DNA of 64,000 nucleotides, taken from contig NZ_PEJS01000002.1 of the NCBI RefSeq assembly GCF_002750975.1, positions 186,001 to 250,000 of the forward strand. Reading direction: 5' to 3'. Positions 1 through 64,000 of this stretch are shown in pieces. Origin of the DNA: Stenotrophomonas indicatrix. GTDB lineage: Bacteria > Pseudomonadota > Gammaproteobacteria > Xanthomonadales > Xanthomonadaceae. Position 1 is the stretch's first letter, and each line of letters opens with the position of its first letter. The notes beneath the pieces were generated by a model. It searched no databases and had not been told where the DNA came from. It was given only the letters and a program-made list of their open reading frames with translations. Both the position numbers and the translations under genes were made by a program.

Positions 1-514
1 TGACGTCCAGCAGCAGGTCGACCTTCTCCTTGATCGGCACCTCCATCGCATTCTTGCGGATCGGCGTCTTCCAGCTGACCTCGCCCACGCCCGGCGCCTT
101 GGCCAGCTGCACCGGCGCGGTCTGCACGCCCGCGTTGGCCTTGGCGATCGCCGCGGCCTGCTGCGCGGCACGGGCCACGTCGGCGGTGCTGAGCGCATTG
201 GTGGCGGCAAAGCCCCAGGCGCCGTTGACGATCACGCGGATGCCCACACCGGTGGACTCGGTGTTGACCACGTTCTGCACCTTGTCCTCGCGGGTGATCA
301 CGAACTGCCGCAGGTAGCGGCCGATGCGCACGTCGCAGTAGGTGGCGCCGGCGCTGCGCGCGGCCTGCAGGGCGGCGTCGGCCAGGCGCTTCTTCAGCGC
401 AGGGTCGAGGCTGGACTGCAGCTGCTCGGCGGCGATCGCCTTGCCGAAGAACGACGGCACGATCAGGCCGCCAGCGGTAAGCCCGGTCAGGGCCAGGAAG
501 TCACGTCTGTGCAA
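1..514 (-). CDS. TldD/PmbA-family metallopeptidase-like protein, Tat-exported (3' part outside window)
   Basis: Only the N-terminal ~171 residues are in the window. I place the start at TTG (514) because GGAGAG lies 8 bases upstream and the in-frame upstream ATG hits a stop at once. The protein opens with a twin-arginine motif (HRRDFLAL) and a hydrophobic stretch, so Tat export is likely. From about residue 35 it runs parallel to the next gene ([27 protein letters not shown]), the N-terminal domain of TldD-type proteins. The catalytic half is not visible. It is the downstream member of a tandem pair 27 bases after its paralogue, so probably one operon. Canonical TldD/TldE act in the cytosol; the Tat signal points to a periplasmic variant. 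Confidence 0.85.
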
Positions 515-541
515 GGCTGCTCTCCATGAAGGACGGGTGGC

Positions 542-2173
542 TCAAGCGCCGAGACTGCGCGCGGTGTTGATGATGTTGATGCCGTTGAAACGGGTGGTGG
601 ACGAACCGTGCGAGACCGCCGACACCTGGCCGGGCTGGCCCTTGCCGTCGAAGAACGAACCGCCAAGACGGAAGTCGCGTTCATCGCAGATGGCGGTGCA
701 GGCGTTCCAGAACTCCGGCGTGCGGATCTGGTAGGCCGCATCCTCGACCATGCCGGTGATCTTTCCGTTCCTGATCTGGTAGTACAGCTGGCCGCCAAAC
801 TGCGCGTTGTAGCGCTGCTGGTCGATGGAGTACGAGCCGCGGCCATGGATGTATATGCCGTTCTCCACGTCCTTGATCATGTCCTCCACGCTGAGCGGCG
901 TCCTGCCCGGCGCCAGCGAGACATTGGCCATGCGCTGGAACTGCACGCTGGACCACGAGTCGGCATAGCTGCAGCCATGCGAGGCGTCGCGGCCGAGGAT
1001 GTGGGCCTCATCGCGCGTCGCCTGGTAGTCGACCAGGATGCCGTCGCGCACCAGGTCCCAGCGCTGGGTCTTCACCCCTTCGTCGTCGTAGCCGACCGCG
1101 CCGAGGCTGCCCGGCTGGGTCTTGTCGGCGAAGAAGGTGACGATGTCGCTGCCCCAGCGGAAACCGGCATCGCGCTTGTCCAGGGTGGCGAAGCTGGTGC
1201 CGGCGTAGTTGGCCTCGTAGCCGAGCACGCGGTCCAGTTCCAGCGGGTGGCCGACATTCTCGTGGATGGTGAGGAACAGGTTGGACGGATCCAGCACCAG
1301 GTCGTACTTGCCGGGCTTCACCGAGGGCGCCTTCAGCTTCTCGCGCGCTTGGCGGGCGGCTGCGATGGCGTCCTCGACCGGGTCATAGGAATCACGGTAC
1401 GCAGTGATGCCACCGGGCAGCTGCACCTTGCCGCGTGCATCGCCATCAAGGAACTCGTAGCCCATGCCCATCGGCGAGGACAGGCCGGCGCGGGTGCGGA
1501 ACTTGCCGCTGGCCTTGTCGATGGCGGTGGCGGTGAACGGCAGCCAGATACGGTGGATGTCCTGGTCGATGAACGAGCCGTCGCTGGAAGCGAAGTACTT
1601 CTGCTCGTTGACCAGGAACAGGGTGGAATTGATGTAGTCGGCACCCGCATTCAGTGCGGCCGCATTGAGCGCCAGCAGCAGCTCGACCTTGTCCTGGATC
1701 GGCACTTCCATCGCATTGCGGCGGATGGGTGTCTGCCAACGCACCTCGCCGACCGCCGAGGTGGGCGCCAGCTGCACCGGGCGGGACTGGATGCTGGCAT
1801 TGGCGCGGGCGATGGCGGTGGCCTGTTCGACGGCGGTGCGCACCGCCGCTTCGGTCTGCTGGTGGGTGGCGGCGAAACCCCACGCACCGTTGACGATCAC
1901 CCGCACGCCCACACCGGACGATTCGCGGTTGGTCACGTTGCCGACCTGGTGCTCGCGGGTGATCACCGACTGGTTGAGGTAGCGCCCGATGCGCACGTCG
2001 CAGTAGCTGGCCTTGGCCGAACGCGCGGCAGCGAGGGCGACCTCGGCCAGGCGCCGGCGCTTGGCCGGGTCGACCGGGGCCAGCAACTGCTCGGCGGCGA
2101 TCAGCCGCGAATGCGGCAGGGCCAGGCCCGCCAGGCCCAGAGCGGAAAATGCCAGGAACTCACGTCGTTGCAC
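542..2173 (-). CDS. TldD-family zinc metallopeptidase, Tat-exported
   Basis: 543 residues, GTG start. A twin-arginine signal (QRREFLAF followed by a hydrophobic run to about residue 27) implies Tat export. The zinc-site motif HENVGH (HExxxH) sits near residue 304, as in TldD. Family members cleave modified or unfolded peptides, usually as TldD/TldE heterodimers. Here the likely partner is the closely similar gene directly downstream, and the pair looks like a tandem duplication. Substrate unknown. The 5' side faces a 700-base repeat-rich intergenic region. Confidence 0.9.
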   Translation of the reverse strand: MQRREFLAFSALGLAGLALPHSRLIAAEQLLAPVDPAKRRRLAEVALAAARSAKASYCDVRIGRYLNQSVITREHQVGNVTNRESSGVGVRVIVNGAWGFAATHQQTEAAVRTAVEQATAIARANASIQSRPVQLAPTSAVGEVRWQTPIRRNAMEVPIQDKVELLLALNAAALNAGADYINSTLFLVNEQKYFASSDGSFIDQDIHRIWLPFTATAIDKASGKFRTRAGLSSPMGMGYEFLDGDARGKVQLPGGITAYRDSYDPVEDAIAAARQAREKLKAPSVKPGKYDLVLDPSNLFLTIHENVGHPLELDRVLGYEANYAGTSFATLDKRDAGFRWGSDIVTFFADKTQPGSLGAVGYDDEGVKTQRWDLVRDGILVDYQATRDEAHILGRDASHGCSYADSWSSVQFQRMANVSLAPGRTPLSVEDMIKDVENGIYIHGRGSYSIDQQRYNAQFGGQLYYQIRNGKITGMVEDAAYQIRTPEFWNACTAICDERDFRLGGSFFDGKGQPGQVSAVSHGSSTTRFNGINIINTARSLGA

Positions 2174-2321
2174 AGCGTCTCTCTCTCACTTCCGTGCGGC
2201 CGGCAAAGGACCGATCCGATCACGTCAACTCCTCGACTTTCGCCAGCGGCGGACATTCGGGCAAGTGACTGCAGTCATGGTCGGGGAGGGTTTCGGCAGG
2301 GCTTGCAGCCCTGCACCTGTT

Positions 2322-2344
2322 GTAGTGCCGGCCGCTGGCCGGCA
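2322..2344 (+). repeat. SMAG-type REP palindrome
   Basis: GTAG followed by TGCCGGCCGCTGGCCGGCA, the commonest version in this window. Confidence 0.85.
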
Positions 2345-2392
2345 ACCTCAGCAGCAACGTCAACGTCAAAAGCGGGCATTCCGTGGGTGGGC

Positions 2393-2488
2393 GGGGCGGT
2401 GTCGGAGTGCGGGGACGCCGTGAATCCGTCCATGGAGGCTTGGCAGCCGCATCCATGCGGCTGACACCCCGCACTCCGACACCGCCCC
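2393..2488 (+). repeat. Long palindromic repeat, copy A
   Basis: Perfect 22-bp outer arms (2393-2414 and 2467-2488) enclose a 52-base loop. The loop contains an inner hairpin (AGCCGC/GCGGCT around CATCCAT). Reverse-complemented, it matches the loop of copy B (2680-2731) at 44 of 52 positions, while the outer arms of the two copies are unrelated in sequence. Confidence 0.8.
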
Positions 2489-2564
2489 ACCTCTGACAGA
2501 TCTCCGCGGCTGTTGGTAGGTGTCGACCTTGGTCGACACATCTGTCAGGTATCGAAATAAATCT

Positions 2565-2605
2565 GGGGTCAGATCCGTTTTCCGCAGGAAAACGGATCTG
2601 ACCCC
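2565..2605. repeat. GGGGTCAGA palindrome, copy 1
   Basis: A 41-base inverted repeat with termini GGGGTCAGATCC and GGATCTGACCCC and a TCCGCAGG centre. Related copies lie at 28235-28273 and 30808-30847. This copy is next to a GTAG-headed palindrome at 2516-2540. Confidence 0.75.
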
Positions 2606-2661
2606 AAGAGCCGACCCCAAGAGCCGTTCCAGCAGATCGCGGAAAACTGTCGAAGGCGGGA

Positions 2662-2749
2662 TGGGTCCGGTGGCGGGGGTGTCCGCGGCATGGATGCCGC
2701 GGCCAAGCCCCCAAGGACGGGTTTACGGCGTCCCCCGCCACCGGACCCA
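2662..2749 (-). repeat. Long palindromic repeat, copy B (inverted)
   Basis: Perfect 18-bp outer arms (2662-2679 and 2732-2749) around a 52-base loop, the same loop length as copy A. The inner hairpin differs from that of A at two base pairs, and both members of each pair change together (A-T to C-G, C-G to G-C), so pairing is preserved. Confidence 0.8.
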
Positions 2750-2886
2750 CCCCGCCATCCCGCAGGAAGCCAGCTTCTGCTGTTGCTCCGGCAGTTGCCG
2801 CGGCCTCTGCAGGTGCAGGGCGCAGCCCTGCCGAGCAACACCCCCCTCGTGCACAATGAAGCCGACCCCGCCTGGACGCCGTCTCG

Positions 2887-3501
2887 ATGTCGAGCAAGCC
2901 GTATTCAGAAGCCTGCGAACGCAACCGCGAACCGATCGCCGCTGCGCTCGACCCGTGGATGGGAGATCGCCACCGGGTGCTGGAGATCGGTAGCGGCACC
3001 GGCCAGCATGCCGCTTTCTTCGCCGAGCGCTGGCCATGGCTGCGCTGGCAGCCCAGCGACCATCCGGATCATCTGCCCGGCATCGAGGCCTGGCGCGCGG
3101 AGGCAGCGCTGCTGAACCTGCTGCCACCGGTGGCGCTGCAGGTGGAGCTGCCGCCAGCGCCCGGCCTGAGCTTGCCGGAAGGCAGCACGTTCGACGCTGC
3201 ATTCAGTGCCAATACCCTGCACATCATGAGCTGGGAGCACGTGCAGGCGTTGTTTGCCGCACTGCCACCCCTGCTGCGCCACGGCGCGTTGCTGGCGGTG
3301 TACGGCCCGTTCAACTACGGCGGTCGCTACACCAGCGACAGCAATGCGCAGTTCGATGCGTGGCTGAAGGCGCGTGATCCGCGCAGCGGCATCCGCGATA
3401 GCGAAGCGGTGCAGGCGCTGGCCGCCGACAACGGCTTTACCCGCCTGGGGGATGTGGCGATGCCGGCCAACAACCGCCTGCTGCTGTGGCGGTTGGGGTG
3501 A
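2887..3501 (+). CDS. DUF938-family SAM-dependent methyltransferase
   Basis: 204 residues. The N-terminal SKPYSEACERNREPI opening and the SAM-binding motif LEIGSGTGQH (residues about 35-44) followed by WQPSDHPDHLPGI are typical of the DUF938 class I methyltransferase-like family. ATG start at the beginning of the conserved N-terminus. It stands alone between the repeat block and a SMAG cluster. The substrate of this family is not known to me. Confidence 0.88.
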   Translation: MSSKPYSEACERNREPIAAALDPWMGDRHRVLEIGSGTGQHAAFFAERWPWLRWQPSDHPDHLPGIEAWRAEAALLNLLPPVALQVELPPAPGLSLPEGSTFDAAFSANTLHIMSWEHVQALFAALPPLLRHGALLAVYGPFNYGGRYTSDSNAQFDAWLKARDPRSGIRDSEAVQALAADNGFTRLGDVAMPANNRLLLWRLG

Positions 3502-3508
3502 ATCACCG

Positions 3509-3607
3509 GTAGTGCCGGCCGCTGGCCGGCAACTACCGGTAGTGCCGGCCGCTGGCCGGCAACACATTGTCCGGGAAGGGCAGATGCCGGCCAGCGGCCG
3601 GCACTAC
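3509..3607. repeat. SMAG REP cluster (two direct, one inverted)
   Basis: GTAG-headed TGCCGGCCGCTGGCCGGCA copies at 3509-3531 and 3539-3562 and an inverted copy at 3584-3607. They lie between the 3' ends of two convergent genes, a usual position for REP elements that may also end transcripts. Confidence 0.85.
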
Positions 3608-3619
3608 CACCTGCCGCTA

Positions 3620-6600
3620 TTACGCCACCTGCACGATATGCAGCGCCTTCGGGTTGCGCCACTGCGCCAGCAGCACCGCTTCGCGGGCCTTGGCCTTCTC
3701 GAAGTGCGCTTCCTTGACGTGGCCGAAGCCGCGGATGTGCTCGGGCACGCTGGCAATCTCCACCGCCAGTGCCAGGCGGTCGTCATCCAGTCCGTCGATC
3801 AGCTGCTGCACGGTCGCCTCGTAATCGGTGATAAGCTGGCGCTCCATGCGACGCTCTTCGGTGCGGCCGAACACATCCAGGCGACCACCGCGCAGGAACT
3901 TCAGCTTCGCCAGCAGGCCGAACGCCTTGAACATCCACGGGCCGTATTCCTTCTTCTGCAGCCGGCCCTGTTCGTCCTTCTTGGCGAACAGCGGCGGTGC
4001 CAGATGGAAGCGCAGCTGGTAATCGCCTTCGAACTGCTGCTGCAGGCGCCGCTGGAAGTCGCCGCTGGTGTACAGGCGCGCCACTTCGTACTCGTCCTTG
4101 TACGCCATCAGCTTGAACAGGTAGCGGGCCACGGTTTCGGTCAACGCGGTGGAGCCGCCGATGCGCTCGGCTTCGGCCGCGCGTACGCGCTCGACCAGGC
4201 TGCGGTAGCGGTTGGCGTAGGCCGCATCCTGGTAGTCGGTCAGGAAGGCCGAGCGGCGCTCGATCATCTCGTCCAGCGAGCGCGACAGGCGCGCATCGTC
4301 CAGCGGCAGGAAGGCGACATCGCCACCGTGCGTCGGCAGCCCGCGCAGCTCGCGCTCGTCACCGGTGTTGCGCGGTGCGGCGGTAGCGCCCCACTCGTTG
4401 CCTTCCCATTCGCCCGGCGGCAGCGCATGCAGCGGGCCCGGCGTGTTCTCGGTGTCGGTGTGGCGGTTGCGCACCAGGCCGGCGGCCTGCTGCACGGCCT
4501 GCGGATCGACCGCGGCCAGGCGGCCCCAGGCGAAGGCCTGCTGGTTCATCGCCACGGCCGCGCCGTTGAGTTCGATGGCGCGCATCAGCGACTCGAACGA
4601 CAGCGGCACCAGGCCCTGCTGCCAGGCGTAGCCGAGGATGAACAGGTTGGCGGCGATCGCATCGCCGAGCAGCGCGGTGGCCAGCTCGGTTGCGTCCAGC
4701 AGCAGCGGCTCCTCGCCACCCAGGGCCACGCGCACGCCGGCGATGATGTCGGCGGCGGGGAACTGCATGTCCGGGCGGGTGGTGAAGGTGCCCGGCATCG
4801 CTTCGTAGGTATTGAGCACCACCTGCGAACGGCCGGCGCGTACCTTCGACAGTGCCCAGTAGTCGTTGACCACCACCATGTCGCAGCCCAGCACCAGATC
4901 GGCTTCACCAGCGGCGATGCGCACCGCATGGATGTCGTCCGGGCGGCGGGCGATGCGGATGTGCGTGGTCACTGCGCCACCCTTCTGCGCCAGGCCGGTC
5001 TGGTCGAGCACCGAGGCGCCCTTGCCTTCAAGGTGACCGGCCATGCCCAGCAGGGCGCCGATGGTCACCACGCCGGTACCGCCAACGCCGGTGATCAGGA
5101 TGTTCCAGGGTTGCTCCAGGGTGCCGCGCACCACCGGTGCCGGCAGGTTGTCCAGCAGCGTGGAGGCATCGCGCTTGCTGCCCTTGCGCGGTTGCCCACC
5201 GTGCACGGTGACGAAGCTCGGGCAGAAGCCGTTGACGCAGGAATAGTCCTTGTTGCAGTTGGACTGGTCGATGTCGCGCTTGCGACCGAACTCGGTCTCC
5301 TTCGGCAGCACCGACACGCAGAAACTCTTCTTGCCGCAGTCGCCGCAGCCTTCGCAGACCAGCGAATTGATCATCACCCGCTTGGCCGGGTCTTCCAGCT
5401 TGCCGCGCTTGCGGCGGCGGCGCTTCTCGGTGGCGCAGGTCTGTTCGTAGATCAGGATCGAAACACCCTTCACTTCGCGCAGGCGCTTCTGCACCGCATC
5501 CAGCTCGCTGCGGTCGTGGAATTCCACGTCGCTGGGGAAATGCTCGCGCTGGCGCGTCCACTTGGCGATGTTGTCCGACAACACCATGATGGTGTGGATG
5601 CCCTCGGCCCGCATCTGCTTTGCGATGTCCGGCACGCTCAACGGGCCGTCCACCGGCTGCCCGCCGGTCATCGCCACCGCGTCGTTGTAGAGGATCTTGT
5701 AGGTGATGTTGACGCCGGCGGCGATCGCCTGGCGGATGGCCAGCGAACCGCTATGGAAATAGGTGCCGTCGCCCAGGTTCTGGAACACGTGCTGGGTGTC
5801 GGTGAACGCTGCCTGCCCGGCCCACGTCACGCCTTCGCCACCCATGTGGGTGAAGGTGTCGGTGCTGCGGTCCATCCAGGTCACCATGTAATGGCAACCG
5901 ATGCCGGCCAGCGCACGCGAGCCGTCCGGCACGGTGGTGGAGGTGTTGTGCGGGCAGCCGGAGCAGTAGTGCGGCACGCGCGGGAAGCTGGCGCGCGGCA
6001 ACGCAAGCTCGGCTTCCTTCTCCTGCATCCACTGCAGGCGCTGCTCGATGGATTCGTTGTTGAAGAACTTCTGGATGCGGCGACCGATCACGCCGGCGAT
6101 GGTGGCCGGGGTCAGTTCGCCGGTGGACGGCAGGATCCACTCGCCGGCCTCGTCGTACTTGCCGACGATGGACGGGCGCTGGCCCCAGCTGGCCGGCCAG
6201 TTGAAGAACTGCTCCTTCATCTGGCGCTCGATGAAGGCACGCTTCTCCTCCACCACGATGATGTCTTCCAGGCCCTGCGCAAAGCGCGCGATGCCTTCCG
6301 GTTCCAGCGGCCAGGTCATGCCGACCTTGTACACGCGGATGCCGATGTCGGCGCAGGCCTGCTCGTCCAGGCCCAGGTATTCCAGTGCCTGCAGCACGTC
6401 CAGGTAGCTCTTGCCGGTGGTGACGATGCCCAGCCGCGCACGCGGCGCGTCCATCACCACCTTGTCGATGCCGTTGGCACGCGCGAAGGCCTGCGCGGCT
6501 TTCACCGCATAGCGGTGCAGGCGCATCTCCTGGTCCAGCGGCGGATCGGGCCAGCGGATGTTGAGGCCGCCGGCGGGCATGTCGAAGTCCTCCGGCAGCA

Positions 6601-7306
6601 CGATGCGCCGGGCCAGCGGATCAACCTCGACCGAGGCCGACGATTCCACCGTCTCGGCGATCGTCTTGAAGCCGACCCAACGCCCGGTGTAACGGCTCAT
6701 CGCCCAGCCGAGCAGGCCCATGTCGAGGATGTCCTGCACGCCGGCCGGGTTCAGCACCGGCATCATCGCGCTGACGAATTCGTCTTCGCTGCCATGCGGC
6801 AGGGTCGAGCTGCGGCAGGCATGGTCATCGGCGGCCAGTGCCAGCACACCGCCATGGCGCGACGTGCCGGCGGCGTTGGCGTGCTTGAACACGTCGCCGC
6901 AGCGGTCCACGCCCGGGCCCTTGCCGTACCACATGCCGAACACGCCCTGCACGTTGGCACCGGGGAAGAGATTGGTCTGCTGGGTACCCCACACCATGGT
7001 GGCGCCCAGGTCCTCGTTGAGGCCCGGGGTGAACTTCACCTTGGCCGTTTCCAGGTGCTTGCGCGCGCGCCACAGTTCCAGGTCGAAGCCGCCCAGCGGG
7101 CTGCCGCGATAGCCACTGATGAAACCGGCGCTGTCGATGCCCGCAGCTTCGTCGCGCAGGCGCTGCATCAGCGGCAGCCGCACCAGCGCCTGCACGCCAC
7201 TCAGGTAGATCCGCCCTTCGTTGCGGGTGTACTTGTGGTCGAGCGTGTAATCACGGTCGAGCCGGTCGGCGGAAGCGGGCGAGGTGAGTTGCGCGGTACT
7301 GGTCAT
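3620..7306 (-). CDS. Fused indolepyruvate:ferredoxin oxidoreductase-family protein
   Basis: 1228 residues from ATG at 7306, chosen because the conserved region (DYTLDHKYTRNEGRIYLSG) begins shortly after; upstream in-frame sequence is low-quality and contains a GC hairpin. Order: N-terminal pyrimidine/TPP-type domains related to IorA; YCSGCPHN and GIGCHYMVTWMDR near residues 447-475 (TPP domain); an Fe-S-type cysteine cluster CEGCGDCG near 645; an IorB-like gamma domain with ILITGVGGTGVVTIG near 733; and a C-terminal family-specific domain. Members oxidatively decarboxylate aryl- or branched-chain 2-oxo acids to acyl-CoA. The exact 2-oxo acid and electron acceptor are not evident. Confidence 0.9.
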   Translation of the reverse strand: MTSTAQLTSPASADRLDRDYTLDHKYTRNEGRIYLSGVQALVRLPLMQRLRDEAAGIDSAGFISGYRGSPLGGFDLELWRARKHLETAKVKFTPGLNEDLGATMVWGTQQTNLFPGANVQGVFGMWYGKGPGVDRCGDVFKHANAAGTSRHGGVLALAADDHACRSSTLPHGSEDEFVSAMMPVLNPAGVQDILDMGLLGWAMSRYTGRWVGFKTIAETVESSASVEVDPLARRIVLPEDFDMPAGGLNIRWPDPPLDQEMRLHRYAVKAAQAFARANGIDKVVMDAPRARLGIVTTGKSYLDVLQALEYLGLDEQACADIGIRVYKVGMTWPLEPEGIARFAQGLEDIIVVEEKRAFIERQMKEQFFNWPASWGQRPSIVGKYDEAGEWILPSTGELTPATIAGVIGRRIQKFFNNESIEQRLQWMQEKEAELALPRASFPRVPHYCSGCPHNTSTTVPDGSRALAGIGCHYMVTWMDRSTDTFTHMGGEGVTWAGQAAFTDTQHVFQNLGDGTYFHSGSLAIRQAIAAGVNITYKILYNDAVAMTGGQPVDGPLSVPDIAKQMRAEGIHTIMVLSDNIAKWTRQREHFPSDVEFHDRSELDAVQKRLREVKGVSILIYEQTCATEKRRRRKRGKLEDPAKRVMINSLVCEGCGDCGKKSFCVSVLPKETEFGRKRDIDQSNCNKDYSCVNGFCPSFVTVHGGQPRKGSKRDASTLLDNLPAPVVRGTLEQPWNILITGVGGTGVVTIGALLGMAGHLEGKGASVLDQTGLAQKGGAVTTHIRIARRPDDIHAVRIAAGEADLVLGCDMVVVNDYWALSKVRAGRSQVVLNTYEAMPGTFTTRPDMQFPAADIIAGVRVALGGEEPLLLDATELATALLGDAIAANLFILGYAWQQGLVPLSFESLMRAIELNGAAVAMNQQAFAWGRLAAVDPQAVQQAAGLVRNRHTDTENTPGPLHALPPGEWEGNEWGATAAPRNTGDERELRGLPTHGGDVAFLPLDDARLSRSLDEMIERRSAFLTDYQDAAYANRYRSLVERVRAAEAERIGGSTALTETVARYLFKLMAYKDEYEVARLYTSGDFQRRLQQQFEGDYQLRFHLAPPLFAKKDEQGRLQKKEYGPWMFKAFGLLAKLKFLRGGRLDVFGRTEERRMERQLITDYEATVQQLIDGLDDDRLALAVEIASVPEHIRGFGHVKEAHFEKAKAREAVLLAQWRNPKALHIVQVA

Positions 7307-7389
7307 GGCTGGCCTGTCAGGATCGGCTGGCACCGGCCGCGCAGGTGCACGCGGCGGGAAAGGCGCGAATTGTAACAGTGGGGGGCCAG

Positions 7390-7421
7390 GGCCCCCGGCA
7401 CTCGCGCCGGGGGCCGTGCTG
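7390..7421. repeat. GC-rich inverted repeat in divergent intergenic region
   Basis: GGCCCCCGG and CCGGGGGCC arms around CACTCGCG, between the oxidoreductase and the divergent exported protein. No T-tract, so a terminator is not obvious; function unknown. Confidence 0.5.
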
Positions 7422-7478
7422 GGGTTAGGATCGGGGAGAGAGAGGGAGGGTTGGTGTTTCAACCTTGGGGGAATTGGG

Positions 7479-8114
7479 ATGTCAGTTGCAGGACAGTTCC
7501 TGGCCGGCGTGTTGCTGGTTTCGGGAGCGGCCACTGTGTGGGCCGCGCCGGCATTGCCGGCACCGCAGGAGTTCTATTTCGACAGCGACGCCGCTGCCGC
7601 GCCGATCACGGTGGTGCAGGGTGAAGGCGAAGACCTGGTGGCACAGCTGCTGAAGCATCGCGAGCGTGGCCGCAAGGGGCTGGAAGCCACGGCGCAGCTG
7701 GCGTCGGTGGCCATCGCGCAGGGGCGCGCGGAACTGGGCGACAAGCTCTATCGCGAGGCACTGGCCGAGGCGCCGGTGCAGAGCGCGCTGGGCCGCAGCG
7801 TACGCTGGAACTATGGCTGGGACCTGTTGCGGCAGGGCCAGGCGCTGGCCGCGCTGGAACAGTGGCAGGCCGCTGCCAGCACCCTGCGCAGCAATCCGGG
7901 CTGGGTACCGCCGAGCTATGCGTTGGCGCTGTGGCGGGCCGGCCAGCAGCAGGAGGCGGTGAAGTGGTATGCCGCCGCCGTACGGACCGAGCCGGGGCAA
8001 TGGCGCGACAGCAGTCATTACGCGCAGCTGTTGCCGCAATGGCGCGACGACGAGCGTGCCACGCTGGGTGAAGTACAGCAGGCCTGGGCGGCCGCACCTC
8101 CAGCCTGGCCCTGA
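7479..8114 (+). CDS. Exported TPR-like protein, unknown function
   Basis: 211 residues from ATG 7479, with GGGGGA 8 bases upstream; the longer in-frame extension lacks support. A Sec signal peptide (VAGQFLAGVLLVSGAATVWA) is followed by helical repeats rich in Ala/Leu/Gln with the pattern W-G-A-x-A-L (KLYREALAEAP, WDLLRQGQALAALEQWQAAA), typical of tetratricopeptide-like folds. Probably periplasmic. The following exported gene (8184) lies 69 bases downstream, so the two may be co-expressed. No specific function recognised. Confidence 0.72.
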   Translation: MSVAGQFLAGVLLVSGAATVWAAPALPAPQEFYFDSDAAAAPITVVQGEGEDLVAQLLKHRERGRKGLEATAQLASVAIAQGRAELGDKLYREALAEAPVQSALGRSVRWNYGWDLLRQGQALAALEQWQAAASTLRSNPGWVPPSYALALWRAGQQQEAVKWYAAAVRTEPGQWRDSSHYAQLLPQWRDDERATLGEVQQAWAAAPPAWP

Positions 8115-8183
8115 CAGCGGCCGGCCGCTGGCGGCGTGCAAGGGGGCCTACAATGGTTGGCCCTTCGCTGCCATGAGCTCCGG

Positions 8184-11457
<3,274 letters not shown>

Positions 11458-11494
11458 CAGCCGTAGGTCTCCATCCCTTCATTGGAATCCCGCA

Positions 11495-11971
11495 ATGCGC
11501 GAACTGATCCTGCTCCGCCACGCCCACGCCGAACCGGCCACCACCGGCCAGGCCGACCTCGACCGGCCGTTGTCGCCGGTGGGGCTCGCTGAAGCCGAAG
11601 CCGCCGGCAAGTGGCTGAAGGAGAACAACCTGCTGCCGGACTGCGTGCTGTGTTCACCGTCGCGGCGGACCCGCGAAACCCTGGAAGCGGTGATGGCAGC
11701 CATCGGCTATGTCGAAAAGCGCCTGGAAGACCGCATCTACGAGGCGACCCCCGGCACCCTGGCCGCGCTGGTGGACGAGCGCCGTGACCTGGATCGGGTG
11801 CTGATCGTCGGCCACAATCCCGGGCTGGAGCAGCTGGTGGCGCTGATGACCGATGGCACCAGCAGTGATTACCGTGGCATGCCGCCGGGCGGCGTGGCCG
11901 TGCTCGGTTTCGCCCGCGAGGCGACGATCGAGCCGGGCGTGGCCAGCCTGAACGCCTTCTGGTGGCCGTGA
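11495..11971 (+). CDS. sixA: Phosphohistidine phosphatase SixA
   Basis: 158 residues. The catalytic LLRHAHAEP (RHG-type motif, His near residue 9), the second arginine in SRRTRET and the second histidine in VGHNPGLE (about residue 106) mark the SixA branch of the histidine phosphatase superfamily. SixA removes phosphate from phosphohistidine on phosphocarrier proteins. It follows parA and is 4 bases from yceI, so it is probably in one transcript. Confidence 0.88.
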   Translation: MRELILLRHAHAEPATTGQADLDRPLSPVGLAEAEAAGKWLKENNLLPDCVLCSPSRRTRETLEAVMAAIGYVEKRLEDRIYEATPGTLAALVDERRDLDRVLIVGHNPGLEQLVALMTDGTSSDYRGMPPGGVAVLGFAREATIEPGVASLNAFWWP

Positions 11972-11975
11972 GCCG

Positions 11976-12593
11976 ATGAGGTTGGCGTTGCCGGGCCGCT
12001 GTCTGCTGCCAGTCGTTCTGGCGATCGGCCCGGCCTGGGCCGCCACACCGCCACCGACCGCGCTGCCGGCGGTCGTGGCCGAACCGCCGCGTACGCTGCA
12101 GCTGGATGTGGTGCGCTCGCAGATCGGTTTCGAAGTCCGCACCCGCTTCGGCCAGCGCATCGAGGGCGTGTTCCCCCGTTTCGAGGGGCGTATCGAGGTG
12201 CTGTCCGATGGCCGCCACCAGGTCCACCTGAAGATGTTCACCCGCACCGTGGAGATTCCCGGCAAGGACCGCTATACCGGCTGGATGCGCGGCCCCGAGT
12301 TCTTCGATGCCGGCCGTTACCCCTTCGTGGAGTTCGACTCGCTGCCGTACTGGCCGGAGACGGTTGCCGAGGGCGGCGGTATCGACGGCCGTTTGACCCT
12401 GCGCGGAGTCAGCCATCCGGAGACGCTCAAGGTCGAGAAAGCGGAATGTGCCCGACCCGGCTATGATTGCGACGTCGTCAGCCGCGGTACCGTGCAACGA
12501 GGTCGGTATGGCATGGACAGCTGGCAGCTTGCCTTGAGTGACCGAGTGACCTTCGTATTGCGTGCGCGCCTCAGCGAGGCGCCGAAACCGTGA
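11976..12593 (+). CDS. YceI-family exported protein
   Basis: 205 residues. A signal peptide (about residues 1-24) is followed by a YceI lipocalin-like barrel: LDVVRSQIGFEVRTRFGQRIEGVF, the FFDAGRYPFVEFDS strand and LTLRGVSHPETL. YceI proteins bind long isoprenoid lipids in the periplasm. The stop overlaps the next gene's GTG start by 4 bases (GTGA), indicating coupled translation. Confidence 0.88.
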   Translation: MRLALPGRCLLPVVLAIGPAWAATPPPTALPAVVAEPPRTLQLDVVRSQIGFEVRTRFGQRIEGVFPRFEGRIEVLSDGRHQVHLKMFTRTVEIPGKDRYTGWMRGPEFFDAGRYPFVEFDSLPYWPETVAEGGGIDGRLTLRGVSHPETLKVEKAECARPGYDCDVVSRGTVQRGRYGMDSWQLALSDRVTFVLRARLSEAPKP

Positions 12594-14647
12594 ATCCTTT
12601 GCTGCGTGTATTGGCGCTGGCAACCGTGTTGCTGGGCAGCGGCTGCGCGTCGCTGTCGCATGCCCAGCGTGATCGCGCCGAGGCGATTGCCGTGCAGGCG
12701 CGCTCGACCCAGGTCGATTGCCAGCAGGCCGACCGCTGCGCACTGGACTCACCCCTGCGGGCGCTGGCCGGCCGGGCGTTCAGCGAATCGACCCCGGACC
12801 AGCCGCGGCACTACGCCACCCTGCTGGACGAGGGCGAAGGTGCGCTGGTCGCGCGCCTGAACCTGCTGCGCAGCGCCACCCGCAGCATCGACCTGCAGAC
12901 CTACATCTTCGACAAGGACGACAGCGCCCGCCTGGTCATCGACGAGCTGCTGGCGGCATCGCGGCGCGGGGTGAAGGTGCGGCTGCTGATCGACCAGCTT
13001 TCGGCGATCTCCGACCTGCAGATCCTCGGCGCACTGGCTGGTGCCCACGAGAACTTCCAGCTGCGGGTCTACAACCCGACCTTCGGCAAGGCCCGTCTGA
13101 ACTACTTCGACTATGCCGGCAGCGTGCTGTGCTGCTTCCGCCGCTTCAACCAGCGCATGCACAACAAGCTGCTGGTGGTTGACGATGCGATCGGCGTGGT
13201 CGGTGGGCGCAACTACCAGGACGACTATTACGACTGGGACCGCGAATACAACTTCCGCGACCGTGACGTGCTGATCGCCGGCCCCGAAGCACGCGCGATG
13301 GCGGCCAACTTCGATGCCTTCTGGCGCGCGCAGCGCAGCGTGCCGGCCGAGCGCCTGAACGATGTCGGCCGTACCCTGCTCAAGCAGGGCGTGCCGCTGC
13401 TGCCGCCGGCGCAGTTCCGCAGGCCCGAGCGGGTGGAGCGGGTCAGCGAGGAAGCCAACGACGTCGCCTTCGTCACCCGTTCGTTCGTGGATACCGCCCT
13501 GCCGGTCGCCTCGGTGCGCTATGTGGCCGATCTGCCGCGCAAGCACCGGCGTGAGCGCGCCGACGCTCCACTGGCCGGGCAGCATGTCACCGAGCCGCAG
13601 CTGGACGCACTGATCTCCAGTGCGCAGCACGAAGTGATCCTGCAGACGCCCTACCTGGTGCTGTCCAAGCCGGCACAGAAGCTGTTCCGCGAGCTGCGCA
13701 AGCGCCCGCAGCCGCCGCGCGTGGTGGTATCCAGCAACAGCCTGGCCGCCACCGACAACCCGATCGTGTATGCGCTGTCCTACAAGTACAAGCGGCGCAA
13801 CATGCGCGAGCTGGGCTTCAACATCTTCGAATTCAAGCCGTTCCCGCTGGATGCGCCAGTCGATTACCGCAACCTGCTGCCCGACCCGATCGCAGCGCCG
13901 GGCAGCGATACCGGCCGCAATCCGCTGCTCGGTGGCAGCGCGGCGGGCAGCAATGCCGGTGGCGGTAGTGGTGGTGATGCGGTGGCCGCTGCGGATGTGG
14001 ACGACCGGCCGGCGCGGGTGATCCATCCGCGTACCGGCAGTGCGTATGAGAATGCCCGTGCGCGCCGGCGTGCTGCCGGCAGCGAAGTCGAGACCCGCCT
14101 GCTGCGTACCGAAACGCGCCCCTCGTTCCTGGGCAGCAAGGCGGTCAACAAGCCGCTGCCGGTCACCCGCAAGGGCGCGCGCATGGGATTGCATGCCAAG
14201 TCGCTGGTGGTCGACCGCCGCATCGGCGTGGTCGGCACCCACAACTTCGATCCGCGCAGCGAGAACTACAACACCGAAGGCGCGGTGATCATCGACGATC
14301 CGGCCTTCGCCGAGCAGCTGGCCCAGAGCATCCTGCGCGATACCCACCCGCAGAACTCCTGGACGGTGGCGCCGCGTGCCAAGCCGCCGGTCCTGTCCGG
14401 CCTGAACTACAGCGTCGGCAAGGCCTCCGAGGCGCTGCCGATCCTCGACTTCTGGCCGTGGCGCTACGCCACCGACTACGAGTTCAAGCCCGGCCCGGAC
14501 TGCCCGCAGCCACTGCCGCGGCAGAGCGCCGATTTCCACCGCTGCTATGTCGCGGTGGGCGACTTCCCCGAGGTCAACGTCGGGCCGAAGTGGCTGCTGG
14601 TGCGCATGCTGACCGCATTCGGCGCCGGCCTCGTTCCCATCCTCTGA
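12590..14647 (+). CDS. Phospholipase D-family lipoprotein (cardiolipin synthase-like)
   Basis: 685 residues, GTG start overlapping yceI. A lipoprotein signal ends in LGSGC (Cys near residue 19). Two HKD motifs are intact: HNKLLVVDD near residue 190 with GGRNYQDDY, and HAKSLVVDR near 534 with GTHNFDPRSENYNTE. This matches the periplasmic/outer-membrane PLD proteins related to ClsC and YmdC. A Gly/Ala/Ser-rich insert at about residues 445-470 separates the domains. Probably acts in phospholipid remodelling; the neighbouring acyltransferase and hydrolase fit a lipid context. Confidence 0.88.
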   Translation: MNPLLRVLALATVLLGSGCASLSHAQRDRAEAIAVQARSTQVDCQQADRCALDSPLRALAGRAFSESTPDQPRHYATLLDEGEGALVARLNLLRSATRSIDLQTYIFDKDDSARLVIDELLAASRRGVKVRLLIDQLSAISDLQILGALAGAHENFQLRVYNPTFGKARLNYFDYAGSVLCCFRRFNQRMHNKLLVVDDAIGVVGGRNYQDDYYDWDREYNFRDRDVLIAGPEARAMAANFDAFWRAQRSVPAERLNDVGRTLLKQGVPLLPPAQFRRPERVERVSEEANDVAFVTRSFVDTALPVASVRYVADLPRKHRRERADAPLAGQHVTEPQLDALISSAQHEVILQTPYLVLSKPAQKLFRELRKRPQPPRVVVSSNSLAATDNPIVYALSYKYKRRNMRELGFNIFEFKPFPLDAPVDYRNLLPDPIAAPGSDTGRNPLLGGSAAGSNAGGGSGGDAVAAADVDDRPARVIHPRTGSAYENARARRRAAGSEVETRLLRTETRPSFLGSKAVNKPLPVTRKGARMGLHAKSLVVDRRIGVVGTHNFDPRSENYNTEGAVIIDDPAFAEQLAQSILRDTHPQNSWTVAPRAKPPVLSGLNYSVGKASEALPILDFWPWRYATDYEFKPGPDCPQPLPRQSADFHRCYVAVGDFPEVNVGPKWLLVRMLTAFGAGLVPIL

Positions 14648-14657
14648 AGGTAGCCGC

Positions 14658-15092
14658 ATGACCCAGGTATTCCGCGAAGCCGTTTCCATCGAGCAGCTCA
14701 ACGCACTCAGCCGCAATACCGCCATCGATACCCTCGGCATCGTCTTCAGCGCCGCTGGCGAGGACTGGCTGCAGGCGACCATGCCGGTGGATGAGCGCAC
14801 CCGCCAGCCGTACGGCATCCTGCACGGTGGTGCCTCGGTGGTGCTGGCCGAAACCCTCGGCAGCAGCGCCGGCAACCTCTGCGTGGATACCGCCAAGCAG
14901 GTCTGCGTGGGCCTGGAGATCAACGCCAACCACGTACGTGCCGTGCGTTCGGGTACGGTCACCGGCACCGCGCGCGCGGTGCACGTGGGCCGCAGCACCC
15001 AGCTGTGGGAAATCCGCATCGAGGACGAGCAGGGCCGGCTGGTCTGCATCTCGCGGCTGACCCTGGCCGTGGTGGCGGCCGGGCACGGTTGA
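14658..15092 (+). CDS. Hotdog-fold thioesterase (PaaI/MenI-like)
   Basis: 144 residues. The hotdog signature GILHGGASVVLAETLGSSAG (about residues 53-72) includes the catalytic HGG and glutamate. Related enzymes hydrolyse aryl- or 1,4-dihydroxy-2-naphthoyl-CoA. It starts 10 bases after the PLD gene with a GAAGGTAG-type ribosome site. Confidence 0.85.
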   Translation: MTQVFREAVSIEQLNALSRNTAIDTLGIVFSAAGEDWLQATMPVDERTRQPYGILHGGASVVLAETLGSSAGNLCVDTAKQVCVGLEINANHVRAVRSGTVTGTARAVHVGRSTQLWEIRIEDEQGRLVCISRLTLAVVAAGHG

Positions 15093-15211
15093 GCCGTCGC
15101 GGCATCGGTGACGGCGGCGGAACCCAGCGTTCCCCACCGATGGCCGCCGTCAATGAGACTTATGGCCGAATTCGGCTGGCAGCGATGGCAGCCCTCCGGT
15201 ATCGTGCGTGG

Positions 15212-16003
15212 ATGACTTCCCCCACTCCGGCCCCCCGCGGCGGCGTGGCGCGTGTGTGCCGTTACCTGTACCGCGTACCGCTGCTGTTGGTCCACATCAC
15301 CGTGTTCCTGCCGCTGATCCTGATCGGCATGCTTCCGCCATGGGGCGAGCTGCGCGTGGGCGATGCTACCTTCGGCGCCAAGGTAGTGAACTGGTGGCAG
15401 GGCGGCCTGATGTGGATCTTCGGCTTCCGCCTGTCGCGCGTCGGCCAGCCGCTGCCGGGCGCAGTGCTGTTCGTCGCCAACCATGTCAGCTGGGTCGATA
15501 TCTCCATCCTGCACAGCCAGCGCATGATGGGCTTTGTCGCCAAGCGCGAGATCGCCAGCTGGCCGGTGGTCGGTTGGCTTGCCGCGCGCGGCCAGACCAT
15601 TTTCCACCAGCGTGGCAACACCGAATCGCTCGGTGGGGTGATGCAGGTGATGGCCGACCGCCTGCGCGCCGGCAAGGCGGTAGGCGTGTTCCCGGAAGGG
15701 CGTACCCGCGGCGGCCATGACGTTGGCCCGTTCCATGCGCGCATCTTCCAGGCCGCCGTCGAAACCAGCGTGCCGGTGCAGCCGGTGGCGCTGATCTACG
15801 GCGTGCGCGGGGATGCACAGACCATCGTGGCCTTCGGCCCGGGCGAGAGTTTCTTCGCCAATTTCCTGCGCCTGCTCGGTGAGCCGGCGCGGCATACCGA
15901 AGTGCATTTCCTGGAGCCGATCGGCACCCAGGACCTGGAAGGCCGTCGGCGCATCGCGGAAACTTCGCGCGCGCGCATCGTGGCGGCCATGAGCGGGGAT
16001 TGA
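15212..16003 (+). CDS. 1-acyl-sn-glycerol-3-phosphate acyltransferase-type protein
   Basis: 263 residues from ATG 15212. Two N-terminal hydrophobic segments (LLLVHITVFLPLILIGMLP; LMWIFGF) suggest membrane attachment. Acyltransferase blocks are NHVSWVD (NHxxxD, about residue 90) and FPEGRTRGG (about 160), as in PlsC-type enzymes. The gene for an alpha/beta hydrolase follows 7 bases later. An upstream in-frame ATG at 15188 is possible but lacks a clear ribosome site. Confidence 0.85.
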   Translation: MTSPTPAPRGGVARVCRYLYRVPLLLVHITVFLPLILIGMLPPWGELRVGDATFGAKVVNWWQGGLMWIFGFRLSRVGQPLPGAVLFVANHVSWVDISILHSQRMMGFVAKREIASWPVVGWLAARGQTIFHQRGNTESLGGVMQVMADRLRAGKAVGVFPEGRTRGGHDVGPFHARIFQAAVETSVPVQPVALIYGVRGDAQTIVAFGPGESFFANFLRLLGEPARHTEVHFLEPIGTQDLEGRRRIAETSRARIVAAMSGD

Positions 16004-16010
16004 GGCGAGG

Positions 16011-17045
16011 GTGGCCGTGTCTCCGCCACCGACCCTCGACGCTGATGCGCCGATGCTCACCGCGTCCGACTATCAGCCGCCGCGCTGGCTGCGCAATCCG
16101 CACCTGCAGTCGATGCTCAGCTCCAGCCGCATGCGCCTGCAGCGCGGCCTGCTGCTGCTGGCCGCCACCGGCGCGGTCAGCGAGGAGCTGATCCTCGATG
16201 GTGGCGAAGGTGTGCGCCTGCAGGGTTGGCACAGCCATGTCGAAGGGCGCGAACCGCGCGGCATCGCCTTGCTGCTGCATGGCTGGGAGGGCAGCGCCGA
16301 ATCCAGCTACATGCGCATGGCCGCTGCCCGCATGCTGGAGCAGGGGTTCGACGTGGTGCGGCTGAATTTCCGCGACCACGGCAACACCCATCATCTCAAT
16401 CCCGGCATCTTCCACTCCAACCTCATCGACGAAGTGGTGCACGCCGCAGGCGATGTCGCCCAGCGCTGGCCCGATCTGCCGCTGGTTGCAGCCGGCTACT
16501 CGCTGGGTGGCAACTTCGTGCTGCGGCTGGCCCTGCGCGCGCCGGCCGCCGGTGTACCGCTGCAGCACGTGGCCGCGGTCTGCCCGGTGCTCGACCCCGG
16601 GCTGACCATGGAGAACATCGAGAACGGCCCGGCGATGTACGACTGGTACTTCCGCCGCAAGTGGGCCGGGTCGCTGCGGCGCAAGCGCGATCTGTTCCCC
16701 GAACTGAGCGACTGCGACGACCGTGTGCTGAACATGGACATCCGTTCGCTGACCGCCTGGCTGGTCGAGCGGCACACCACGTTCGGTTCGTTGCAGGCCT
16801 ATTTCGATGGCTACTCCATCGCCGGCGACCGCCTGTCCACGCTGCAGGTACCTGCTGACATCCTGATGGCGCAGGACGATCCGGTGATCCCCTACGCGAC
16901 CTTCCGCGATTGGCAGCTGCCGCAGCAGGCGCGGCTGGAAACCGCCTGCTGGGGCGGCCACTGTGGCTTCCTGGAAAACTGGCGCGGCGATGGGTTCTCC
17001 GAGCGCTGGGTCGCACAGCGCCTGCGGCGGGTCCTGCCGGGCTGA
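16011..17045 (+). CDS. YheT-family alpha/beta hydrolase
   Basis: 344 residues from GTG 16011; ATG 16053 (MLTASDYQPP) is an alternative start at the conserved N-terminus. Features: PPRWLRNPHLQS at the start, oxyanion region LLLHGWEGSAESSY, nucleophile GYSLGGN (Ser near 164), acid in QDDPVIP (about 289) and His in GGHCGF (about 316). These are the marks of YheT/ABHD1-3-like hydrolases that act on lipid or ester substrates. It is preceded by an acyltransferase, consistent with lipid metabolism. Confidence 0.87.
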   Translation: MAVSPPPTLDADAPMLTASDYQPPRWLRNPHLQSMLSSSRMRLQRGLLLLAATGAVSEELILDGGEGVRLQGWHSHVEGREPRGIALLLHGWEGSAESSYMRMAAARMLEQGFDVVRLNFRDHGNTHHLNPGIFHSNLIDEVVHAAGDVAQRWPDLPLVAAGYSLGGNFVLRLALRAPAAGVPLQHVAAVCPVLDPGLTMENIENGPAMYDWYFRRKWAGSLRRKRDLFPELSDCDDRVLNMDIRSLTAWLVERHTTFGSLQAYFDGYSIAGDRLSTLQVPADILMAQDDPVIPYATFRDWQLPQQARLETACWGGHCGFLENWRGDGFSERWVAQRLRRVLPG

Positions 17046-17101
17046 ACCGGCACCGGCGCGCGGCCCGCTACAATGCGGGTTTGACCTTGAACCGGACGGC
17101 C

Positions 17102-19180
17102 ATGCAAGACCAGATCCTCCAAGCGTTGCGCCAGAACGATGCCGGCCAGGCCGTGCAGCTGGCCCAGGCGTGGACCCGTGACGAACCCGGCAAGGCCGAG
17201 GCCCACCGCTGGCTGGCGCTTGCGCTGCAGCAGCAGGGCCAGGCCGAGGCCGCGATGGAGGCGTTGCAGCAGGCGCTGCAGCTGGCCCCCGATGATGCGC
17301 AGCTGCACCTGCAGCACGCCGGCCTGCTGCTGGCACTGCGCCAGTTCGACGGTGCCGATGAAGCCCTGCTGCGCACCACCGGGCTGGACCCCAACGCCTT
17401 CCCGGCTTACCTGATGCAGGCGCACCTGGCGGTGGGCCGCAATGATTTCGACGAGGCCCAGCGGCTGTCGACCCTGGCCTCGCGGCTGGAGCCGGACCAT
17501 CCGGAACTGCTGACCATCGATGGCATGGTCGCGCTGCGCCGCGGCGACGCCGACCGTGCGCTGGCCCTGCTGTCGGCGGCCAGCCAGGCGCTGCCGGACG
17601 ATACCCGCGTGCTGTACGCGCTGGGCTTTGCCTATCTGGGCAAGGACATGCTGGCGTTTGCCGAGCAGGCGTTCCGTCGCGTGCTGGCGTTGAACCCGAA
17701 GATGTCCTCGCTGCACGGCATGGTGGTGCAGCTGGCCTTGCGCCAGGGCAACGTGGAGGCCGCCGCCGAGGCAATGCAGCAGGCGCTGCAGGAGCCGGAG
17801 CTGGACGTGCCGCCGATGCGCCGCCTGGCCGGCGAACTGGCACTGCGCAGTGGCCAGCCGCTGCAGGCGCTGGAGCACCTGCTGCCGCTGCTGCAATCGC
17901 TGCAGGGTGATCGCCAGGTGCTGCAGCTGCTGCTGATGTCCTGGCAGCGGCTGGGCCGCGAAGATGAAGCCCGCACACGCCTGGATGACGCTCTGGAAAG
18001 CAATGACCAGCTGCATGACCTGTGGCTGGCACGACTGGCCGTGGAAGACGTCGGCAGTGCCGGCGCCGTAGCCGTCGTGGAGCGCTGGATGGCAGCGATG
18101 CCCGGCCACCTGCCGGCGCTGGAAGCGCGCATGCGCCTGCATGACATGGCCGGCGAGCATGAGCAGGGCGAAGCCATCGCCGAGCGCATCACCACCCTGG
18201 AACCGGGCCGCGTCAGCGGTGAAAGCCGTCGCGTCGAGGGGCTGCTGCAGCGTGACCCGGCCGCCGCCGTGGAGCGCGTGCAGGCCCTGATCGCACAGGC
18301 ACCGGAGGGACACCGCGCTGATCTGCGGACCTGGCTGGGCGAGATCCAGGATCGCGCCGGGCAGCCGGAAGAAGCGCTGCGTACGTGGATGGCACTGCAG
18401 ACCGACCAGGCTTCGCAGCGGCTGCCGCTGCCGCCGCAGGCCAAGGCACCGCCGAGCTGGCCGGAGATGGCCAGCATCGACGAAGCGACGCGCGATAGCG
18501 GCTCGGCGCCGATCTTCCTGTGGGGCGCTCCGGGTTCGGGCGTGGAGCGGGTGGCAACCGGCCTGGCCGCTGCCAGCCCGGTACTGCGCAGTGATCGTTA
18601 CACCGCCACGCCACCGGACGATGCCTTCCAGAACTACAACACGCTGCAGGACCTGGCGTCGGGCGTGCTGAGCCCGGAACGGCTGGTCGAGCGTTGGCGC
18701 GAGCACCTGCCCGCCCGCGGCCTGGAAAGTGACACCGTGATCGACTGGCTGCTGTGGTGGGACAACGCGCTGTTGTGGGCATTGCGCCCGCAGCTGCCGC
18801 AGGGTCGCCTGCTGCTGGTGCTGCGCGACCCGCGCGACATGCTGCTGGACTGGATCGCCTACGGCGCCGCCGCACCGCTGGCGATGACCTCGATGGCCGA
18901 AGCCAGCCAGTGGCTGGTGCGTTCGCTGACCCAGATCGCCGCGCTGCACGAGGAAGACCTGTATCCGCACGTGCTGCTGCGCATCGACGACATCGGCAAC
19001 GATGCGCACGCGATGGCCGACCTGCTGGGCCGCGTGTTCGGGCGTCCGATGCCGCCGGCCGCACAACTGGGCGCACCGCGCCTGCCTGCCGGCCACTGGC
19101 GCAGGTATCGCGACGTGATGGGCGCCGCGTTCGCCCAGCTCACCCCGGTCGCGGTGCGCTTGGGTTACCCGGAAGAGTGA
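17102..19180 (+). CDS. TPR protein with C-terminal sulfotransferase-like domain
   Basis: 692 residues from ATG 17102. Residues ~1-430 are tandem tetratricopeptide repeats (A-H-R-W-L-A-L-A-L-Q-Q-Q-G type). From about 475 a different domain begins: IFLWGAPGSGVERVATGLAAA resembles a sulfotransferase PAPS 5'-phosphosulfate loop, and LLLVLRDPRDMLLDWIAYG resembles the 3'-phosphate segment. This architecture occurs in TPR-sulfotransferase proteins. The substrate is unknown and activity is not proven by the sequence. Confidence 0.75.
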   Translation: MQDQILQALRQNDAGQAVQLAQAWTRDEPGKAEAHRWLALALQQQGQAEAAMEALQQALQLAPDDAQLHLQHAGLLLALRQFDGADEALLRTTGLDPNAFPAYLMQAHLAVGRNDFDEAQRLSTLASRLEPDHPELLTIDGMVALRRGDADRALALLSAASQALPDDTRVLYALGFAYLGKDMLAFAEQAFRRVLALNPKMSSLHGMVVQLALRQGNVEAAAEAMQQALQEPELDVPPMRRLAGELALRSGQPLQALEHLLPLLQSLQGDRQVLQLLLMSWQRLGREDEARTRLDDALESNDQLHDLWLARLAVEDVGSAGAVAVVERWMAAMPGHLPALEARMRLHDMAGEHEQGEAIAERITTLEPGRVSGESRRVEGLLQRDPAAAVERVQALIAQAPEGHRADLRTWLGEIQDRAGQPEEALRTWMALQTDQASQRLPLPPQAKAPPSWPEMASIDEATRDSGSAPIFLWGAPGSGVERVATGLAAASPVLRSDRYTATPPDDAFQNYNTLQDLASGVLSPERLVERWREHLPARGLESDTVIDWLLWWDNALLWALRPQLPQGRLLLVLRDPRDMLLDWIAYGAAAPLAMTSMAEASQWLVRSLTQIAALHEEDLYPHVLLRIDDIGNDAHAMADLLGRVFGRPMPPAAQLGAPRLPAGHWRRYRDVMGAAFAQLTPVAVRLGYPEE

Positions 19181-19190
19181 GGAGCATTTG

Positions 19191-19802
19191 ATGCAACTGA
19201 GCAGTCACAGCCTGGCCAATGGTGCGCCGATCGACCGTGAGTTCGCCGCCGGCGATGCCGCCGGCTTCGCCCCCGACCGCAACCCGCACCTGGCCTGGAG
19301 CGGCGTGCCCGATGGCACCCGCTCGTTCCTGCTGGTGTGCGTGGACCCGGACGTGCCAACGGTGCCGGAAACGGTCGGCCGCGATGACATGAGCGTGCCG
19401 CGCGATCAGCCGCGCTGCGATTTCGTGCACTGGGTGATGGCCGACATTCCGGCTTCGGTGCAGGAGATCGCCGCTGGCAGCTGCAGCGATGGTTTCGTGG
19501 TGAAGGGCAAGACCGCGCCGGCCGGCCCGGCCGGCAGCCGCCAGGGCCTGAATGATTTCACCGGCTGGTTCGCCGGCAATCCGGACATGGCCGGTGATTA
19601 CCTCGGCTACGACGGCCCGTACCCGCCGTTCAACGACGAGCGCGTGCACCGCTACTTCTTCCGCGTGTTTGCGCTGGATGTGGCCACGCTGTCGTTGCCG
19701 GAACGCTTCACCGCCGCCGATGCGTACCGTGCAATGCACGGCCACGTACTGGCCGAAGCGGCGCTGCACGGCACCTACACATTGAACCCGGCGTTGGCCT
19801 GA
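19191..19802 (+). CDS. PEBP (YbhB/YbcL-type, Raf-kinase-inhibitor-like) protein
   Basis: 203 residues from ATG 19191 (GAGGAG upstream); the in-frame TTG three bases earlier is less likely. Phosphatidylethanolamine-binding fold motifs: NPHLAWSGVPDGTRSF, CVDPDVPT, DFVHWVMADIP and the C-terminal HRYFFRVFALD. No signal peptide, so cytosolic. Function in bacteria is poorly known. It starts 10 bases after the TPR gene. Confidence 0.87.
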   Translation: MQLSSHSLANGAPIDREFAAGDAAGFAPDRNPHLAWSGVPDGTRSFLLVCVDPDVPTVPETVGRDDMSVPRDQPRCDFVHWVMADIPASVQEIAAGSCSDGFVVKGKTAPAGPAGSRQGLNDFTGWFAGNPDMAGDYLGYDGPYPPFNDERVHRYFFRVFALDVATLSLPERFTAADAYRAMHGHVLAEAALHGTYTLNPALA

Positions 19803-19815
19803 TAACAGCCTTCGG

Positions 19816-19875
19816 GTAGTGCCGGCCGCTGGCCGGCATCCGCTGTACGTGGCAGCCGGCCAGCGGCCGGCTCTA
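19816..19875. repeat. SMAG REP pair (direct plus inverted)
   Basis: GTAG-headed TGCCGGCCGCTGGCCGGCA at 19816-19838 and an inverted relative ending in CTAC at 19853-19875, between convergent genes. Confidence 0.85.
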
Positions 19876-19883
19876 CCCACCAG

Positions 19884-19912
19884 CGAAGAAGGGCGGCCAG
19901 TGGCCGCCCTCT
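19884..19912 (-). terminator. Hairpin after the META-domain gene
   Basis: On the minus strand AGGGCGGCC and GGCCGCCCT pair around ACT, followed by TCTTCG; placed directly after the stop at 19913. Confidence 0.6.
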
Positions 19913-20389
19913 TCATTTCGCCGGCAGCGGCGCGGGTTTGAACACCAGCACTTCGCCCTTGGCATTGCGCACGACCAATGCACCGGTGTCGTCCAACGCG
20001 AGGGTGGGTGCGGTATCGCGACCGTGAAACAGGGTTTCGGCTCGCCGTTCCTGCGCATCCACCTTGGGATTGATGCACAGCGCGGTGGTCCGGATGCCGC
20101 TCTCCAGGATCAGCCGGTCGTCCTGCAGGTGGTAATGACTGCTGGCCTGGTTGCACAGGTTCAACTCGCTCATGTAGCCGGGCTGGAAGCGCAGCGTGTA
20201 CGGCGCCCGGCCCCTGACGAACAACGCGTCGATACGCTTGCCCTGCGCGTCGGTGGCGCGCGTGAGCTGCCACGGATGGGCTTCAAGCTGGTCGGTGGTG
20301 GGTGTGCTGGCGGCGTGTGCACTGCTGCCAATGCCAATTCCAATGCCGATGGCCAGCCAGGCCAGTGCGAGCATGTACGTCCGTTTCAT
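19913..20389 (-). CDS. META-domain exported protein
   Basis: 158 residues from ATG 20389 with GGGAGA upstream. The signal peptide (MLALAWLAIGIGIGIGSSAHA) includes an unusual run of Gly-Ile repeats. The mature part (HPWQLTRATDAQGKRIDALF, LNLCNQ, ILESGIRTTALC) resembles META-domain proteins of the HslJ type. It is a shorter relative of the next gene (20519-21346), with matching segments WQLTRATDAQGKRIDALF and WLLQQATAADGKRIDALF, so it probably arose by duplication. Likely periplasmic; function unknown. Confidence 0.75.
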   Translation of the reverse strand: MKRTYMLALAWLAIGIGIGIGSSAHAASTPTTDQLEAHPWQLTRATDAQGKRIDALFVRGRAPYTLRFQPGYMSELNLCNQASSHYHLQDDRLILESGIRTTALCINPKVDAQERRAETLFHGRDTAPTLALDDTGALVVRNAKGEVLVFKPAPLPAK

Positions 20390-20412
20390 GCCGATCTCCC
20401 TGATGCATGTGG

Positions 20413-20435
20413 GTAGTGCCGACCGCTGGCCGGCA
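20413..20435 (+). repeat. SMAG-type REP palindrome
   Basis: GTAG plus TGCCGACCGCTGGCCGGCA, one base off perfect symmetry. Confidence 0.75.
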
Positions 20436-20487
20436 TGTTCCGCAGGTCGCCTGAGCTGTGTGCAGCCGCCGGCCCTACCCACAACGA

Positions 20488-20515
20488 AGAAGGGCGACCT
20501 CGCGGCCGCCCTTCT
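20488..20515 (-). terminator. Hairpin after the META/DUF4377 gene
   Basis: On the minus strand GAAGGGCG and CGCCCTTC pair across GCCGCGAGGT a few bases after the stop, followed by TTCG. Confidence 0.6.
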
Positions 20516-20518
20516 GCA

Positions 20519-21346
20519 TTACTTCTTCTCGATGGCCGACTCGACCACCATGTCCAGCACGTACGCCTGCGACGGCGCATCGGCCGGCGGGTTCTTCACT
20601 TCGTAGCGCTTCACACGCACCACGTTGCGCACGCCGTCTTCGTGGGTGTAACCCTCGATGTTGCCGTAGAAGTTCTCGAACTTGCCCGGCTCGCCCTGCT
20701 TCAGGCCCTTGTCGTCGAACTTCACTTCGCGCACCTGCAGGCACTGGTAATCCGGGATCAGTGGGTGCGAGCACTTCTCGGTCTTCGCAGCCACTTCCAG
20801 GAACACGGTTTCGCCGGCGCCGCCATAGCGCGTTTCAGCGGTCGGTTCCGGGTTGAACACCAGCACGTCGCCCTTGGCAGTGGTCAGGGTCAGCACGCCG
20901 TTGGCATCCTGTTCGGCCTTCAGTTCGCCCTGCAGACGGCTGGAGACGGCTTCGTCCAGCGCCATCAGCGCCTTGTCGGTGCAGGCCATCATGGTCGAGG
21001 CCATCGCGCTCACGCTCAGCTTGCCATCGGCCAGGGTGTAACCGCCGCCCATGCGGTTGCAGGTGTTGCTGACCGACAGGCGGCCATCAACGAAGTCCAG
21101 GGTGACCGGCTTGTCTTCGCGGGCGAACAGCGCATCGATGCGCTTGCCATCGGCCGCGGTGGCCTGCTGCAGCAGCCAGTGCTGGCTCTGCAGGCGCTGC
21201 GCATCCAGGTGTGCCAGCGCCTTCTGGTCGCCGGCCTTGGCCGCGGCCGGGGCCAGATCGTCACCGCCGGTACCGGCCGGGGCAGGGGTCTGGCTGCAGG
21301 CGGCCAGCAGGGCCAGCGGGAGGAGCAGGGTGAGCTTGCGGTTCAT
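20519..21346 (-). CDS. META and DUF4377 domain lipoprotein
   Basis: 275 residues from ATG 21346, with GGAGAAT upstream. Lipoprotein signal ends in LLAAC (Cys near residue 17). The META-like domain spans about residues 45-165 (WLLQQATAADGKRIDALF, SNTCNRMGGGYTL). The DUF4377 domain follows (ECSHPLIPDYQCLQVREVKF, FYGNIEGYTHEDGV). Such proteins are envelope lipoproteins of unknown function. It is paralogous to the gene at 19913 in its first domain. Confidence 0.83.
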   Translation of the reverse strand: MNRKLTLLLPLALLAACSQTPAPAGTGGDDLAPAAAKAGDQKALAHLDAQRLQSQHWLLQQATAADGKRIDALFAREDKPVTLDFVDGRLSVSNTCNRMGGGYTLADGKLSVSAMASTMMACTDKALMALDEAVSSRLQGELKAEQDANGVLTLTTAKGDVLVFNPEPTAETRYGGAGETVFLEVAAKTEKCSHPLIPDYQCLQVREVKFDDKGLKQGEPGKFENFYGNIEGYTHEDGVRNVVRVKRYEVKNPPADAPSQAYVLDMVVESAIEKK

Positions 21347-21419
21347 GGTGATTCTCCTTGGGGAACCGAGGGGGAAACGGACCGGGGCCGGCAACGGGGT
21401 TGCCGTGCCCCGGCGCTGT

Positions 21420-22214
21420 TCAGCTGCCGGACGGCAACCACAGCAGCAATGCAGCGCCCAGGGCGATGCGGTAAATCGCGAACGCCGTGAAGCGATGCGA
21501 CTTGATGTAGCCCATCAACCACTTCACTACGACGAAGCCGGTGATGGCTGCGGCAAGGAAGGCCACGCCAACGTCGGTCCAGTTCTCGCTGCCCAGGTTC
21601 CCTTCCTTGGCCAGTTCCAGGAAGGTGTAGGCGCTGGCGGCGAACATGGTGGGAATGCCGACCAGGAACACGAACTCGGCAGCGGCCGCGCGGCGGCTAA
21701 GGCCCAGCAGCATGGCCAGGAAGATCGCCGAGGCCGAGCGCGAGGTACCGGGGAACACGCCGGCCAGCACCTGCGCCAGGCCAACACCGATGGCCACCGT
21801 CCAGGTCACCTGGTCGCGATCGGGCAGGCGCGCGGTATAGGCCTCCACCAGCAGCATCCAGATGCCGCCGATGATCAGCGCCCAGGCCACCGGGCTGACG
21901 GTTTCCGGCAGCGACCAGCCGGCCTTGCGCACCACCAGGCCGACCACGGCGGTTACCAGGAAGGCCGCGCCGAGCTTGAACACGTACTCGCGGTTCTCGC
22001 GCTGGCCGAAGCCGGTGGCCAGCTGCAGCAGGCGCTGGCGGAACACCAGCACCACGGCCAGGATCGCACCGGCCTGGATGATGATGTTGAAGAAGTCCGA
22101 TCGCGCGCCCAGCCAGTGCTGGGCGATCAGCAGGTGGCCGGTGCTGGAGATCGGCAGGAATTCGGTCAAGCCTTCGAGGATGCCCAGCAGCAGGGCGGAG
22201 AGCAGGTCGGACAT
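21420..22214 (-). CDS. uppP: Undecaprenyl-diphosphatase UppP
   Basis: 264 residues. Polytopic membrane protein with both BacA/UppP signatures: LLGILEGLTEFLPISSTGHL near the N-terminus and FPGTSRSASAIFLAMLLGLSR near residue 165. It dephosphorylates undecaprenyl pyrophosphate, recycling the carrier lipid for peptidoglycan, and overexpression gives bacitracin resistance. Divergent from glnA with about 219 bases between start codons. Confidence 0.95.
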   Translation of the reverse strand: MSDLLSALLLGILEGLTEFLPISSTGHLLIAQHWLGARSDFFNIIIQAGAILAVVLVFRQRLLQLATGFGQRENREYVFKLGAAFLVTAVVGLVVRKAGWSLPETVSPVAWALIIGGIWMLLVEAYTARLPDRDQVTWTVAIGVGLAQVLAGVFPGTSRSASAIFLAMLLGLSRRAAAAEFVFLVGIPTMFAASAYTFLELAKEGNLGSENWTDVGVAFLAAAITGFVVVKWLMGYIKSHRFTAFAIYRIALGAALLLWLPSGS

Positions 22215-22269
22215 GGACGGTGCGGGCGCTGGCGGCGGAAGAAGCCCGAGAGAATAGACGATCCATGCC

Positions 22270-22284
22270 GCACCAAACGGGTGC
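22270..22284 (+). promoter_or_regulatory. NtrC-type site 1 upstream of glnA
   Basis: GCACC-AAACG-GGTGC fits the NtrC consensus core GCACC-N5-GGTGC exactly. It is the mirror image of site 2, with centres 29 bases apart, about three helical turns. Confidence 0.75.
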
Positions 22285-22298
22285 GTGCGGTAATCCGC

Positions 22299-22313
22299 GC
22301 ACCCGTTTGGTGC
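22299..22313 (+). promoter_or_regulatory. NtrC-type site 2 upstream of glnA
   Basis: GCACC-CGTTT-GGTGC, again an exact core. The two sites also form one larger inverted repeat, so a hairpin is an alternative reading. Confidence 0.75.
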
Positions 22314-22322
22314 ATGCGCGTC

Positions 22323-22339
22323 TGCACCGCGCTGGGGCA
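22323..22339 (+). promoter_or_regulatory. Weaker NtrC-like site 3
   Basis: TGCACC-GCGCT-GGGGCA keeps one perfect half-site and a degraded second half. Confidence 0.4.
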
Positions 22340-22376
22340 GGCGCTTTGAAATCAACAACTTGTGAAGGCCGAAAAG

Positions 22377-22393
22377 TTGGCACGGTCGTTGCT
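22377..22393 (+). promoter_or_regulatory. Sigma-54 promoter of glnA
   Basis: TTGGCACGGTCGTTGCT matches the consensus YTGGCACG-N4-TTGCW, with GG and GC exactly 10 bases apart. It lies 41 bases before the glnA start and 70-125 bases downstream of the NtrC-type sites, the arrangement of an NtrC-activated promoter. Confidence 0.88.
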
Positions 22394-22433
22394 GTACCTC
22401 AGCAGGCATTCATTCCCATCCGAGGTCGTACCG

Positions 22434-24529
<2,096 letters not shown>

Positions 24530-24551
24530 GCCCCCTTCCGGAGACTCCCCC

Positions 24552-25982
24552 ATGAAGATGCGCCTTCTCACCGGGTGGCAAGCCCGGTTCCATCTGGTGT
24601 GCCTGCTGATGCTGTTCAGTGCGCTGGCCGCCGGTGTCTGGCCAGGCAGTGCACATGCCCAGGCCCAGGTCACGCCGCTGCAGAGCGAGGCCGTGGCCGT
24701 CGAGCCCTTGCAGGACCCGACCGCCGCTGCGCCGGCGGCTGCCGAAGCGGTGGCCGCGCCCGCCTATGACCATGGCGACGTCGCCTGGATGCTCACCTCC
24801 ACCCTGCTGGTGCTGCTGATGGTGGTACCGGGCCTGGCCCTGTTCTACGGCGGCCTGGTGCGTTCGAAGAACGTGCTGTCGGTGCTCAGCCAGATCCTGG
24901 TGGTGTTCTCGCTGGTGCTGCTGTTGTGGGTGGCCTATGGCTACAGCGCAGTGTTCAGCGCCGGCAATCCGTTCTTCGGCTCGTTCACCGAATTCGCCTT
25001 CCTCAAGGGCTTCACCCCGGAGTCGGTGGGCAACACGCCGATCAAGGGATTGCCGGACTACCTGTTCGTCGCCTTCCAGTCGACCTTCGCCGGCATCACC
25101 ACCGCGCTGATCGTCGGTGCCTTCGCCGAGCGCATCAAGTTCCGCGCGGTGCTGCTGTTCTCGGCGCTGTGGTTCACCCTCAGCTACATCCCGATGGCGC
25201 ACATCGTCTGGGGCGGCGGCTACCTCGGCGAACTGGGCGCGATCGATTTCGCTGGTGGCACCGTGGTGCACATCAACGCCGGCGTGGCCGGTCTGGTGGC
25301 TGCATGGTTCGTCGGCAAGCGGCTGGGCTACGGGCAGACCGCGTTGAAGCCGCACAACGTGCCGTTCACCTATATCGGCGCGATGCTGCTGTGGGTCGGC
25401 TGGTTCGGCTTCAATGCCGGTTCTGCCGCCGCCGCCGACACCGTCGCCTCGCTGGCCTTCCTCAACACTGTGCTGGCGACTGCTGCAGCGGTGCTGGGCT
25501 GGACGCTGGTGGAAGCGATCAGCAAGGGCAAGCCGTCGGCACTGGGCGCGGCCTCGGGTGCGGTGGCAGGCCTGGTTGGCATCACCCCGGCATGCGGCAC
25601 CGTCGGCCCGCTCGGCGCGATCGTCATCGGCCTGGTTGCCGGCGTGGTCTGCGTGTGGGGCGTGACCGGCCTCAAGCGCCTGCTGAAGGTGGACGACACC
25701 GCCGACGTGTTCGGTGTGCATGGCGTGGGCGGCATCGTCGGTGCGATCCTCACCGGTGTGTTCAGCGCGCAGTCGCTGGGCGGCACCAAGGCCGATCTGG
25801 ATATCGGCCACCAGGTGTGGGTGCAGGTGGTCAGCGTCGGCCTCACCGTGCTGTGGTCGGCCGTGGTGACCGCAGCCATCCTGCTGCTGGTCAAGGTGGT
25901 GGTCGGCCTGCGGGTCACCGAGGAGGCCGAGCGTACCGGCCTGGATGTGACCTCGCATGGTGAATCGGCCTACGAGGCCTGA
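24552..25982 (+). CDS. amtB: Ammonium transporter AmtB
   Basis: 476 residues from ATG 24552. A cleavable signal peptide (to about AHAQA, residue 36) precedes 11 predicted membrane segments. The twin pore histidines are in VVHINAGVAGLV and VFGVHGVGGIVG; the phenylalanine-gate region and the signature FNAGSAAAADTVAS are present. It conducts ammonium under nitrogen limitation and is blocked by GlnK, encoded just upstream. Confidence 0.95.
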   Translation: MKMRLLTGWQARFHLVCLLMLFSALAAGVWPGSAHAQAQVTPLQSEAVAVEPLQDPTAAAPAAAEAVAAPAYDHGDVAWMLTSTLLVLLMVVPGLALFYGGLVRSKNVLSVLSQILVVFSLVLLLWVAYGYSAVFSAGNPFFGSFTEFAFLKGFTPESVGNTPIKGLPDYLFVAFQSTFAGITTALIVGAFAERIKFRAVLLFSALWFTLSYIPMAHIVWGGGYLGELGAIDFAGGTVVHINAGVAGLVAAWFVGKRLGYGQTALKPHNVPFTYIGAMLLWVGWFGFNAGSAAAADTVASLAFLNTVLATAAAVLGWTLVEAISKGKPSALGAASGAVAGLVGITPACGTVGPLGAIVIGLVAGVVCVWGVTGLKRLLKVDDTADVFGVHGVGGIVGAILTGVFSAQSLGGTKADLDIGHQVWVQVVSVGLTVLWSAVVTAAILLLVKVVVGLRVTEEAERTGLDVTSHGESAYEA

Positions 25983-25990
25983 TGCATGAC

Positions 25991-26012
25991 AGGTGGCCCC
26001 CAAGGGGCCGCC
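25991..26012 (+). terminator. Hairpin after amtB
   Basis: GGTGGCCCC and GGGGCCGCC pair around CAA, 8 bases after the stop. No T-tract. Confidence 0.45.
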
Positions 26013-26023
26013 TGGCATCAACA

Positions 26024-26178
26024 TGGTGGGTGCCGACCGTTGGTCGGCACTGCATCTGCTCTGGTAGTTGCCAAGCTTGCTTGGCACTGCTCCTGCGCTG
26101 GACTACTCCTGCTCTGGTGGGTGCCGACCGTTGGTCGGCACGGTCGGTGATCCAGCCACGCATGGCGTGGCTCTACTG
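26024..26178. repeat. Mixed REP array between amtB and the amidase
   Basis: Four short palindromes: TGCCGACCGTTGGTCGGCA (twice, about 26030-26049 and 26121-26140, headed by GTGG rather than GTAG), TTGCCAAGCTTGCTTGGCA headed by GTAG (about 26063), and inverted AGCCACGCATGGCGTGGCT ending in CTAC (about 26154-26176). Confidence 0.8.
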
Positions 26179-26210
26179 CATCGTCCGGGCTTATCGCGCA
26201 CAATCGGGCC

Positions 26211-26957
26211 ATGCACCCGATCCGCACTTCCCTGATGCTCTCGGCCTGCCTGCTGCTGGCCGCCTGTGCTTCCACGCCGCAGGAAACCCGCAACCCGCTT
26301 GCCACCTGGGTGCCGTCGCCGAACCAGAACGCGCGCACGCCGGTCATCATCGTCATCCACCACACCGAGCAGAAATCGGTGCAGCAGAGCCTGCACACGC
26401 TGCGTACCGCCAACAGCGGCGGGCGGGTCAGTGCGCATTACCTGATCGGCGCCGATGGCCATCGCTACCAGCTGGTGGCCGATGAACGCCGCGCCTGGCA
26501 CGCCGGTTCCGGGCGCTGGGGCACCATCACCGATCTGAACTCCGCGTCCATCGGCATCGAGCTGGACAATAACGGTCGTGCGCCTTTCAGCCCCGCGCAG
26601 ATCGAATCGCTGATCGTGCTGCTGCGCGACCTCACCGAACGGCTGAATATTCCGCCGCGGCAGGTGATCGGCCACGCCGACCTGGCACCGACGCGCAAGG
26701 AAGATCCCAGCCGCTTCTTCCCGTGGCAGCAACTGGCGCAGGCCGGTTTTGGCGTGTGGCCGCGCGCTGCCGATGGGGCTGCGCCGGAAGGCTTCGATGC
26801 ATGGGCCGCGCTGGCGCGCTTTGGTTATCCGCTGGACAACCGCGAGGCCGCCGTCGCCGCGTTCCACCGCCGTTTCCGTGGCAGCGACACCCTGCCGAAA
26901 GCCCTCGACGCGGAAGACGCGCGCATCCTGCATTCGCTGTTGCTGCAGACCCCGTAG
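26211..26957 (+). CDS. N-acetylmuramoyl-L-alanine amidase, AmiD-like lipoprotein
   Basis: 248 residues. Lipoprotein signal ending LLAAC (Cys near residue 19), then an Amidase_2 domain with zinc ligands in VIIVIHHTEQ and VIGHADLAPTRKEDP, and a C-terminal peptidoglycan-binding helix bundle (FDAWAALARFGYPLDN to the end). This is the AmiD layout (outer-membrane, periplasm-facing) rather than cytosolic AmpD. S. maltophilia has amidases named AmpDI and AmpDII, AmpDI being tied to beta-lactamase induction; I cannot say from sequence which, if either, this is. The murein hydrolase MltA follows. Confidence 0.9.
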   Translation: MHPIRTSLMLSACLLLAACASTPQETRNPLATWVPSPNQNARTPVIIVIHHTEQKSVQQSLHTLRTANSGGRVSAHYLIGADGHRYQLVADERRAWHAGSGRWGTITDLNSASIGIELDNNGRAPFSPAQIESLIVLLRDLTERLNIPPRQVIGHADLAPTRKEDPSRFFPWQQLAQAGFGVWPRAADGAAPEGFDAWAALARFGYPLDNREAAVAAFHRRFRGSDTLPKALDAEDARILHSLLLQTP

Positions 26958-27034
26958 CCGGTAGCGCCGGGCCATGCCCGGCGAGCGCACCGTCCGGGAT
27001 CCGCTTCTCGCCGGGCATGGCCCGGCGCTACCCA
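26958..27034. repeat. REP pair (CGCCGGGCCATGCCCGGCG type)
   Basis: A GTAG-headed copy at 26962 and an inverted copy ending in CTAC near 27033 face each other between the amidase and mltA, and could form a long stem. Confidence 0.8.
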
Positions 27035-27073
27035 AGGTTGCCGCGCCACCATCGGCCCCACTACATTGCCACG

Positions 27074-28228
27074 ATGATCACTGTTACGTCGCCGCGCGCG
27101 CTCCTCACCTTCTTGGCCGTTGCCCTGCTTGCCAGCTGCGCCACCACCGGCACCCGTCCCGAAGCGCCGGCCGCTGCCAAGCCCGCTGCCGCCACCTACG
27201 CCAAGGTCGACTGGAAGGCTCTCCCGGCCGTGACCGATACCGACCTGCAGGCCGGCTTCGCCGCTTGGCGCAGCAGCTGCACCCGCCTGAAGAACGATGC
27301 GACCTGGGCCAAGCCCTGCGCGACCGCCAACACCGTGTCCGACAAGGACGCCAGCGCGATCCGCGCATTCCTGCAGCGCGATCTCGATGTCTATTCCCTG
27401 CGCGCCGGCGGCCATCGCGCCGACGGCCTGATCACCGGCTATTACGAGCCCATCTATCCGGGCAGCCTCACCCGCACCGACACCGCCACCGTGCCGGTGT
27501 ACGGCACACCCGATGATCTGGTGGTGGTGCAGCTGGACAGCGTCTATCCCGAACTGAAGGGCAAGCGCCTGCGCGGTCGCGTGGAGGGCAAGGTGCTCAA
27601 GCCCTACGACGATGCCGGCAGCATCGCCAGCAAGGGGGCCAAGGCGCCGGTGCTGGCCTGGCTGACCGATCCGATGGACCTGCAGCTGCTGCAGATCCAG
27701 GGTTCGGGGCGGGTGCGCCTGGCCGATGGCAAGCAGGTGCGGCTGGCCTATGCCGAACAGAACGGCCATCCCTATCGCGCGATCGGCCGCTGGCTGGTGG
27801 AGCAGGGCGAGCTGAAGAAGGAAGACGTCACCATGGACGCGATCCGCGCGTGGGCGAAGGCACATCCGACGCGCGTACCGGAACTGCTGCGCAGCAATCC
27901 CAGCTACGTGTTCTTCGTGCGCAGCGCGGACAGCCCGGAAGGTCCGCGTGGTTCGTTGAACGTGCCGCTGACCGCCGGCTACAGCGTGGCGGTGGATCGC
28001 ACCGTGGTGCCGCTGGGCAGCCTGCTGTGGCTGTCCACCACGCGCCCGGACGGCACGCCGGTGGTACGCCCGGTGGCCGCGCAGGACACCGGTGGCGCCA
28101 TTGCCGGCGAGGTACGTGCCGATCTGTACTGGGGCAGCGGCGATGCCGCCGGCAAGCTGGCCGGCGACATGAAGCAGCAGGGCAACCTGTGGCTGCTGTG
28201 GCCGAAGGGTGTGGCGTTGCCGCAGTAA
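27074..28228 (+). CDS. mltA: Membrane-bound lytic murein transglycosylase A
   Basis: 384 residues from ATG 27074, which gives a lipoprotein signal ending LLASC (Cys near residue 19). MltA-domain motifs: GLITGYYEPIYPGS, LLQIQGSGRVRLADG, and the C-terminal 3D domain VAAQDTGGAIAGEVRADLYWGSG carrying the catalytic aspartate. It cleaves the MurNAc-GlcNAc bond to give 1,6-anhydromuropeptides in the periplasm, complementary to the amidase upstream. Confidence 0.93.
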   Translation: MITVTSPRALLTFLAVALLASCATTGTRPEAPAAAKPAAATYAKVDWKALPAVTDTDLQAGFAAWRSSCTRLKNDATWAKPCATANTVSDKDASAIRAFLQRDLDVYSLRAGGHRADGLITGYYEPIYPGSLTRTDTATVPVYGTPDDLVVVQLDSVYPELKGKRLRGRVEGKVLKPYDDAGSIASKGAKAPVLAWLTDPMDLQLLQIQGSGRVRLADGKQVRLAYAEQNGHPYRAIGRWLVEQGELKKEDVTMDAIRAWAKAHPTRVPELLRSNPSYVFFVRSADSPEGPRGSLNVPLTAGYSVAVDRTVVPLGSLLWLSTTRPDGTPVVRPVAAQDTGGAIAGEVRADLYWGSGDAAGKLAGDMKQQGNLWLLWPKGVALPQ

Positions 28229-28234
28229 GTCAGC

Positions 28235-28273
28235 AGGGGTCAGATCCCTCTCCGCAGGAAAGGGATCTGACCC
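28235..28273. repeat. GGGGTCAGA palindrome, copy 2
   Basis: Arms GGGGTCAGATCCCT and AGGGATCTGACCCT around a CTCCGCAGGAA centre. It shares termini and centre with the copies at 2565 and 30808. It lies just after mltA and may act as a 3' hairpin. Confidence 0.75.
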
Positions 28274-28337
28274 TCATATGCCTGATAATGGCGCCATTCC
28301 GAACTTTCCGGTCGCGCATGCGGCCAGGACCCATGCA

Positions 28338-28640
28338 ATGAAATACGCAAAGAACAACGCAAAATCCAACACGAAGAAGTACTACAAGCACTGGGCCGAA
28401 TCGGGCCTGGGCAAGGGCAACGTGCTGATGGAAGCCCGTGGCGAGAAGATCGTGCGCCAGGTGGAAATCTACGGGGCCAAGGTCGTGTGGGCCGATGAAA
28501 CCGGCCAGAGCGATGACCGCTTCGTGCTGGCCGACCAGCCGGTGTCGTTCATGGACTTCGACGAAGACGACGAGATCAGCGCGCGCGAGTTTGAAATTGC
28601 CTGGAAGAAGGCCCGGGAAGCCACCGGCTACCCCGTCTAA
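28338..28640 (+). CDS. Conserved small protein of unknown function
   Basis: 100 residues from ATG 28338. The Lys/Asn-rich start (KYAKNNAKSNTKKYYKHW) precedes an acidic C-terminal half (FMDFDEDDEISAREFEIAWKKARE) that resembles a single EF-hand-like stretch, though I would not claim calcium binding. No signal peptide. Codon use agrees with its neighbours. Alone between mltA and the TonB receptor. Confidence 0.72.
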   Translation: MKYAKNNAKSNTKKYYKHWAESGLGKGNVLMEARGEKIVRQVEIYGAKVVWADETGQSDDRFVLADQPVSFMDFDEDDEISAREFEIAWKKAREATGYPV

Positions 28641-28679
28641 GGTCGAGGGAGCTGCAGTCATCGGATGGCTGGCGGAATC

Positions 28680-28702
28680 GAAATGTTATAAAGTTTCATT
28701 TC
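28680..28702 (+). promoter_or_regulatory. Zur-like box before the TonB receptor
   Basis: The left half GAAATGTTATA is identical to the gamma-proteobacterial Zur half-site; the right half, after a central A, is AGTTTCATTTC, preserving the outer CATTTC. It ends 21 bases before the receptor start, where a bound repressor would block transcription. Confidence 0.7.
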
Positions 28703-28723
28703 CAACCTCCCGCCCGCCCCCTG

Positions 28724-30769
28724 ATGAAGACTCCCACGCTGGTGGCCGCGCTCGCGGCCGCCCCGTTCGCCCCTGAAGCATTCGCCCAGTCCGCCGACGC
28801 CGCGCTCACCCTGGGCAAGGTCGATGTGCACCAGCACAGCGAGGGGCAGCTGAGCGCACACCAGGTGCTGACCTCGGTGGACGTGCTGGGCGCGGACCAG
28901 ATCGAAAGCCGCAACGTGTCGCACAGCTGGGAACTGCTCGGGCAGATGCCCGGCATCCAGCTGACTGAAACCCGGCAGGGCGCCGAGTCGGGCAAGGTCA
29001 GCTTCCGCGCCTTCAACGGCGAAGGCTACCTCAATGCCATCAAGACGCTGATCGACGGCATCCCCAGCAACGTCAACAGCGGCAACCAGCGCTTCATCGA
29101 CATGCTGTTCCCGCTGGAAATCAGCTACATCGAAGTGGTGCGCGGTACCAACGATCCGCGCTACGGCCTGCACAACATCGGCGGCAACGTGAACTTCGGC
29201 ACGCGCCAGGGCGGCACCTACACCGACGCGCGGCTGGCCTATGGCAGCTACAACACCCGCGATGTGCAGCTGGCGGTGGGCCGCGAAGCCGACGGCTTCG
29301 CGCAGAACTACTTCGTCGGCACCCAGGCCAGCGACGGTTACCGCGACCACGACAGCTCGAAGAAATACGCACTGGGCGGCAAGTGGTTCTTCGGTTCGCT
29401 GGAGGAGGGGCTGCGCATCGGTCTGACCGCGCGCGCCTACCATCACCAGGCCGACGAACCCGGTTTCATGACCGCGGAAGAGCTGCATGCGGGCCGCCGC
29501 CGCAGCGACCTGCGCAACGCCAATGACGGCGATGACCGCGACATGCGTCAGTTCGCCGCGCACCTGGACATGAAGCTGTCCGACGCGGTGACCTTCGGCA
29601 CGCGGCTGTACTACAACCGCTATGAAGACGACCGTCGTGTGACCTTCAGTGACCTGCCCAGCGGTAACCTGCCGCGCCAGCGTCGTGTCTGGGACGAGCG
29701 CCAGGCAGGCCTGCTCGGCACGCTCACCTGGCAGGCCAGCCCCATGCTTACCGTGGAAGGCGGGCTGAACTACGAGCAGCAGGACAACGGCTACCGTCGC
29801 GAGCGCTACGCCTACGCCGAGCCCACCGATTTCAGCCAGACACCGGCACGCGTGCAGAACAACGACCGCCACAGCTTCGACAACTGGGGCGCTTACGTGC
29901 AGGCCATCTACCAGCCAGCCGACGCATGGAAGATCGTGCCGGCCTACCGTGTGGACCGTTTCAGCGGCCGCACCCGGCTGATGAGCGGCGCCACCGGCCG
30001 CCTGCAGGACTACGGCAGCATCGGCCAGCCCAAACTGAGTGTCATTCACAGCCTGGGTGAGCACACGCACATCTACGCCAACTGGGGCCGTACCTTCCAG
30101 GTGCTGACCGGTTCCACCGCGCCGGCCTACCTCACCCCGGGGCAGGCACCGATGCAGCCCTCCACCAACACCGGCATGGAGCTGGGCCTGAAATTCCAGC
30201 CCTTCGTCGGCAGCCAGGCCCGGCTGGCGGTATGGCAGCAGGACGCGGAAAACGAAGTGTCCAACATGCCGGCCACCGGCACCACGGTCACGCTGGGCAA
30301 GACCCGCCGCCGCGGCGTGGATGCGCAGATCAGCGCGCAGCTGGGTGACGCGTGGACGCTGTGGGCCTCGCATGCCTATCAGGAGGCGAAGATCACCCGT
30401 GACGACCGCGCCGCCGGCGTGACCCTGCAGGGACGCGAAGTGGCCGCCACCCCGCGCCACATCAGCAACCTCGGCCTGGACTACCAGGCCAGCGATGCTC
30501 TGCAGCTGGGCCTGCAGGCACGCGCGCAGGGCGATTACTACCTGGAAGAGCGCAACGCCACCGGCAAGTTCGGCGGCTTCGCCGTGCTCGACCTCAGCGC
30601 GAAGTATCAGATCACCCCGGCCTGGAGCGTGGACCTGCAGCTGAAGAACGTGACCGGCCGCGAGTATGCCTACGCGTGGTACGACAGCTTCTTCTGGGAC
30701 AGCGCCCGGCCGATGTTCTCGCCCGCCCCGGGCCGCGCGGTCTTCGTCGGCCTCAACATGAAGCTGTAA
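28724..30769 (+). CDS. TonB-dependent outer-membrane receptor, probably for zinc
   Basis: 681 residues. Signal peptide (about residues 1-22, ending AFAQ), then a plug domain (VLGADQIESRNVSHSWELLGQMPGI, FNGEGYLNAIKTLIDGIPSN, IEVVRGTNDPRYGLHNIGGNV) and a 22-strand-type barrel ending in the usual aromatic/hydrophobic C-terminus (VFVGLNMKL). A His-rich patch VHQHSEGQLSAHQ follows the signal. With the Zur-like box upstream I infer zinc uptake, like ZnuD. Family membership is certain; the substrate is inference. Confidence 0.85.
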   Translation: MKTPTLVAALAAAPFAPEAFAQSADAALTLGKVDVHQHSEGQLSAHQVLTSVDVLGADQIESRNVSHSWELLGQMPGIQLTETRQGAESGKVSFRAFNGEGYLNAIKTLIDGIPSNVNSGNQRFIDMLFPLEISYIEVVRGTNDPRYGLHNIGGNVNFGTRQGGTYTDARLAYGSYNTRDVQLAVGREADGFAQNYFVGTQASDGYRDHDSSKKYALGGKWFFGSLEEGLRIGLTARAYHHQADEPGFMTAEELHAGRRRSDLRNANDGDDRDMRQFAAHLDMKLSDAVTFGTRLYYNRYEDDRRVTFSDLPSGNLPRQRRVWDERQAGLLGTLTWQASPMLTVEGGLNYEQQDNGYRRERYAYAEPTDFSQTPARVQNNDRHSFDNWGAYVQAIYQPADAWKIVPAYRVDRFSGRTRLMSGATGRLQDYGSIGQPKLSVIHSLGEHTHIYANWGRTFQVLTGSTAPAYLTPGQAPMQPSTNTGMELGLKFQPFVGSQARLAVWQQDAENEVSNMPATGTTVTLGKTRRRGVDAQISAQLGDAWTLWASHAYQEAKITRDDRAAGVTLQGREVAATPRHISNLGLDYQASDALQLGLQARAQGDYYLEERNATGKFGGFAVLDLSAKYQITPAWSVDLQLKNVTGREYAYAWYDSFFWDSARPMFSPAPGRAVFVGLNMKL

Positions 30770-30780
30770 CCGCAAAGCCG

Positions 30781-30803
30781 GTAGTGGTCGAGCTTGCTCG
30801 ACC
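30781..30803 (+). repeat. GTAG-headed REP palindrome
   Basis: GTAG followed by a GGTCGAGCTTGCTCGACC palindrome, directly before the GGGGTCAGA copy 3. Confidence 0.75.
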
Positions 30804-30807
30804 TGCA

Positions 30808-30847
30808 GGGGTCAGCGCCCTTTCCTGACGGAAAGGGCTCTGACCCC
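30808..30847. repeat. GGGGTCAGA palindrome, copy 3
   Basis: Arms GGGGTCAGCGCCCTTTCC and GGAAAGGGCTCTGACCCC around a short TGAC centre, just upstream of the NtrC-type site of ntrB. Confidence 0.75.
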
Positions 30848-30859
30848 ACACCCACGTTT

Positions 30860-30876
30860 TGCACTACATTGGTGCA
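30860..30876 (+). promoter_or_regulatory. NtrC-type site abutting the ntrB start
   Basis: TGCACT-ACATT-GGTGCA fits the full NtrC consensus TGCACY-N5-GGTGCA. It touches the ATG at 30877, so binding should repress ntrBC, as NtrC does at the enteric glnL promoter. Confidence 0.78.
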
Positions 30877-31930
30877 ATGTCCGACCCCGCGCCCCCGCCG
30901 TCCCTCGATGCCCTCGGCACGCCGCTGGCCTGGGCCGGGCCCGATGGCCGCATCGCCGGCTGCAACCCGGCCTTCGCGCGCTGGCTGGGCGTCAGCGGCC
31001 GGCGCCTGCTCGGCCAGCCGTTGGCCGCGCTGGAAGTGCAGGGTGAGGCGCTGGCCCATTTCCTGGCACGCGACGAGCGCGACAGCTTGCGCCTGAACCG
31101 GCTGGCGTTGGCGCTGCCGGGCGAAGCCGCGCGTTTTGCCGAAGGCTGGATGAGCCGCCGCGACGATGGCGGCTGGCTGCTGGAGGCGCATCCGGTCGAT
31201 GAGTTCCCCGGGCTCGACCCGACTCAGGCCCTGCCCAGCGCGCTCAGCGCAGCGCTGAAGGGCCTGGCGCACGAACTGCGCAATCCGCTGGCCGGGCTGA
31301 AGGGCGCCGCACAGCTGCTGGCCCGCCGCGCGGCACAGCGCGATGCCAGCGAACGCGAGCTGATCGACCTGATCGGCTCGGAGATCGAGCGCCTCAATGG
31401 CCTGCTCGAGCAGCTGCTGTCACCAGCACCCGCCGCGCCACATGCGGCGCTGAACATCCACGCCGCGTTGGAGCGGGTGCTGCGCCTGGCCGAGAACGAG
31501 GCCGGCTGGGCGGTGCGCCTGCAGCGCGACTACGACCCCAGCATCCCCGAATTCGATGGCGACGCCGACCGCCTCACCCAGGCGGTATGGAACCTGGTGC
31601 GCAATGCCATCCAGGCCGGTGCCGGCAACATCACCCTGCGCACCCGCGTTGAACACGGTGTGCGCATCGCCGAGCAGCTGCACACCCTGGCGTTGCGGCT
31701 GGAAATCGCCGACGACGGCCGTGGCGTACCCGAAGAACTGGCCGAACACCTGTTCCTGCCCCTGGTCAGTGGTCGCGCCGAAGGCACCGGCCTGGGCCTG
31801 GCGCTGGCCCAGCAGGTCGCGCGCGAGCATCGCGGCACGCTGACCTACCGGTCGCGCCCGGGCCATACCGTATTCACCCTGCTGCTGCCGATCGGCAACG
31901 GCACCGCCGCCGCCGAGGAGGCCCCGCGCG

Positions 31931-31938
<8 letters not shown>
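30877..31938 (+). CDS. ntrB: Nitrogen sensor histidine kinase NtrB
   Basis: 353 residues. An N-terminal PAS-like domain (LAWAGPDGRIAGCNPAFARWLGVSG), an H-box LAHELRNPLAGLKGAAQLL with the phospho-accepting His near residue 132, an N-box region NLVRNAIQAG and a G-box GTGLGLALAQQVAREH. No membrane segment, so cytosolic as expected for NtrB, which phosphorylates or dephosphorylates NtrC under P-II control. No Shine-Dalgarno is visible before the ATG because the NtrC-type site occupies that position. Overlaps ntrC by 8 bases. Confidence 0.94.
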
Positions 31939-33379
<1,441 letters not shown>

Positions 33380-33472
33380 ACGGTGCCTGCACGCGATCCT
33401 CGCACCCGCTTGCCGAACTGTTGATCCTCCATGGACGATGCCGTCCGTAGTGTTACCTGCAAGGAGTCCTCG

Positions 33473-34042
33473 ATGCGTTTGTCCTTCGCCCTTCTGCCGC
33501 TGTCCGCTGCCGTGCTCCTGTCTGCCTGTGGCAGCGCACCGAAGAAGCCGCAGCCCACACCGCCGCCGGTGGTCACCACGCCGGTGGCCCAGCTGGCCGA
33601 AGCCAACCTGGCGCCAGCCTCGGCCAGCATCGTCAGCGGCCGTCTGGTGCTGAAGACCGAAAGCGGTGGCGTGCACTTGACCGGCCTGGTCGGCGGCCTG
33701 CAGCCGATGCAGCAGGCCGGTTTCCACATCCATGAGCGCGGTGACTGCAGCGCGGTGGACGCCAGCAGCGCCGGCAACCACTTCAATCCCGCCGGCGTCG
33801 CGCACGGTCGTGCCGGCAGCGGCAAGCACCACCTGGGCGACATCGACAACCTGCAGGCCGACGCGCAGGGCCGTGCCAACGTCGATGTGCATCTGAAGGG
33901 CGTTACCCTGGGCGGAGGCGCCGCCACGGATATCGCCAGGCGTGCACTGGTCGTGCATGCCAGGGCCGACGACTATCGCAGCCAGCCCGCCGGCAATGCC
34001 GGCGTCCGCATCGCCTGCGGCGTGATCCGGGTAACCCGCTGA
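33473..34042 (+). CDS. sodC: Cu/Zn superoxide dismutase lipoprotein, copy 1
   Basis: 189 residues from ATG 33473 (AAGGAG upstream). Lipoprotein signal ends LLSAC (Cys near 19), followed by a Lys/Pro/Thr linker. Metal ligands are complete: FHIHERGDC, NHFNP, GVAHGRAGSGKHHLGD and VVHARADDY, plus the disulfide cysteine and active-site Arg in VRIACGVI. It disproportionates superoxide in the periplasm. A second sodC follows 33 bases downstream. Confidence 0.92.
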   Translation: MRLSFALLPLSAAVLLSACGSAPKKPQPTPPPVVTTPVAQLAEANLAPASASIVSGRLVLKTESGGVHLTGLVGGLQPMQQAGFHIHERGDCSAVDASSAGNHFNPAGVAHGRAGSGKHHLGDIDNLQADAQGRANVDVHLKGVTLGGGAATDIARRALVVHARADDYRSQPAGNAGVRIACGVIRVTR

Positions 34043-34075
34043 TCACACCACCGGCATTTCCCAAGGAGAGTTTCC

Positions 34076-34708
34076 ATGCGTCTGATCCACACTTCGCTGT
34101 TCGCGGCCATCGCTGCACTGGGCCTTGCCGCCTGCAACCAGCAGCCGGCAGCGCCGGCAGCCGAAGCTCCGGCCACCACCCCGGCCGAAGGTTCGGCAGC
34201 ACCGGCCGATCCGGCCACTGCACCGGCTACCGCAGCGGCCCCGGCAACCGATGCCTCGGCCACTGCCGAACTGGCACCGACCCAGGGCAATGAAACCAAG
34301 GGGTCGATCACCTTCAAGCTGGTCGACGGCAAGGTGCATGCGTCCGGCCAGATCAGTGGCCTGAAGCCGGGCAGCGAGCACGGCTTCCATATCCACGAGA
34401 AGGGTGACTGCAGCGCGCCGGACGGTATGAGCGCCGGCGGCCACTTCAATCCGGGCAAGCAGGACCACGGCAACGTGGCCACTGATCCGCACCACGGTGG
34501 TGACATGCCCAACATCAAGGCCGACGACAAGGGCGTAGCCACCATTGATGGTCCGGTGTCGAGCAACGTCAACATCGGCAAGGGTGATGACTTCGACATC
34601 ATCGGCCGCGGCCTGATCGTCCACGCCGACGCGGACGACTACAAGACCCAGCCGACCGGCAACGCCGGCGCGCGACTGGCGTGCGCGGTGATCAAGAAGG
34701 CACCGTAA
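34076..34708 (+). CDS. sodC: Cu/Zn superoxide dismutase lipoprotein, copy 2
   Basis: 210 residues. Lipoprotein signal ending GLAAC (Cys near residue 18), then a long Ala/Pro/Thr spacer (to about residue 65) before the SOD barrel. All ligands are present: FHIHEKGDC, GGHFNPGKQDHG, DPHHGGDMPN and IVHADADDY, and ARLACAVI. The barrel resembles the preceding gene, so this is a tandem duplication with diverged linkers. A clear terminator follows. Confidence 0.93.
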   Translation: MRLIHTSLFAAIAALGLAACNQQPAAPAAEAPATTPAEGSAAPADPATAPATAAAPATDASATAELAPTQGNETKGSITFKLVDGKVHASGQISGLKPGSEHGFHIHEKGDCSAPDGMSAGGHFNPGKQDHGNVATDPHHGGDMPNIKADDKGVATIDGPVSSNVNIGKGDDFDIIGRGLIVHADADDYKTQPTGNAGARLACAVIKKAP

Positions 34709-34715
34709 GAAAACG

Positions 34716-34743
34716 AAAACGCCGGCGCAAGCCGGCGTTTTTC
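34716..34743 (+). terminator. Rho-independent terminator after the sodC pair
   Basis: AAACGCCGGC-GCAA-GCCGGCGTTTTT: strong stem followed by a T-tract, 8 bases after the stop. Confidence 0.88.
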
Positions 34744-34751
34744 AGTTGATC

Positions 34752-34809
34752 TGCCGGGCATGGCCCGGCGCTACCGTATTCCGTGGGTAGCGCCGGGCCA
34801 TGCCCGGCG
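34752..34809. repeat. REP pair (CGCCGGGCCATGCCCGGCG type)
   Basis: Inverted copy ending in CTAC (34752-34774) and direct GTAG-headed copy (34787-34809), tail to head between convergent genes. Confidence 0.82.
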
Positions 34810-34823
34810 GCATTACCTGGACG

Positions 34824-35711
34824 TCAGCGCGCCAGCAGCTCGCGTGCGTCCTGGCCGGCTTCGCAATGCACGAACAGCACCGGCACACCGTGCGCTTCCA
34901 GCACCGCGGCCATCTGCCGCTGGCGCATCAGGAACTGCTCGTAGATGCCCTGCAGGCGCTCGCAGTCGCCCTTGCCGTGGTTGTAATGCGCGCACCAGCC
35001 GGCCGGGTCGAACAGCGCCATGCGCGCTTCGCCCTGCGTATAGCGCAGCAACGGCTCGGGTGCGTCACTCAGCCACTCGTCCTGGCCCGGGGCCATGATC
35101 GCGGTTTCAATCAGCGGCCACAGCGCGGCCAGTCCCTGGTTGTCGTACTGCATCGACATCATCGCGGCCAGATCGTTCACGGTGAAATAGCGTGCGTGCT
35201 CCACGCGTGCACCGAACGTGTTCTGTGCCATCAGCGCGGTATCGGCATGGGCCATGCCATTGGCCAGCAGCACCTCTTCCAGGGCATCGGCCACGGCTGT
35301 CGTGGTGGCCACGTCGGTACCGGTCAGCAGGAACGGCACCACCCGCAGGCCACCGCCTACCAGGGTAGCGTCGGCCTGGAACGGCAGCGGCACATCACCG
35401 CTGGCATCGGCGCCGAAGGCCAGCACGCGCGGGCCCTGGTTGCTACCGGGCGCGCGCATCTGCAGCTCTTCCAGGCGGCGATGGATCGGCCAGCCCGGGC
35501 GAAGCACTTCGGCCGGATCGAAATGGGCGGCGGCGAACACCAAGTCCAGCTCGGCCACCTGTGGCACCAGCTTGGACAGGTCGCGGCCGACGCGTTCGGC
35601 CAGTTCACCGGCCTGTTCAGCGCTGAGCACCGCCTGGCGGGGGATTTCGCCGCCGGCCAGTTCCAGGGCCAGCACGCCAAGGGCATTCATCGCAGGGTCG
35701 GGTTTGCTCAT
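34824..35711 (-). CDS. Conserved cytosolic protein of unknown function
   Basis: 295 residues. No signal peptide or membrane segment. It has several His/Asp-rich conserved-looking stretches (VFAAAHFDPAEVLRPGWPIHRRLEEL; QGPRVLAFGADASG; WCAHYNHGKGDCERLQG; VPVLFVHCEAG) and a recurring Ala/Leu pattern. I do not recognise the family and offer no function. It is divergent from the thiolase gene with about 110 bases between starts. Confidence 0.75.
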   Translation of the reverse strand: MSKPDPAMNALGVLALELAGGEIPRQAVLSAEQAGELAERVGRDLSKLVPQVAELDLVFAAAHFDPAEVLRPGWPIHRRLEELQMRAPGSNQGPRVLAFGADASGDVPLPFQADATLVGGGLRVVPFLLTGTDVATTTAVADALEEVLLANGMAHADTALMAQNTFGARVEHARYFTVNDLAAMMSMQYDNQGLAALWPLIETAIMAPGQDEWLSDAPEPLLRYTQGEARMALFDPAGWCAHYNHGKGDCERLQGIYEQFLMRQRQMAAVLEAHGVPVLFVHCEAGQDARELLAR

Positions 35712-35819
35712 GGTTCCACGGTTGGCCCATCACAGGGCGGCAGCTACACTTGGCCCCATTATGCCTGCTCTGTCGTGCAGGCCATGTTGCAGACACCCTC
35801 ATCCATGCCAGGTATCTCC

Positions 35820-37100
35820 ATGCCCAACGCTCGTCCCGTCGCCATCCTCGGTGGCGTCCGCATTCCGTTCTGCCGGCAGAACACCGCGTATTCGGATGTC
35901 GGCAACCTCGGCATGTCGGTGCGTACGCTGGGAGCGCTGGTCGAGCGCTTCGGCCTGCACGGCCAGCAGCTGGGCGAAGTGGCGATGGGTGCGGTCATCA
36001 AGCACTCCAGCGACTGGAACCTGGGTCGCGAAGCCACGCTGTCCTCGGGCCTGTCGCCGTTGACCCCCGGCATCACCCTGCAGCGCGCCTGCGGCACCTC
36101 GCTGGACAGCATCATCACCGTTGCCAACAAGATCGCCCTGGGCCAGATCGAGTCCGGCATCGGCGGTGGTTCGGACACCACGTCCGACGTGCCGATCGTG
36201 TACGGCAAGAAGCTGCGCGCGCGCCTGCTGGCGGCCAACCGTGCCAAGAGCACCGGTGACAAGATCCGCGCACTGACCTCCGGCTTCAAGTTCGCCGAGC
36301 TCAAGCCGGAGTTTCCGGGCGTGGCCGAGCCGCGTACCGGCAAGAGCATGGGCGACCACTGCGAGGACATGGCCAAGGAGTGGAACATCTCGCGCGACTC
36401 GCAGGACGAGTGGGCGGTGTCTTCGCACAAGAAGCTGGCCGCAGCCTATGAGCGCGGCTTCTTCAATGACCTGATCGCACCGTTCCGCGGCGTCGAGCGC
36501 GACAACATCCTGCGTGCCGACACCTCGCTGGAGAAGCTGGCCACGCTGAAGCCGGCCTTCGACAAGGTATCCGGCCGTGGCACCCTGACCGCAGCCAACT
36601 CCACCCCGCTGACCGATGGCGCCGCCGCCGTGCTGCTGGCCAGCGAAGAGTGGGCGCGCGCGCATGGCCACGAGCCGCAGGCCTACCTGCGCGACGCACA
36701 CGTGTCGGCCGTCGATTTCGTGCACGGCGAAGGCCTGTTGATGGCGCCGACCGTGGCCGTGCCGGAGATGCTCAAGCGCAACGGCCTGACCCTGCAGGAC
36801 TTCGACATCTACGAGATCCACGAAGCCTTCGCCGCACAGGTGCTGTGCACCCTGCGTGCGTGGGAGAGCGAGGATTACTGCCGCAACCGCCTCGGCCTGG
36901 ATGCGCCGATGGGCCGCATCGACCCGGACAAGATCAACCTGCTGGGTTCGTCGCTGGCCACCGGTCACCCGTTCGCCGCCACCGGTGCGCGCGTGATCGC
37001 CACGGCGGCCAAGCAGCTGGCCGAGCGCGGCGGTGGCCGTGCGCTGGTGTCGATCTGCACCGCCGGCGGCATGGGCGTGGTGGCGATCGTCGAACGTTGA
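35820..37100 (+). CDS. Acetyl-CoA acyltransferase (thiolase, FadI-like)
   Basis: 426 residues from ATG 35820; an ATG five codons earlier is possible. Active-site cysteine in RACGTSLDS (about residue 91), the ATGHPFAATGARV histidine and the C-terminal CTAGGMGVV cysteine complete the thiolase triad. Its length and sequence style fit the FadI type more than ~393-residue biosynthetic thiolases. It would cleave 3-ketoacyl-CoA or condense acetyl-CoA. It has no fadJ partner here, so its pathway is uncertain. A terminator hairpin follows. Confidence 0.9.
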   Translation: MPNARPVAILGGVRIPFCRQNTAYSDVGNLGMSVRTLGALVERFGLHGQQLGEVAMGAVIKHSSDWNLGREATLSSGLSPLTPGITLQRACGTSLDSIITVANKIALGQIESGIGGGSDTTSDVPIVYGKKLRARLLAANRAKSTGDKIRALTSGFKFAELKPEFPGVAEPRTGKSMGDHCEDMAKEWNISRDSQDEWAVSSHKKLAAAYERGFFNDLIAPFRGVERDNILRADTSLEKLATLKPAFDKVSGRGTLTAANSTPLTDGAAAVLLASEEWARAHGHEPQAYLRDAHVSAVDFVHGEGLLMAPTVAVPEMLKRNGLTLQDFDIYEIHEAFAAQVLCTLRAWESEDYCRNRLGLDAPMGRIDPDKINLLGSSLATGHPFAATGARVIATAAKQLAERGGGRALVSICTAGGMGVVAIVER

Positions 37101-37108
37101 ACGCCACG

Positions 37109-37131
37109 GTAGTGCCGGCCGCTGGCCGGCA
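37109..37131 (+). repeat. SMAG-type REP palindrome
   Basis: GTAG plus TGCCGGCCGCTGGCCGGCA just after the thiolase stop. Confidence 0.83.
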
Positions 37132-37144
37132 ACGTTGGAATTGA

Positions 37145-37171
37145 AAACGCCGCCCGATGGGCGGCGTTTCT
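37145..37171 (+). terminator. Rho-independent terminator after the thiolase
   Basis: AAACGCCGCCC-GAT-GGGCGGCGTTT followed by CTGTTATT. Confidence 0.8.
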
Positions 37172-37190
37172 GTTATTCCGGCGGGCTCAC

Positions 37191-37214
37191 ACGCCAACCA
37201 AGGTTGGCGTCTAC
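37191..37214 (-). repeat. Inverted GTAG-type REP palindrome
   Basis: ACGCCAACCAAGGTTGGCGT followed by CTAC, between the thiolase terminator and hemY. Confidence 0.8.
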
Positions 37215-37223
37215 CGAAGCGGG

Positions 37224-38531
37224 TTAGGGCAACCGCGGGTTGCCGAACGCGTCGCGGTCTTCATTGGCGTCGTACACCGGCGGCAGCGGTGCAATCGACT
37301 GCTCCTCGACGGTCGCATGCAGCGGCGGGTCAGCCACCGCTGCCGGTGCACGCACCAGCGCCACGCTGTCTTCGCCACGCTGCAGGCGCAGCGCGTTGGC
37401 CAGGCACTGCGCGGCCAGCACGTGTTCGCCACGTTGCGCGAAGGCTTCGCCCAGCGCTTCCCATGCAGGGGCACCGGCACCCGCGGCGATGGCTTCATGC
37501 AGGAACGCATCGGCCGCGTCCCACTGTTGCTGCGCCAGCGCGATGCGGCCCTGGGCCAGGCGCAGGGCGGCCGAGTCGTCGTGCACGTTGCGCCAGCGCT
37601 GCAGGTTGGCCTGGCGCGTGGCCAGACGTTCGGCCGGCAGACGGCCATACACGGCCACCAGTTCGTCATCCCAGCGGTGGTCCAGCGCCTGCTCAAGCGC
37701 CAGCAGTGCCGGTTCGTCCCAGTCCAGTGCAACCGCACGGGTGGCGTAGGCAGCAACCACGTCCGGTGTCGGTCGCAGCGCCTTCGGCGTGGCTTCCCAC
37801 TGCGCAGCCAGGGCGTTGACGTCGCCCGCTTCCAGCAGTGCCTGCGCGGCCAGGCGTGCTTCCAGCTCGCTGCTGGCCTCGGCCGGCAGCACCTTGGTCT
37901 GGCGCAGTGCGCCCAGCTGGCCGTAAGCCTCGTGCGCGCGGCCGGCACGTGCCAGCGCTTCGGTACGCAGCCACAGACCACGCGGCGGCAGCGGCTGGAT
38001 CGCCGCCACATCCAATGCGTTGATCGCATCCACCGGCAGATCGTTGGCCAACAGCTGCTCGGCACGCAGCAGTGCCTGCAAAGTCGCATCGCTTTCGCCC
38101 AGGCGCTGCAGCAGCGCCTCGGCAGCGGGGGCGTCGGCCCGCACCTGCGCGCTGCGCACGGCATTGGCCAGGGCAACTCCGCTCACTTCCGGATCCTTGG
38201 CGGCGCCATCCAGCAGCTTCTCGGCGCGCTGCCACTGGCCATGCTCATAGGCCAGCAGACCATCGATCAGGCGCACCCGGCCCTGCTTGCGGCGGTAGCG
38301 GCCCCAGGCACGGAACGGTGCGGCGATCAGGCTCCACAGCAGCCACAGCACCAGCACGCCGATCACCGACAGCAGCGCTACCTTCGGCAGGTTGCTGTGG
38401 TAGTCGTAGCCGCCATAGCGCAGGGTCACTTCGCCGTAGCGGTTCAGGTCATCGGTGCCGAGCCATTGCGCGGCAACTACGCCAATGGCCACTGCCAGCA
38501 ACAGCACGACCAGTGATTGCAGGGGTTTCAT
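37224..38531 (-). CDS. hemY: HemY, TPR membrane protein linked to heme synthesis
   Basis: 435 residues. Two N-terminal membrane segments (LVVLLLAVAIGVVAA and VALLSVIGVLVLWLLW) flank a periplasmic stretch, followed by a HemY-N signature (GYDYHSNLPKVALL; YRRKQGRVRLIDGLLAYEHGQWQRAEKLL) and TPR repeats. HemY is an inner-membrane scaffold of proteobacterial heme synthesis of imprecise role. It is 6 bases downstream of hemX on the same strand. Confidence 0.92.
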   Translation of the reverse strand: MKPLQSLVVLLLAVAIGVVAAQWLGTDDLNRYGEVTLRYGGYDYHSNLPKVALLSVIGVLVLWLLWSLIAAPFRAWGRYRRKQGRVRLIDGLLAYEHGQWQRAEKLLDGAAKDPEVSGVALANAVRSAQVRADAPAAEALLQRLGESDATLQALLRAEQLLANDLPVDAINALDVAAIQPLPPRGLWLRTEALARAGRAHEAYGQLGALRQTKVLPAEASSELEARLAAQALLEAGDVNALAAQWEATPKALRPTPDVVAAYATRAVALDWDEPALLALEQALDHRWDDELVAVYGRLPAERLATRQANLQRWRNVHDDSAALRLAQGRIALAQQQWDAADAFLHEAIAAGAGAPAWEALGEAFAQRGEHVLAAQCLANALRLQRGEDSVALVRAPAAVADPPLHATVEEQSIAPLPPVYDANEDRDAFGNPRLP

Positions 38532-38537
38532 ACGGGC

Positions 38538-39518
38538 TTACCTCCGGTCGGTCTGGGTACGCAGTTGTTGCAGGGTGCTGCCAAGCACGGTGTCATCGGC
38601 CTGCAATGGCAGCGAGCGCAGGGCATGGAGTTCAGCACGTTGCGCGCGCAGGTCCGGTGAATCCGGCCAGCGCCGCTGCGCCCAGTGATCGATTCTGTTC
38701 AGCGCGGCATCGCGGCCTTTGCCGTCGCCGCGCTCGATCGCTGCGCGGGCCAGGGTCAGTTCCAGCTGCAGCGCCGTATCGATGGTGGTGCGCTCGGCCG
38801 ACGTCAGCGGGCCGTTCAGGCGGCTCGGGGTGATATCCACGAAGGGCGCCAGCGCGGCCTGCCACCACGGTTTTGCGGTGTTGTTGGCCGGCGTCTGCGC
38901 GATCTGCGAAGGCAGGCCCTGCAGGGCCTTGCCCAACGCGTCCAGGCGTTGCAGTGACAGCACGCGCGGGCCAGCGCCCAACGCATCCAGCGCGTTGCGT
39001 TCCTGCACCAGGGCCTGGCGCAGGTTCAGGCCGTCGCTGTCGGGCAGATCGGCCAACGCAGTGGCGGCCAGCGCATACAGCCGGCGTGAGCCTTCCACGT
39101 CATCGGCGAAGGCCAGCCGCTGTGCGGCCTGGGTCAGCAGCAGTTCGGCCTCATCGCGCTGCACGGCCTGGCGGCCCTGGTTGGCGCTGTCGGCCAGCTT
39201 GGCCAGGTTTTCTTCCAGCAGGGCACTGCGTTGCGACAGGCCCAGCACTTCGTCGCGCAGCACCCGGTTGGTGGTGGCCGCATCCTGCAAGCGCTGGCTG
39301 GCAGCGCGCTGGTCGCGGCGCAGGGCCTCGACCGTAGCCTCCAGCCCCTTCAGCTGCACGGCGGTGGTCTGCGCCTGCGCCAGCTGGTCGCTCTGCTGCT
39401 TCTGCCAATAGTGGTAGCCGGCATAGCCGCCCGCGCCCAGCACCGCCAGCACGGCAAGCGGCAGCAGCCAGCGCATGGGGCGATGGGGCGATGGAGCGGG
39501 CGGCAGAGTGTCGTTCAT
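38538..39518 (-). CDS. hemX: HemX-family membrane protein
   Basis: 326 residues. One N-terminal membrane segment (WLLPLAVLAVLGAGGYAGYHYW) and then a predicted coiled coil (residues 40-105, QLKGLEATVEALRRDQRAA...). This is the HemX layout: cytoplasmic tail, anchor, periplasmic coiled coil. It is often mis-named uroporphyrinogen-III C-methyltransferase but has no such catalytic domain. Between hemD and hemY, as in many gamma-proteobacteria. Confidence 0.92.
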   Translation of the reverse strand: MNDTLPPAPSPHRPMRWLLPLAVLAVLGAGGYAGYHYWQKQQSDQLAQAQTTAVQLKGLEATVEALRRDQRAASQRLQDAATTNRVLRDEVLGLSQRSALLEENLAKLADSANQGRQAVQRDEAELLLTQAAQRLAFADDVEGSRRLYALAATALADLPDSDGLNLRQALVQERNALDALGAGPRVLSLQRLDALGKALQGLPSQIAQTPANNTAKPWWQAALAPFVDITPSRLNGPLTSAERTTIDTALQLELTLARAAIERGDGKGRDAALNRIDHWAQRRWPDSPDLRAQRAELHALRSLPLQADDTVLGSTLQQLRTQTDRR

Positions 39519-39622
39519 CGGGCTTCCTTGTCGGCGGCAATGCCGGAACAGATCCGGCAGGCAGCGTTGTGCACAGCATCACTGTTGCCGACGACACCGG
39601 CAAGCCGCTGCCGGGCGCCTGT

Positions 39623-40411
39623 TCAGGTCGCTGCCGGGCCGGTGAGCGCAGTGTGTGCAGCGGCCATCAACTGAACGCTCGTAGGGCCCTCGCTGCGCAC
39701 CACCCGGGTCAGCCCCAGGGCCTGCGCCTGCGCGCCCAGCCGGTCGCTGGCCACCAGCGCGATCGCGTTCGCCCGCAGCCGCTGCTGCCAGTGCGCAGGC
39801 AGCTGCTGCCAGAAACGCTGCAATGCCTCGCCACTGCTGATGGCCAGCAGCCAAGGCGTTGGAGAACGGGCCAAACGCGCCAGCATGCGCCGCGACAAGC
39901 GCAGCGGCAGCCGTCGGTAGACATCAGCGCGGGTGATCTGCGCGCCCGCGGCCTGCAACTCAGCGGCAATCAGGCCCCGGCCTCCCGGTGCGGTCACCAG
40001 CCCGATCTGCATGCCCCGCACATCGCCCAGCACCGGCATCGCCAGCAGGCCCTCACTGTCCATCCGCTGGGGCGCATGGACGTCAGCGACGCCATGGGCC
40101 AGCAGGGCACGCGCCGTGCCTTCGCCCACCGTCAGCCACGGGCTGCGCTGCGCCGCCGCCAGCGGTAGCAGGCTGGCCGCTGCGGCCACGGCCGCCGGGC
40201 TGGTGAACACCACCCGATCGCTGGTCAGCGCCCGTTGCAGTTGCTGGCGCGCGGCGCTGCCCTGCACACGCTGCAGCCGCCAGGGCGAAAGCGCGACGGT
40301 ACGGCCTCCCAGCCCTGCTGCGGCATGGCGCAGCGCCGCCTGCTGGCCCTGCGGGCGCAGCGAGATCAGGGTCCAGCCAGTGGGTATCGTATGGTTGGCC
40401 ATTACCGTCAT
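39623..40411 (-). CDS. hemD: Uroporphyrinogen-III synthase
   Basis: 262 residues from ATG 40411, preferred over ATG 40402 because GAAGGG lies 8 bases upstream. HemD features: ISLRPQGQQAALRHAAAGLGG, VVFTSPAAVAAAASLL, TVGEGTARALLAHGV, LVTAPGGRGLIAAEL and the C-terminal LVASDRLGAQAQALGL. It closes hydroxymethylbilane into uroporphyrinogen III. hemC is not adjacent in this window. Divergent from the YiiD-like gene with 33 bases between starts. Confidence 0.88.
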   Translation of the reverse strand: MTVMANHTIPTGWTLISLRPQGQQAALRHAAAGLGGRTVALSPWRLQRVQGSAARQQLQRALTSDRVVFTSPAAVAAAASLLPLAAAQRSPWLTVGEGTARALLAHGVADVHAPQRMDSEGLLAMPVLGDVRGMQIGLVTAPGGRGLIAAELQAAGAQITRADVYRRLPLRLSRRMLARLARSPTPWLLAISSGEALQRFWQQLPAHWQQRLRANAIALVASDRLGAQAQALGLTRVVRSEGPTSVQLMAAAHTALTGPAAT

Positions 40412-40444
40412 TATGCGGGCCCTTCGTTGTCGTGGTTGCTGCTG

Positions 40445-40912
40445 ATGGCTGTTGATGCCCTGACCTCTTCGCTGGCTGCCCTGCAGGACGTGCTGGACTG
40501 CATGCCGGCGGTCCGCGCGATGCAGATCCGCCTGGATGGCTATGCCGACGGCGTGCTGCGCATCACCGCGCCGCTGGTGGCCAACGTCAATGACAAGGGC
40601 AATGCGTTCGGTGGCAGCCTGGCCTCGGTGCTGACCCTGTCCGGCTGGGCGCTGGTCAGCCTGCGCCTGCGCCTGGCCGGCCACGACGCCGAGGTCTACG
40701 TGGCCGACAGCAACCTGCGCTACCTGGCACCGGTCTATGAAGACCTGCATGCCCATGCCGAAGCGGCCGGAAGCGGCGCCTGGGAGACCTTCCTGGCCAC
40801 CTTCCGCCAGCGCGGCAAGGCCCGCATCAGCATTGTCGCCACCCAGCCCGGTGCCGACGGCAAGGCCGCGGCCGAATTCAGCGGTCGCTTCGTTGCCTTC
40901 GCCAAAGGGTAG
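40445..40912 (+). CDS. YiiD C-terminal-domain thioesterase-like protein
   Basis: 155 residues. The central hotdog-type signature is DKGNAFGGSLASVLTLSGWALVSLRL, with YVADSNLRYLAPVYEDL after it, as in the putative thioesterase domain at the C-terminus of YiiD. No signal peptide. Divergent from hemD. Substrate unknown. Confidence 0.85.
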   Translation: MAVDALTSSLAALQDVLDCMPAVRAMQIRLDGYADGVLRITAPLVANVNDKGNAFGGSLASVLTLSGWALVSLRLRLAGHDAEVYVADSNLRYLAPVYEDLHAHAEAAGSGAWETFLATFRQRGKARISIVATQPGADGKAAAEFSGRFVAFAKG

Positions 40913-40944
40913 GATGGCAGGCTGACGCCCTGCGGAACCCACCG

Positions 40945-41376
40945 ATGCGCCGCCTCATCCAGATCCTCCTGTGTTCCCTGCTGCTGCTCAGCGCCGCCGC
41001 CGGCGCTGCCGCCGACGACCTCAGCCGCAAGCAGCGCAAGCTGCTGGAAGAGACCCAGATCGCCTACGGTGCCACCATCCGCTGGGGCAGCATGGACGAC
41101 GCCATCGCCTATCTGGACCCGCAGCTGCGCAAGTCCAAGCCGCCGACCGAGTTCGAGCTCAACCGCTATGCGCAGCTGCGCGTGTCGTCCTACCGCGAGC
41201 GCAGCAGCGCATCGCTGGAAGGCGGCCAGGTCGAGCGCCGGGTCGAAATCGGGGTGATCAACCAGAACACCCAGGCCGAGCGCACCGTGGTGGTGACCGA
41301 GCGCTGGCGCTGGGATCCGGAAGCCAAGCGCTGGTGGCAGAGTGCGGGCCTGCCGGACCTCTGGCAGGGGCAGTGA
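40945..41376 (+). CDS. Exported protein of unknown function
   Basis: 143 residues. Signal peptide (IQILLCSLLLLSAAAGAAA) followed by a basic/polar mature part with LEETQIAYGATIRWGSMDDAIAYLDP and RTVVVTERWRWDPEAKRWWQ. Probably periplasmic. It is 32 bases after the thioesterase-like gene and co-directional with it. I do not recognise the family. Confidence 0.75.
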   Translation: MRRLIQILLCSLLLLSAAAGAAADDLSRKQRKLLEETQIAYGATIRWGSMDDAIAYLDPQLRKSKPPTEFELNRYAQLRVSSYRERSSASLEGGQVERRVEIGVINQNTQAERTVVVTERWRWDPEAKRWWQSAGLPDLWQGQ

Positions 41377-41433
41377 CGGGGCGCTCCCGGCTTGTGCGAC
41401 AATCGGCGCCCGCTTAATCGACCCGTGACCTGA

Positions 41434-41871
41434 GTGAATTACGAAGAGTTGCTGGCCTTCGCAGGCCGAAACCCGATGCTGTCCGCGGCCCTGGTCGGCC
41501 TGACCGTGGCCCTCATCGTCACCGAAATCCGCCGCCTGTTCCGGGGCTTCAAGGGCATCAAGCCCGCCGAACTGACCCAGCTGATCAACGCGGGCGGCAC
41601 GGTGGTGGTTGATCTGTCGCCCAGCGCTGATTTCGAAAAGGGCCACATCGCCGGCAGCCGCAGTGCCCAGGCCAGCGCGTTCGGCCCCGAGCACAAGCTG
41701 GTGGCCAACGCCAAGCAGGCCCCGGTGGTGCTGGTGTGCCGCAGCGGCAACGCGTCCGAGACCGCCGCCAAGGCGCTGAAGAAGGCCGGCTTCGAGAAGG
41801 TCTTCGTGCTCGACGGCGGCATCCCCGCGTGGCAGCAGGCAGAACTGCCGCTGGTCAAGGGCCGCAACTGA
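41434..41871 (+). CDS. Rhodanese-like domain protein, membrane-anchored
   Basis: 145 residues, GTG start. An N-terminal membrane segment (LSAALVGLTVALIVTEI) precedes one rhodanese domain with active-site Cys in LVCRSGNASE (about residue 102) and the C-terminal VLDGGIPAWQQAELP. It could carry sulfur to acceptors. Rhodanese-secB-gpsA is a common gammaproteobacterial order. Confidence 0.9.
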   Translation: MNYEELLAFAGRNPMLSAALVGLTVALIVTEIRRLFRGFKGIKPAELTQLINAGGTVVVDLSPSADFEKGHIAGSRSAQASAFGPEHKLVANAKQAPVVLVCRSGNASETAAKALKKAGFEKVFVLDGGIPAWQQAELPLVKGRN

Positions 41872-41970
41872 TCGCAGGCGGTGGCGGATGTGGCCTTGTT
41901 TGCGCCCTCCGCCGCCCCCATCGCAGTAATTCGACCATCGTTTTCATTGCATTCACTGGAGTTACTGGAA

Positions 41971-42489
41971 ATGTCCGAAGAGACCACCAACGGCGCTGTC
42001 GCGCCGGTCGATGCCGCCACCGGCCCCGCGTTCACCGTCGAGAAGATCTACGTCAAGGACGTTTCCTTCGAGTCGCCGAATGCCCCGTCGATCTTCAACG
42101 ACCAGGTGCAGCCGGAACTGCAGCTCAACCTGAACCAGCAGGTCCAGCGTCTGGGCGAGAATGCCTTTGAAGTCGTGCTGGCCGTGACCCTGACCTGCCA
42201 GGCCGGCGAGCGCACCGCGTACGTGGCCGAAGTGAAGCAGGCTGGCGTGTTCGGCCTGGTCGGCCTGGACCCGCAGTCGATCGACGTGCTGCTCGGCACC
42301 CAGTGCCCGAACATCCTGTTCCCGTACGTGCGCCAGCTGGTCAGCGACCTGATCCAGGCCGGCGGCTTCCCGCCGTTCTTCCTGCAGCCGATCAACTTCG
42401 AAGGCCTGTACGCAGAAACCCTGCGCCAGCGCCAGGAGCAGGGCGACGCACCGTCGCTGGCTGACTCCGAGCCGGCCGGCAACGCCTGA
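41971..42489 (+). CDS. secB: Protein-export chaperone SecB
   Basis: 172 residues from ATG 41971 (ACTGGA upstream). SecB motifs: [42 protein letters not shown] and the conserved [32 protein letters not shown]. It holds precursors unfolded and delivers them to SecA. gpsA follows 20 bases later. Confidence 0.96.
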
Positions 42490-42509
42490 TCCCGGCCGCG
42501 ACGTCACGG

Positions 42510-43535
42510 ATGAGCACTACCGCTGACAAGATTGCCATACTCGGCGCCGGTTCCTGGGGAACCGCGCTGGCGACGCTGCTCGCCCGCCACGGTCGCCAGA
42601 CCGTGCTGTGGGGGCGCGATGCTGCCGTGGTCGAGGCCATCGACCAGCGCCACGAGAATCCGCGTTACCTGCCGGGCATTCCGTTGCCGGAATCGCTGCG
42701 CGCCACCACCGACCTCGCGTCGGCGGTGGAAGGTGCCGCCTGGATCCTGGTGGTGACCCCGTCGCATGCATTCGGTGAAACCGTGCGCGCGCTGGCACCG
42801 CTGCGTCCGGCCGGTGCCGGTGTGGCCTGGGCCACCAAGGGCTTCGAGCCCGGCTCTGGCCGCTTCCTGCATGAAGTAGCGCGCGAAGTGCTGGGCGAGG
42901 ACGTGCCGCTAGCCGTTGTCACCGGGCCGTCGTTCGCCAAGGAAGTCACCCTGGGCCTGCCGACCGCGATTACCGTGCACGGCGACGTGCCCGAGTTCGC
43001 GCAGACGGTGGCCGAGGCCATGCACGGCCCGGCGTTCCGCGCCTACACCGGCGACGACATGGTCGGTGCCGAGCTGGGCGGTGCGATGAAGAACGTGCTG
43101 GCCGTGGCCACCGGCGTGGCCGATGGCATGCAGCTGGGCCTGAACGCCCGTGCCGGCCTGATCACCCGTGGCCTCAACGAGATGCTGCGCCTGGCGGCAG
43201 CGATCGGCGCCAAGCCGGAAACGCTGATGGGCCTGGCGGGGCTGGGCGACCTGGTGCTGACCTGCACCGGTGACCTGTCGCGCAACCGCCGCCTGGGCCT
43301 GGCCCTGGGCCGCGGGCAGACGCTGCAGGACGCCATCCGCGAAATCGGCCAGGTGGTCGAGTCGGTGCAGACCGCAGACGAAGTGATGCGACAGGCGCGC
43401 CGTCATGGCATCGACCTGCCCATCTCCGACCGCGTGCGCGCCGTGCTGCATGGCGAGCAGACCCCGGAAGAAGGATTGCGTGCGCTGTTGGCACGCGAAC
43501 AGAAGCCGGAGTATCCGGATACGCTGTTCAAGTGA
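42510..43535 (+). CDS. gpsA: Glycerol-3-phosphate dehydrogenase [NAD(P)+]
   Basis: 341 residues. NAD-binding [10 protein letters not shown] (about residues 11-20), TGPSFAKEV, catalytic lysine region [19 protein letters not shown] and [12 protein letters not shown]. It makes sn-glycerol-3-phosphate for phospholipid synthesis. A rho-independent terminator closes the rhodanese-secB-gpsA group. Confidence 0.96.
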
Positions 43536-43539
43536 ATCG

Positions 43540-43570
43540 AAAACCCCGGCCCAGTGCCGGGGTTTTTTTT
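43540..43570 (+). terminator. Rho-independent terminator after gpsA
   Basis: AAAACCCCGGC-CCAGT-GCCGGGGTTTTTTTT, a textbook stem with T-tract. Confidence 0.93.
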
Positions 43571-43587
43571 GTGCGTGCGCGAAACCC

Positions 43588-43610
43588 ATCCACGCATGGC
43601 GTGGATCTAC
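43588..43610 (-). repeat. Inverted GTAG-type REP palindrome
   Basis: ATCCACGCATGGCGTGGAT followed by CTAC, between gpsA and a convergent gene. Confidence 0.8.
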
Positions 43611-43630
43611 TGTGGAACCCGTAGCGCCCA

Positions 43631-44107
43631 TCACCGCGACCGCGGCGGCGTGTTGGTGTTGTCCATGTCCGAAAAAATCATCCATGGCCCACCCGCCACG
43701 CGCTTCAACGTCAGCGTGAACTTCCCGGTATCGCCTGCGTTGTTGCCGTAGGTGTAGGCACCAATGATGTAACCGGTGGATTCCTCTGCGGCATAGGCCA
43801 GCGCACGCAGCCGCAACGGGCTGCTTCCCTGGCCGGCATACGCCGCCTCGATCGCCGCGCGCCCGCGCACGGGCGGCTGGTTGCTCTGCAGGATGAAACC
43901 ATCCTCGGCGAACAATCCCGCCAACGCCTTCGCATCACCGGTGCGCCACGCCTGTTCGTAATCGCGCAGCACGCGATCCAGCGCGGCGGGCAGGGGGACA
44001 TCGGCAAGACGTGCGGCGGGCGAGGATGCGGCGGGCTCCTGCGCAACAACAGGCCCGGCCAGCAACAGGCCACTGATGAGAAACACGGCAAGTCTTGAAT
44101 GGCACAT
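43631..44107 (-). CDS. Exported NTF2-like (SnoaL-type) protein
   Basis: 158 residues from ATG 44107. Signal peptide (LAVFLISGLLLAGPVVAQ) followed by an NTF2-like fold: LDRVLRDYEQAWRTGDAKALAGLFAEDGFILQ and GRAAIEAAY. Such domains bind small molecules or act as enzymes, so no function follows from fold alone. Divergent from the Ivy-like gene with about 100 bases between starts. Confidence 0.8.
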   Translation of the reverse strand: MCHSRLAVFLISGLLLAGPVVAQEPAASSPAARLADVPLPAALDRVLRDYEQAWRTGDAKALAGLFAEDGFILQSNQPPVRGRAAIEAAYAGQGSSPLRLRALAYAAEESTGYIIGAYTYGNNAGDTGKFTLTLKRVAGGPWMIFSDMDNTNTPPRSR

Positions 44108-44210
44108 ACGTCTGCATCCTGGCGGTGATGGAAGGCGTGATTGCCAGAGTATCCACCTTGGCTGGCGGGTAGAATCACGCGGTCGCTGGCTGGGCGAATG
44201 GACACAGGGA

Positions 44211-44888
44211 ATGACGTCTCGAATGATGGGAATGGCAGGGCTGGTCGCGTTGCTGGCTGCGTGCACGCAGGCACCGGCACCGGAAGCAGGCACCGCAGCT
44301 GCACCCGCCGCTACTGCTGCGCCGACGGAAGCCCCAGCCGCCACGGCCACGGTGGTCGAGAACGCGCCTTCCGTCGAAGACGGCGTGGACCCGTCGGTGT
44401 GGGACAACGAAGGCGAGCCGGAAGGTGAGACCCCAGGCGCCGAACTCACCTGCGCGGACAATCCGCTGGCGACTTATTTCTTCACCCTGGTCGGCGGCAA
44501 CACCGTGGACGACTGCGGCCGCAAGGACCCGAAGGTGCTGGCCGCGTTCGACGCCCTGATGAAGAACACTGCGGCGGCCGAATCGCCCGACAAGAACGTC
44601 CCTTCGCTGCGCGAACGCCTGCTGAGCGGTCCCAGCGGCCCTGGCGAACTGATGGTGCTGCAGGGCGAGCCGTGGTGGCTTTACACCGCCTGCCAGGCGC
44701 ACCAGTGCTCGACCACCGCGCTGGCGATGCTGTATTCGCCGACGCACTCGAAGATGGTCGGCCGCCTTACCACCCGCTGCAACGTGTGGTGGCTGGGCGA
44801 GCCGAACGCGGAGCAGCGCGCGCTGATCGAGCGCGAGCGGCCGGTGGACGAAGCGATGCTGAAGGAAGAAGGCGATTCCTGCGAATGA
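44211..44888 (+). CDS. Lipoprotein, possibly Ivy-like lysozyme inhibitor
   Basis: 225 residues from ATG 44211. Lipoprotein signal ending LLAAC (Cys near residue 18), then an Ala/Pro/Thr-rich spacer to about residue 60. The C-terminal domain has WWLYTACQAHQCSTTALAML, whose C-x-x-H-x-C loop resembles the CKPHDC lysozyme-binding loop of Ivy. Four further cysteines (TCADN, DDCGR, TTRCNVWW, DSCE) could make disulfides. The Ivy link rests on one motif and fold-like context only. Confidence 0.6.
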   Translation: MTSRMMGMAGLVALLAACTQAPAPEAGTAAAPAATAAPTEAPAATATVVENAPSVEDGVDPSVWDNEGEPEGETPGAELTCADNPLATYFFTLVGGNTVDDCGRKDPKVLAAFDALMKNTAAAESPDKNVPSLRERLLSGPSGPGELMVLQGEPWWLYTACQAHQCSTTALAMLYSPTHSKMVGRLTTRCNVWWLGEPNAEQRALIERERPVDEAMLKEEGDSCE

Positions 44889-44890
44889 CC

Positions 44891-44924
44891 GGCGGTAACG
44901 CCGGAAGATTCTCCGGCGTTACGC
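44891..44924. terminator. Bidirectional hairpin between convergent genes
   Basis: GTAACGCCGG and CCGGCGTTAC pair across AAGATTCT. It overlaps the end of the minus-strand gene by a few bases. Confidence 0.6.
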
Positions 44925-45287
44925 CTCAGGCCGCATCCGCGCGCTGACCTGCGCGGTCAGCGCCAGGCACGCCATCATCAAACCCTCCATCACCCGATCG
45001 CCCACGTATTCGTCGTCCGGGCCGTTCTGGCGGACGCGCTCGGCCGCCAGCAGCATTTCCAGCGCGATGCGCAGGCCCGCCAGTGCGCAGTCCGCATCGG
45101 CCAGCGCCATGCGGCGGCCGGGCATCTGATGACGCTCCGGCCACGGCTGGCCGTCGGCGGCTGCGCCGTTGCCGATCCGCGTCAGCGTGGCGATGAAAGC
45201 TCTGGGATCGATCGCAGATGCTTGTTCTGATGACGCATCGCCAGCTGCGCGATAGGGATGAGGGCGAGGAAATTCCGGTGCAGTCAT
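44919..45287 (-). CDS. Small helical protein of unknown function
   Basis: 122 residues from ATG 45287. A polar N-terminal third is followed by helices (LADADCALAGLRIALEMLLAAERVR; GDRVMEGLMMACLALTAQVSARM). No signal or membrane segment. I do not recognise the family. Confidence 0.62.
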   Translation of the reverse strand: MTAPEFPRPHPYRAAGDASSEQASAIDPRAFIATLTRIGNGAAADGQPWPERHQMPGRRMALADADCALAGLRIALEMLLAAERVRQNGPDDEYVGDRVMEGLMMACLALTAQVSARMRPEA

Positions 45288-45755
45288 GGCTGGGGCTCCG
45301 TGCAGGACAGACGGTAGCCGCCACACAAAGGTGGCGGGCGGAGACGTGGCTCGAAAACCGGGACAATGAACCGGCAGGCACAAGGCCTCCACGCTCCGCC
45401 CGCCGCAGCCGGCAGACGGATTGCCGACCGACGCCACGCGAGGTGGCGTCGGCCGGCAAGCGCAATCACTTCATTGTCGATACGGGTTTTCGAGGCCCGG
45501 CCGCCCCAGATGAGGCGGCTCGTCATCTGTACCTGTGCCGACGCGCAGTGCCAATCAGAAGAGTTGCATTCAATGCTTGATGCAAGACGCGTTCGGCATT
45601 CTTGCATGCTGTTAAGCCGCCCCAGACGCCGATGGCGCAAGGGCCCTCAGCGATAGAGGAATATGCGACATGGGTCGTGATTGCCGGCGTAGTTGGCTGA
45701 GACGTCAGCGAGGCAATAACGACAGAACGCTGCGATTGGGCGATACAGCGTGGTG
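45288..45755. other. Gene-poor spacer of 468 bases
   Basis: Open frames exist on both strands but lack coherent protein features. The one clear structure is a perfect 10-bp hairpin at 45428-45452 (CCGACGCCAC-GCGAG-GTGGCGTCGG). Local base composition is less GC-rich than the neighbouring core genes. Confidence 0.5.
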
Positions 45756-46115
45756 CTAGTCGAGCTCTATGAGAAAGCGCGTGGCCATGGCAGATGGCAC
45801 CACAGACGCCCCGACCCGCTTCAGTTCAACCAGCCCATAGCCTTCCATCATCCGAAGGGTACGAGAAAGGCTTGGAACCTTGCGCCCGCAGTGCTCGGAC
45901 AGTTCGGTGAGCGACCTGGGTTGAAGTTCGCGCAGCAGTCGCAACAGCCGGCGGTTCTCATCGCTCAATACTGCGGCCAGGGAAGACAGGGTGGAGAAGG
46001 CTATCGCCCCCTCCGTAACCTGCGGTGGTGCCGATCTGTCCTTTCGTTCTCCGCCGATGACACAACGTCGGAAGGTACTTTGGACTGGCGAACGGCACGT
46101 ATCGGAATCTGTCAT
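45756..46115 (-). CDS. Winged-HTH DNA-binding protein (HVO_A0114-like)
   Basis: About 119 residues from ATG 46115; starts at 46148 or later are equally possible, as none has a clear ribosome site. The C-terminal two-thirds is a winged helix: LSDENRRLLRLLRELQPRSLTELSEHCGRKVPSLSRTLRMMEGYGLVEL. This form is often an antitoxin-type or local regulator; no toxin-like partner is evident on either side. It is divergent from the RidA gene, which may be its target. Confidence 0.7.
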   Translation of the reverse strand: MTDSDTCRSPVQSTFRRCVIGGERKDRSAPPQVTEGAIAFSTLSSLAAVLSDENRRLLRLLRELQPRSLTELSEHCGRKVPSLSRTLRMMEGYGLVELKRVGASVVPSAMATRFLIELD

Positions 46116-46332
46116 CGGTGCGGGATTGCATTGGGACCGATAGATCATGTCTGGCCGAGCACGCGCTGGATTGAACAAACGGCGCATGGATGGCGCAACC
46201 GAAGTCTGTGTCAGCTTCCGGCCAGCAGCAGACGCACGAGGCTCACGATCATGCTTGCCTCACCCGTTCGGGGCAGGCGGGGACCCGAGCCTGCCGGCAG
46301 ACTGGCGACCTTATCCCTGGAAGGACAACGCA

Positions 46333-46776
46333 ATGAGTACCTCCAACCGCAGGACGGCCAGCTTCGGCGTGCCGTGGGAATCGGCCTATGGGTATGCACA
46401 GGCCGTGCGCGTGAACAATTCGATCTTCGTGTCGGGCCAGCTCTCGCACACGCCGGAGGGACAGCTGGTGGCGCCGGCCGCTCTGGGCGCTGATGGAAAG
46501 CCTGCCAACTTCGACACCATGGAAGCGCAGATGAAGCGCACCTACGAGAACGCGCAGGTGTTGTTGGCCGAGCTGGGTGGATCGTTGGCGGATGTGGTTG
46601 AGGAAACCCTGTTTGTCATTGATGTGCCTGCGGCGTTCGCCGCCAGCAGCAAGGTCAGGCCTGCCGTCTATGGCCAGCCTGTTCCCCAGGTGGCCAGCAA
46701 CCTCATCGGGGTTTCCGCGCTCGCCTTCCCCGAACAGTTGATCGAGATCGCGTTCCGCGCTGAAGTGCAGCCGTAG
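46333..46776 (+). CDS. RidA-family protein
   Basis: 147 residues. YjgF/YER057c/RidA fold with YAQAVRVNNSIFVSGQLSHT and a C-terminal LIEIAFRAEVQP. The canonical RidA deaminates enamine/imine intermediates using a conserved arginine; here the segment KVRPAVYGQPVPQVASNLIGVSAL takes that place, with Arg near residue 110. Its longer length suggests a non-RidA subgroup, so deaminase activity is uncertain. Divergent from a winged-HTH regulator. Confidence 0.85.
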   Translation: MSTSNRRTASFGVPWESAYGYAQAVRVNNSIFVSGQLSHTPEGQLVAPAALGADGKPANFDTMEAQMKRTYENAQVLLAELGGSLADVVEETLFVIDVPAAFAASSKVRPAVYGQPVPQVASNLIGVSALAFPEQLIEIAFRAEVQP

Positions 46777-46869
46777 CCGGACCCTGAAGCGAAGGAGCAC
46801 CCCGCGCTGACATGGAAAGCCCGCGGGCGCATTCACGCCCGCAGGCCTTCCTCACGTTGGCTCCGCAGC

Positions 46870-47346
46870 TTACATACCCAGATCGGACAGCCCCGGATGA
46901 TCATCCGGGCGGCGCCCCAGTGGCCAGTGGAACTTGCGTTCGCTGTCCTTGATGGGCATATCGTTGATGCATGAGAAGCGGCGCTCCATCAGACCATCCG
47001 CGCCGAATTCCCAGTTCTCGTTTCCATAGGAGCGGAACCAGTTTCCAGAGTCGTCGCGCCATTCATAGGCGTAGCGCACGGCGATGCGGTTGCCGGTGAA
47101 TGCCCACAACTCCTTGATCAGGCGGTACTCAAGCTCTTTCTTCCACTTTCGGGCAAGGAACTGCCGGGCTTCCTCGCGGCCGTTGGTGAACTCGGCGCGG
47201 TTTCGCCACTGGGTGTCGAGCGAATAGGCAAGCGCCACTTTGTCGGCATCGCGGGAATTCCAGCCATCTTCTGCCAAGCGAACCTTCTGGATCGCCGATT
47301 CGAGAGTGAACGGGGGAAGGGGGGGGCGGGGTGCTACTGCGGACAC
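46870..47346 (-). CDS. DUF1348 (NTF2-like) protein
   Basis: 158 residues. DUF1348 signatures: [70 protein letters not shown] end. NTF2-like fold, cytosolic, no known activity. It lies downstream of a TetR regulator in the same direction with a 63-base gap, so probably one transcription unit controlled by the palindrome at 47985. Confidence 0.88.
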
Positions 47347-47409
47347 GGTGGGGCCTCCAATGGAAATGGATGAACGGGGTACTGCGGCGGGATTTCGGTT
47401 ACTGCGGCG

Positions 47410-47979
47410 TTAGCGCGTGGCTTGCTTCAACAACAACTGCGCAACGTCCCTTGCGGTGTCTGCGGCGTCGTAGTCACCCATCACGCGCGATACGGTGATG
47501 GCGCCTTCCATCAGAAGCAGCAGCTGCTGCGCCAGAACGGCCGGCTGCGCGATGTTCAGTTGCCCGGTGAGCTCCAGCGTGTAATCGAGCAGTTTCTGCT
47601 TGTGATGCTTGGCGATCCTGCGGATCGGGTCGTGCGAATCGCCGACCTCACCTGCCGTGTTGATGAAGGCACAGCCGCGATAGCCCTCGGACTTGAACCA
47701 ACCTTTGAGCACCGTGAACATGCCCAGGATGCGCGCTTCCGGGCTGCCGGCCTTGTCGCATTCCTGCCTGAACCAGTTGAGCCAGCGCACGTCCCGCGCG
47801 TTCAATGCGGCTGCGGCAACCTGGTCCTTGTTTTCAAAGTGTCGGTAAATGCTCTTGCGCGCAACGCCAGAGGTCTTCACCAGCAGATCCATGCCGGTCG
47901 CATGTATCCCGTTCTGGTAAATCAGCGCCTCCGCCGTGTCCAGGATCTTCAGTCGGGTGTCGGTCGTTGTCTTATCCAT
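47410..47979 (-). CDS. TetR/AcrR-family regulator
   Basis: 189 residues. N-terminal HTH: ILDTAEALIYQNGIHATGMDLLVKTSGVARKSIYRHFENKD (residues about 11-51). The ligand domain begins with WLNWFRQECDKAGSPEARILGMF, followed by GYRGCAFINTAGEV, a pattern shared with TetR regulators of NemR/YcdC-like stress genes. The 26-bp palindrome directly before its start makes autoregulation very likely. Confidence 0.9.
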   Translation of the reverse strand: MDKTTTDTRLKILDTAEALIYQNGIHATGMDLLVKTSGVARKSIYRHFENKDQVAAAALNARDVRWLNWFRQECDKAGSPEARILGMFTVLKGWFKSEGYRGCAFINTAGEVGDSHDPIRRIAKHHKQKLLDYTLELTGQLNIAQPAVLAQQLLLLMEGAITVSRVMGDYDAADTARDVAQLLLKQATR

Positions 47980-47984
47980 GGCGC

Positions 47985-48010
47985 CAAGGTAGAACGATCG
48001 TTCTACCTTG
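47985..48010. promoter_or_regulatory. Perfect 26-bp palindromic operator of the TetR gene
   Basis: Each half reads CAAGGTAGAACGA, and the two halves are exact reverse complements. It ends 5 bases before the tetR start codon, over the probable promoter/ribosome site. Confidence 0.85.
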
Positions 48011-48140
48011 TCAACCAGCGATTACACATCAGCTCGGCGGCACAGTTGCCGAAGGCGACCTGCCAGGTAATCCGGACATTTCCAGAACCTGTAGCGCCCG
48101 GCCGGGTTGACGAATATCTGCTCGGATTGCATGCACACGC

Positions 48141-48169
48141 CAGCGTCCGCTTCCGGCCAGAAGCGGACG
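48141..48169. repeat. TCCGCTTCCGGCCAGAAGCGGA palindrome
   Basis: Near-perfect inverted repeat CCGCTT-CCGGCCAG-AAGCGG. Diverged relatives occur at about 48428-48449 (CCGCTTCCGGCCAGAAGC), 46209-46232 and 50026-50046 (TCCGCTATCGGCCAGAATCGGA), all in the accessory segment. Confidence 0.65.
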
Positions 48170-48177
48170 TTGGCCCG

Positions 48178-48399
48178 CTAACTGCCGGACCGCGGCTTAG
48201 CCGCCCCATCAGGCTCCCGAAGCCCGGCTCGGATTTCCTTCGCGACCCGCTTGGCCGATTCTGGCCAACCAAGCTCCATCGCTCCCACGCAGCCCCAGCA
48301 GTCTCCGCCGCAGTCGGCAGAGAGCAGATCGGCAGAGACGCCAAGCTTTCGACCGCAGATGTTGCACCGGGTGCTGACCATCGACACGTTCCTCATCAT
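48178..48399 (-). CDS. Small cysteine-rich protein, possibly zinc-binding
   Basis: 73 residues. Four-to-five cysteines in the first half: TRCNICG and DCGGDCWGCVG, a CxxC pair plus a CxxxCxxC group typical of a zinc ribbon-like site. The C-terminal half is basic (AKRVAKEIRAGLREPDGAAK). Stands between two palindromic repeats. Function unknown; ORF could be spurious but the cysteine pattern argues otherwise. Confidence 0.6.
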   Translation of the reverse strand: MMRNVSMVSTRCNICGRKLGVSADLLSADCGGDCWGCVGAMELGWPESAKRVAKEIRAGLREPDGAAKPRSGS

Positions 48400-48519
48400 T
48401 AAAGCGCGCTGCCAGGGAGGCTCACATCCGCTTCCGGCCAGAAGCAGTCATTCAAGGCAGACACTCAGGCCCAGCCGCGAAGCGGCTTAGATCTGGATGA
48501 ACTGTCAGGGACAGCGCGA

Positions 48520-49152
48520 CTAGTCCCACCAGAGGAAGATCGCCCCATCCTGTTCTACTGCCGCCTGAAGTGACTCAATGTCACCCACCCCTTGGTCAAC
48601 GATGTCCGGGCAGAACTCGTACATCCTTTGGGAGAATGCCGGAAGATCCTCTGGAAGGGATTTGAGCTTGAGTTGAATGGTGTCGGTCTCAGCTTGCCAG
48701 ATATCGATCCCGAACTGAGCGTCCCACCGTTTCAGCTCCTCAATGATCTGATCGGTGGTCTTGCCATGGTTGACGGCATCTGTAGCGGCCAAGCGGACGA
48801 TGTCAAACTGGTCTTGGCCGGGCGCCATGACCAGTTCGGCGCCCTTGATGCTGGGGTCATCGAGGTTGTGGGTTGTTCCAACAAAGGCGACGTAGCCAGA
48901 GGGCACCTGTCCCCGGATCGATTCAAGCAGCGCCTGCGCACGCTCGACAGGCACGATTACGGAATAACCACCCGTTCGCTTTGCCCTGCCAAAGTCGTTT
49001 GTCCAATAGTCACGGACGTCTGACTTCGTAACCGCAGCGAGCAGCGCCTGCGGCGTGCCCTGGGGCGGCGTTGTCGTTCTGACGCATGCATTCAAACCTG
49101 ATACGGCAAGAAGGAATGCGAGCATCCTTCCAATGGCTCCGTACTTTCTCAT
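48520..49152 (-). CDS. DUF4253-like lipoprotein
   Basis: 210 residues from ATG 49152. Lipoprotein-type signal (MLAFLLAVSGLNAC, Cys near residue 22). The body has YSVIVPVERAQALLESIRGQVPSGYVAFVG, an Ile/Glu linker, WDAQFGIDIWQAETDTIQLKLKSLP and the terminal LQAAVEQDGAIFLWWD, which together look like DUF4253, some members of which occur near polymorphic toxins as immunity-like proteins. The DUF assignment is from memory of the motif. Next to a membrane protein gene 31 bases upstream. Confidence 0.68.
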   Translation of the reverse strand: MRKYGAIGRMLAFLLAVSGLNACVRTTTPPQGTPQALLAAVTKSDVRDYWTNDFGRAKRTGGYSVIVPVERAQALLESIRGQVPSGYVAFVGTTHNLDDPSIKGAELVMAPGQDQFDIVRLAATDAVNHGKTTDQIIEELKRWDAQFGIDIWQAETDTIQLKLKSLPEDLPAFSQRMYEFCPDIVDQGVGDIESLQAAVEQDGAIFLWWD

Positions 49153-49183
49153 GCTGTGTCCGATCCCTGAATGATGCCAATCG

Positions 49184-49813
49184 CTAGCGTCTTCCCTCGG
49201 CGCGGGCCGCTTGCTCCTCTGCACGCCTGGCCATCTCCAACACCGCATCTACCTGTGGCAGAACGAGATCCCGCACAGCAAACAGTCCAAGTGCCGACTC
49301 GCGTGTGCGGTACGTTACGGTGAAGCCAGCGGGCAGGAGGGTGCCCGCCAGATCCACGTCGCAATGCACGATGGACTGCGGTCCGCGCTCGGTCTCCAGT
49401 ACAACGGAGAGGTTTGTGCAGGGTCGCTGGCGTGAGCGCGCAGAAGGCTCATACCTTGCGCTGTGCATGACGATCCCGCTTCGAGTGTGCTCGACCCCGA
49501 CAGTGGAGGCCAGGACCATGCCCGCGCCGTAGACGGTGAACACCCATGCGGCCACCAGTGCCAGCGGGATTACCACCCATACTGGGGAGTACGGCGAACG
49601 CGCCACCCTCCGCCTGCCTTGAAGGGGTGAGTAGACTTCCTCGGGCCTGGGCTGCGCCCAAGCGGCCCAGAAGGTAACTGCCACCGCAATGACGCCGGCG
49701 GCGATCAGCAGTCCCTTCCTGGGTTGGAAATCCGAATTCGCAAAACCGATCACGCCCAGCAGCCCGGCGATCACGAGCACCCACTCAACCAGTGATCCAC
49801 GCATGGGTGTCAT
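49184..49813 (-). CDS. Membrane protein of unknown function
   Basis: 209 residues from ATG 49813 (49804 is an alternative). Three hydrophobic segments (VEWVLVIAGLLGVIGFA; GLLIAAGVIAVAVTFWAAWA; VWVVIPLALVAAWVFTVYG) precede a soluble C-terminal domain (SVVLETERGPQSIVHCDVDLAGTLLPAGFTVTYRTRES). Probably inner-membrane with a periplasmic domain. It may be co-transcribed with the DUF4253-like lipoprotein. Family not recognised. Confidence 0.65.
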   Translation of the reverse strand: MTPMRGSLVEWVLVIAGLLGVIGFANSDFQPRKGLLIAAGVIAVAVTFWAAWAQPRPEEVYSPLQGRRRVARSPYSPVWVVIPLALVAAWVFTVYGAGMVLASTVGVEHTRSGIVMHSARYEPSARSRQRPCTNLSVVLETERGPQSIVHCDVDLAGTLLPAGFTVTYRTRESALGLFAVRDLVLPQVDAVLEMARRAEEQAARAEGRR

Positions 49814-50067
49814 TCTCGTCAGCCGCGGCTACGGTGGAAGAATGCTACCGCGATAGGCAGGCTGGCGTCCCCTGCCAGCACGGATCCAGTCGTGCGGGCT
49901 TCAATCGTGAGGGCCGGCAGCGTCCCGATCTCTACAGATCGAGCGCGGGCGCCACCTCGAATGACGACTCAGGGTCGGAAGCCAGCGTTGTCACGGGCGC
50001 GACGTCCCTGTCTTGGCGGAGCGTCCGCTATCGGCCAGAATCGGACATCGTCCGGTCACCTCATCGC
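49814..50067. other. 254-base spacer with a palindrome
   Basis: No convincing gene. It contains the TCCGCTATCGGCCAGAATCGGA palindrome at about 50026-50046, related to the one at 48141. Confidence 0.5.
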
Positions 50068-50838
50068 CTACAGAAGCATTCCCCCTGAGGCCTCAATGCG
50101 CTGACCGGTAATCCAATGACTGCTTCCCGCCAGCAGGTTTGCCACGGCCATGCCGATGTCGTCGGGGCGACCCGTACGTCCCATCGCCGTGTGCTGTGCC
50201 ACGTAGTGGTTCACGGCGGCATCGTCGCGCACTGCACCGCCGAAGAAGTCGGTCTCGGTGGCGCCAGGGGCTACGGCGTTGACCGCGATGCCCCTCGGTC
50301 CCAGCTCGAGCGCGAGATAGCGGGTGGCGGTTTCCAGTGCGCTCTTCATTGCTGCGTACACCAGGCTGCCCGCAGCCACGTGGCGGGTCAGGCTGGTGGA
50401 GATGTTGATGATGGCGCCGCCATCGGCCAGCTGCGGCGCCAGCAACTGGGTCAGCAGCAGTGGCGCTTTGAAATGCACGCGGTACAGCAGGTCGATGTCA
50501 TCGCCGCGGATCTCACCGAACGCCGATGGTGCGTGCAGCCCTGCATTGTTCACCAGCTGTTGGAAGTGCGATGCACCCCAGCGCTGCAATTGTGCCCGCA
50601 CAGCCGATGCGAAGGTCTCCAGTGATCCAATCGCATCCAGATCCAGCGGCAGCATCGCGGCGCGTACGCCATAGGCTTCGATCTGGCGCAGGGTTTCGGC
50701 GGCCTGAACCTGCTGATGCTGGTAGGTAATCATCACGTCGCTACCCTGCCTGGCCAAGTGGAGGGCAATGCTGCGGCCAATGCCGCGGCTGCCGCCGGTA
50801 ACCAGGGCGATCGTGCGCGGGGTGTGTACGCTGTTCAT
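50068..50838 (-). CDS. SDR-family oxidoreductase
   Basis: 256 residues from ATG 50838. Classical short-chain dehydrogenase: TGGSRGIGRSIA at residues ~14-25, NNAGLHA near 92, catalytic Ser in NISTSL, YAAMKSA (Tyr-x-x-x-Lys) and PGATETDFF. The cofactor loop lacks an obvious NADPH motif assignment. Divergent from an AraC-type regulator with 31 bases between starts, which suggests that the regulator controls it. Confidence 0.92.
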   Translation of the reverse strand: MNSVHTPRTIALVTGGSRGIGRSIALHLARQGSDVMITYQHQQVQAAETLRQIEAYGVRAAMLPLDLDAIGSLETFASAVRAQLQRWGASHFQQLVNNAGLHAPSAFGEIRGDDIDLLYRVHFKAPLLLTQLLAPQLADGGAIINISTSLTRHVAAGSLVYAAMKSALETATRYLALELGPRGIAVNAVAPGATETDFFGGAVRDDAAVNHYVAQHTAMGRTGRPDDIGMAVANLLAGSSHWITGQRIEASGGMLL

Positions 50839-50869
50839 GGTGGCTTTGTCTCGTGAAACGGAGCGTGAC

Positions 50870-51841
50870 ATGCTGCGCCCACGGTGCCGTCCGCACTTGC
50901 CCAATTGCACACGATCCTTGCCCGATTTCCCTGCTACCTGTGATCGCCAAGCCCCGCTGCGTGCATTAGCGCTGCAGGCGCAGGCGGTGCTGCGCGCACG
51001 CAGCCTGGACGCGGAGCCGCTGCTGGAACTTCTGCCCGGCGCTTGGCTGGCGCGTACAGGATCAACGCGCGCTCCGGCCCCGGCTCTGTACCGTCCCGCG
51101 GTGGCGGCGGTGCTACAGGGGGCCAAACAGGTATGGGTGGGCGATGCGGTGCTGGAATATCGCGCCGGCGATGCACTACTCACCCGTCAGCCCGTTCCCG
51201 CTCGCGGGATGGTGGCCCGGGGCAACCACCAGACGCATTTTCTGGGGCTGGTGGTGGAGTTGGACACCGTCTTGTTGCGACAGTTGCTGAGCCAGTTGGG
51301 CAACCCACCTACAGGCCAAGCGCCTCATCCTGCGCCATTCAGTGTGGTAGCGCTGGATTCACCCGTACTGAGCTGTCTGCTGCGTCTGCTGGAGCTGGCC
51401 CTCGACACGCCCGACGCCCAGCGGCTGCTGTGGCCTGCCCTGCAGCGTGAGCTGCTGTTTCGTCTGTTGCAGGGTGAAGCAGGGCCAGCACTGCTGGCGA
51501 TGGCCCAGCCATCTCCCTTGGCACGGCGGATGGCGGGCGCGATTCGCACCCTGCAACGCAGCTTCCGGCAACCGCTTGATGCGGCCGCGCTGGCCAGCCG
51601 TGCAGGCATGGGCAGCGCGCTGTTCTATCGGCATTTCCGTGCGGCAACGGGCCTGTCACCGCTGCAGTACCAGAAGCAGCTGCGCCTGATCGAGGCACGT
51701 CGCCTGCTGCAGCGGGGCGGCACCAGCATCTCCGCCACCGCGTTCGCCGTGGGCTACGAGAGCCCTTCTCAATTCAGCCGCGAGTTCAGTCGGCTGTTCG
51801 GCCACGCACCGCGCGAGGCTCTCCCACCGATCGCTCGATGA
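50870..51841 (+). CDS. AraC-family transcriptional regulator
   Basis: 323 residues from ATG 50870, chosen for GGAG 8 bases upstream; the in-frame ATG at 50837 would overlap the SDR start. N-terminal AraC-type ligand domain (PALYRPAVAAVLQGAKQVWVGDAVLEY; GDALLTRQPVPARG) and C-terminal double HTH (DAAALASRAGMGSALFYRHFRAATGLSPLQYQKQLRL; SISATAFAVGYESPSQFSREFSRLFGHAPRE). Probably activates the divergent SDR gene. Confidence 0.92.
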   Translation: MLRPRCRPHLPNCTRSLPDFPATCDRQAPLRALALQAQAVLRARSLDAEPLLELLPGAWLARTGSTRAPAPALYRPAVAAVLQGAKQVWVGDAVLEYRAGDALLTRQPVPARGMVARGNHQTHFLGLVVELDTVLLRQLLSQLGNPPTGQAPHPAPFSVVALDSPVLSCLLRLLELALDTPDAQRLLWPALQRELLFRLLQGEAGPALLAMAQPSPLARRMAGAIRTLQRSFRQPLDAAALASRAGMGSALFYRHFRAATGLSPLQYQKQLRLIEARRLLQRGGTSISATAFAVGYESPSQFSREFSRLFGHAPREALPPIAR

Positions 51842-51844
51842 GTA

Positions 51845-52831
51845 TCAGCCTTGCTCGGCCACTTGGCGCTGCAGCATCGCGATTCCGGCTTCCAGCGTAA
51901 CCGCCGGACGATAGCGAAGCTCGCTGCGTGCACGGCTGTCATCCAGCGTGACCTCCACCGCTGAAGATGCGAACTCCTGGCGGGTCATTGGCGCACGCAG
52001 AGGCAGCCGCAGTCTGCGGAACAGGTCATCCAGTCCGATGAAAACGCGCAGCAGCGCACGCGGCACCTGTTTTTCAGGCGGTTGTACGCCATAAGCCAGC
52101 AACTGAGCGCCAATCAGACGGCGGAACGGCACGGGCGTACCATCGCAGATGTGGTAGACACGGCCGCCCGCACCGCGCGTCAAGGCGCAGCAGACCGCTT
52201 CAGCCAGGTTGTCCACGTGGGTGGACGAGGTGAGGTAGTGCCCGCCGTCGATCCAGGCGAAGCGGCCGCTGCGTACGGCCTGCAGCAAGTAGGGCATAGC
52301 GGTCGTGTTGTCGCGGCCCCAGACAAATCTTGGTCGCAGCACCTTCACTGCGAAATGCGGTGTGGACAGCGCGATCGCCACCCGTTCTGCTTCAGCCTTG
52401 CTCGCGCCGTAGATGCCTGCTGCGCGCGCCGGATACTGATGGTCCTCGCGCGCCTGATGCAAAGGCGCACCGGTGGTCAGTGCCGATTCGCTGCTCAGCA
52501 CGATCGCCACCGACACACCCGCAGTACGGGCGGCCGTCAGCACGTTGCGGGTGCCTTCCACGTTGGTCTGCCACTGGCTGGGTGAAGCATTTCGGTGGTC
52601 GGTGTCGGCGGCCGCGTGGATCAGCGCGGCGCGGCCCTCCATCGCCGCAGCGATGTCGTGGTCCAGCAGATCGCCGTGTACCGGCTGGGCGCCCAGCGCC
52701 TGTACCACCGCCGCCGCCTGGGGGCTGCGCACCAGCGCACGCACGTGGTGACCGTCTGCACACAGGCGGCGAATCAGATTGCGGCCCACGTAGCCGCTTC
52801 CTCCGGTCAGGAAGAGGGTGGAAGAACTCAT
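51845..52831 (-). CDS. NAD-dependent epimerase/dehydratase-type protein
   Basis: 328 residues. Extended-SDR fold: TGGSGYVGRNLIRRL at the N-terminus, VHGDLLDHD, and the catalytic segment YGASKAEAE (Tyr near 151). It may be a 3-beta-hydroxysteroid-type or nucleotide-sugar enzyme; I cannot choose. Its stop is 3 bases from the convergent araC stop, and the tetR gene is 28 bases upstream, so probably a tetR-epimerase operon. Confidence 0.9.
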   Translation of the reverse strand: MSSSTLFLTGGSGYVGRNLIRRLCADGHHVRALVRSPQAAAVVQALGAQPVHGDLLDHDIAAAMEGRAALIHAAADTDHRNASPSQWQTNVEGTRNVLTAARTAGVSVAIVLSSESALTTGAPLHQAREDHQYPARAAGIYGASKAEAERVAIALSTPHFAVKVLRPRFVWGRDNTTAMPYLLQAVRSGRFAWIDGGHYLTSSTHVDNLAEAVCCALTRGAGGRVYHICDGTPVPFRRLIGAQLLAYGVQPPEKQVPRALLRVFIGLDDLFRRLRLPLRAPMTRQEFASSAVEVTLDDSRARSELRYRPAVTLEAGIAMLQRQVAEQG

Positions 52832-52859
52832 CAGGGTTACCTCGGGGGAGAGAACGGGT

Positions 52860-53408
52860 TCAGCGCGGCGGCGTCTCGATCAACGCGCCAATGTCCTGCA
52901 GCAGCTGCTGCCGCTGCGCGGCCGGCCACTGCACGTAGTCCAGCGACTCCAGCAGCTTCATACCCTCCAGCGCGAGGTATGCCAGCAACGCGCTGCGTGG
53001 GTGCGTGGCCTGCTGCTGGATCTCGGCCAGGATCTGCGCCTGGTTGTGCTGGATGGGCGCGCGCAGCTGTGGATCCTGGGCCATGGCCGCGCACAGCGCC
53101 AAGGCCACCGGCTGGAATGCCTCGGGAAAGGGCTGGGCCGCTGCGGCAATACGACCGCGCAGCAGCGCATCCTGGTTGAACCCCTTGGCCGCCTCGCGGT
53201 TGAAGGCGTTGTCGCGGGCCACCGCACGTTCGACCACGGCCTGGATGAGACCGGCCTTGGACTGGAAGTCGTAGACCACCGAGGCCTTGCTGACCCCGGC
53301 TTCGGCGGCCACCGCATCCAACGTCAGGCGCGCCGCGCCCATCTGGGCGACCACGCGCTCGGCAGCATCAAGGAGCTGCTGCGGATCAATACTTTTGCGA
53401 CGGCCCAT
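52860..53408 (-). CDS. TetR-family regulator
   Basis: 182 residues from MGRRK (53408); an adjacent in-frame ATG gives one more residue. N-terminal HTH DAAERVVAQMGAARLTLDAVAAEAGVSKASVVYDFQSKAGL. Upstream, 53420-53449 is AT-rich with imperfect ATATTTA/TAAATAT arms around CCGG, a plausible promoter/operator. Probably controls the epimerase that follows. Confidence 0.88.
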   Translation of the reverse strand: MGRRKSIDPQQLLDAAERVVAQMGAARLTLDAVAAEAGVSKASVVYDFQSKAGLIQAVVERAVARDNAFNREAAKGFNQDALLRGRIAAAAQPFPEAFQPVALALCAAMAQDPQLRAPIQHNQAQILAEIQQQATHPRSALLAYLALEGMKLLESLDYVQWPAAQRQQLLQDIGALIETPPR

Positions 53409-53479
53409 CACCGGATCCCATATTTAACCATCCGGTCGATTATAAATATTGATGCGATGGTGTAAAGCCCTCTGGCGGC

Positions 53480-53750
53480 CTACAGCGCGTCATGGAGTGC
53501 GCCCAGCTGGCGCAGGATCTGCGTGGTCGCCGACAGCTCGGCGTCGGAGTACTGCGCCAGCGCCTGCTGCATCCACTGCTGGATGTTCGCTTCGCGCTGC
53601 CGGTGGCGCGCTCGACCGGCGGCCGGCAGCTTCACCCGCACCTTGCGCCGGTCGTCGGCTGCCTCCTGCTTGTCCACGTAGCAGCACCTACAAGACCTTT
53701 CAGCAGCTGGGTCACGGCCGCAGTGGAGGTTTCGGTGCCCTCTGTCTTCA
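53480..53750 (-). pseudogene. MarR-family regulator remnant
   Basis: The C-terminal 60-odd residues (DKQEAADDRRKVRVKL and following helices to LRQLGALHDAL) are a MarR wing and dimer helix. Just upstream, in another frame, sits TSTAAVTQLLKGL, a MarR recognition-helix segment. The two are joined by 14 rather than 15 bases, indicating a one-base deletion near 53690, and the 5' portion of the gene is missing beyond about 53750. Confidence 0.72.
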
Positions 53751-53762
53751 ACCTGACGGGCG

Positions 53763-53927
53763 ATGCAGCATCAGCAGGAAGAGCAAGCTCCGCGTGAGCG
53801 TGGGCAACTGCTGCAGCAGGCGATCAATTCGGGGAACGCCTACTTCGACGAGAGCGGCTCGACGGATATCGAGCGGCGCCGCAAGACGGCGCTGTTGTAT
53901 CGGGCAACGCTGGAAATCAAGCTCTGA
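53763..53927 (+). CDS. Possible small protein or gene remnant
   Basis: 54 codons with good codon usage and a polar helical sequence ending YFDESGSTDIERRRKTALLYRATLEIKL-type (motifs NAYFDESG and ERRRKTALLYRA). No clear ribosome site, and an in-frame stop nine bases before the ATG. It may be the tail of a gene lost when marR was broken. Family not recognised. Confidence 0.35.
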   Translation: MQHQQEEQAPRERGQLLQQAINSGNAYFDESGSTDIERRRKTALLYRATLEIKL

Positions 53928-54032
53928 ACGGTCATCGACGATCGGCGCGACCACGAGACTAAGGAGATGGCCTGACCTGCGCAATGTCTGCATTCGGACA
54001 GATCGGTCGTTCACCTCCCGCAGGGGGCCCGG

Positions 54033-55328
54033 GTGTCCGCCACGACCCAGCCTGAAAAGGCCGCAATCACCCTCGCATCAACCTACACAGCGGTTCCATG
54101 GGATGATGCGGTGCCCACCGGACGAGCGACCATGCAGAAGCTGACGGACCCCAATCTGCTGGACGACATCGCCGAGATTGGTCGAATCCAGGCCGTGCCG
54201 CGAATCCTGGAGACCGTCGCCCACATCACGGGCTCACGATTCACGGCTATTGCCCGCGTGACCCAGACAACCTGGACCGCGTGCGCCACCTTCGACACCC
54301 TGGGGTTCGGGCTGGTTCCCGGTGGCCAACTGGTGCTTGAGACCACCATCTGTGACGAGATCAGGCAGTCGGCGACGTCAGTTGTATTTGCGCATGCAAG
54401 CGAGCACCCGATTTACTCCCAGCATCACACGCCACGGATCTACGGACTTGAGAGCTACGCGTCCGTTCCCATCCATCGGCCAGACGGGAGCTTCTTCGGC
54501 ACGCTCTGCGCGATAGATTCGGCACCGGCCAACTTCGACGTAGCCCACGTCCAACGCTCCATGGAGCTGCTGGCCGACCTGGTAGGAAGCTACCTCGACA
54601 AGGAAGATCGCCTTGTGCGAGCGGAATCTGCGCTCTCCGACGCGCATCGTGTCGCCGACCTGCGCGACCAGTTCATTGCCGTGCTGGGTCATGACCTGCG
54701 CAGTCCGCTGCAGGCCATCAGCATCGCCGCAGATTCGCTGGCATGTGAGGCGGGCACTGAGCGCCAGCAACGGATGCTCGCGCACATCACTTCCGGCGTT
54801 GCCAGAATGGACGGACTGATCAACGACGTGCTTGATTTCGCCAGGGGACGTCTGGGCGGCGGCATTCCCATCGCGCTGCAGCTGACAAGCACGCTGGAAG
54901 AAGACCTGAAACGGGTTGTGGAAGAGGTGGCAATCGCCACTGGTCGCCAGGACATCAAGGTCCACATAAAGATAGACGACGACGTGGTCTGCGACCCGAG
55001 CAGATTGGCACAGCTCCTGGCCAACCTGCTCACCAATGCAGCCGTACACGGAGAGCGCTCGTCCCCGATTACGCTGACCGTCCACTCCGAGCCGGAAATG
55101 CTCACGCTCGACGTACACAACGAGGGACACATTCCATCAGCGAGGTTGGACGCGATTTTCAGCCCATTCTCACGTGAAAAGAGTGAGCGTCCGCGGCCGG
55201 GTCTCGGCCTCGGCATCTACATTGCGTCGGAGATCGCGCGGTCCCATGGCGGCACGTTGGAGGTGGAGTCCAGTGCGGCCGCCGGCACCTTGTTCACGTT
55301 CAAGATGCCCAGGCTGGAGCTTCCGTAG
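54033..55328 (+). CDS. GAF-domain sensor histidine kinase
   Basis: 431 residues from GTG 54033 (GGGGG upstream); ATG 54132 is an alternative. GAF domain about residues 45-185 (RFTAIARVT, SYASVPIHRPDGSFFGTLCAID), coiled linker, HisKA with LGHDLRSPLQAI (His near 220), N-box NLLTNAAVHG and G-box RPGLGLGIYIASEIARSHGG. No membrane segment; cytosolic. No response regulator nearby, so an orphan. Signal not evident. Confidence 0.92.
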   Translation: MSATTQPEKAAITLASTYTAVPWDDAVPTGRATMQKLTDPNLLDDIAEIGRIQAVPRILETVAHITGSRFTAIARVTQTTWTACATFDTLGFGLVPGGQLVLETTICDEIRQSATSVVFAHASEHPIYSQHHTPRIYGLESYASVPIHRPDGSFFGTLCAIDSAPANFDVAHVQRSMELLADLVGSYLDKEDRLVRAESALSDAHRVADLRDQFIAVLGHDLRSPLQAISIAADSLACEAGTERQQRMLAHITSGVARMDGLINDVLDFARGRLGGGIPIALQLTSTLEEDLKRVVEEVAIATGRQDIKVHIKIDDDVVCDPSRLAQLLANLLTNAAVHGERSSPITLTVHSEPEMLTLDVHNEGHIPSARLDAIFSPFSREKSERPRPGLGLGIYIASEIARSHGGTLEVESSAAAGTLFTFKMPRLELP

Positions 55329-55367
55329 CGGTCTGCCGCGACCACGTCCGCAGCCTTCAACAGGGTT

Positions 55368-56117
55368 TCATTTGCGGGCGTGTCGCGCGTCTTTTTCATC
55401 TACGTCCTTCGCAGCCGCGCGACTCTGCGCGAACTCCGGGAACGTATCTTCGATCGAGTCCTTGTCCGGCAGCACGTAGAACACGCCGCCTTTCTCGAAC
55501 GTGGGATGCACGATCTTCTCGTAGAACCCGGGCGAGACATTGATGCAGCCGTGGGTGACACGGTTGTCGTCCGGTGTGGCCGATGCCAGTCGTTCGCTGC
55601 GCTTCTCTTTCGGGGTGCCCGGGGGAAGCGGGTGCATAGAGACGGCGGAATCGTAGTCCACCCACAGCACGCGTCCGGCGTCCTCGGACGGGCCATAGGC
55701 GCCAATGAAACGACCCGCCGGGGTGGTGCGGTCGTGGCCGGGAATCGCGCTCAGTGCGAGCTTGGCGACGCCGGGTGCCGAGTGATCGCCGATGGCCGAA
55801 CCAAACAGCGCTGGCGCTGCGCCGCGCAGCTTGCCGTCACCGCCGAAGACCAGGACCTGCGCAGCCGCCTTGTCCATGATCGCGAACGGATAGCCCTGGT
55901 TGTCCTTGCTGGCCACGACCCAGCCGGCCAGTTCAATCACCGTATCGGACACTTCCTGGCCCTGCGGAAGTTCATCGGCGGCGGTCGCCGTTTCCGTGGG
56001 TGCGTCCTTGGCTTCCTTGGCGTTCCTGGCGCTGGCTGCGCCGGTTCCTGCCAGTGCCAGCGCGATGGCCAGCGTGGCCGATACGGCCCGGCGTGCAGGG
56101 AGTGAGTACGTACGAAT
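55368..56117 (-). CDS. L,D-transpeptidase (YkuD domain), likely ATT start
   Basis: 249 residues if initiated at ATT (56117), the only start with a good ribosome site (AAGGAG, 7 bases before). From there a typical signal peptide follows (RTYSLPARRAVSATLAIALALAGTGAASA). The alternative GTG at 56159 has no ribosome site and lies in a hairpin. The YkuD catalytic motif THGCINVSPG is near residue 195, with PGHDRTTPAGRF upstream. Makes or edits 3-3 crosslinks or attaches proteins to peptidoglycan; the Lpp-like gene immediately upstream suggests a lipoprotein-anchoring role. Confidence 0.85.
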   Translation of the reverse strand: MRTYSLPARRAVSATLAIALALAGTGAASARNAKEAKDAPTETATAADELPQGQEVSDTVIELAGWVVASKDNQGYPFAIMDKAAAQVLVFGGDGKLRGAAPALFGSAIGDHSAPGVAKLALSAIPGHDRTTPAGRFIGAYGPSEDAGRVLWVDYDSAVSMHPLPPGTPKEKRSERLASATPDDNRVTHGCINVSPGFYEKIVHPTFEKGGVFYVLPDKDSIEDTFPEFAQSRAAAKDVDEKDARHARK

Positions 56118-56154
56118 GGGACGGCTCCTTCGGATGACGACCGAGAGGCTGAAA

Positions 56155-56186
56155 GACACCAGTGGCCGGTGAAGGCCACTGGTGTC
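56155..56186 (-). terminator. Hairpin between lpp-like gene and L,D-transpeptidase
   Basis: GACACCAGTGGCC and GGCCACTGGTGTC, a perfect 13-bp stem around GGTGAA on the minus strand, 37 bases after the lipoprotein stop. Confidence 0.7.
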
Positions 56187-56222
56187 TGGTTCAAGCGTTC
56201 ATCAAAGTGGGTGGGAGAGCGG

Positions 56223-56492
56223 TTACCCGCGCGGCTTGCGGCCGGGGACCCTTTCGAGCTGCTGCACGCGGCCTTCGATCTGATCCAGACGCTGGTTGGC
56301 CTGCTGTGCAGACTGGTTGGCCGATTCGGCGCTCTGCGCCGCGCCCTGCACCTTCACGTCGAGCTGGTCGAGACGCGAGTTGATCGTTGCAAATTCGTCT
56401 TTGTAGGTGGCGCAAGCACCGAGGCTTACGGTAGCAACGATGGCTACGGTGACGGCACGTGCCGCGTTGATTTGCTGCTTGGTCAGGAACAT
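56223..56492 (-). CDS. Lpp/OprI-like outer-membrane lipoprotein
   Basis: 89 residues from ATG 56492, with GGAGGGAG upstream. Lipoprotein signal (AVTVAIVATVSLGAC; Cys near 26) followed by a heptad coiled coil (INSRLDQLDVKVQGAAQSAESANQSAQQANQRLDQIEGRV) and a basic C-terminus (VPGRKPRG) without the terminal Lys of Lpp. It should form a trimeric coil at the outer membrane. The upstream L,D-transpeptidase-like gene follows it on the same strand. Confidence 0.88.
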   Translation of the reverse strand: MFLTKQQINAARAVTVAIVATVSLGACATYKDEFATINSRLDQLDVKVQGAAQSAESANQSAQQANQRLDQIEGRVQQLERVPGRKPRG

Positions 56493-57014
56493 TCCACTCC
56501 CTCCTTCGTCTGGGGAGTCTGGAATATAGCGGCGTTTGTTCCCGCCGCTGCGAAGTGCTTTCAGCTGCAGTTGGAAGACGTGGATGGCCTGTGAAGGTCG
56601 CGCAATCAGCAATCCTTAACAAGCGGGAACAAGCGAGCTCTGCTGCATCGGTTGATGTCCTTGTGCCACTTCGATCTCTCCAATTCATCAGCCTGAAGCC
56701 GACTCATGTCGTTTCTCTCAATGGCTGCAGATGAGCGTGGCGCACAACATCGACGCGCGCACCGCGCTTCCGTGAGTGCAGTCCTCTCGTGCGATCCATG
56801 ACCGAAGCGGCTTGGCAGGTCGGCGTGCATCCAGCGAGCTACTACACGGCGCATCGAGAGTTCCCTGAACAGGAACCTCATTCATGTACCGGTCAGTTCA
56901 ATATTCAGGGCCGATTTCATCAACAAACGGATAATTCACACCTGTCGAACGCCTCTCCTCCCTCCCCTCCCGAGGGGCGTTCGACGAAACCAAAATAATG
57001 AAAGGTGTATCCCG
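56493..57014. other. Gene-free region before ax21
   Basis: No coding sequence recognised in about 520 bases. The right end carries the ax21 5' region, with a hairpin at 56944-56985 and a weak AGGTGT-type ribosome site. The left end should hold the lpp-like promoter. Confidence 0.5.
56944..56985 (+). promoter_or_regulatory. 5' hairpin before ax21
   Basis: GTCGAACGCC and GGCGTTCGAC are perfect 10-bp arms around a CT-rich 22-base loop, ending 29 bases before the ax21 start. It could stabilise the leader or be a binding site. Confidence 0.6.
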
Positions 57015-57590
57015 ATGATCAAGAATTCGCTGCTTGCCCTGGGTCTGTTGGCCGCGCTGCCGTTCGCCGCATCGGCTGCCGATGGCCTGTCGTACAACTA
57101 CGTTGAAGGCGGCTACGTGAACACCGATGCCAAGGGCGGCGACGCTGATGGCTGGGGCGTGAAGGGCTCGGTTGCCGTGCATCCGAATTTCCACATCTTC
57201 GGTGATTACAGCAAGCAGGAAACCGACACCTTCAAGAATGATGTCGACCAGTGGCGCATCGGTGCCGGCTACAACTACGGCATCGCACCGAACACCGACC
57301 TGGTGGCTCGTGTTGCGTACCAGAAGTTCGACATGAAGCACGGCCTGGACTTCAACGGCTACTCCACTGAAGTGGGCGTGCGCACCGCGTTCAACCCGTA
57401 CCTGGAAGGCTATGCGCTGGCCGGTTACGAGGATTACAGCAAGAAGCACGGCATCAACCCGGACGGCGAGTTCTACGGCCGTGTCGGCGCCACCGCCAAG
57501 TTCAACCAGAACTGGGGCCTGAGTGGCGAAGTGAAGCTGGCCAAGGCCGGCGACCGCGAGTGGTTCGTGGGCCCGCGCTTCAGCTGGTAA
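57015..57590 (+). CDS. ax21: Ax21-family outer-membrane protein
   Basis: 191 residues. Signal peptide to ASA (about residue 21), then alternating amphipathic strands (LSYNYVEGGYVN, WGVKGSVAVHPNFHIFGDY, DQWRIGAGYNYGI, EWFVGPRFSW) ending in an aromatic, typical of a small beta-barrel. Matches the Ax21 proteins of Xanthomonas and Stenotrophomonas, whose once-claimed quorum-sensing role was withdrawn. Likely an abundant envelope protein. Confidence 0.88.
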   Translation: MIKNSLLALGLLAALPFAASAADGLSYNYVEGGYVNTDAKGGDADGWGVKGSVAVHPNFHIFGDYSKQETDTFKNDVDQWRIGAGYNYGIAPNTDLVARVAYQKFDMKHGLDFNGYSTEVGVRTAFNPYLEGYALAGYEDYSKKHGINPDGEFYGRVGATAKFNQNWGLSGEVKLAKAGDREWFVGPRFSW

Positions 57591-57616
57591 CAAACGCCTG
57601 TCGTTAGTGCGTGTAA

Positions 57617-57679
57617 CTGGCGTGTGATCTCTCTCCCACACGCCAGCGAAGCCCGGCCTCGTGCCGGGCTTCTCTTTTT
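57617..57679 (+). terminator. Double hairpin terminator after ax21
   Basis: First hairpin CTGGCGTGTG/CACACGCCAG (57617-57646) and a second GAAGCCCGGC-CTCGT-GCCGGGCTTC followed by TCTTTTT (57647-57679). Confidence 0.85.
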
Positions 57680-57705
57680 CCGGCATCGCTTTGCCACAAT
57701 AGGGC

Positions 57706-58473
57706 ATGGGCGATCCCTCCACTCCCGCTGGCACCGGCTCGGCCTACCAGGAACACCTGGCGCCTGCGCCGCTGCGTGGCCAGTTCGGCCAGCTCTGGCA
57801 GAGCCAGTTGCCTGCTGACGCCAGTGGCAACATCACCGTGCTGCCCGATGGTTGCGTGGACATTCTCTGGCGTGACGGTGCGCTGTTCGTGGTGGGGCCG
57901 GACCGTACCGCCGCACACCCGCAACTGGCCCCCGGTGCACAGGTGCTGGGCGCGCGGTTCCGGCCTGGACAGGCATCGTCTGCGCTCGGCATCGACTTGT
58001 CCGGCATCGTCGGCCAAGCCGTGCCCCTGATCGAATTCAATGCCCGCTGGGCGACGCAGGCTGCGGCCTGGATCGGTGACGCCGCGCCCGACCAGCGCCT
58101 GCAGCGCCTGGCTGACAGCCTGCAGCGGAACATGCCGGCGGCCGTGCTGGACGAGCACACACGCCGCGCGCATGCGCTGTTCGCGCACGCTGCCAGAGGC
58201 GATGCCAGCATCGACGCACTCGCCGCACATCTGGCGATGAGCCCGCGCACCCTGCGTCGCTTCAGCCAGATGCAGTTCGGTTACGGAGCAAAGTCGCTGG
58301 AGCGGATCCTGCGTCTGCAGCGGTTCCTGCGCTGCAGCCAGACCCAACCCGCGCACAGTCTGGCGATGCTGGCCGTGGAGGCGGGCTATGCCGACCAGGC
58401 CCACCTCAGCCGCGACGCCCGCGAGCTTGCCGGCCTGACGGCCAGTGCGCTGCGCCAGCAGTGGGGACGTTGA
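57706..58473 (+). CDS. AraC-type regulator (DUF6597 N-terminal domain)
   Basis: 255 residues. N-terminal domain has NITVLPDGCVDILWRDGALFVVGPDRTA and VLGARFRPGQA, the cupin-like DUF6597 pattern. C-terminal HTH DALAAHLAMSPRTLRRFSQMQFGYGAKSLERILRLQRFL plus AVEAGYADQAHLSRDARELAGLTA. Stands between ax21 and a VOC protein; target unknown. Confidence 0.9.
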   Translation: MGDPSTPAGTGSAYQEHLAPAPLRGQFGQLWQSQLPADASGNITVLPDGCVDILWRDGALFVVGPDRTAAHPQLAPGAQVLGARFRPGQASSALGIDLSGIVGQAVPLIEFNARWATQAAAWIGDAAPDQRLQRLADSLQRNMPAAVLDEHTRRAHALFAHAARGDASIDALAAHLAMSPRTLRRFSQMQFGYGAKSLERILRLQRFLRCSQTQPAHSLAMLAVEAGYADQAHLSRDARELAGLTASALRQQWGR

Positions 58474-58542
58474 TGGCCGTTTCGTTCAAGACCCGGGCCC
58501 GACCCTGACCGATGCTGGGCGCTCCAACCACGGAGCCGCACC

Positions 58543-58911
58543 ATGAGCCACGCAGACACCACCTCTGCCGAACGCCGCATCGACAACATCGAATTCAACG
58601 TCGCCGACATCGCCCGCAGCAAGCAGTTCTATGGGCAGGTCTTCGGCTGGTCCTTCACCGACTACGGCCCGGCCTATGCCGAGTTCGATGACGGCCGCCT
58701 CAAAGGTGGCTTTGTCGCCGACCAGGCAGTGACGCCCTCAGGAGGCGCGCTGGTCATCGTGTACTGCGTGGACCTTGCCGACGCGCAGCAGCGCATCCTC
58801 GCAGCGGGCGGCGAGATCGTGCAGGCCGTGTTTGCCTTTCCCGGCGGCCGTCGCTTCCATTTCCGCGATCTGGACGGCTACGTGCTGGCGGTGTGGAGCG
58901 ACGCCAGCTGA
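58543..58911 (+). CDS. VOC-family (glyoxalase fold) protein
   Basis: 122 residues. Vicinal oxygen chelate fold, repeated beta-alpha-beta-beta-beta: IEFNVADIARSKQFYGQVFGWSF, then GGALVIVYCVDLADAQQRILAAGG and FRDLDGYVLAVWSD. A metal-ligand His near the N-terminus is missing, so a binding rather than catalytic role is possible. It follows the AraC gene by 69 bases, with which it may be paired. Confidence 0.88.
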   Translation: MSHADTTSAERRIDNIEFNVADIARSKQFYGQVFGWSFTDYGPAYAEFDDGRLKGGFVADQAVTPSGGALVIVYCVDLADAQQRILAAGGEIVQAVFAFPGGRRFHFRDLDGYVLAVWSDAS

Positions 58912-58935
58912 TCCGTCTGCCTCTACAATCCGCCA

Positions 58936-59262
58936 ATGGAAACGCACATCGATGCCTATGTAAGGCAGGCCGACGGCAACTGCATCAAGGTGATGCTGTT
59001 CAATGGCCGCTCGCGGGCCTCGCTACAGTCGCTGGGCTTCACCGCTGGCGATGAAAACACCCTCACCCTGCCGGTCCCCGACGATGCAGCCAAGGCCGCC
59101 GTCTTCCTCCGCCTGCGTGATCTCGGCGTTGCCTTCTCGGCGGGCAGGGAGTGGTGTCCGGCCGACGTGTTCGAGCATCTCCGCGATGGCGGTGTGCTGG
59201 AGGGACCCTACCTGCGGATTGCGTGGCGCACACCGCAGCAGTTCACCGTGACCACAGCGTAG
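58936..59262 (+). CDS. Small conserved protein, unknown function
   Basis: 108 residues. Mixed alpha/beta composition (KVMLFNGRSRASLQSLGFT; AKAAVFLRLRDLGVAFSAGREWCPADVFEHLRDGG). No signal peptide. It lies 7 bases before a second small gene. Family not recognised. Confidence 0.7.
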   Translation: METHIDAYVRQADGNCIKVMLFNGRSRASLQSLGFTAGDENTLTLPVPDDAAKAAVFLRLRDLGVAFSAGREWCPADVFEHLRDGGVLEGPYLRIAWRTPQQFTVTTA

Positions 59263-59269
59263 CCACAGC

Positions 59270-59539
59270 ATGGACGTGATCGAGATCGATGGAGCGAATC
59301 TGCTGCGCGATGCTGCGGACGGCTGGCAGCTGCAGGTATCCGTGGTCTCGCAGGACCGCACGCGGCTGGCCTGCATCCTTCGTGTCGGGCAGCGCTTTCG
59401 TGTCGAGCGGTTCCTGCGCGGACACATGCGGCCGCAGTGGCACGGAGAGTGGTGGTTACAGCAGCCGCAGCACTCGATCACCGACAGCGGGCTGCAGGCC
59501 CATGTGCTTGCCGATGAGTGGCTGGCGGCGGCCGGCTGA
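59270..59539 (+). CDS. Small conserved protein, unknown function
   Basis: 89 residues. Rich in Trp/Arg/His (DGWQLQVSVVSQDRTRLACILRVGQRF; RPQWHGEWWLQQPQHS). Cytosolic. Tightly linked to the preceding small gene; probably expressed together. Family not recognised. Confidence 0.68.
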   Translation: MDVIEIDGANLLRDAADGWQLQVSVVSQDRTRLACILRVGQRFRVERFLRGHMRPQWHGEWWLQQPQHSITDSGLQAHVLADEWLAAAG

Positions 59540-59644
59540 CCACCGCGAACTGAGAACCGCTCCGTCGCCGGCAAGGTCGTTCCGCTATGATCGCCCGCAC
59601 ATCGCCGCAGGCGATGTGCCCGCCTCAAGCCAGCAGGAACCATC

Positions 59645-60619
59645 GTGAACGCCCAGCCCGCACCCATCACCGCCCTCAACCACACGCTCGACAACGAGCC
59701 GCAGCAGATCACCGCGCCGCTGACCCATTCGGCCGCGTTCCTGGTGCTGACGGTGAAGGACGATGCGGCGTCGCTGGCGAAAGTGCGCGAGGTGCTGGCC
59801 AGCACCGATGACCTGATCAAGAACACCGCCATCCGTGAGATCGAGCGCACCTTCACCTGCAACGTGGCCATCGGCCACCGCGTGTGGGCGCCGCTGGTGG
59901 GCAGTACGCCGCCGCGCGAGTTGAAGCCGTTCCAGGAAGTGAAGGGTGCGACCCACACGGCAGTCTCCACGCCGGGCGACCTGCTGTACCACATCCGTGC
60001 ACGCACGATGGACCTGATCGTGGCCTTCGAGCGCAACCTGATGATGGCCTTCGGCGATGCGGTGGACGCGGTGGATGACGTGGCCGGTTTCCGCTACTTC
60101 GACGGCCGCGACCTGCTCGATTTCGTCGACGGCACGGCCAACCCCGAGGGCCTGTCACTGCCGGAGGCGACCATCGTCGGCGACGAGGATCCCGACCATG
60201 CCGGTGGCAGCTACGTGGTGGTGCAGAAGTACCTGCACAACCTCGATGCCTGGCGCGCGCAGAAGACCGAAGCGCAGGAAGCGATCATCGGCCGCACCAA
60301 GCACGACAACATCGAGCTGGACGACGCACCGGCCGATGCGCAGAAGTCGCACAAGACGCTGTGCACCATCGAGGATGGCGACGGCGAGCACGAGATCCTG
60401 CGCGACAACATGCCCTTCGCCAATCCGGGGCGTGGCGAGTACGGCACCTACTTCATCGGCTACACGCGCCGGCTGTGGGTGATCGAGAAGATGCTGGAGC
60501 GGATGTTCATCGGCAATCCCGCGCCGCTGCATGACCGCATCCTCGATTTCTCCACCGCGACCACCGGCGTCACCTTCTTTGCGCCCTCGCGCAAGGTGCT
60601 GGCCGACCTGGGCGACTGA
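59645..60619 (+). CDS. Dyp-type peroxidase
   Basis: 324 residues, GTG start with AGGAA upstream. Dyp signature DLLDFVDGTANP (GxxDG variant, Asp near residue 162) and a heme-ligand region GRGEYGTYFIGYTRRLWVIEKMLERMF. No Tat signal, so cytosolic, in the EfeB-distant B/A-type group. Heme peroxidase acting on dyes, phenolics or porphyrins; natural substrate unknown. Confidence 0.93.
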   Translation: MNAQPAPITALNHTLDNEPQQITAPLTHSAAFLVLTVKDDAASLAKVREVLASTDDLIKNTAIREIERTFTCNVAIGHRVWAPLVGSTPPRELKPFQEVKGATHTAVSTPGDLLYHIRARTMDLIVAFERNLMMAFGDAVDAVDDVAGFRYFDGRDLLDFVDGTANPEGLSLPEATIVGDEDPDHAGGSYVVVQKYLHNLDAWRAQKTEAQEAIIGRTKHDNIELDDAPADAQKSHKTLCTIEDGDGEHEILRDNMPFANPGRGEYGTYFIGYTRRLWVIEKMLERMFIGNPAPLHDRILDFSTATTGVTFFAPSRKVLADLGD

Positions 60620-60641
60620 TCACGCCGGGTGGGGCAGCCAG

Positions 60642-60709
60642 GTAGATCCACGCCATGCGTGGATGGATCAACCGGTTGCCCGGAACAGCCACGCATGGCG
60701 TGTCTCTAC
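60642..60709. repeat. GTAG-type REP pair
   Basis: GTAG-headed ATCCACGCCATGCGTGGAT (60642-60664) and an inverted, imperfect AGCCACGCATGGCGTGTCT ending CTAC (60688-60709). Confidence 0.8.
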
Positions 60710-60779
60710 TGCGCCGCCATCTGCCTGTCATCTACGGCGCCGACCATGACGCGTTGGGATGGACGTGGAGACGTGGGTG

Positions 60780-61196
60780 ATGGCTTCTGCAGGCAACAAG
60801 CGCACCTCGCGCCGTGGCTGGCGCCCGTTGGCATGGTTGCTGGGCCTGTTGGCGCTGGGGAGCGCCAGCGTGTCCGCACAGGACGCGCCTGCGCATTGGA
60901 TGGCCTATGCCGCCTCCGTCAGCGGCGAGTTGCAGCAGCGTCTGCAGCAGGAGCAGGATCCGCACGCGCAGCGCCTGCTGGCCTGGCTGCAGGAGCATCC
61001 CGATGCGCCGGCGCCGTTGGTGGTGAGCGTGTGGATCGCCGGCGATGGTGCCATCTCGAAACTGGAATTCGACAGCCTGGGTGATGCACGGGTCGATGCC
61101 GATCTGCGTGCGGCGCTGCAGGCCACGCCGTTGCCGGCACCGCCGCCGAAGGACATGCGACAGCCGCTGCGATTGGGGCTGACCTTTACCCAGTAG
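60780..61196 (+). CDS. Exported TonB C-terminal-domain-like protein
   Basis: 138 residues from ATG 60780 (GGAG upstream); ATG 60759 is an alternative. Signal or anchor segment (WRPLAWLLGLLALGSASVSA) followed by a TonB-C-like fold: VVSVWIAGDGAISKLEFDSLGDARVDADLRAALQ then PLRLGLTF. It lacks the Pro-rich spacer and so is not a full TonB. The stop codon TAG is the GTAG of a SMAG repeat. A TonB-dependent receptor is nearby, convergent. Confidence 0.78.
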   Translation: MASAGNKRTSRRGWRPLAWLLGLLALGSASVSAQDAPAHWMAYAASVSGELQQRLQQEQDPHAQRLLAWLQEHPDAPAPLVVSVWIAGDGAISKLEFDSLGDARVDADLRAALQATPLPAPPPKDMRQPLRLGLTFTQ

Positions 61197-61312
61197 ATCC
61201 ACGCCATGCGTGGATGCCGGGCATCGGTAGACGCCAACCTTGGTTGGCGCTCACCTGCCGACCAAGGTCGGCATCTACCAAACGCAGCCACGCATGGCGT
61301 GGCTCTACTGCG
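61193..61312. repeat. Array of four GTAG-type REP palindromes of three kinds
   Basis: GTAG-ATCCACGCCATGCGTGGAT (61193-61215), GTAG-ACGCCAACCTTGGTTGGCG (61229-61252), inverted GCCGACCAAGGTCGGC ending CTAC (61256-61279) and inverted AGCCACGCATGGCGTGGCT ending CTAC (61287-61312). Confidence 0.85.
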
Positions 61313-61889
61313 CAGGTACTGCCTGCGGCTCGCGCGCGGCGGCGCGCCACGCCCGCAGCCCGAACAATGCCAGGCCCAGGAAGAACACGTACAACGCAGC
61401 AGTCACGTGCAGCGATTTGAACAGATAGGCGCCCACGTAGACCACGTCCACCACGATCCACACCCACCAGCAGGCCGTGTGCCGGCGTGCCTGCCACCAT
61501 TGCCCGACCAGGCTCAGTGCGGTCAGCATCGCGTCCAGCCACGGCAACGCTGCATCGGTGAAGGTGTGCATGCCGGCGCCAAGCGCCACGCCGCCACACA
61601 GGCCGATGGCCAGGTCGCGCAGCAGCTTGCCGCGCGCCAGCGGCACGATGCGGATGCTGCCTTCATCGGCGGCGTGCTGGCGCCAGTTGATCCAGCCGTA
61701 GACCAGGAAACCACCAAAGGCGACCTGCAGCAGCGTGTCCGAGTACAGCTTGGCTTCGGCGAACACTGCGCCGTACAGCGCGACCGACAGCAGGCCGACC
61801 GGCCACGCGGCCAGCCGTCGCTTTGCCATCAACCACACCCCGAGGATGCTGAAGAGCGCGGCAGTCCACTCGAGCGCGACGCCGCTCAC
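61305..61889 (-). CDS. pnuC: PnuC-family vitamin transporter
   Basis: 194 residues, seven predicted membrane segments. PnuC motifs: WTAALFSILGVWLMAKRR, WPVGLLSVALYGAVFAEAKLYSDTLLQVAF, YGWINW and a C-terminal VGQWWQARRHTACWWVWIVVDVVYVGAYLFK. It moves nicotinamide riboside inward, but some proteobacterial members (PnuT) carry thiamine. It overlaps the TonB receptor stop by 4 bases (ATGA), so they are translationally coupled and probably share a substrate. Confidence 0.9.
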   Translation of the reverse strand: MSGVALEWTAALFSILGVWLMAKRRLAAWPVGLLSVALYGAVFAEAKLYSDTLLQVAFGGFLVYGWINWRQHAADEGSIRIVPLARGKLLRDLAIGLCGGVALGAGMHTFTDAALPWLDAMLTALSLVGQWWQARRHTACWWVWIVVDVVYVGAYLFKSLHVTAALYVFFLGLALFGLRAWRAAAREPQAVPAQ

Positions 61890-64000
61890 AGCGCGAACGT
61901 CACCGACAGGCGTGCCTGCCGCGGCGCACCCGGGAACAGGTAGTAGTCACCGCCGCTGCTGCCGGTGTCGCGCCAGTAGAAGCGGTTGAACAGGTTGTCC
62001 ACCGACAGGTTCCAGCTGACCGCACGGTCGTGCAGGCGGTGCTGGAAGCGCAGGCCGGCGTCGAACACCGAGTAGTCCGGTGCGCGCACACCGCCGTCGG
62101 CGCGGGCCACGTTGGAGGAGGCATAGCGCCAGCCACCGGTCACATCCAGGCCTTCAACGAACGGCAGCGCGTACGCCAAGTGCACGCTGGCGCGCACCTT
62201 CGGCACGTTCACCAGCTGATGGCCTTCATAGGCCGGGGTGCCGGTGTCGCGTGCGCGCGCCTGCAGCACGCTGGCGCTGGCGACGATCTGCAGCGCGTCG
62301 GTCAGCTGGCCGTTGGCGGTCAGTTCCAGGCCGGTATGGGTCTGCTGACCCTCTTCGACGAAGGTGTAGCCGACATCGCTGCCGTCGGGCTTTGCGTACT
62401 GGTAGGGCTGGGAGGTGCGGAACACGGCCGCGCCCAGGGTGAGGGCGTCCACCGGCACGTACTTCACGCCCACTTCCAGCTGCCGCGACTGCATCGACGG
62501 CAGGAAGGTATCGGCGTTGGACGTCCAGAACGGTGCTTCCTGGCCCAGCGAAATGCCGCGCACATAGCTGGCGTAAGCGTTGAGCTGATCGGTGGCCTTC
62601 CACACCAGCGCGGTCTGCGGCAGGAAGCGCGACAGGCGGCTGTGGCGCTGCGGCGTGCCGCGCTTGTCGTAGGCGCGCTCGTCCAGACGCACGAAGCGGC
62701 CGCCGGCCAGCCATTGCCAGTCATCGCCGAAGCTCATCCGGTCCAGCGCGAAGAATGCGGTCTGCCGGCTGTCCAGGCGCCGTGCAGATGCACCCGGCAT
62801 CTTCGGCGAGGGCTCGAACACCGGCACCTGCACGTCGTGGATGTTGCTGGTGCCGACGTACTCGTTGACGCTCGGGCGCTTGTCGATGGTGCGGCGGAAG
62901 TAGTCGGCGCCGACGCTCAGCTGGTGGCCGACGCTGCCGGTCTCGAAACTGCCGCGCAGTTCGGCACGGGCCTGCTGGTTGCGGCGGGTGTCATCCGGGC
63001 TGCGGTAGTCGTAGATGTCGTAGTCGCCGTTGGGGGCGAAGTAGTTGCCCGGCACGCTGCCGTCTGCGCACCCTGCGGTGTAGTAGCAGCCGTAGGCGAA
63101 GGCGACGTTGTCATCGATCACCGAACGGCTGTGGCCGACCGAGACGCGCGACTGCCACGCATCGTTGAAGTCATAGGTGTGCAGCGCGGTGATGTTGGTG
63201 CTGGCAATGTCCACCGGCCGCTGCCACGGCTGGTAGCCGAGCAGGCGTTCGCGGTCGACGCCGCGCGGCAGGTCGCGCGCGCCCAGCAGCTGGAAGCCGG
63301 ACACCGAGCGCTGCGCGCTGGTCTGGTAGTTGGCATCCACTTCCAGCTTGCCGTGTTCGCCGATCAGCCAGTCGGTGGCCAGCGAATAGAAGTTGCGGCG
63401 ACCGTCGGCATGCTCGACGTAGGAATCACTGGCATCCCAGGCCGCGTTCAGACGCACGCCGAAGCGCGGGGTCAGCCAGTGGCCGACATCCACGGCGGCA
63501 TAGCGCGAGCCTTCCGAATCGGTGCCCAGGGTGACCGTGCGCACTTCCGCAGGGCGCTTGCCCACGTAGTTGATGATGCCGCCGGGTGCCATCACGCCAG
63601 CCGCCAGGCCAGCTTCGCCCTTGAGGATCTGCACTTCCTGGATGTTCTCCAGCGCCAGGCGCTGCTCGCCGGCGATGGACATGCCGTTGAAGCGGTAGCC
63701 GGTGGCCGCATCCAGCGCGAAGCCGCGGATGGCGATGTTCTGGTAGTAGCCCACCGGCGCATAGGCATCGCCCAGCGAGGCATCATTGCTGGCCAGCTCG
63801 GACAGCGAACGCACCTGGCGGCGGTCGAGGTAGTCGCGCTCCAGCACATTCACCGAGGCGGGGGTGTCCTTCCACGAGCCGCCGCCGAAGGCGTTGACGC
63901 GCGAGGTATCGGCCTTCGGTTTGCCGGCCTGCACGCGCACCGCCGCCAGTTCGGTGGGCGAGGAGGGCGCATCAGCAGCGTCGGTGCCTGCCTCGCTGGC
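61886..64000 (-). CDS. TonB-dependent receptor (5' end outside window)
   Basis: The frame stays open to the window edge, so the N-terminus and signal are missing; about 704 residues are visible. Plug domain: VNVLERDYLDRRQVRSLSELASN, QNIAIRGFALDAATGYRFNGMSI, IQEVQILKGEAGLAAGVMAPGGIINYVGKRP. Barrel ends with FYWRDTGSSGGDYYLFPGAPRQARLSVTFAL. The plug resembles siderophore-type receptors, but coupling to PnuC suggests a vitamin such as nicotinamide riboside or thiamine. Confidence 0.92.
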   Translation of the reverse strand, partial: ASEAGTDAADAPSSPTELAAVRVQAGKPKADTSRVNAFGGGSWKDTPASVNVLERDYLDRRQVRSLSELASNDASLGDAYAPVGYYQNIAIRGFALDAATGYRFNGMSIAGEQRLALENIQEVQILKGEAGLAAGVMAPGGIINYVGKRPAEVRTVTLGTDSEGSRYAAVDVGHWLTPRFGVRLNAAWDASDSYVEHADGRRNFYSLATDWLIGEHGKLEVDANYQTSAQRSVSGFQLLGARDLPRGVDRERLLGYQPWQRPVDIASTNITALHTYDFNDAWQSRVSVGHSRSVIDDNVAFAYGCYYTAGCADGSVPGNYFAPNGDYDIYDYRSPDDTRRNQQARAELRGSFETGSVGHQLSVGADYFRRTIDKRPSVNEYVGTSNIHDVQVPVFEPSPKMPGASARRLDSRQTAFFALDRMSFGDDWQWLAGGRFVRLDERAYDKRGTPQRHSRLSRFLPQTALVWKATDQLNAYASYVRGISLGQEAPFWTSNADTFLPSMQSRQLEVGVKYVPVDALTLGAAVFRTSQPYQYAKPDGSDVGYTFVEEGQQTHTGLELTANGQLTDALQIVASASVLQARARDTGTPAYEGHQLVNVPKVRASVHLAYALPFVEGLDVTGGWRYASSNVARADGGVRAPDYSVFDAGLRFQHRLHDRAVSWNLSVDNLFNRFYWRDTGSSGGDYYLFPGAPRQARLSVTFAL

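What the first reader, a model, noticed from the sequence alone, without database searches (positions are those of the whole stretch)
2290..2840. Structured long-palindrome element, two inverted copies with compensating base changes
Copies A (2393-2488) and B (2662-2749) have unrelated outer arms (22 and 18 bp) that are each perfectly self-complementary, and loops of exactly 52 bases that match at 44 positions. Two loop differences fall on both partners of inner-hairpin pairs (A-T to C-G, C-G to G-C), so pairing is maintained. Flanks are similar too, in inverted orientation. This looks like a repeat under selection for a two-tier stem-loop, not for sequence. I do not know a published name for it.
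Basis: seen in the sequence. Interest (0 to 1): 0.72.

Follow-up and report, generated by a model that had tools for sequence, protein, structure and literature searches.

The report
Dispersed repeat with paired CsrA-type loops
The two palindromes are copies of a widespread DNA repeat that, read as RNA, folds into a long hairpin displaying two loops that match the known landing site of the global regulator CsrA/RsmA, so this genome may carry well over a hundred scattered binding sites for one regulator.

Summary
A covariance model finds at least 161 copies in this Stenotrophomonas genome; 54 of 55 close pairs are inverted the same way. The family reaches 46 of 276 sampled Gammaproteobacteria. 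Stems covary strongly: in copies from other genera the outer arms share 32% mean identity yet are 98% paired. On one strand both inner hairpins end in C[ANGGAN]G, with A, GG and A fixed and both N free: the published high-affinity CsrA/RsmA hexaloop. 145 of 147 copies without a nested insert keep ANGGAN in both loops. Non-Watson-Crick pairs on that strand are mostly G.U (39 against 7 A.C). Some relatives score as Rfam TwoAYGGAY, which shares a clan with CsrB and was already proposed to bind CsrA; the window copies do not reach that model. It is not a GTAG REP and not the published S. maltophilia TIRs. Transcription and RsmA binding are untested. In single copies the GGA strand is mostly antisense to the nearest gene, against a simple 3'-UTR role, and a DNA-level role of the loops stays open.

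The parts
2390..2491 (-). Copy A, whole hairpin (GGA strand is the minus strand)
   Evidence: R1 match G000:C2:188386-188499:- (window 2386-2499), 118.9 bits
2393..2414 (.). Copy A, outer arm 1 (22 bp, perfect)
2467..2488 (.). Copy A, outer arm 2
2445..2462 (-). Copy A, inner hairpin HP2; hexaloop ATGGAT at 2451-2456 on the minus strand
2425..2436 (-). Copy A, inner hairpin HP1; hexaloop ATGGAC at 2428-2433 on the minus strand
2652..2759 (+). Copy B, whole hairpin (GGA strand is the plus strand)
   Evidence: R1 match G000:C2:188647-188760:+ (window 2647-2760), 117.5 bits
2662..2679 (.). Copy B, outer arm 1 (18 bp, perfect)
2732..2749 (.). Copy B, outer arm 2
2683..2702 (+). Copy B, inner hairpin HP2; hexaloop ATGGAT at 2690-2695
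2710..2721 (+). Copy B, inner hairpin HP1; hexaloop AAGGAC at 2713-2718
2285..2850 (.). Block absent from the same gap in two genomes of the genus (empty site, or deletion)
   Evidence: L294, L295; one search finds no R1 match there
2521..2538 (.). Spacer between A and B: palindrome just after GGTAGG, GTAG-type REP
   Evidence: type by comparison with REPs
2564..2606 (.). Spacer: GGGGTCAGATCC-type palindrome, like the inverted repeats beside a Y1 transposase gene in S. maltophilia D457

Best explanation
The pair is two copies of a dispersed, probably mobile, non-coding repeat whose GGA-strand RNA is a two-site CsrA/RsmA ligand. Read as RNA, a long outer stem of arbitrary sequence holds a junction with two short hairpins. 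Each hairpin ends in an ANGGAN hexaloop directly on a C-G pair, and the two sites lie about 23 nt apart, so that one RsmA dimer could clamp both. Selection keeps the loops, the junction letters and the pairing, and lets stem letters drift. With at least 161 copies in this genome, transcripts that read the GGA strand would titrate RsmA or tether it to particular transcripts. Shown here: copy number, covariation, loop conservation, strand-specific wobble bias, shared places with TwoAYGGAY in other genomes, a near-canonical RsmA in this genome. Inferred: transcription of the GGA strand, RsmA binding, any effect on RsmA-controlled genes, and the way the repeat spreads.
For: Loops: of 161 own copies 142 have C[ANGGAN]G in both hairpins; of the 19 others 14 carry a nested insert in one loop (two of them partial matches), 3 have intact ANGGAN with a changed closing pair, and 2 have a real loop mutation. 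The HP2 loop was not in the pattern used to pick the 93 copies of A2, and it is ATGGAT in 93 of 93. In 57 copies from 47 loci of other genera, 53 have both sites (52 by the script plus L155, which shows a third chance match); N takes all four letters and X varies. One exception, L152, has an AGGGA pentaloop. PMC4005645 (passages read) defines the high-affinity site as an ANGGAX hexaloop placed directly on a stem, with N and X variable, and cites AGGGA pentaloops as high affinity too. Covariation. G.U against A.C on the GGA strand: 52 against 10 cells, 39 against 7 where a copy differs from its nearest neighbour (p 1.8e-6); 57 against 14 in other genera. Rfam: RF01731 TwoAYGGAY and model R1 mark the same place and strand in 6 of 10 RF01731 loci (five at 68.8-79.7 R1 bits, L283 weakly at 30.4); three of the six (L277, L284, L283) are above Rfam's cut-off. 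RF01731 and CsrB share clan CL00106. CsrA: 45 of 46 element-bearing class genomes have it against 197 of 230 others (Fisher one-sided p 0.012). The own RsmA matches RsmE 2jpp and other solved CsrA chains.
Against: No RNA or binding data. By a crude gene caller, single copies have the GGA strand antisense to the flanking genes in 15 of 21 tandem gaps and sense only to the farther gene in 18 of 21 convergent gaps, so the nearest transcript reads the complement. One element-bearing genome, G322 (a draft, 98% complete), shows no credible CsrA even at E<=10 (one 15.9-bit match below the cut-off). Nested inserts land inside the ANGGAN loops, which suggests that the loops are also read as DNA. The strand bias would arise equally if single-stranded DNA were recognised. 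15 of 22 element-bearing genomes gave no RF01731 match.
Confidence: 0.6

Rival explanations
1. DNA-level element: the hairpin with its ANGGAN loops is the recognition or strand-transfer site of an unidentified transposase or single-strand nuclease acting on the GGA strand; likeness to the CsrA site is a coincidence or secondary.
For: Two unrelated inserts sit in the ANGGAN loops of 14 of 161 own copies; at the junctions that could be read they follow ANGG and replace AY, up to a G or two of ambiguity. Copies occur as inverted pairs, 54 of 55. Two empty sites.
Against: No Y1 transposase in cis: 0 of 43 loci at E<=0.05, and 0 of 19 more below E 1e-3 (two weak matches, 23.8 and 18.6 bits); other transposase types were not searched. 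It leaves the agreement with the ANGGAX rule, including both free positions, unexplained.
Confidence: 0.3
2. Generic REP-like palindrome: a bidirectional terminator or 3'-end stabiliser in which only stable pairing matters.
For: Position: 41 convergent, 38 tandem and 6 divergent gaps among the 85 classified units (against 1:2:1, p 3.4e-7). Folding of about -80 kcal/mol on both strands.
Against: Loop and junction letters are conserved across families although the arms are not. No run of T follows A or B (sequence; not checked for the other copies). Pairing alone predicts no strand bias, but G.U exceeds A.C.
Confidence: 0.2
3. Mutational origin of the perfect arms: template switching inside the hairpin and conversion between copies keep the arms complementary without selection.
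For: At the orthologous locus copy A changes subfamily as a block between species.
Against: It predicts no G.U/A.C strand bias and does not explain the conserved loops. It may still add to selection.
Confidence: 0.15

Closest known systems
TwoAYGGAY RNA, Rfam RF01731 (clan CL00106)
   Same: Long outer stem, junction, two hairpins with A-N-GGA-N loops in the same order (alignment); same places and strand as model R1 in G402, G330, G225 and weakly G017; CsrA binding already proposed (PMC4333381, passages read).
   Different: Window copies are not reported even at E<=10. Here it is a high-copy paired repeat; in Weinberg 2010 (PMC2864571, table row seen) it is listed as a probable RNA in human gut, gamma-Proteobacteria and Clostridiales.
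CsrB / RsmX-Y-Z type RsmA-sequestering sRNAs, and RsmU of Xanthomonas
   Same: GGA sites predicted or shown to hold CsrA/RsmA.
   Different: Those are dedicated RNAs (RsmU: one 3'-UTR, Xanthomonas only, PMC7694677, passages read); this is a repeat with two sites per unit.
Self-complementary TIR families of TIRYT genes in S. maltophilia (PMC3733652, abstract, section 16 and passages read)
   Same: Palindromic, abundant, often close together; one such palindrome lies between A and B at 2564-2606.
   Different: The repeats beside the two D457 genes are GGGGTCAGATCCCTTTCGC and AAAAGGGGACGGAGGGG types with no convincing match to this element.
GTAG REPs (SMAG) with RAYT
   Same: Intergenic palindromes in the same genome, often beside the element.
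   Different: Short, tagged GTAG; all four own Y1 genes are flanked by these and none by the element.
Ysr224, Rfam RF02770
   Same: Model of a Yersinia sRNA matches the complementary strand of B and A (32.3 and 26.5 bits).
   Different: Below its cut-off of 70 bits; opposite strand.
YPAL/RU-2 of Yersinia (PMC2229807, PMC2267715, passages read)
   Same: 168-bp palindromic mobile repeat.
   Different: Sequence not compared here.

Membership tests
TwoAYGGAY RF01731 | Score at or above Rfam's gathering cut-off (43 bits) | tested here: not met
   Window copies: no RF01731 match up to E 10. 3 of 18 loci of the order scanned gave 31.7-33.5 bits (L093 appeared in 48 only, where filters were laxer). 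Relatives in G402: 44.3 and 43.8 bits, met.
TwoAYGGAY RF01731 | Two hairpins with AYGGAY loops on one outer stem | tested here: met
   Copy A: ATGGAT and ATGGAC. Copy B: ATGGAT and AAGGAC, so one loop departs at Y. Family-wide rule is ANGGAN.
CsrA/RsmA high-affinity site | ANGGAX hexaloop directly on a stem (PMC4005645) | tested here: met
   Both loops of A and B; 145 of 147 own copies without nested insert.
CsrA/RsmA high-affinity site | Binds the protein | not testable with these tools
   Needs EMSA or CLIP.
GTAG REP / REPtron | GTAG tag at the foot and a RAYT gene flanked by the repeat | tested here: not met
   0 of 43 Y1_Tnp loci carry the element; own Y1 genes flanked by GTAG REPs.
S. maltophilia TIR families (ORFs 1152, 4509) | TIR sequence flanking the TIRYT gene | tested here: not met
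   D457 loci L419 and L424 have other palindromes. That these are the orthologues of K279a 1152 and 4509 is inferred from position and, for the first, the GGGGWSAS motif; the paper's figure was not readable.
MITE-like mobile repeat | Empty sites in relatives | tested here: met
   L294 and L295 lack window 2285-2850. A deletion is not excluded.
MITE-like mobile repeat | Target-site duplication and a transposase | tested here: inconclusive
   No Y1 transposase in cis; target duplication not tested.

The most novel reading that the evidence does not exclude
Many gammaproteobacterial genomes carry, some in very high copy number, a mobile palindrome that spreads as DNA but whose conserved cargo is a ready-made two-site CsrA/RsmA ligand. 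The copies together act as a distributed RsmA decoy or tethering array, so copy number and position tune the Csr/Rsm system, and the repeat is kept by engaging the host's global regulator.
Probability: 0.35. Interest if true: 0.9.

Novelty: new variant of a known kind. Interest (0 to 1): 0.72.

Why it matters
It would turn a little-studied Rfam motif into a numerous structured RNA repeat of Gammaproteobacteria and link repeat spread to the Csr/Rsm regulator. In Xanthomonas the authors of PMC7694677 report no homologues of the classical RsmA-antagonist RNAs (passages read), so a repeat-borne source of RsmA sites would bear on an open question. It is testable with one purified protein and two short RNAs.

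Tried and rejected
TIR of a tyrosine transposase: PMC3733652 suggested that this might be the self-complementary '1152' TIR family of S. maltophilia; rejected, because the Y1 genes of D457 at 1.19 and 4.56 Mb are flanked by other palindromes.

RAYT in cis: not found in 43 loci. RsmU: a single 3'-UTR RNA of Xanthomonas, judged a different thing from its description; sequences were not compared. miRNA, Ysr and other Rfam matches are below their cut-offs and I take most of them to reflect a long stem; only RF01731 (same strand, architecture and places) and RF02770 (complementary strand) were kept.

A simple 3'-UTR model (GGA strand sense to the nearest gene) was tested and not supported. Inversion of the pair between species looked possible but is explained by loci held in contig orientation. 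Rfam over the whole window at gathering found only a C4 RNA.

Literature: searches listed no paper whose title or abstract describes this repeat in Stenotrophomonas or joins TwoAYGGAY with a dispersed repeat; only open-licence papers are held, most were seen as listings only, and figures and supplements were not readable.

Dropped rows: 8 own copies with nested inserts were left out of A2. Palindromic echoes on the opposite strand were removed. At least three nested copies seen (C1:253447, 698186, 2867639) are not among the 161, so 161 and 14 are both lower bounds. In one search units with a gene call inside (18) or at an edge (3) were not counted in the orientation classes. The gene caller was home-made and crude. 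In one search the script misread or missed the junctions of two insert-I copies (C1:403303, 3223501).

Full report
WHAT IS THERE. The two palindromes are exactly as described. They lie in the 0.7-kb gap between a divergent pair of open frames: 543 aa on the minus strand (start 2173), which looks like a TldD/PmbA protein, and 204 aa on the plus strand (start 2887), which looks like a methyltransferase (both names recalled, no family search). The 173 bases between the arms of A and B hold a palindrome after GGTAGG (2521-2538) and a GGGGTCAGATCC palindrome (2564-2606). The genus is Stenotrophomonas: same-genus genomes have contigs of the same length as named records, for example G493:C1 and S. 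maltophilia SJTL3, both 4,891,004 bases.

A FAMILY. The pattern GACGCCGTNAANCCNTCCNTGG with up to 3 mismatches occurs 57+54 times in the genome against 5+5 for the reversed control. A covariance model R1, built from 93 copies aligned by MAFFT, lists 150 matches, its scoring limit; 146 score above 75 bits. After fetching the regions and merging, 161 copies remain, a lower bound. 110 copies form 55 neighbour pairs under 500 bp, and 54 of 55 have the same inverted arrangement, the GGA strands pointing outward. Among 150 genomes of the order, 41 match in 19 of 63 genera. Among 276 genomes of the class, 46 match in 41 of 215 genera. Among 299 genomes of the phylum 25 match, all in the own class (how many of the 299 lie outside the class is not shown). 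In these searches matches per genome were capped at 24, 13 and 12, so copy numbers elsewhere are unknown.

STRUCTURE. RNAalifold gives an outer stem, a junction and two hairpins, HP2 and HP1. On the MAFFT alignment of own copies 97.9% of pair cells are standard, 29 of 37 pairs have two-sided changes, and the covariation score is 0.488 against 0.143 for shuffles and at most 0.073 for slid partners. In 57 copies from 47 loci of other genera, aligned by the model and so leaning to it, the figures are 96.9%, 35 of 37, and 0.944 against 0.202 and at most 0.150. One measure there is weaker: further pair types, 17 of 500 shuffles as high. The outer arms of these copies share 32% mean identity, near chance, and the core 70%; helix 1 is still 98.1% paired. 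These controls do not model the tree.

THE LOOPS. On one strand both hairpins end in C[ANGGAN]G. In own copies HP1 runs through ATGGAT, ATGGAC, AGGGAT, AAGGAC, ACGGAC and so on, with stem changes CC/GG to AC/GT and C-G to U-A that keep pairing. The HP1 loop was part of the first search pattern, so that count is biased; the HP2 loop was not (93 of 93 ATGGAT). R1 should still report copies without GGA, since most own copies score over 90 bits, but a loop-masked model was not run. In the 161 copies 142 have both sites; of 147 without a nested insert, 145 have ANGGAN in both loops. In other genera 53 of 57 have both sites, with N and X free; the four exceptions are an AGGGA pentaloop (L152), a CGGAC pentaloop (L160), a lost GGA (L163) and a rearranged HP1 (L087). 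PMC4005645 (passages read) states the high-affinity CsrA/RsmE site as an ANGGAX hexaloop directly on a stem, N and X variable, and cites AGGGA pentaloops as high affinity too. That is the rule seen here. In the copies of A3 that show both sites, these lie 23 positions apart in all but one (24 in L095:1685). The own genome encodes an RsmA that aligns over its first 53-56 residues to solved CsrA/RsmE chains.

STRAND. Departures from Watson-Crick pairing on the GGA strand are G.U rather than A.C: 52 against 10 cells; 39 against 7 where a copy differs from its nearest neighbour (p 1.8e-6); 57 against 14 in other genera (p 2.7e-7). Cells of related copies are not independent. The bias fits selection on a single GGA strand, RNA or single-stranded DNA; strand-biased deamination is not excluded.

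KNOWN RELATIVES. Rfam TwoAYGGAY RF01731 matches copies in 3 of 18 loci of the order at 31.7-33.5 bits, below its cut-off of 43 (L093 only), and no window copy. In 22 element-bearing genomes it matches 7, two of them above the cut-off. Six of the ten RF01731 loci fetched coincide with R1 matches on the same strand, five strongly and L283 weakly; L277, L284 and L283 are above the cut-off. RF01731 and E. coli CsrB share clan CL00106. Gardner and Eldai proposed CsrA binding for TwoAYGGAY from motif matches (PMC4333381, passages read; author names recalled). The window element is therefore a branch of that superfamily rather than a scoring member of the Rfam family. It is not a GTAG REP and not the published S. 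maltophilia TIRs.

HISTORY. Of the 30 best loci among 81 genomes of the genus (own included), 28 show both copies and L266 and L275 one each. Copy A changes subfamily as a block between species, and compensated changes such as G-C to U-A occur at orthologous positions; conversion between copies may carry them. Of 11 further loci fetched, four were scanned with R1: L287 has one copy, L286 has lost most of the pair, and L294 and L295 have an empty gap where window 2285-2850 would be. At least fourteen own copies carry one of two unrelated palindromic inserts inside HP2 or HP1; at the readable junctions both follow ANGG and replace AY. One insert brings AGGAC and AGGACA loops of its own. This points to a process that reads the loop tip as DNA.

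POSITION AND ORIENTATION. By a home-made gene caller, classified units lie in 41 convergent, 38 tandem and 6 divergent gaps; the window site is one of the rare divergent ones. For single copies the GGA strand is antisense to the genes in 15 of 21 tandem gaps (p 0.08) and sense only to the farther gene in 18 of 21 convergent gaps (p 0.0015). So a nearest-gene 3'-UTR reading is not supported; the GGA strand would come from convergent read-through, a separate promoter, or the second member of a pair.

CsrA CO-OCCURRENCE. 45 of 46 element-bearing class genomes have CsrA against 197 of 230 others (one-sided p 0.012). The exception G322, a draft, has no match above the cut-off even at E<=10, while two family mates do. 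The test could have failed and did not, but it is weak.

VERDICT. A real, numerous, strongly covarying repeat whose conserved cargo matches the CsrA/RsmA site twice. Function as an RsmA ligand is the best-supported reading (0.6); expression, binding and effect are untested, and a DNA-level role of the same loops is the main rival.

Noticed in passing
L205, L209, L214, L174, L189 and others (14 of 161 own copies, more seen): Two unrelated palindromic inserts sit inside the ANGGAN loops, after ANGG and in place of AY at the readable junctions; one insert itself has AGGAC and AGGACA loops. Hairpin-tip targeted insertion would be worth its own study.
   Followed up: partly
L246-L275: At the orthologous locus copy A changes subfamily as a block between species, which suggests conversion between dispersed copies.
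   Followed up: partly
window 45327-45410 (-): C4 antisense RNA (Rfam RF01695, 52 bits).
   Followed up: no
L419 and L424 (S. maltophilia D457): Y1 transposase genes flanked by GGGGTCAGATCCCTTTCGC and AAAAGGGGACGGAGGGG inverted repeats, apparently the published TIR families; a relative of the first also lies between A and B in the window.
   Followed up: partly
window 608-2464 (+) and similar ORFs: Long, probably spurious open frames run into or across the repeat; such frames could be mis-annotated as proteins.
   Followed up: no
L357: A contig titled Bacillus subtilis SK7B5 carries the strict element pattern, outside the otherwise gammaproteobacterial list; possible contamination.
   Followed up: no
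window 2295-2320 and 2810-2832: A GCAGGGC-type hairpin flanks the pair in inverted orientation on both outer sides.
   Followed up: no
window 2322-2346 and 3510-3606: GTAG REPs (TGCCGGCCGCTGGCCGGCA type) lie beside the element and after the plus-strand gene.
   Followed up: no
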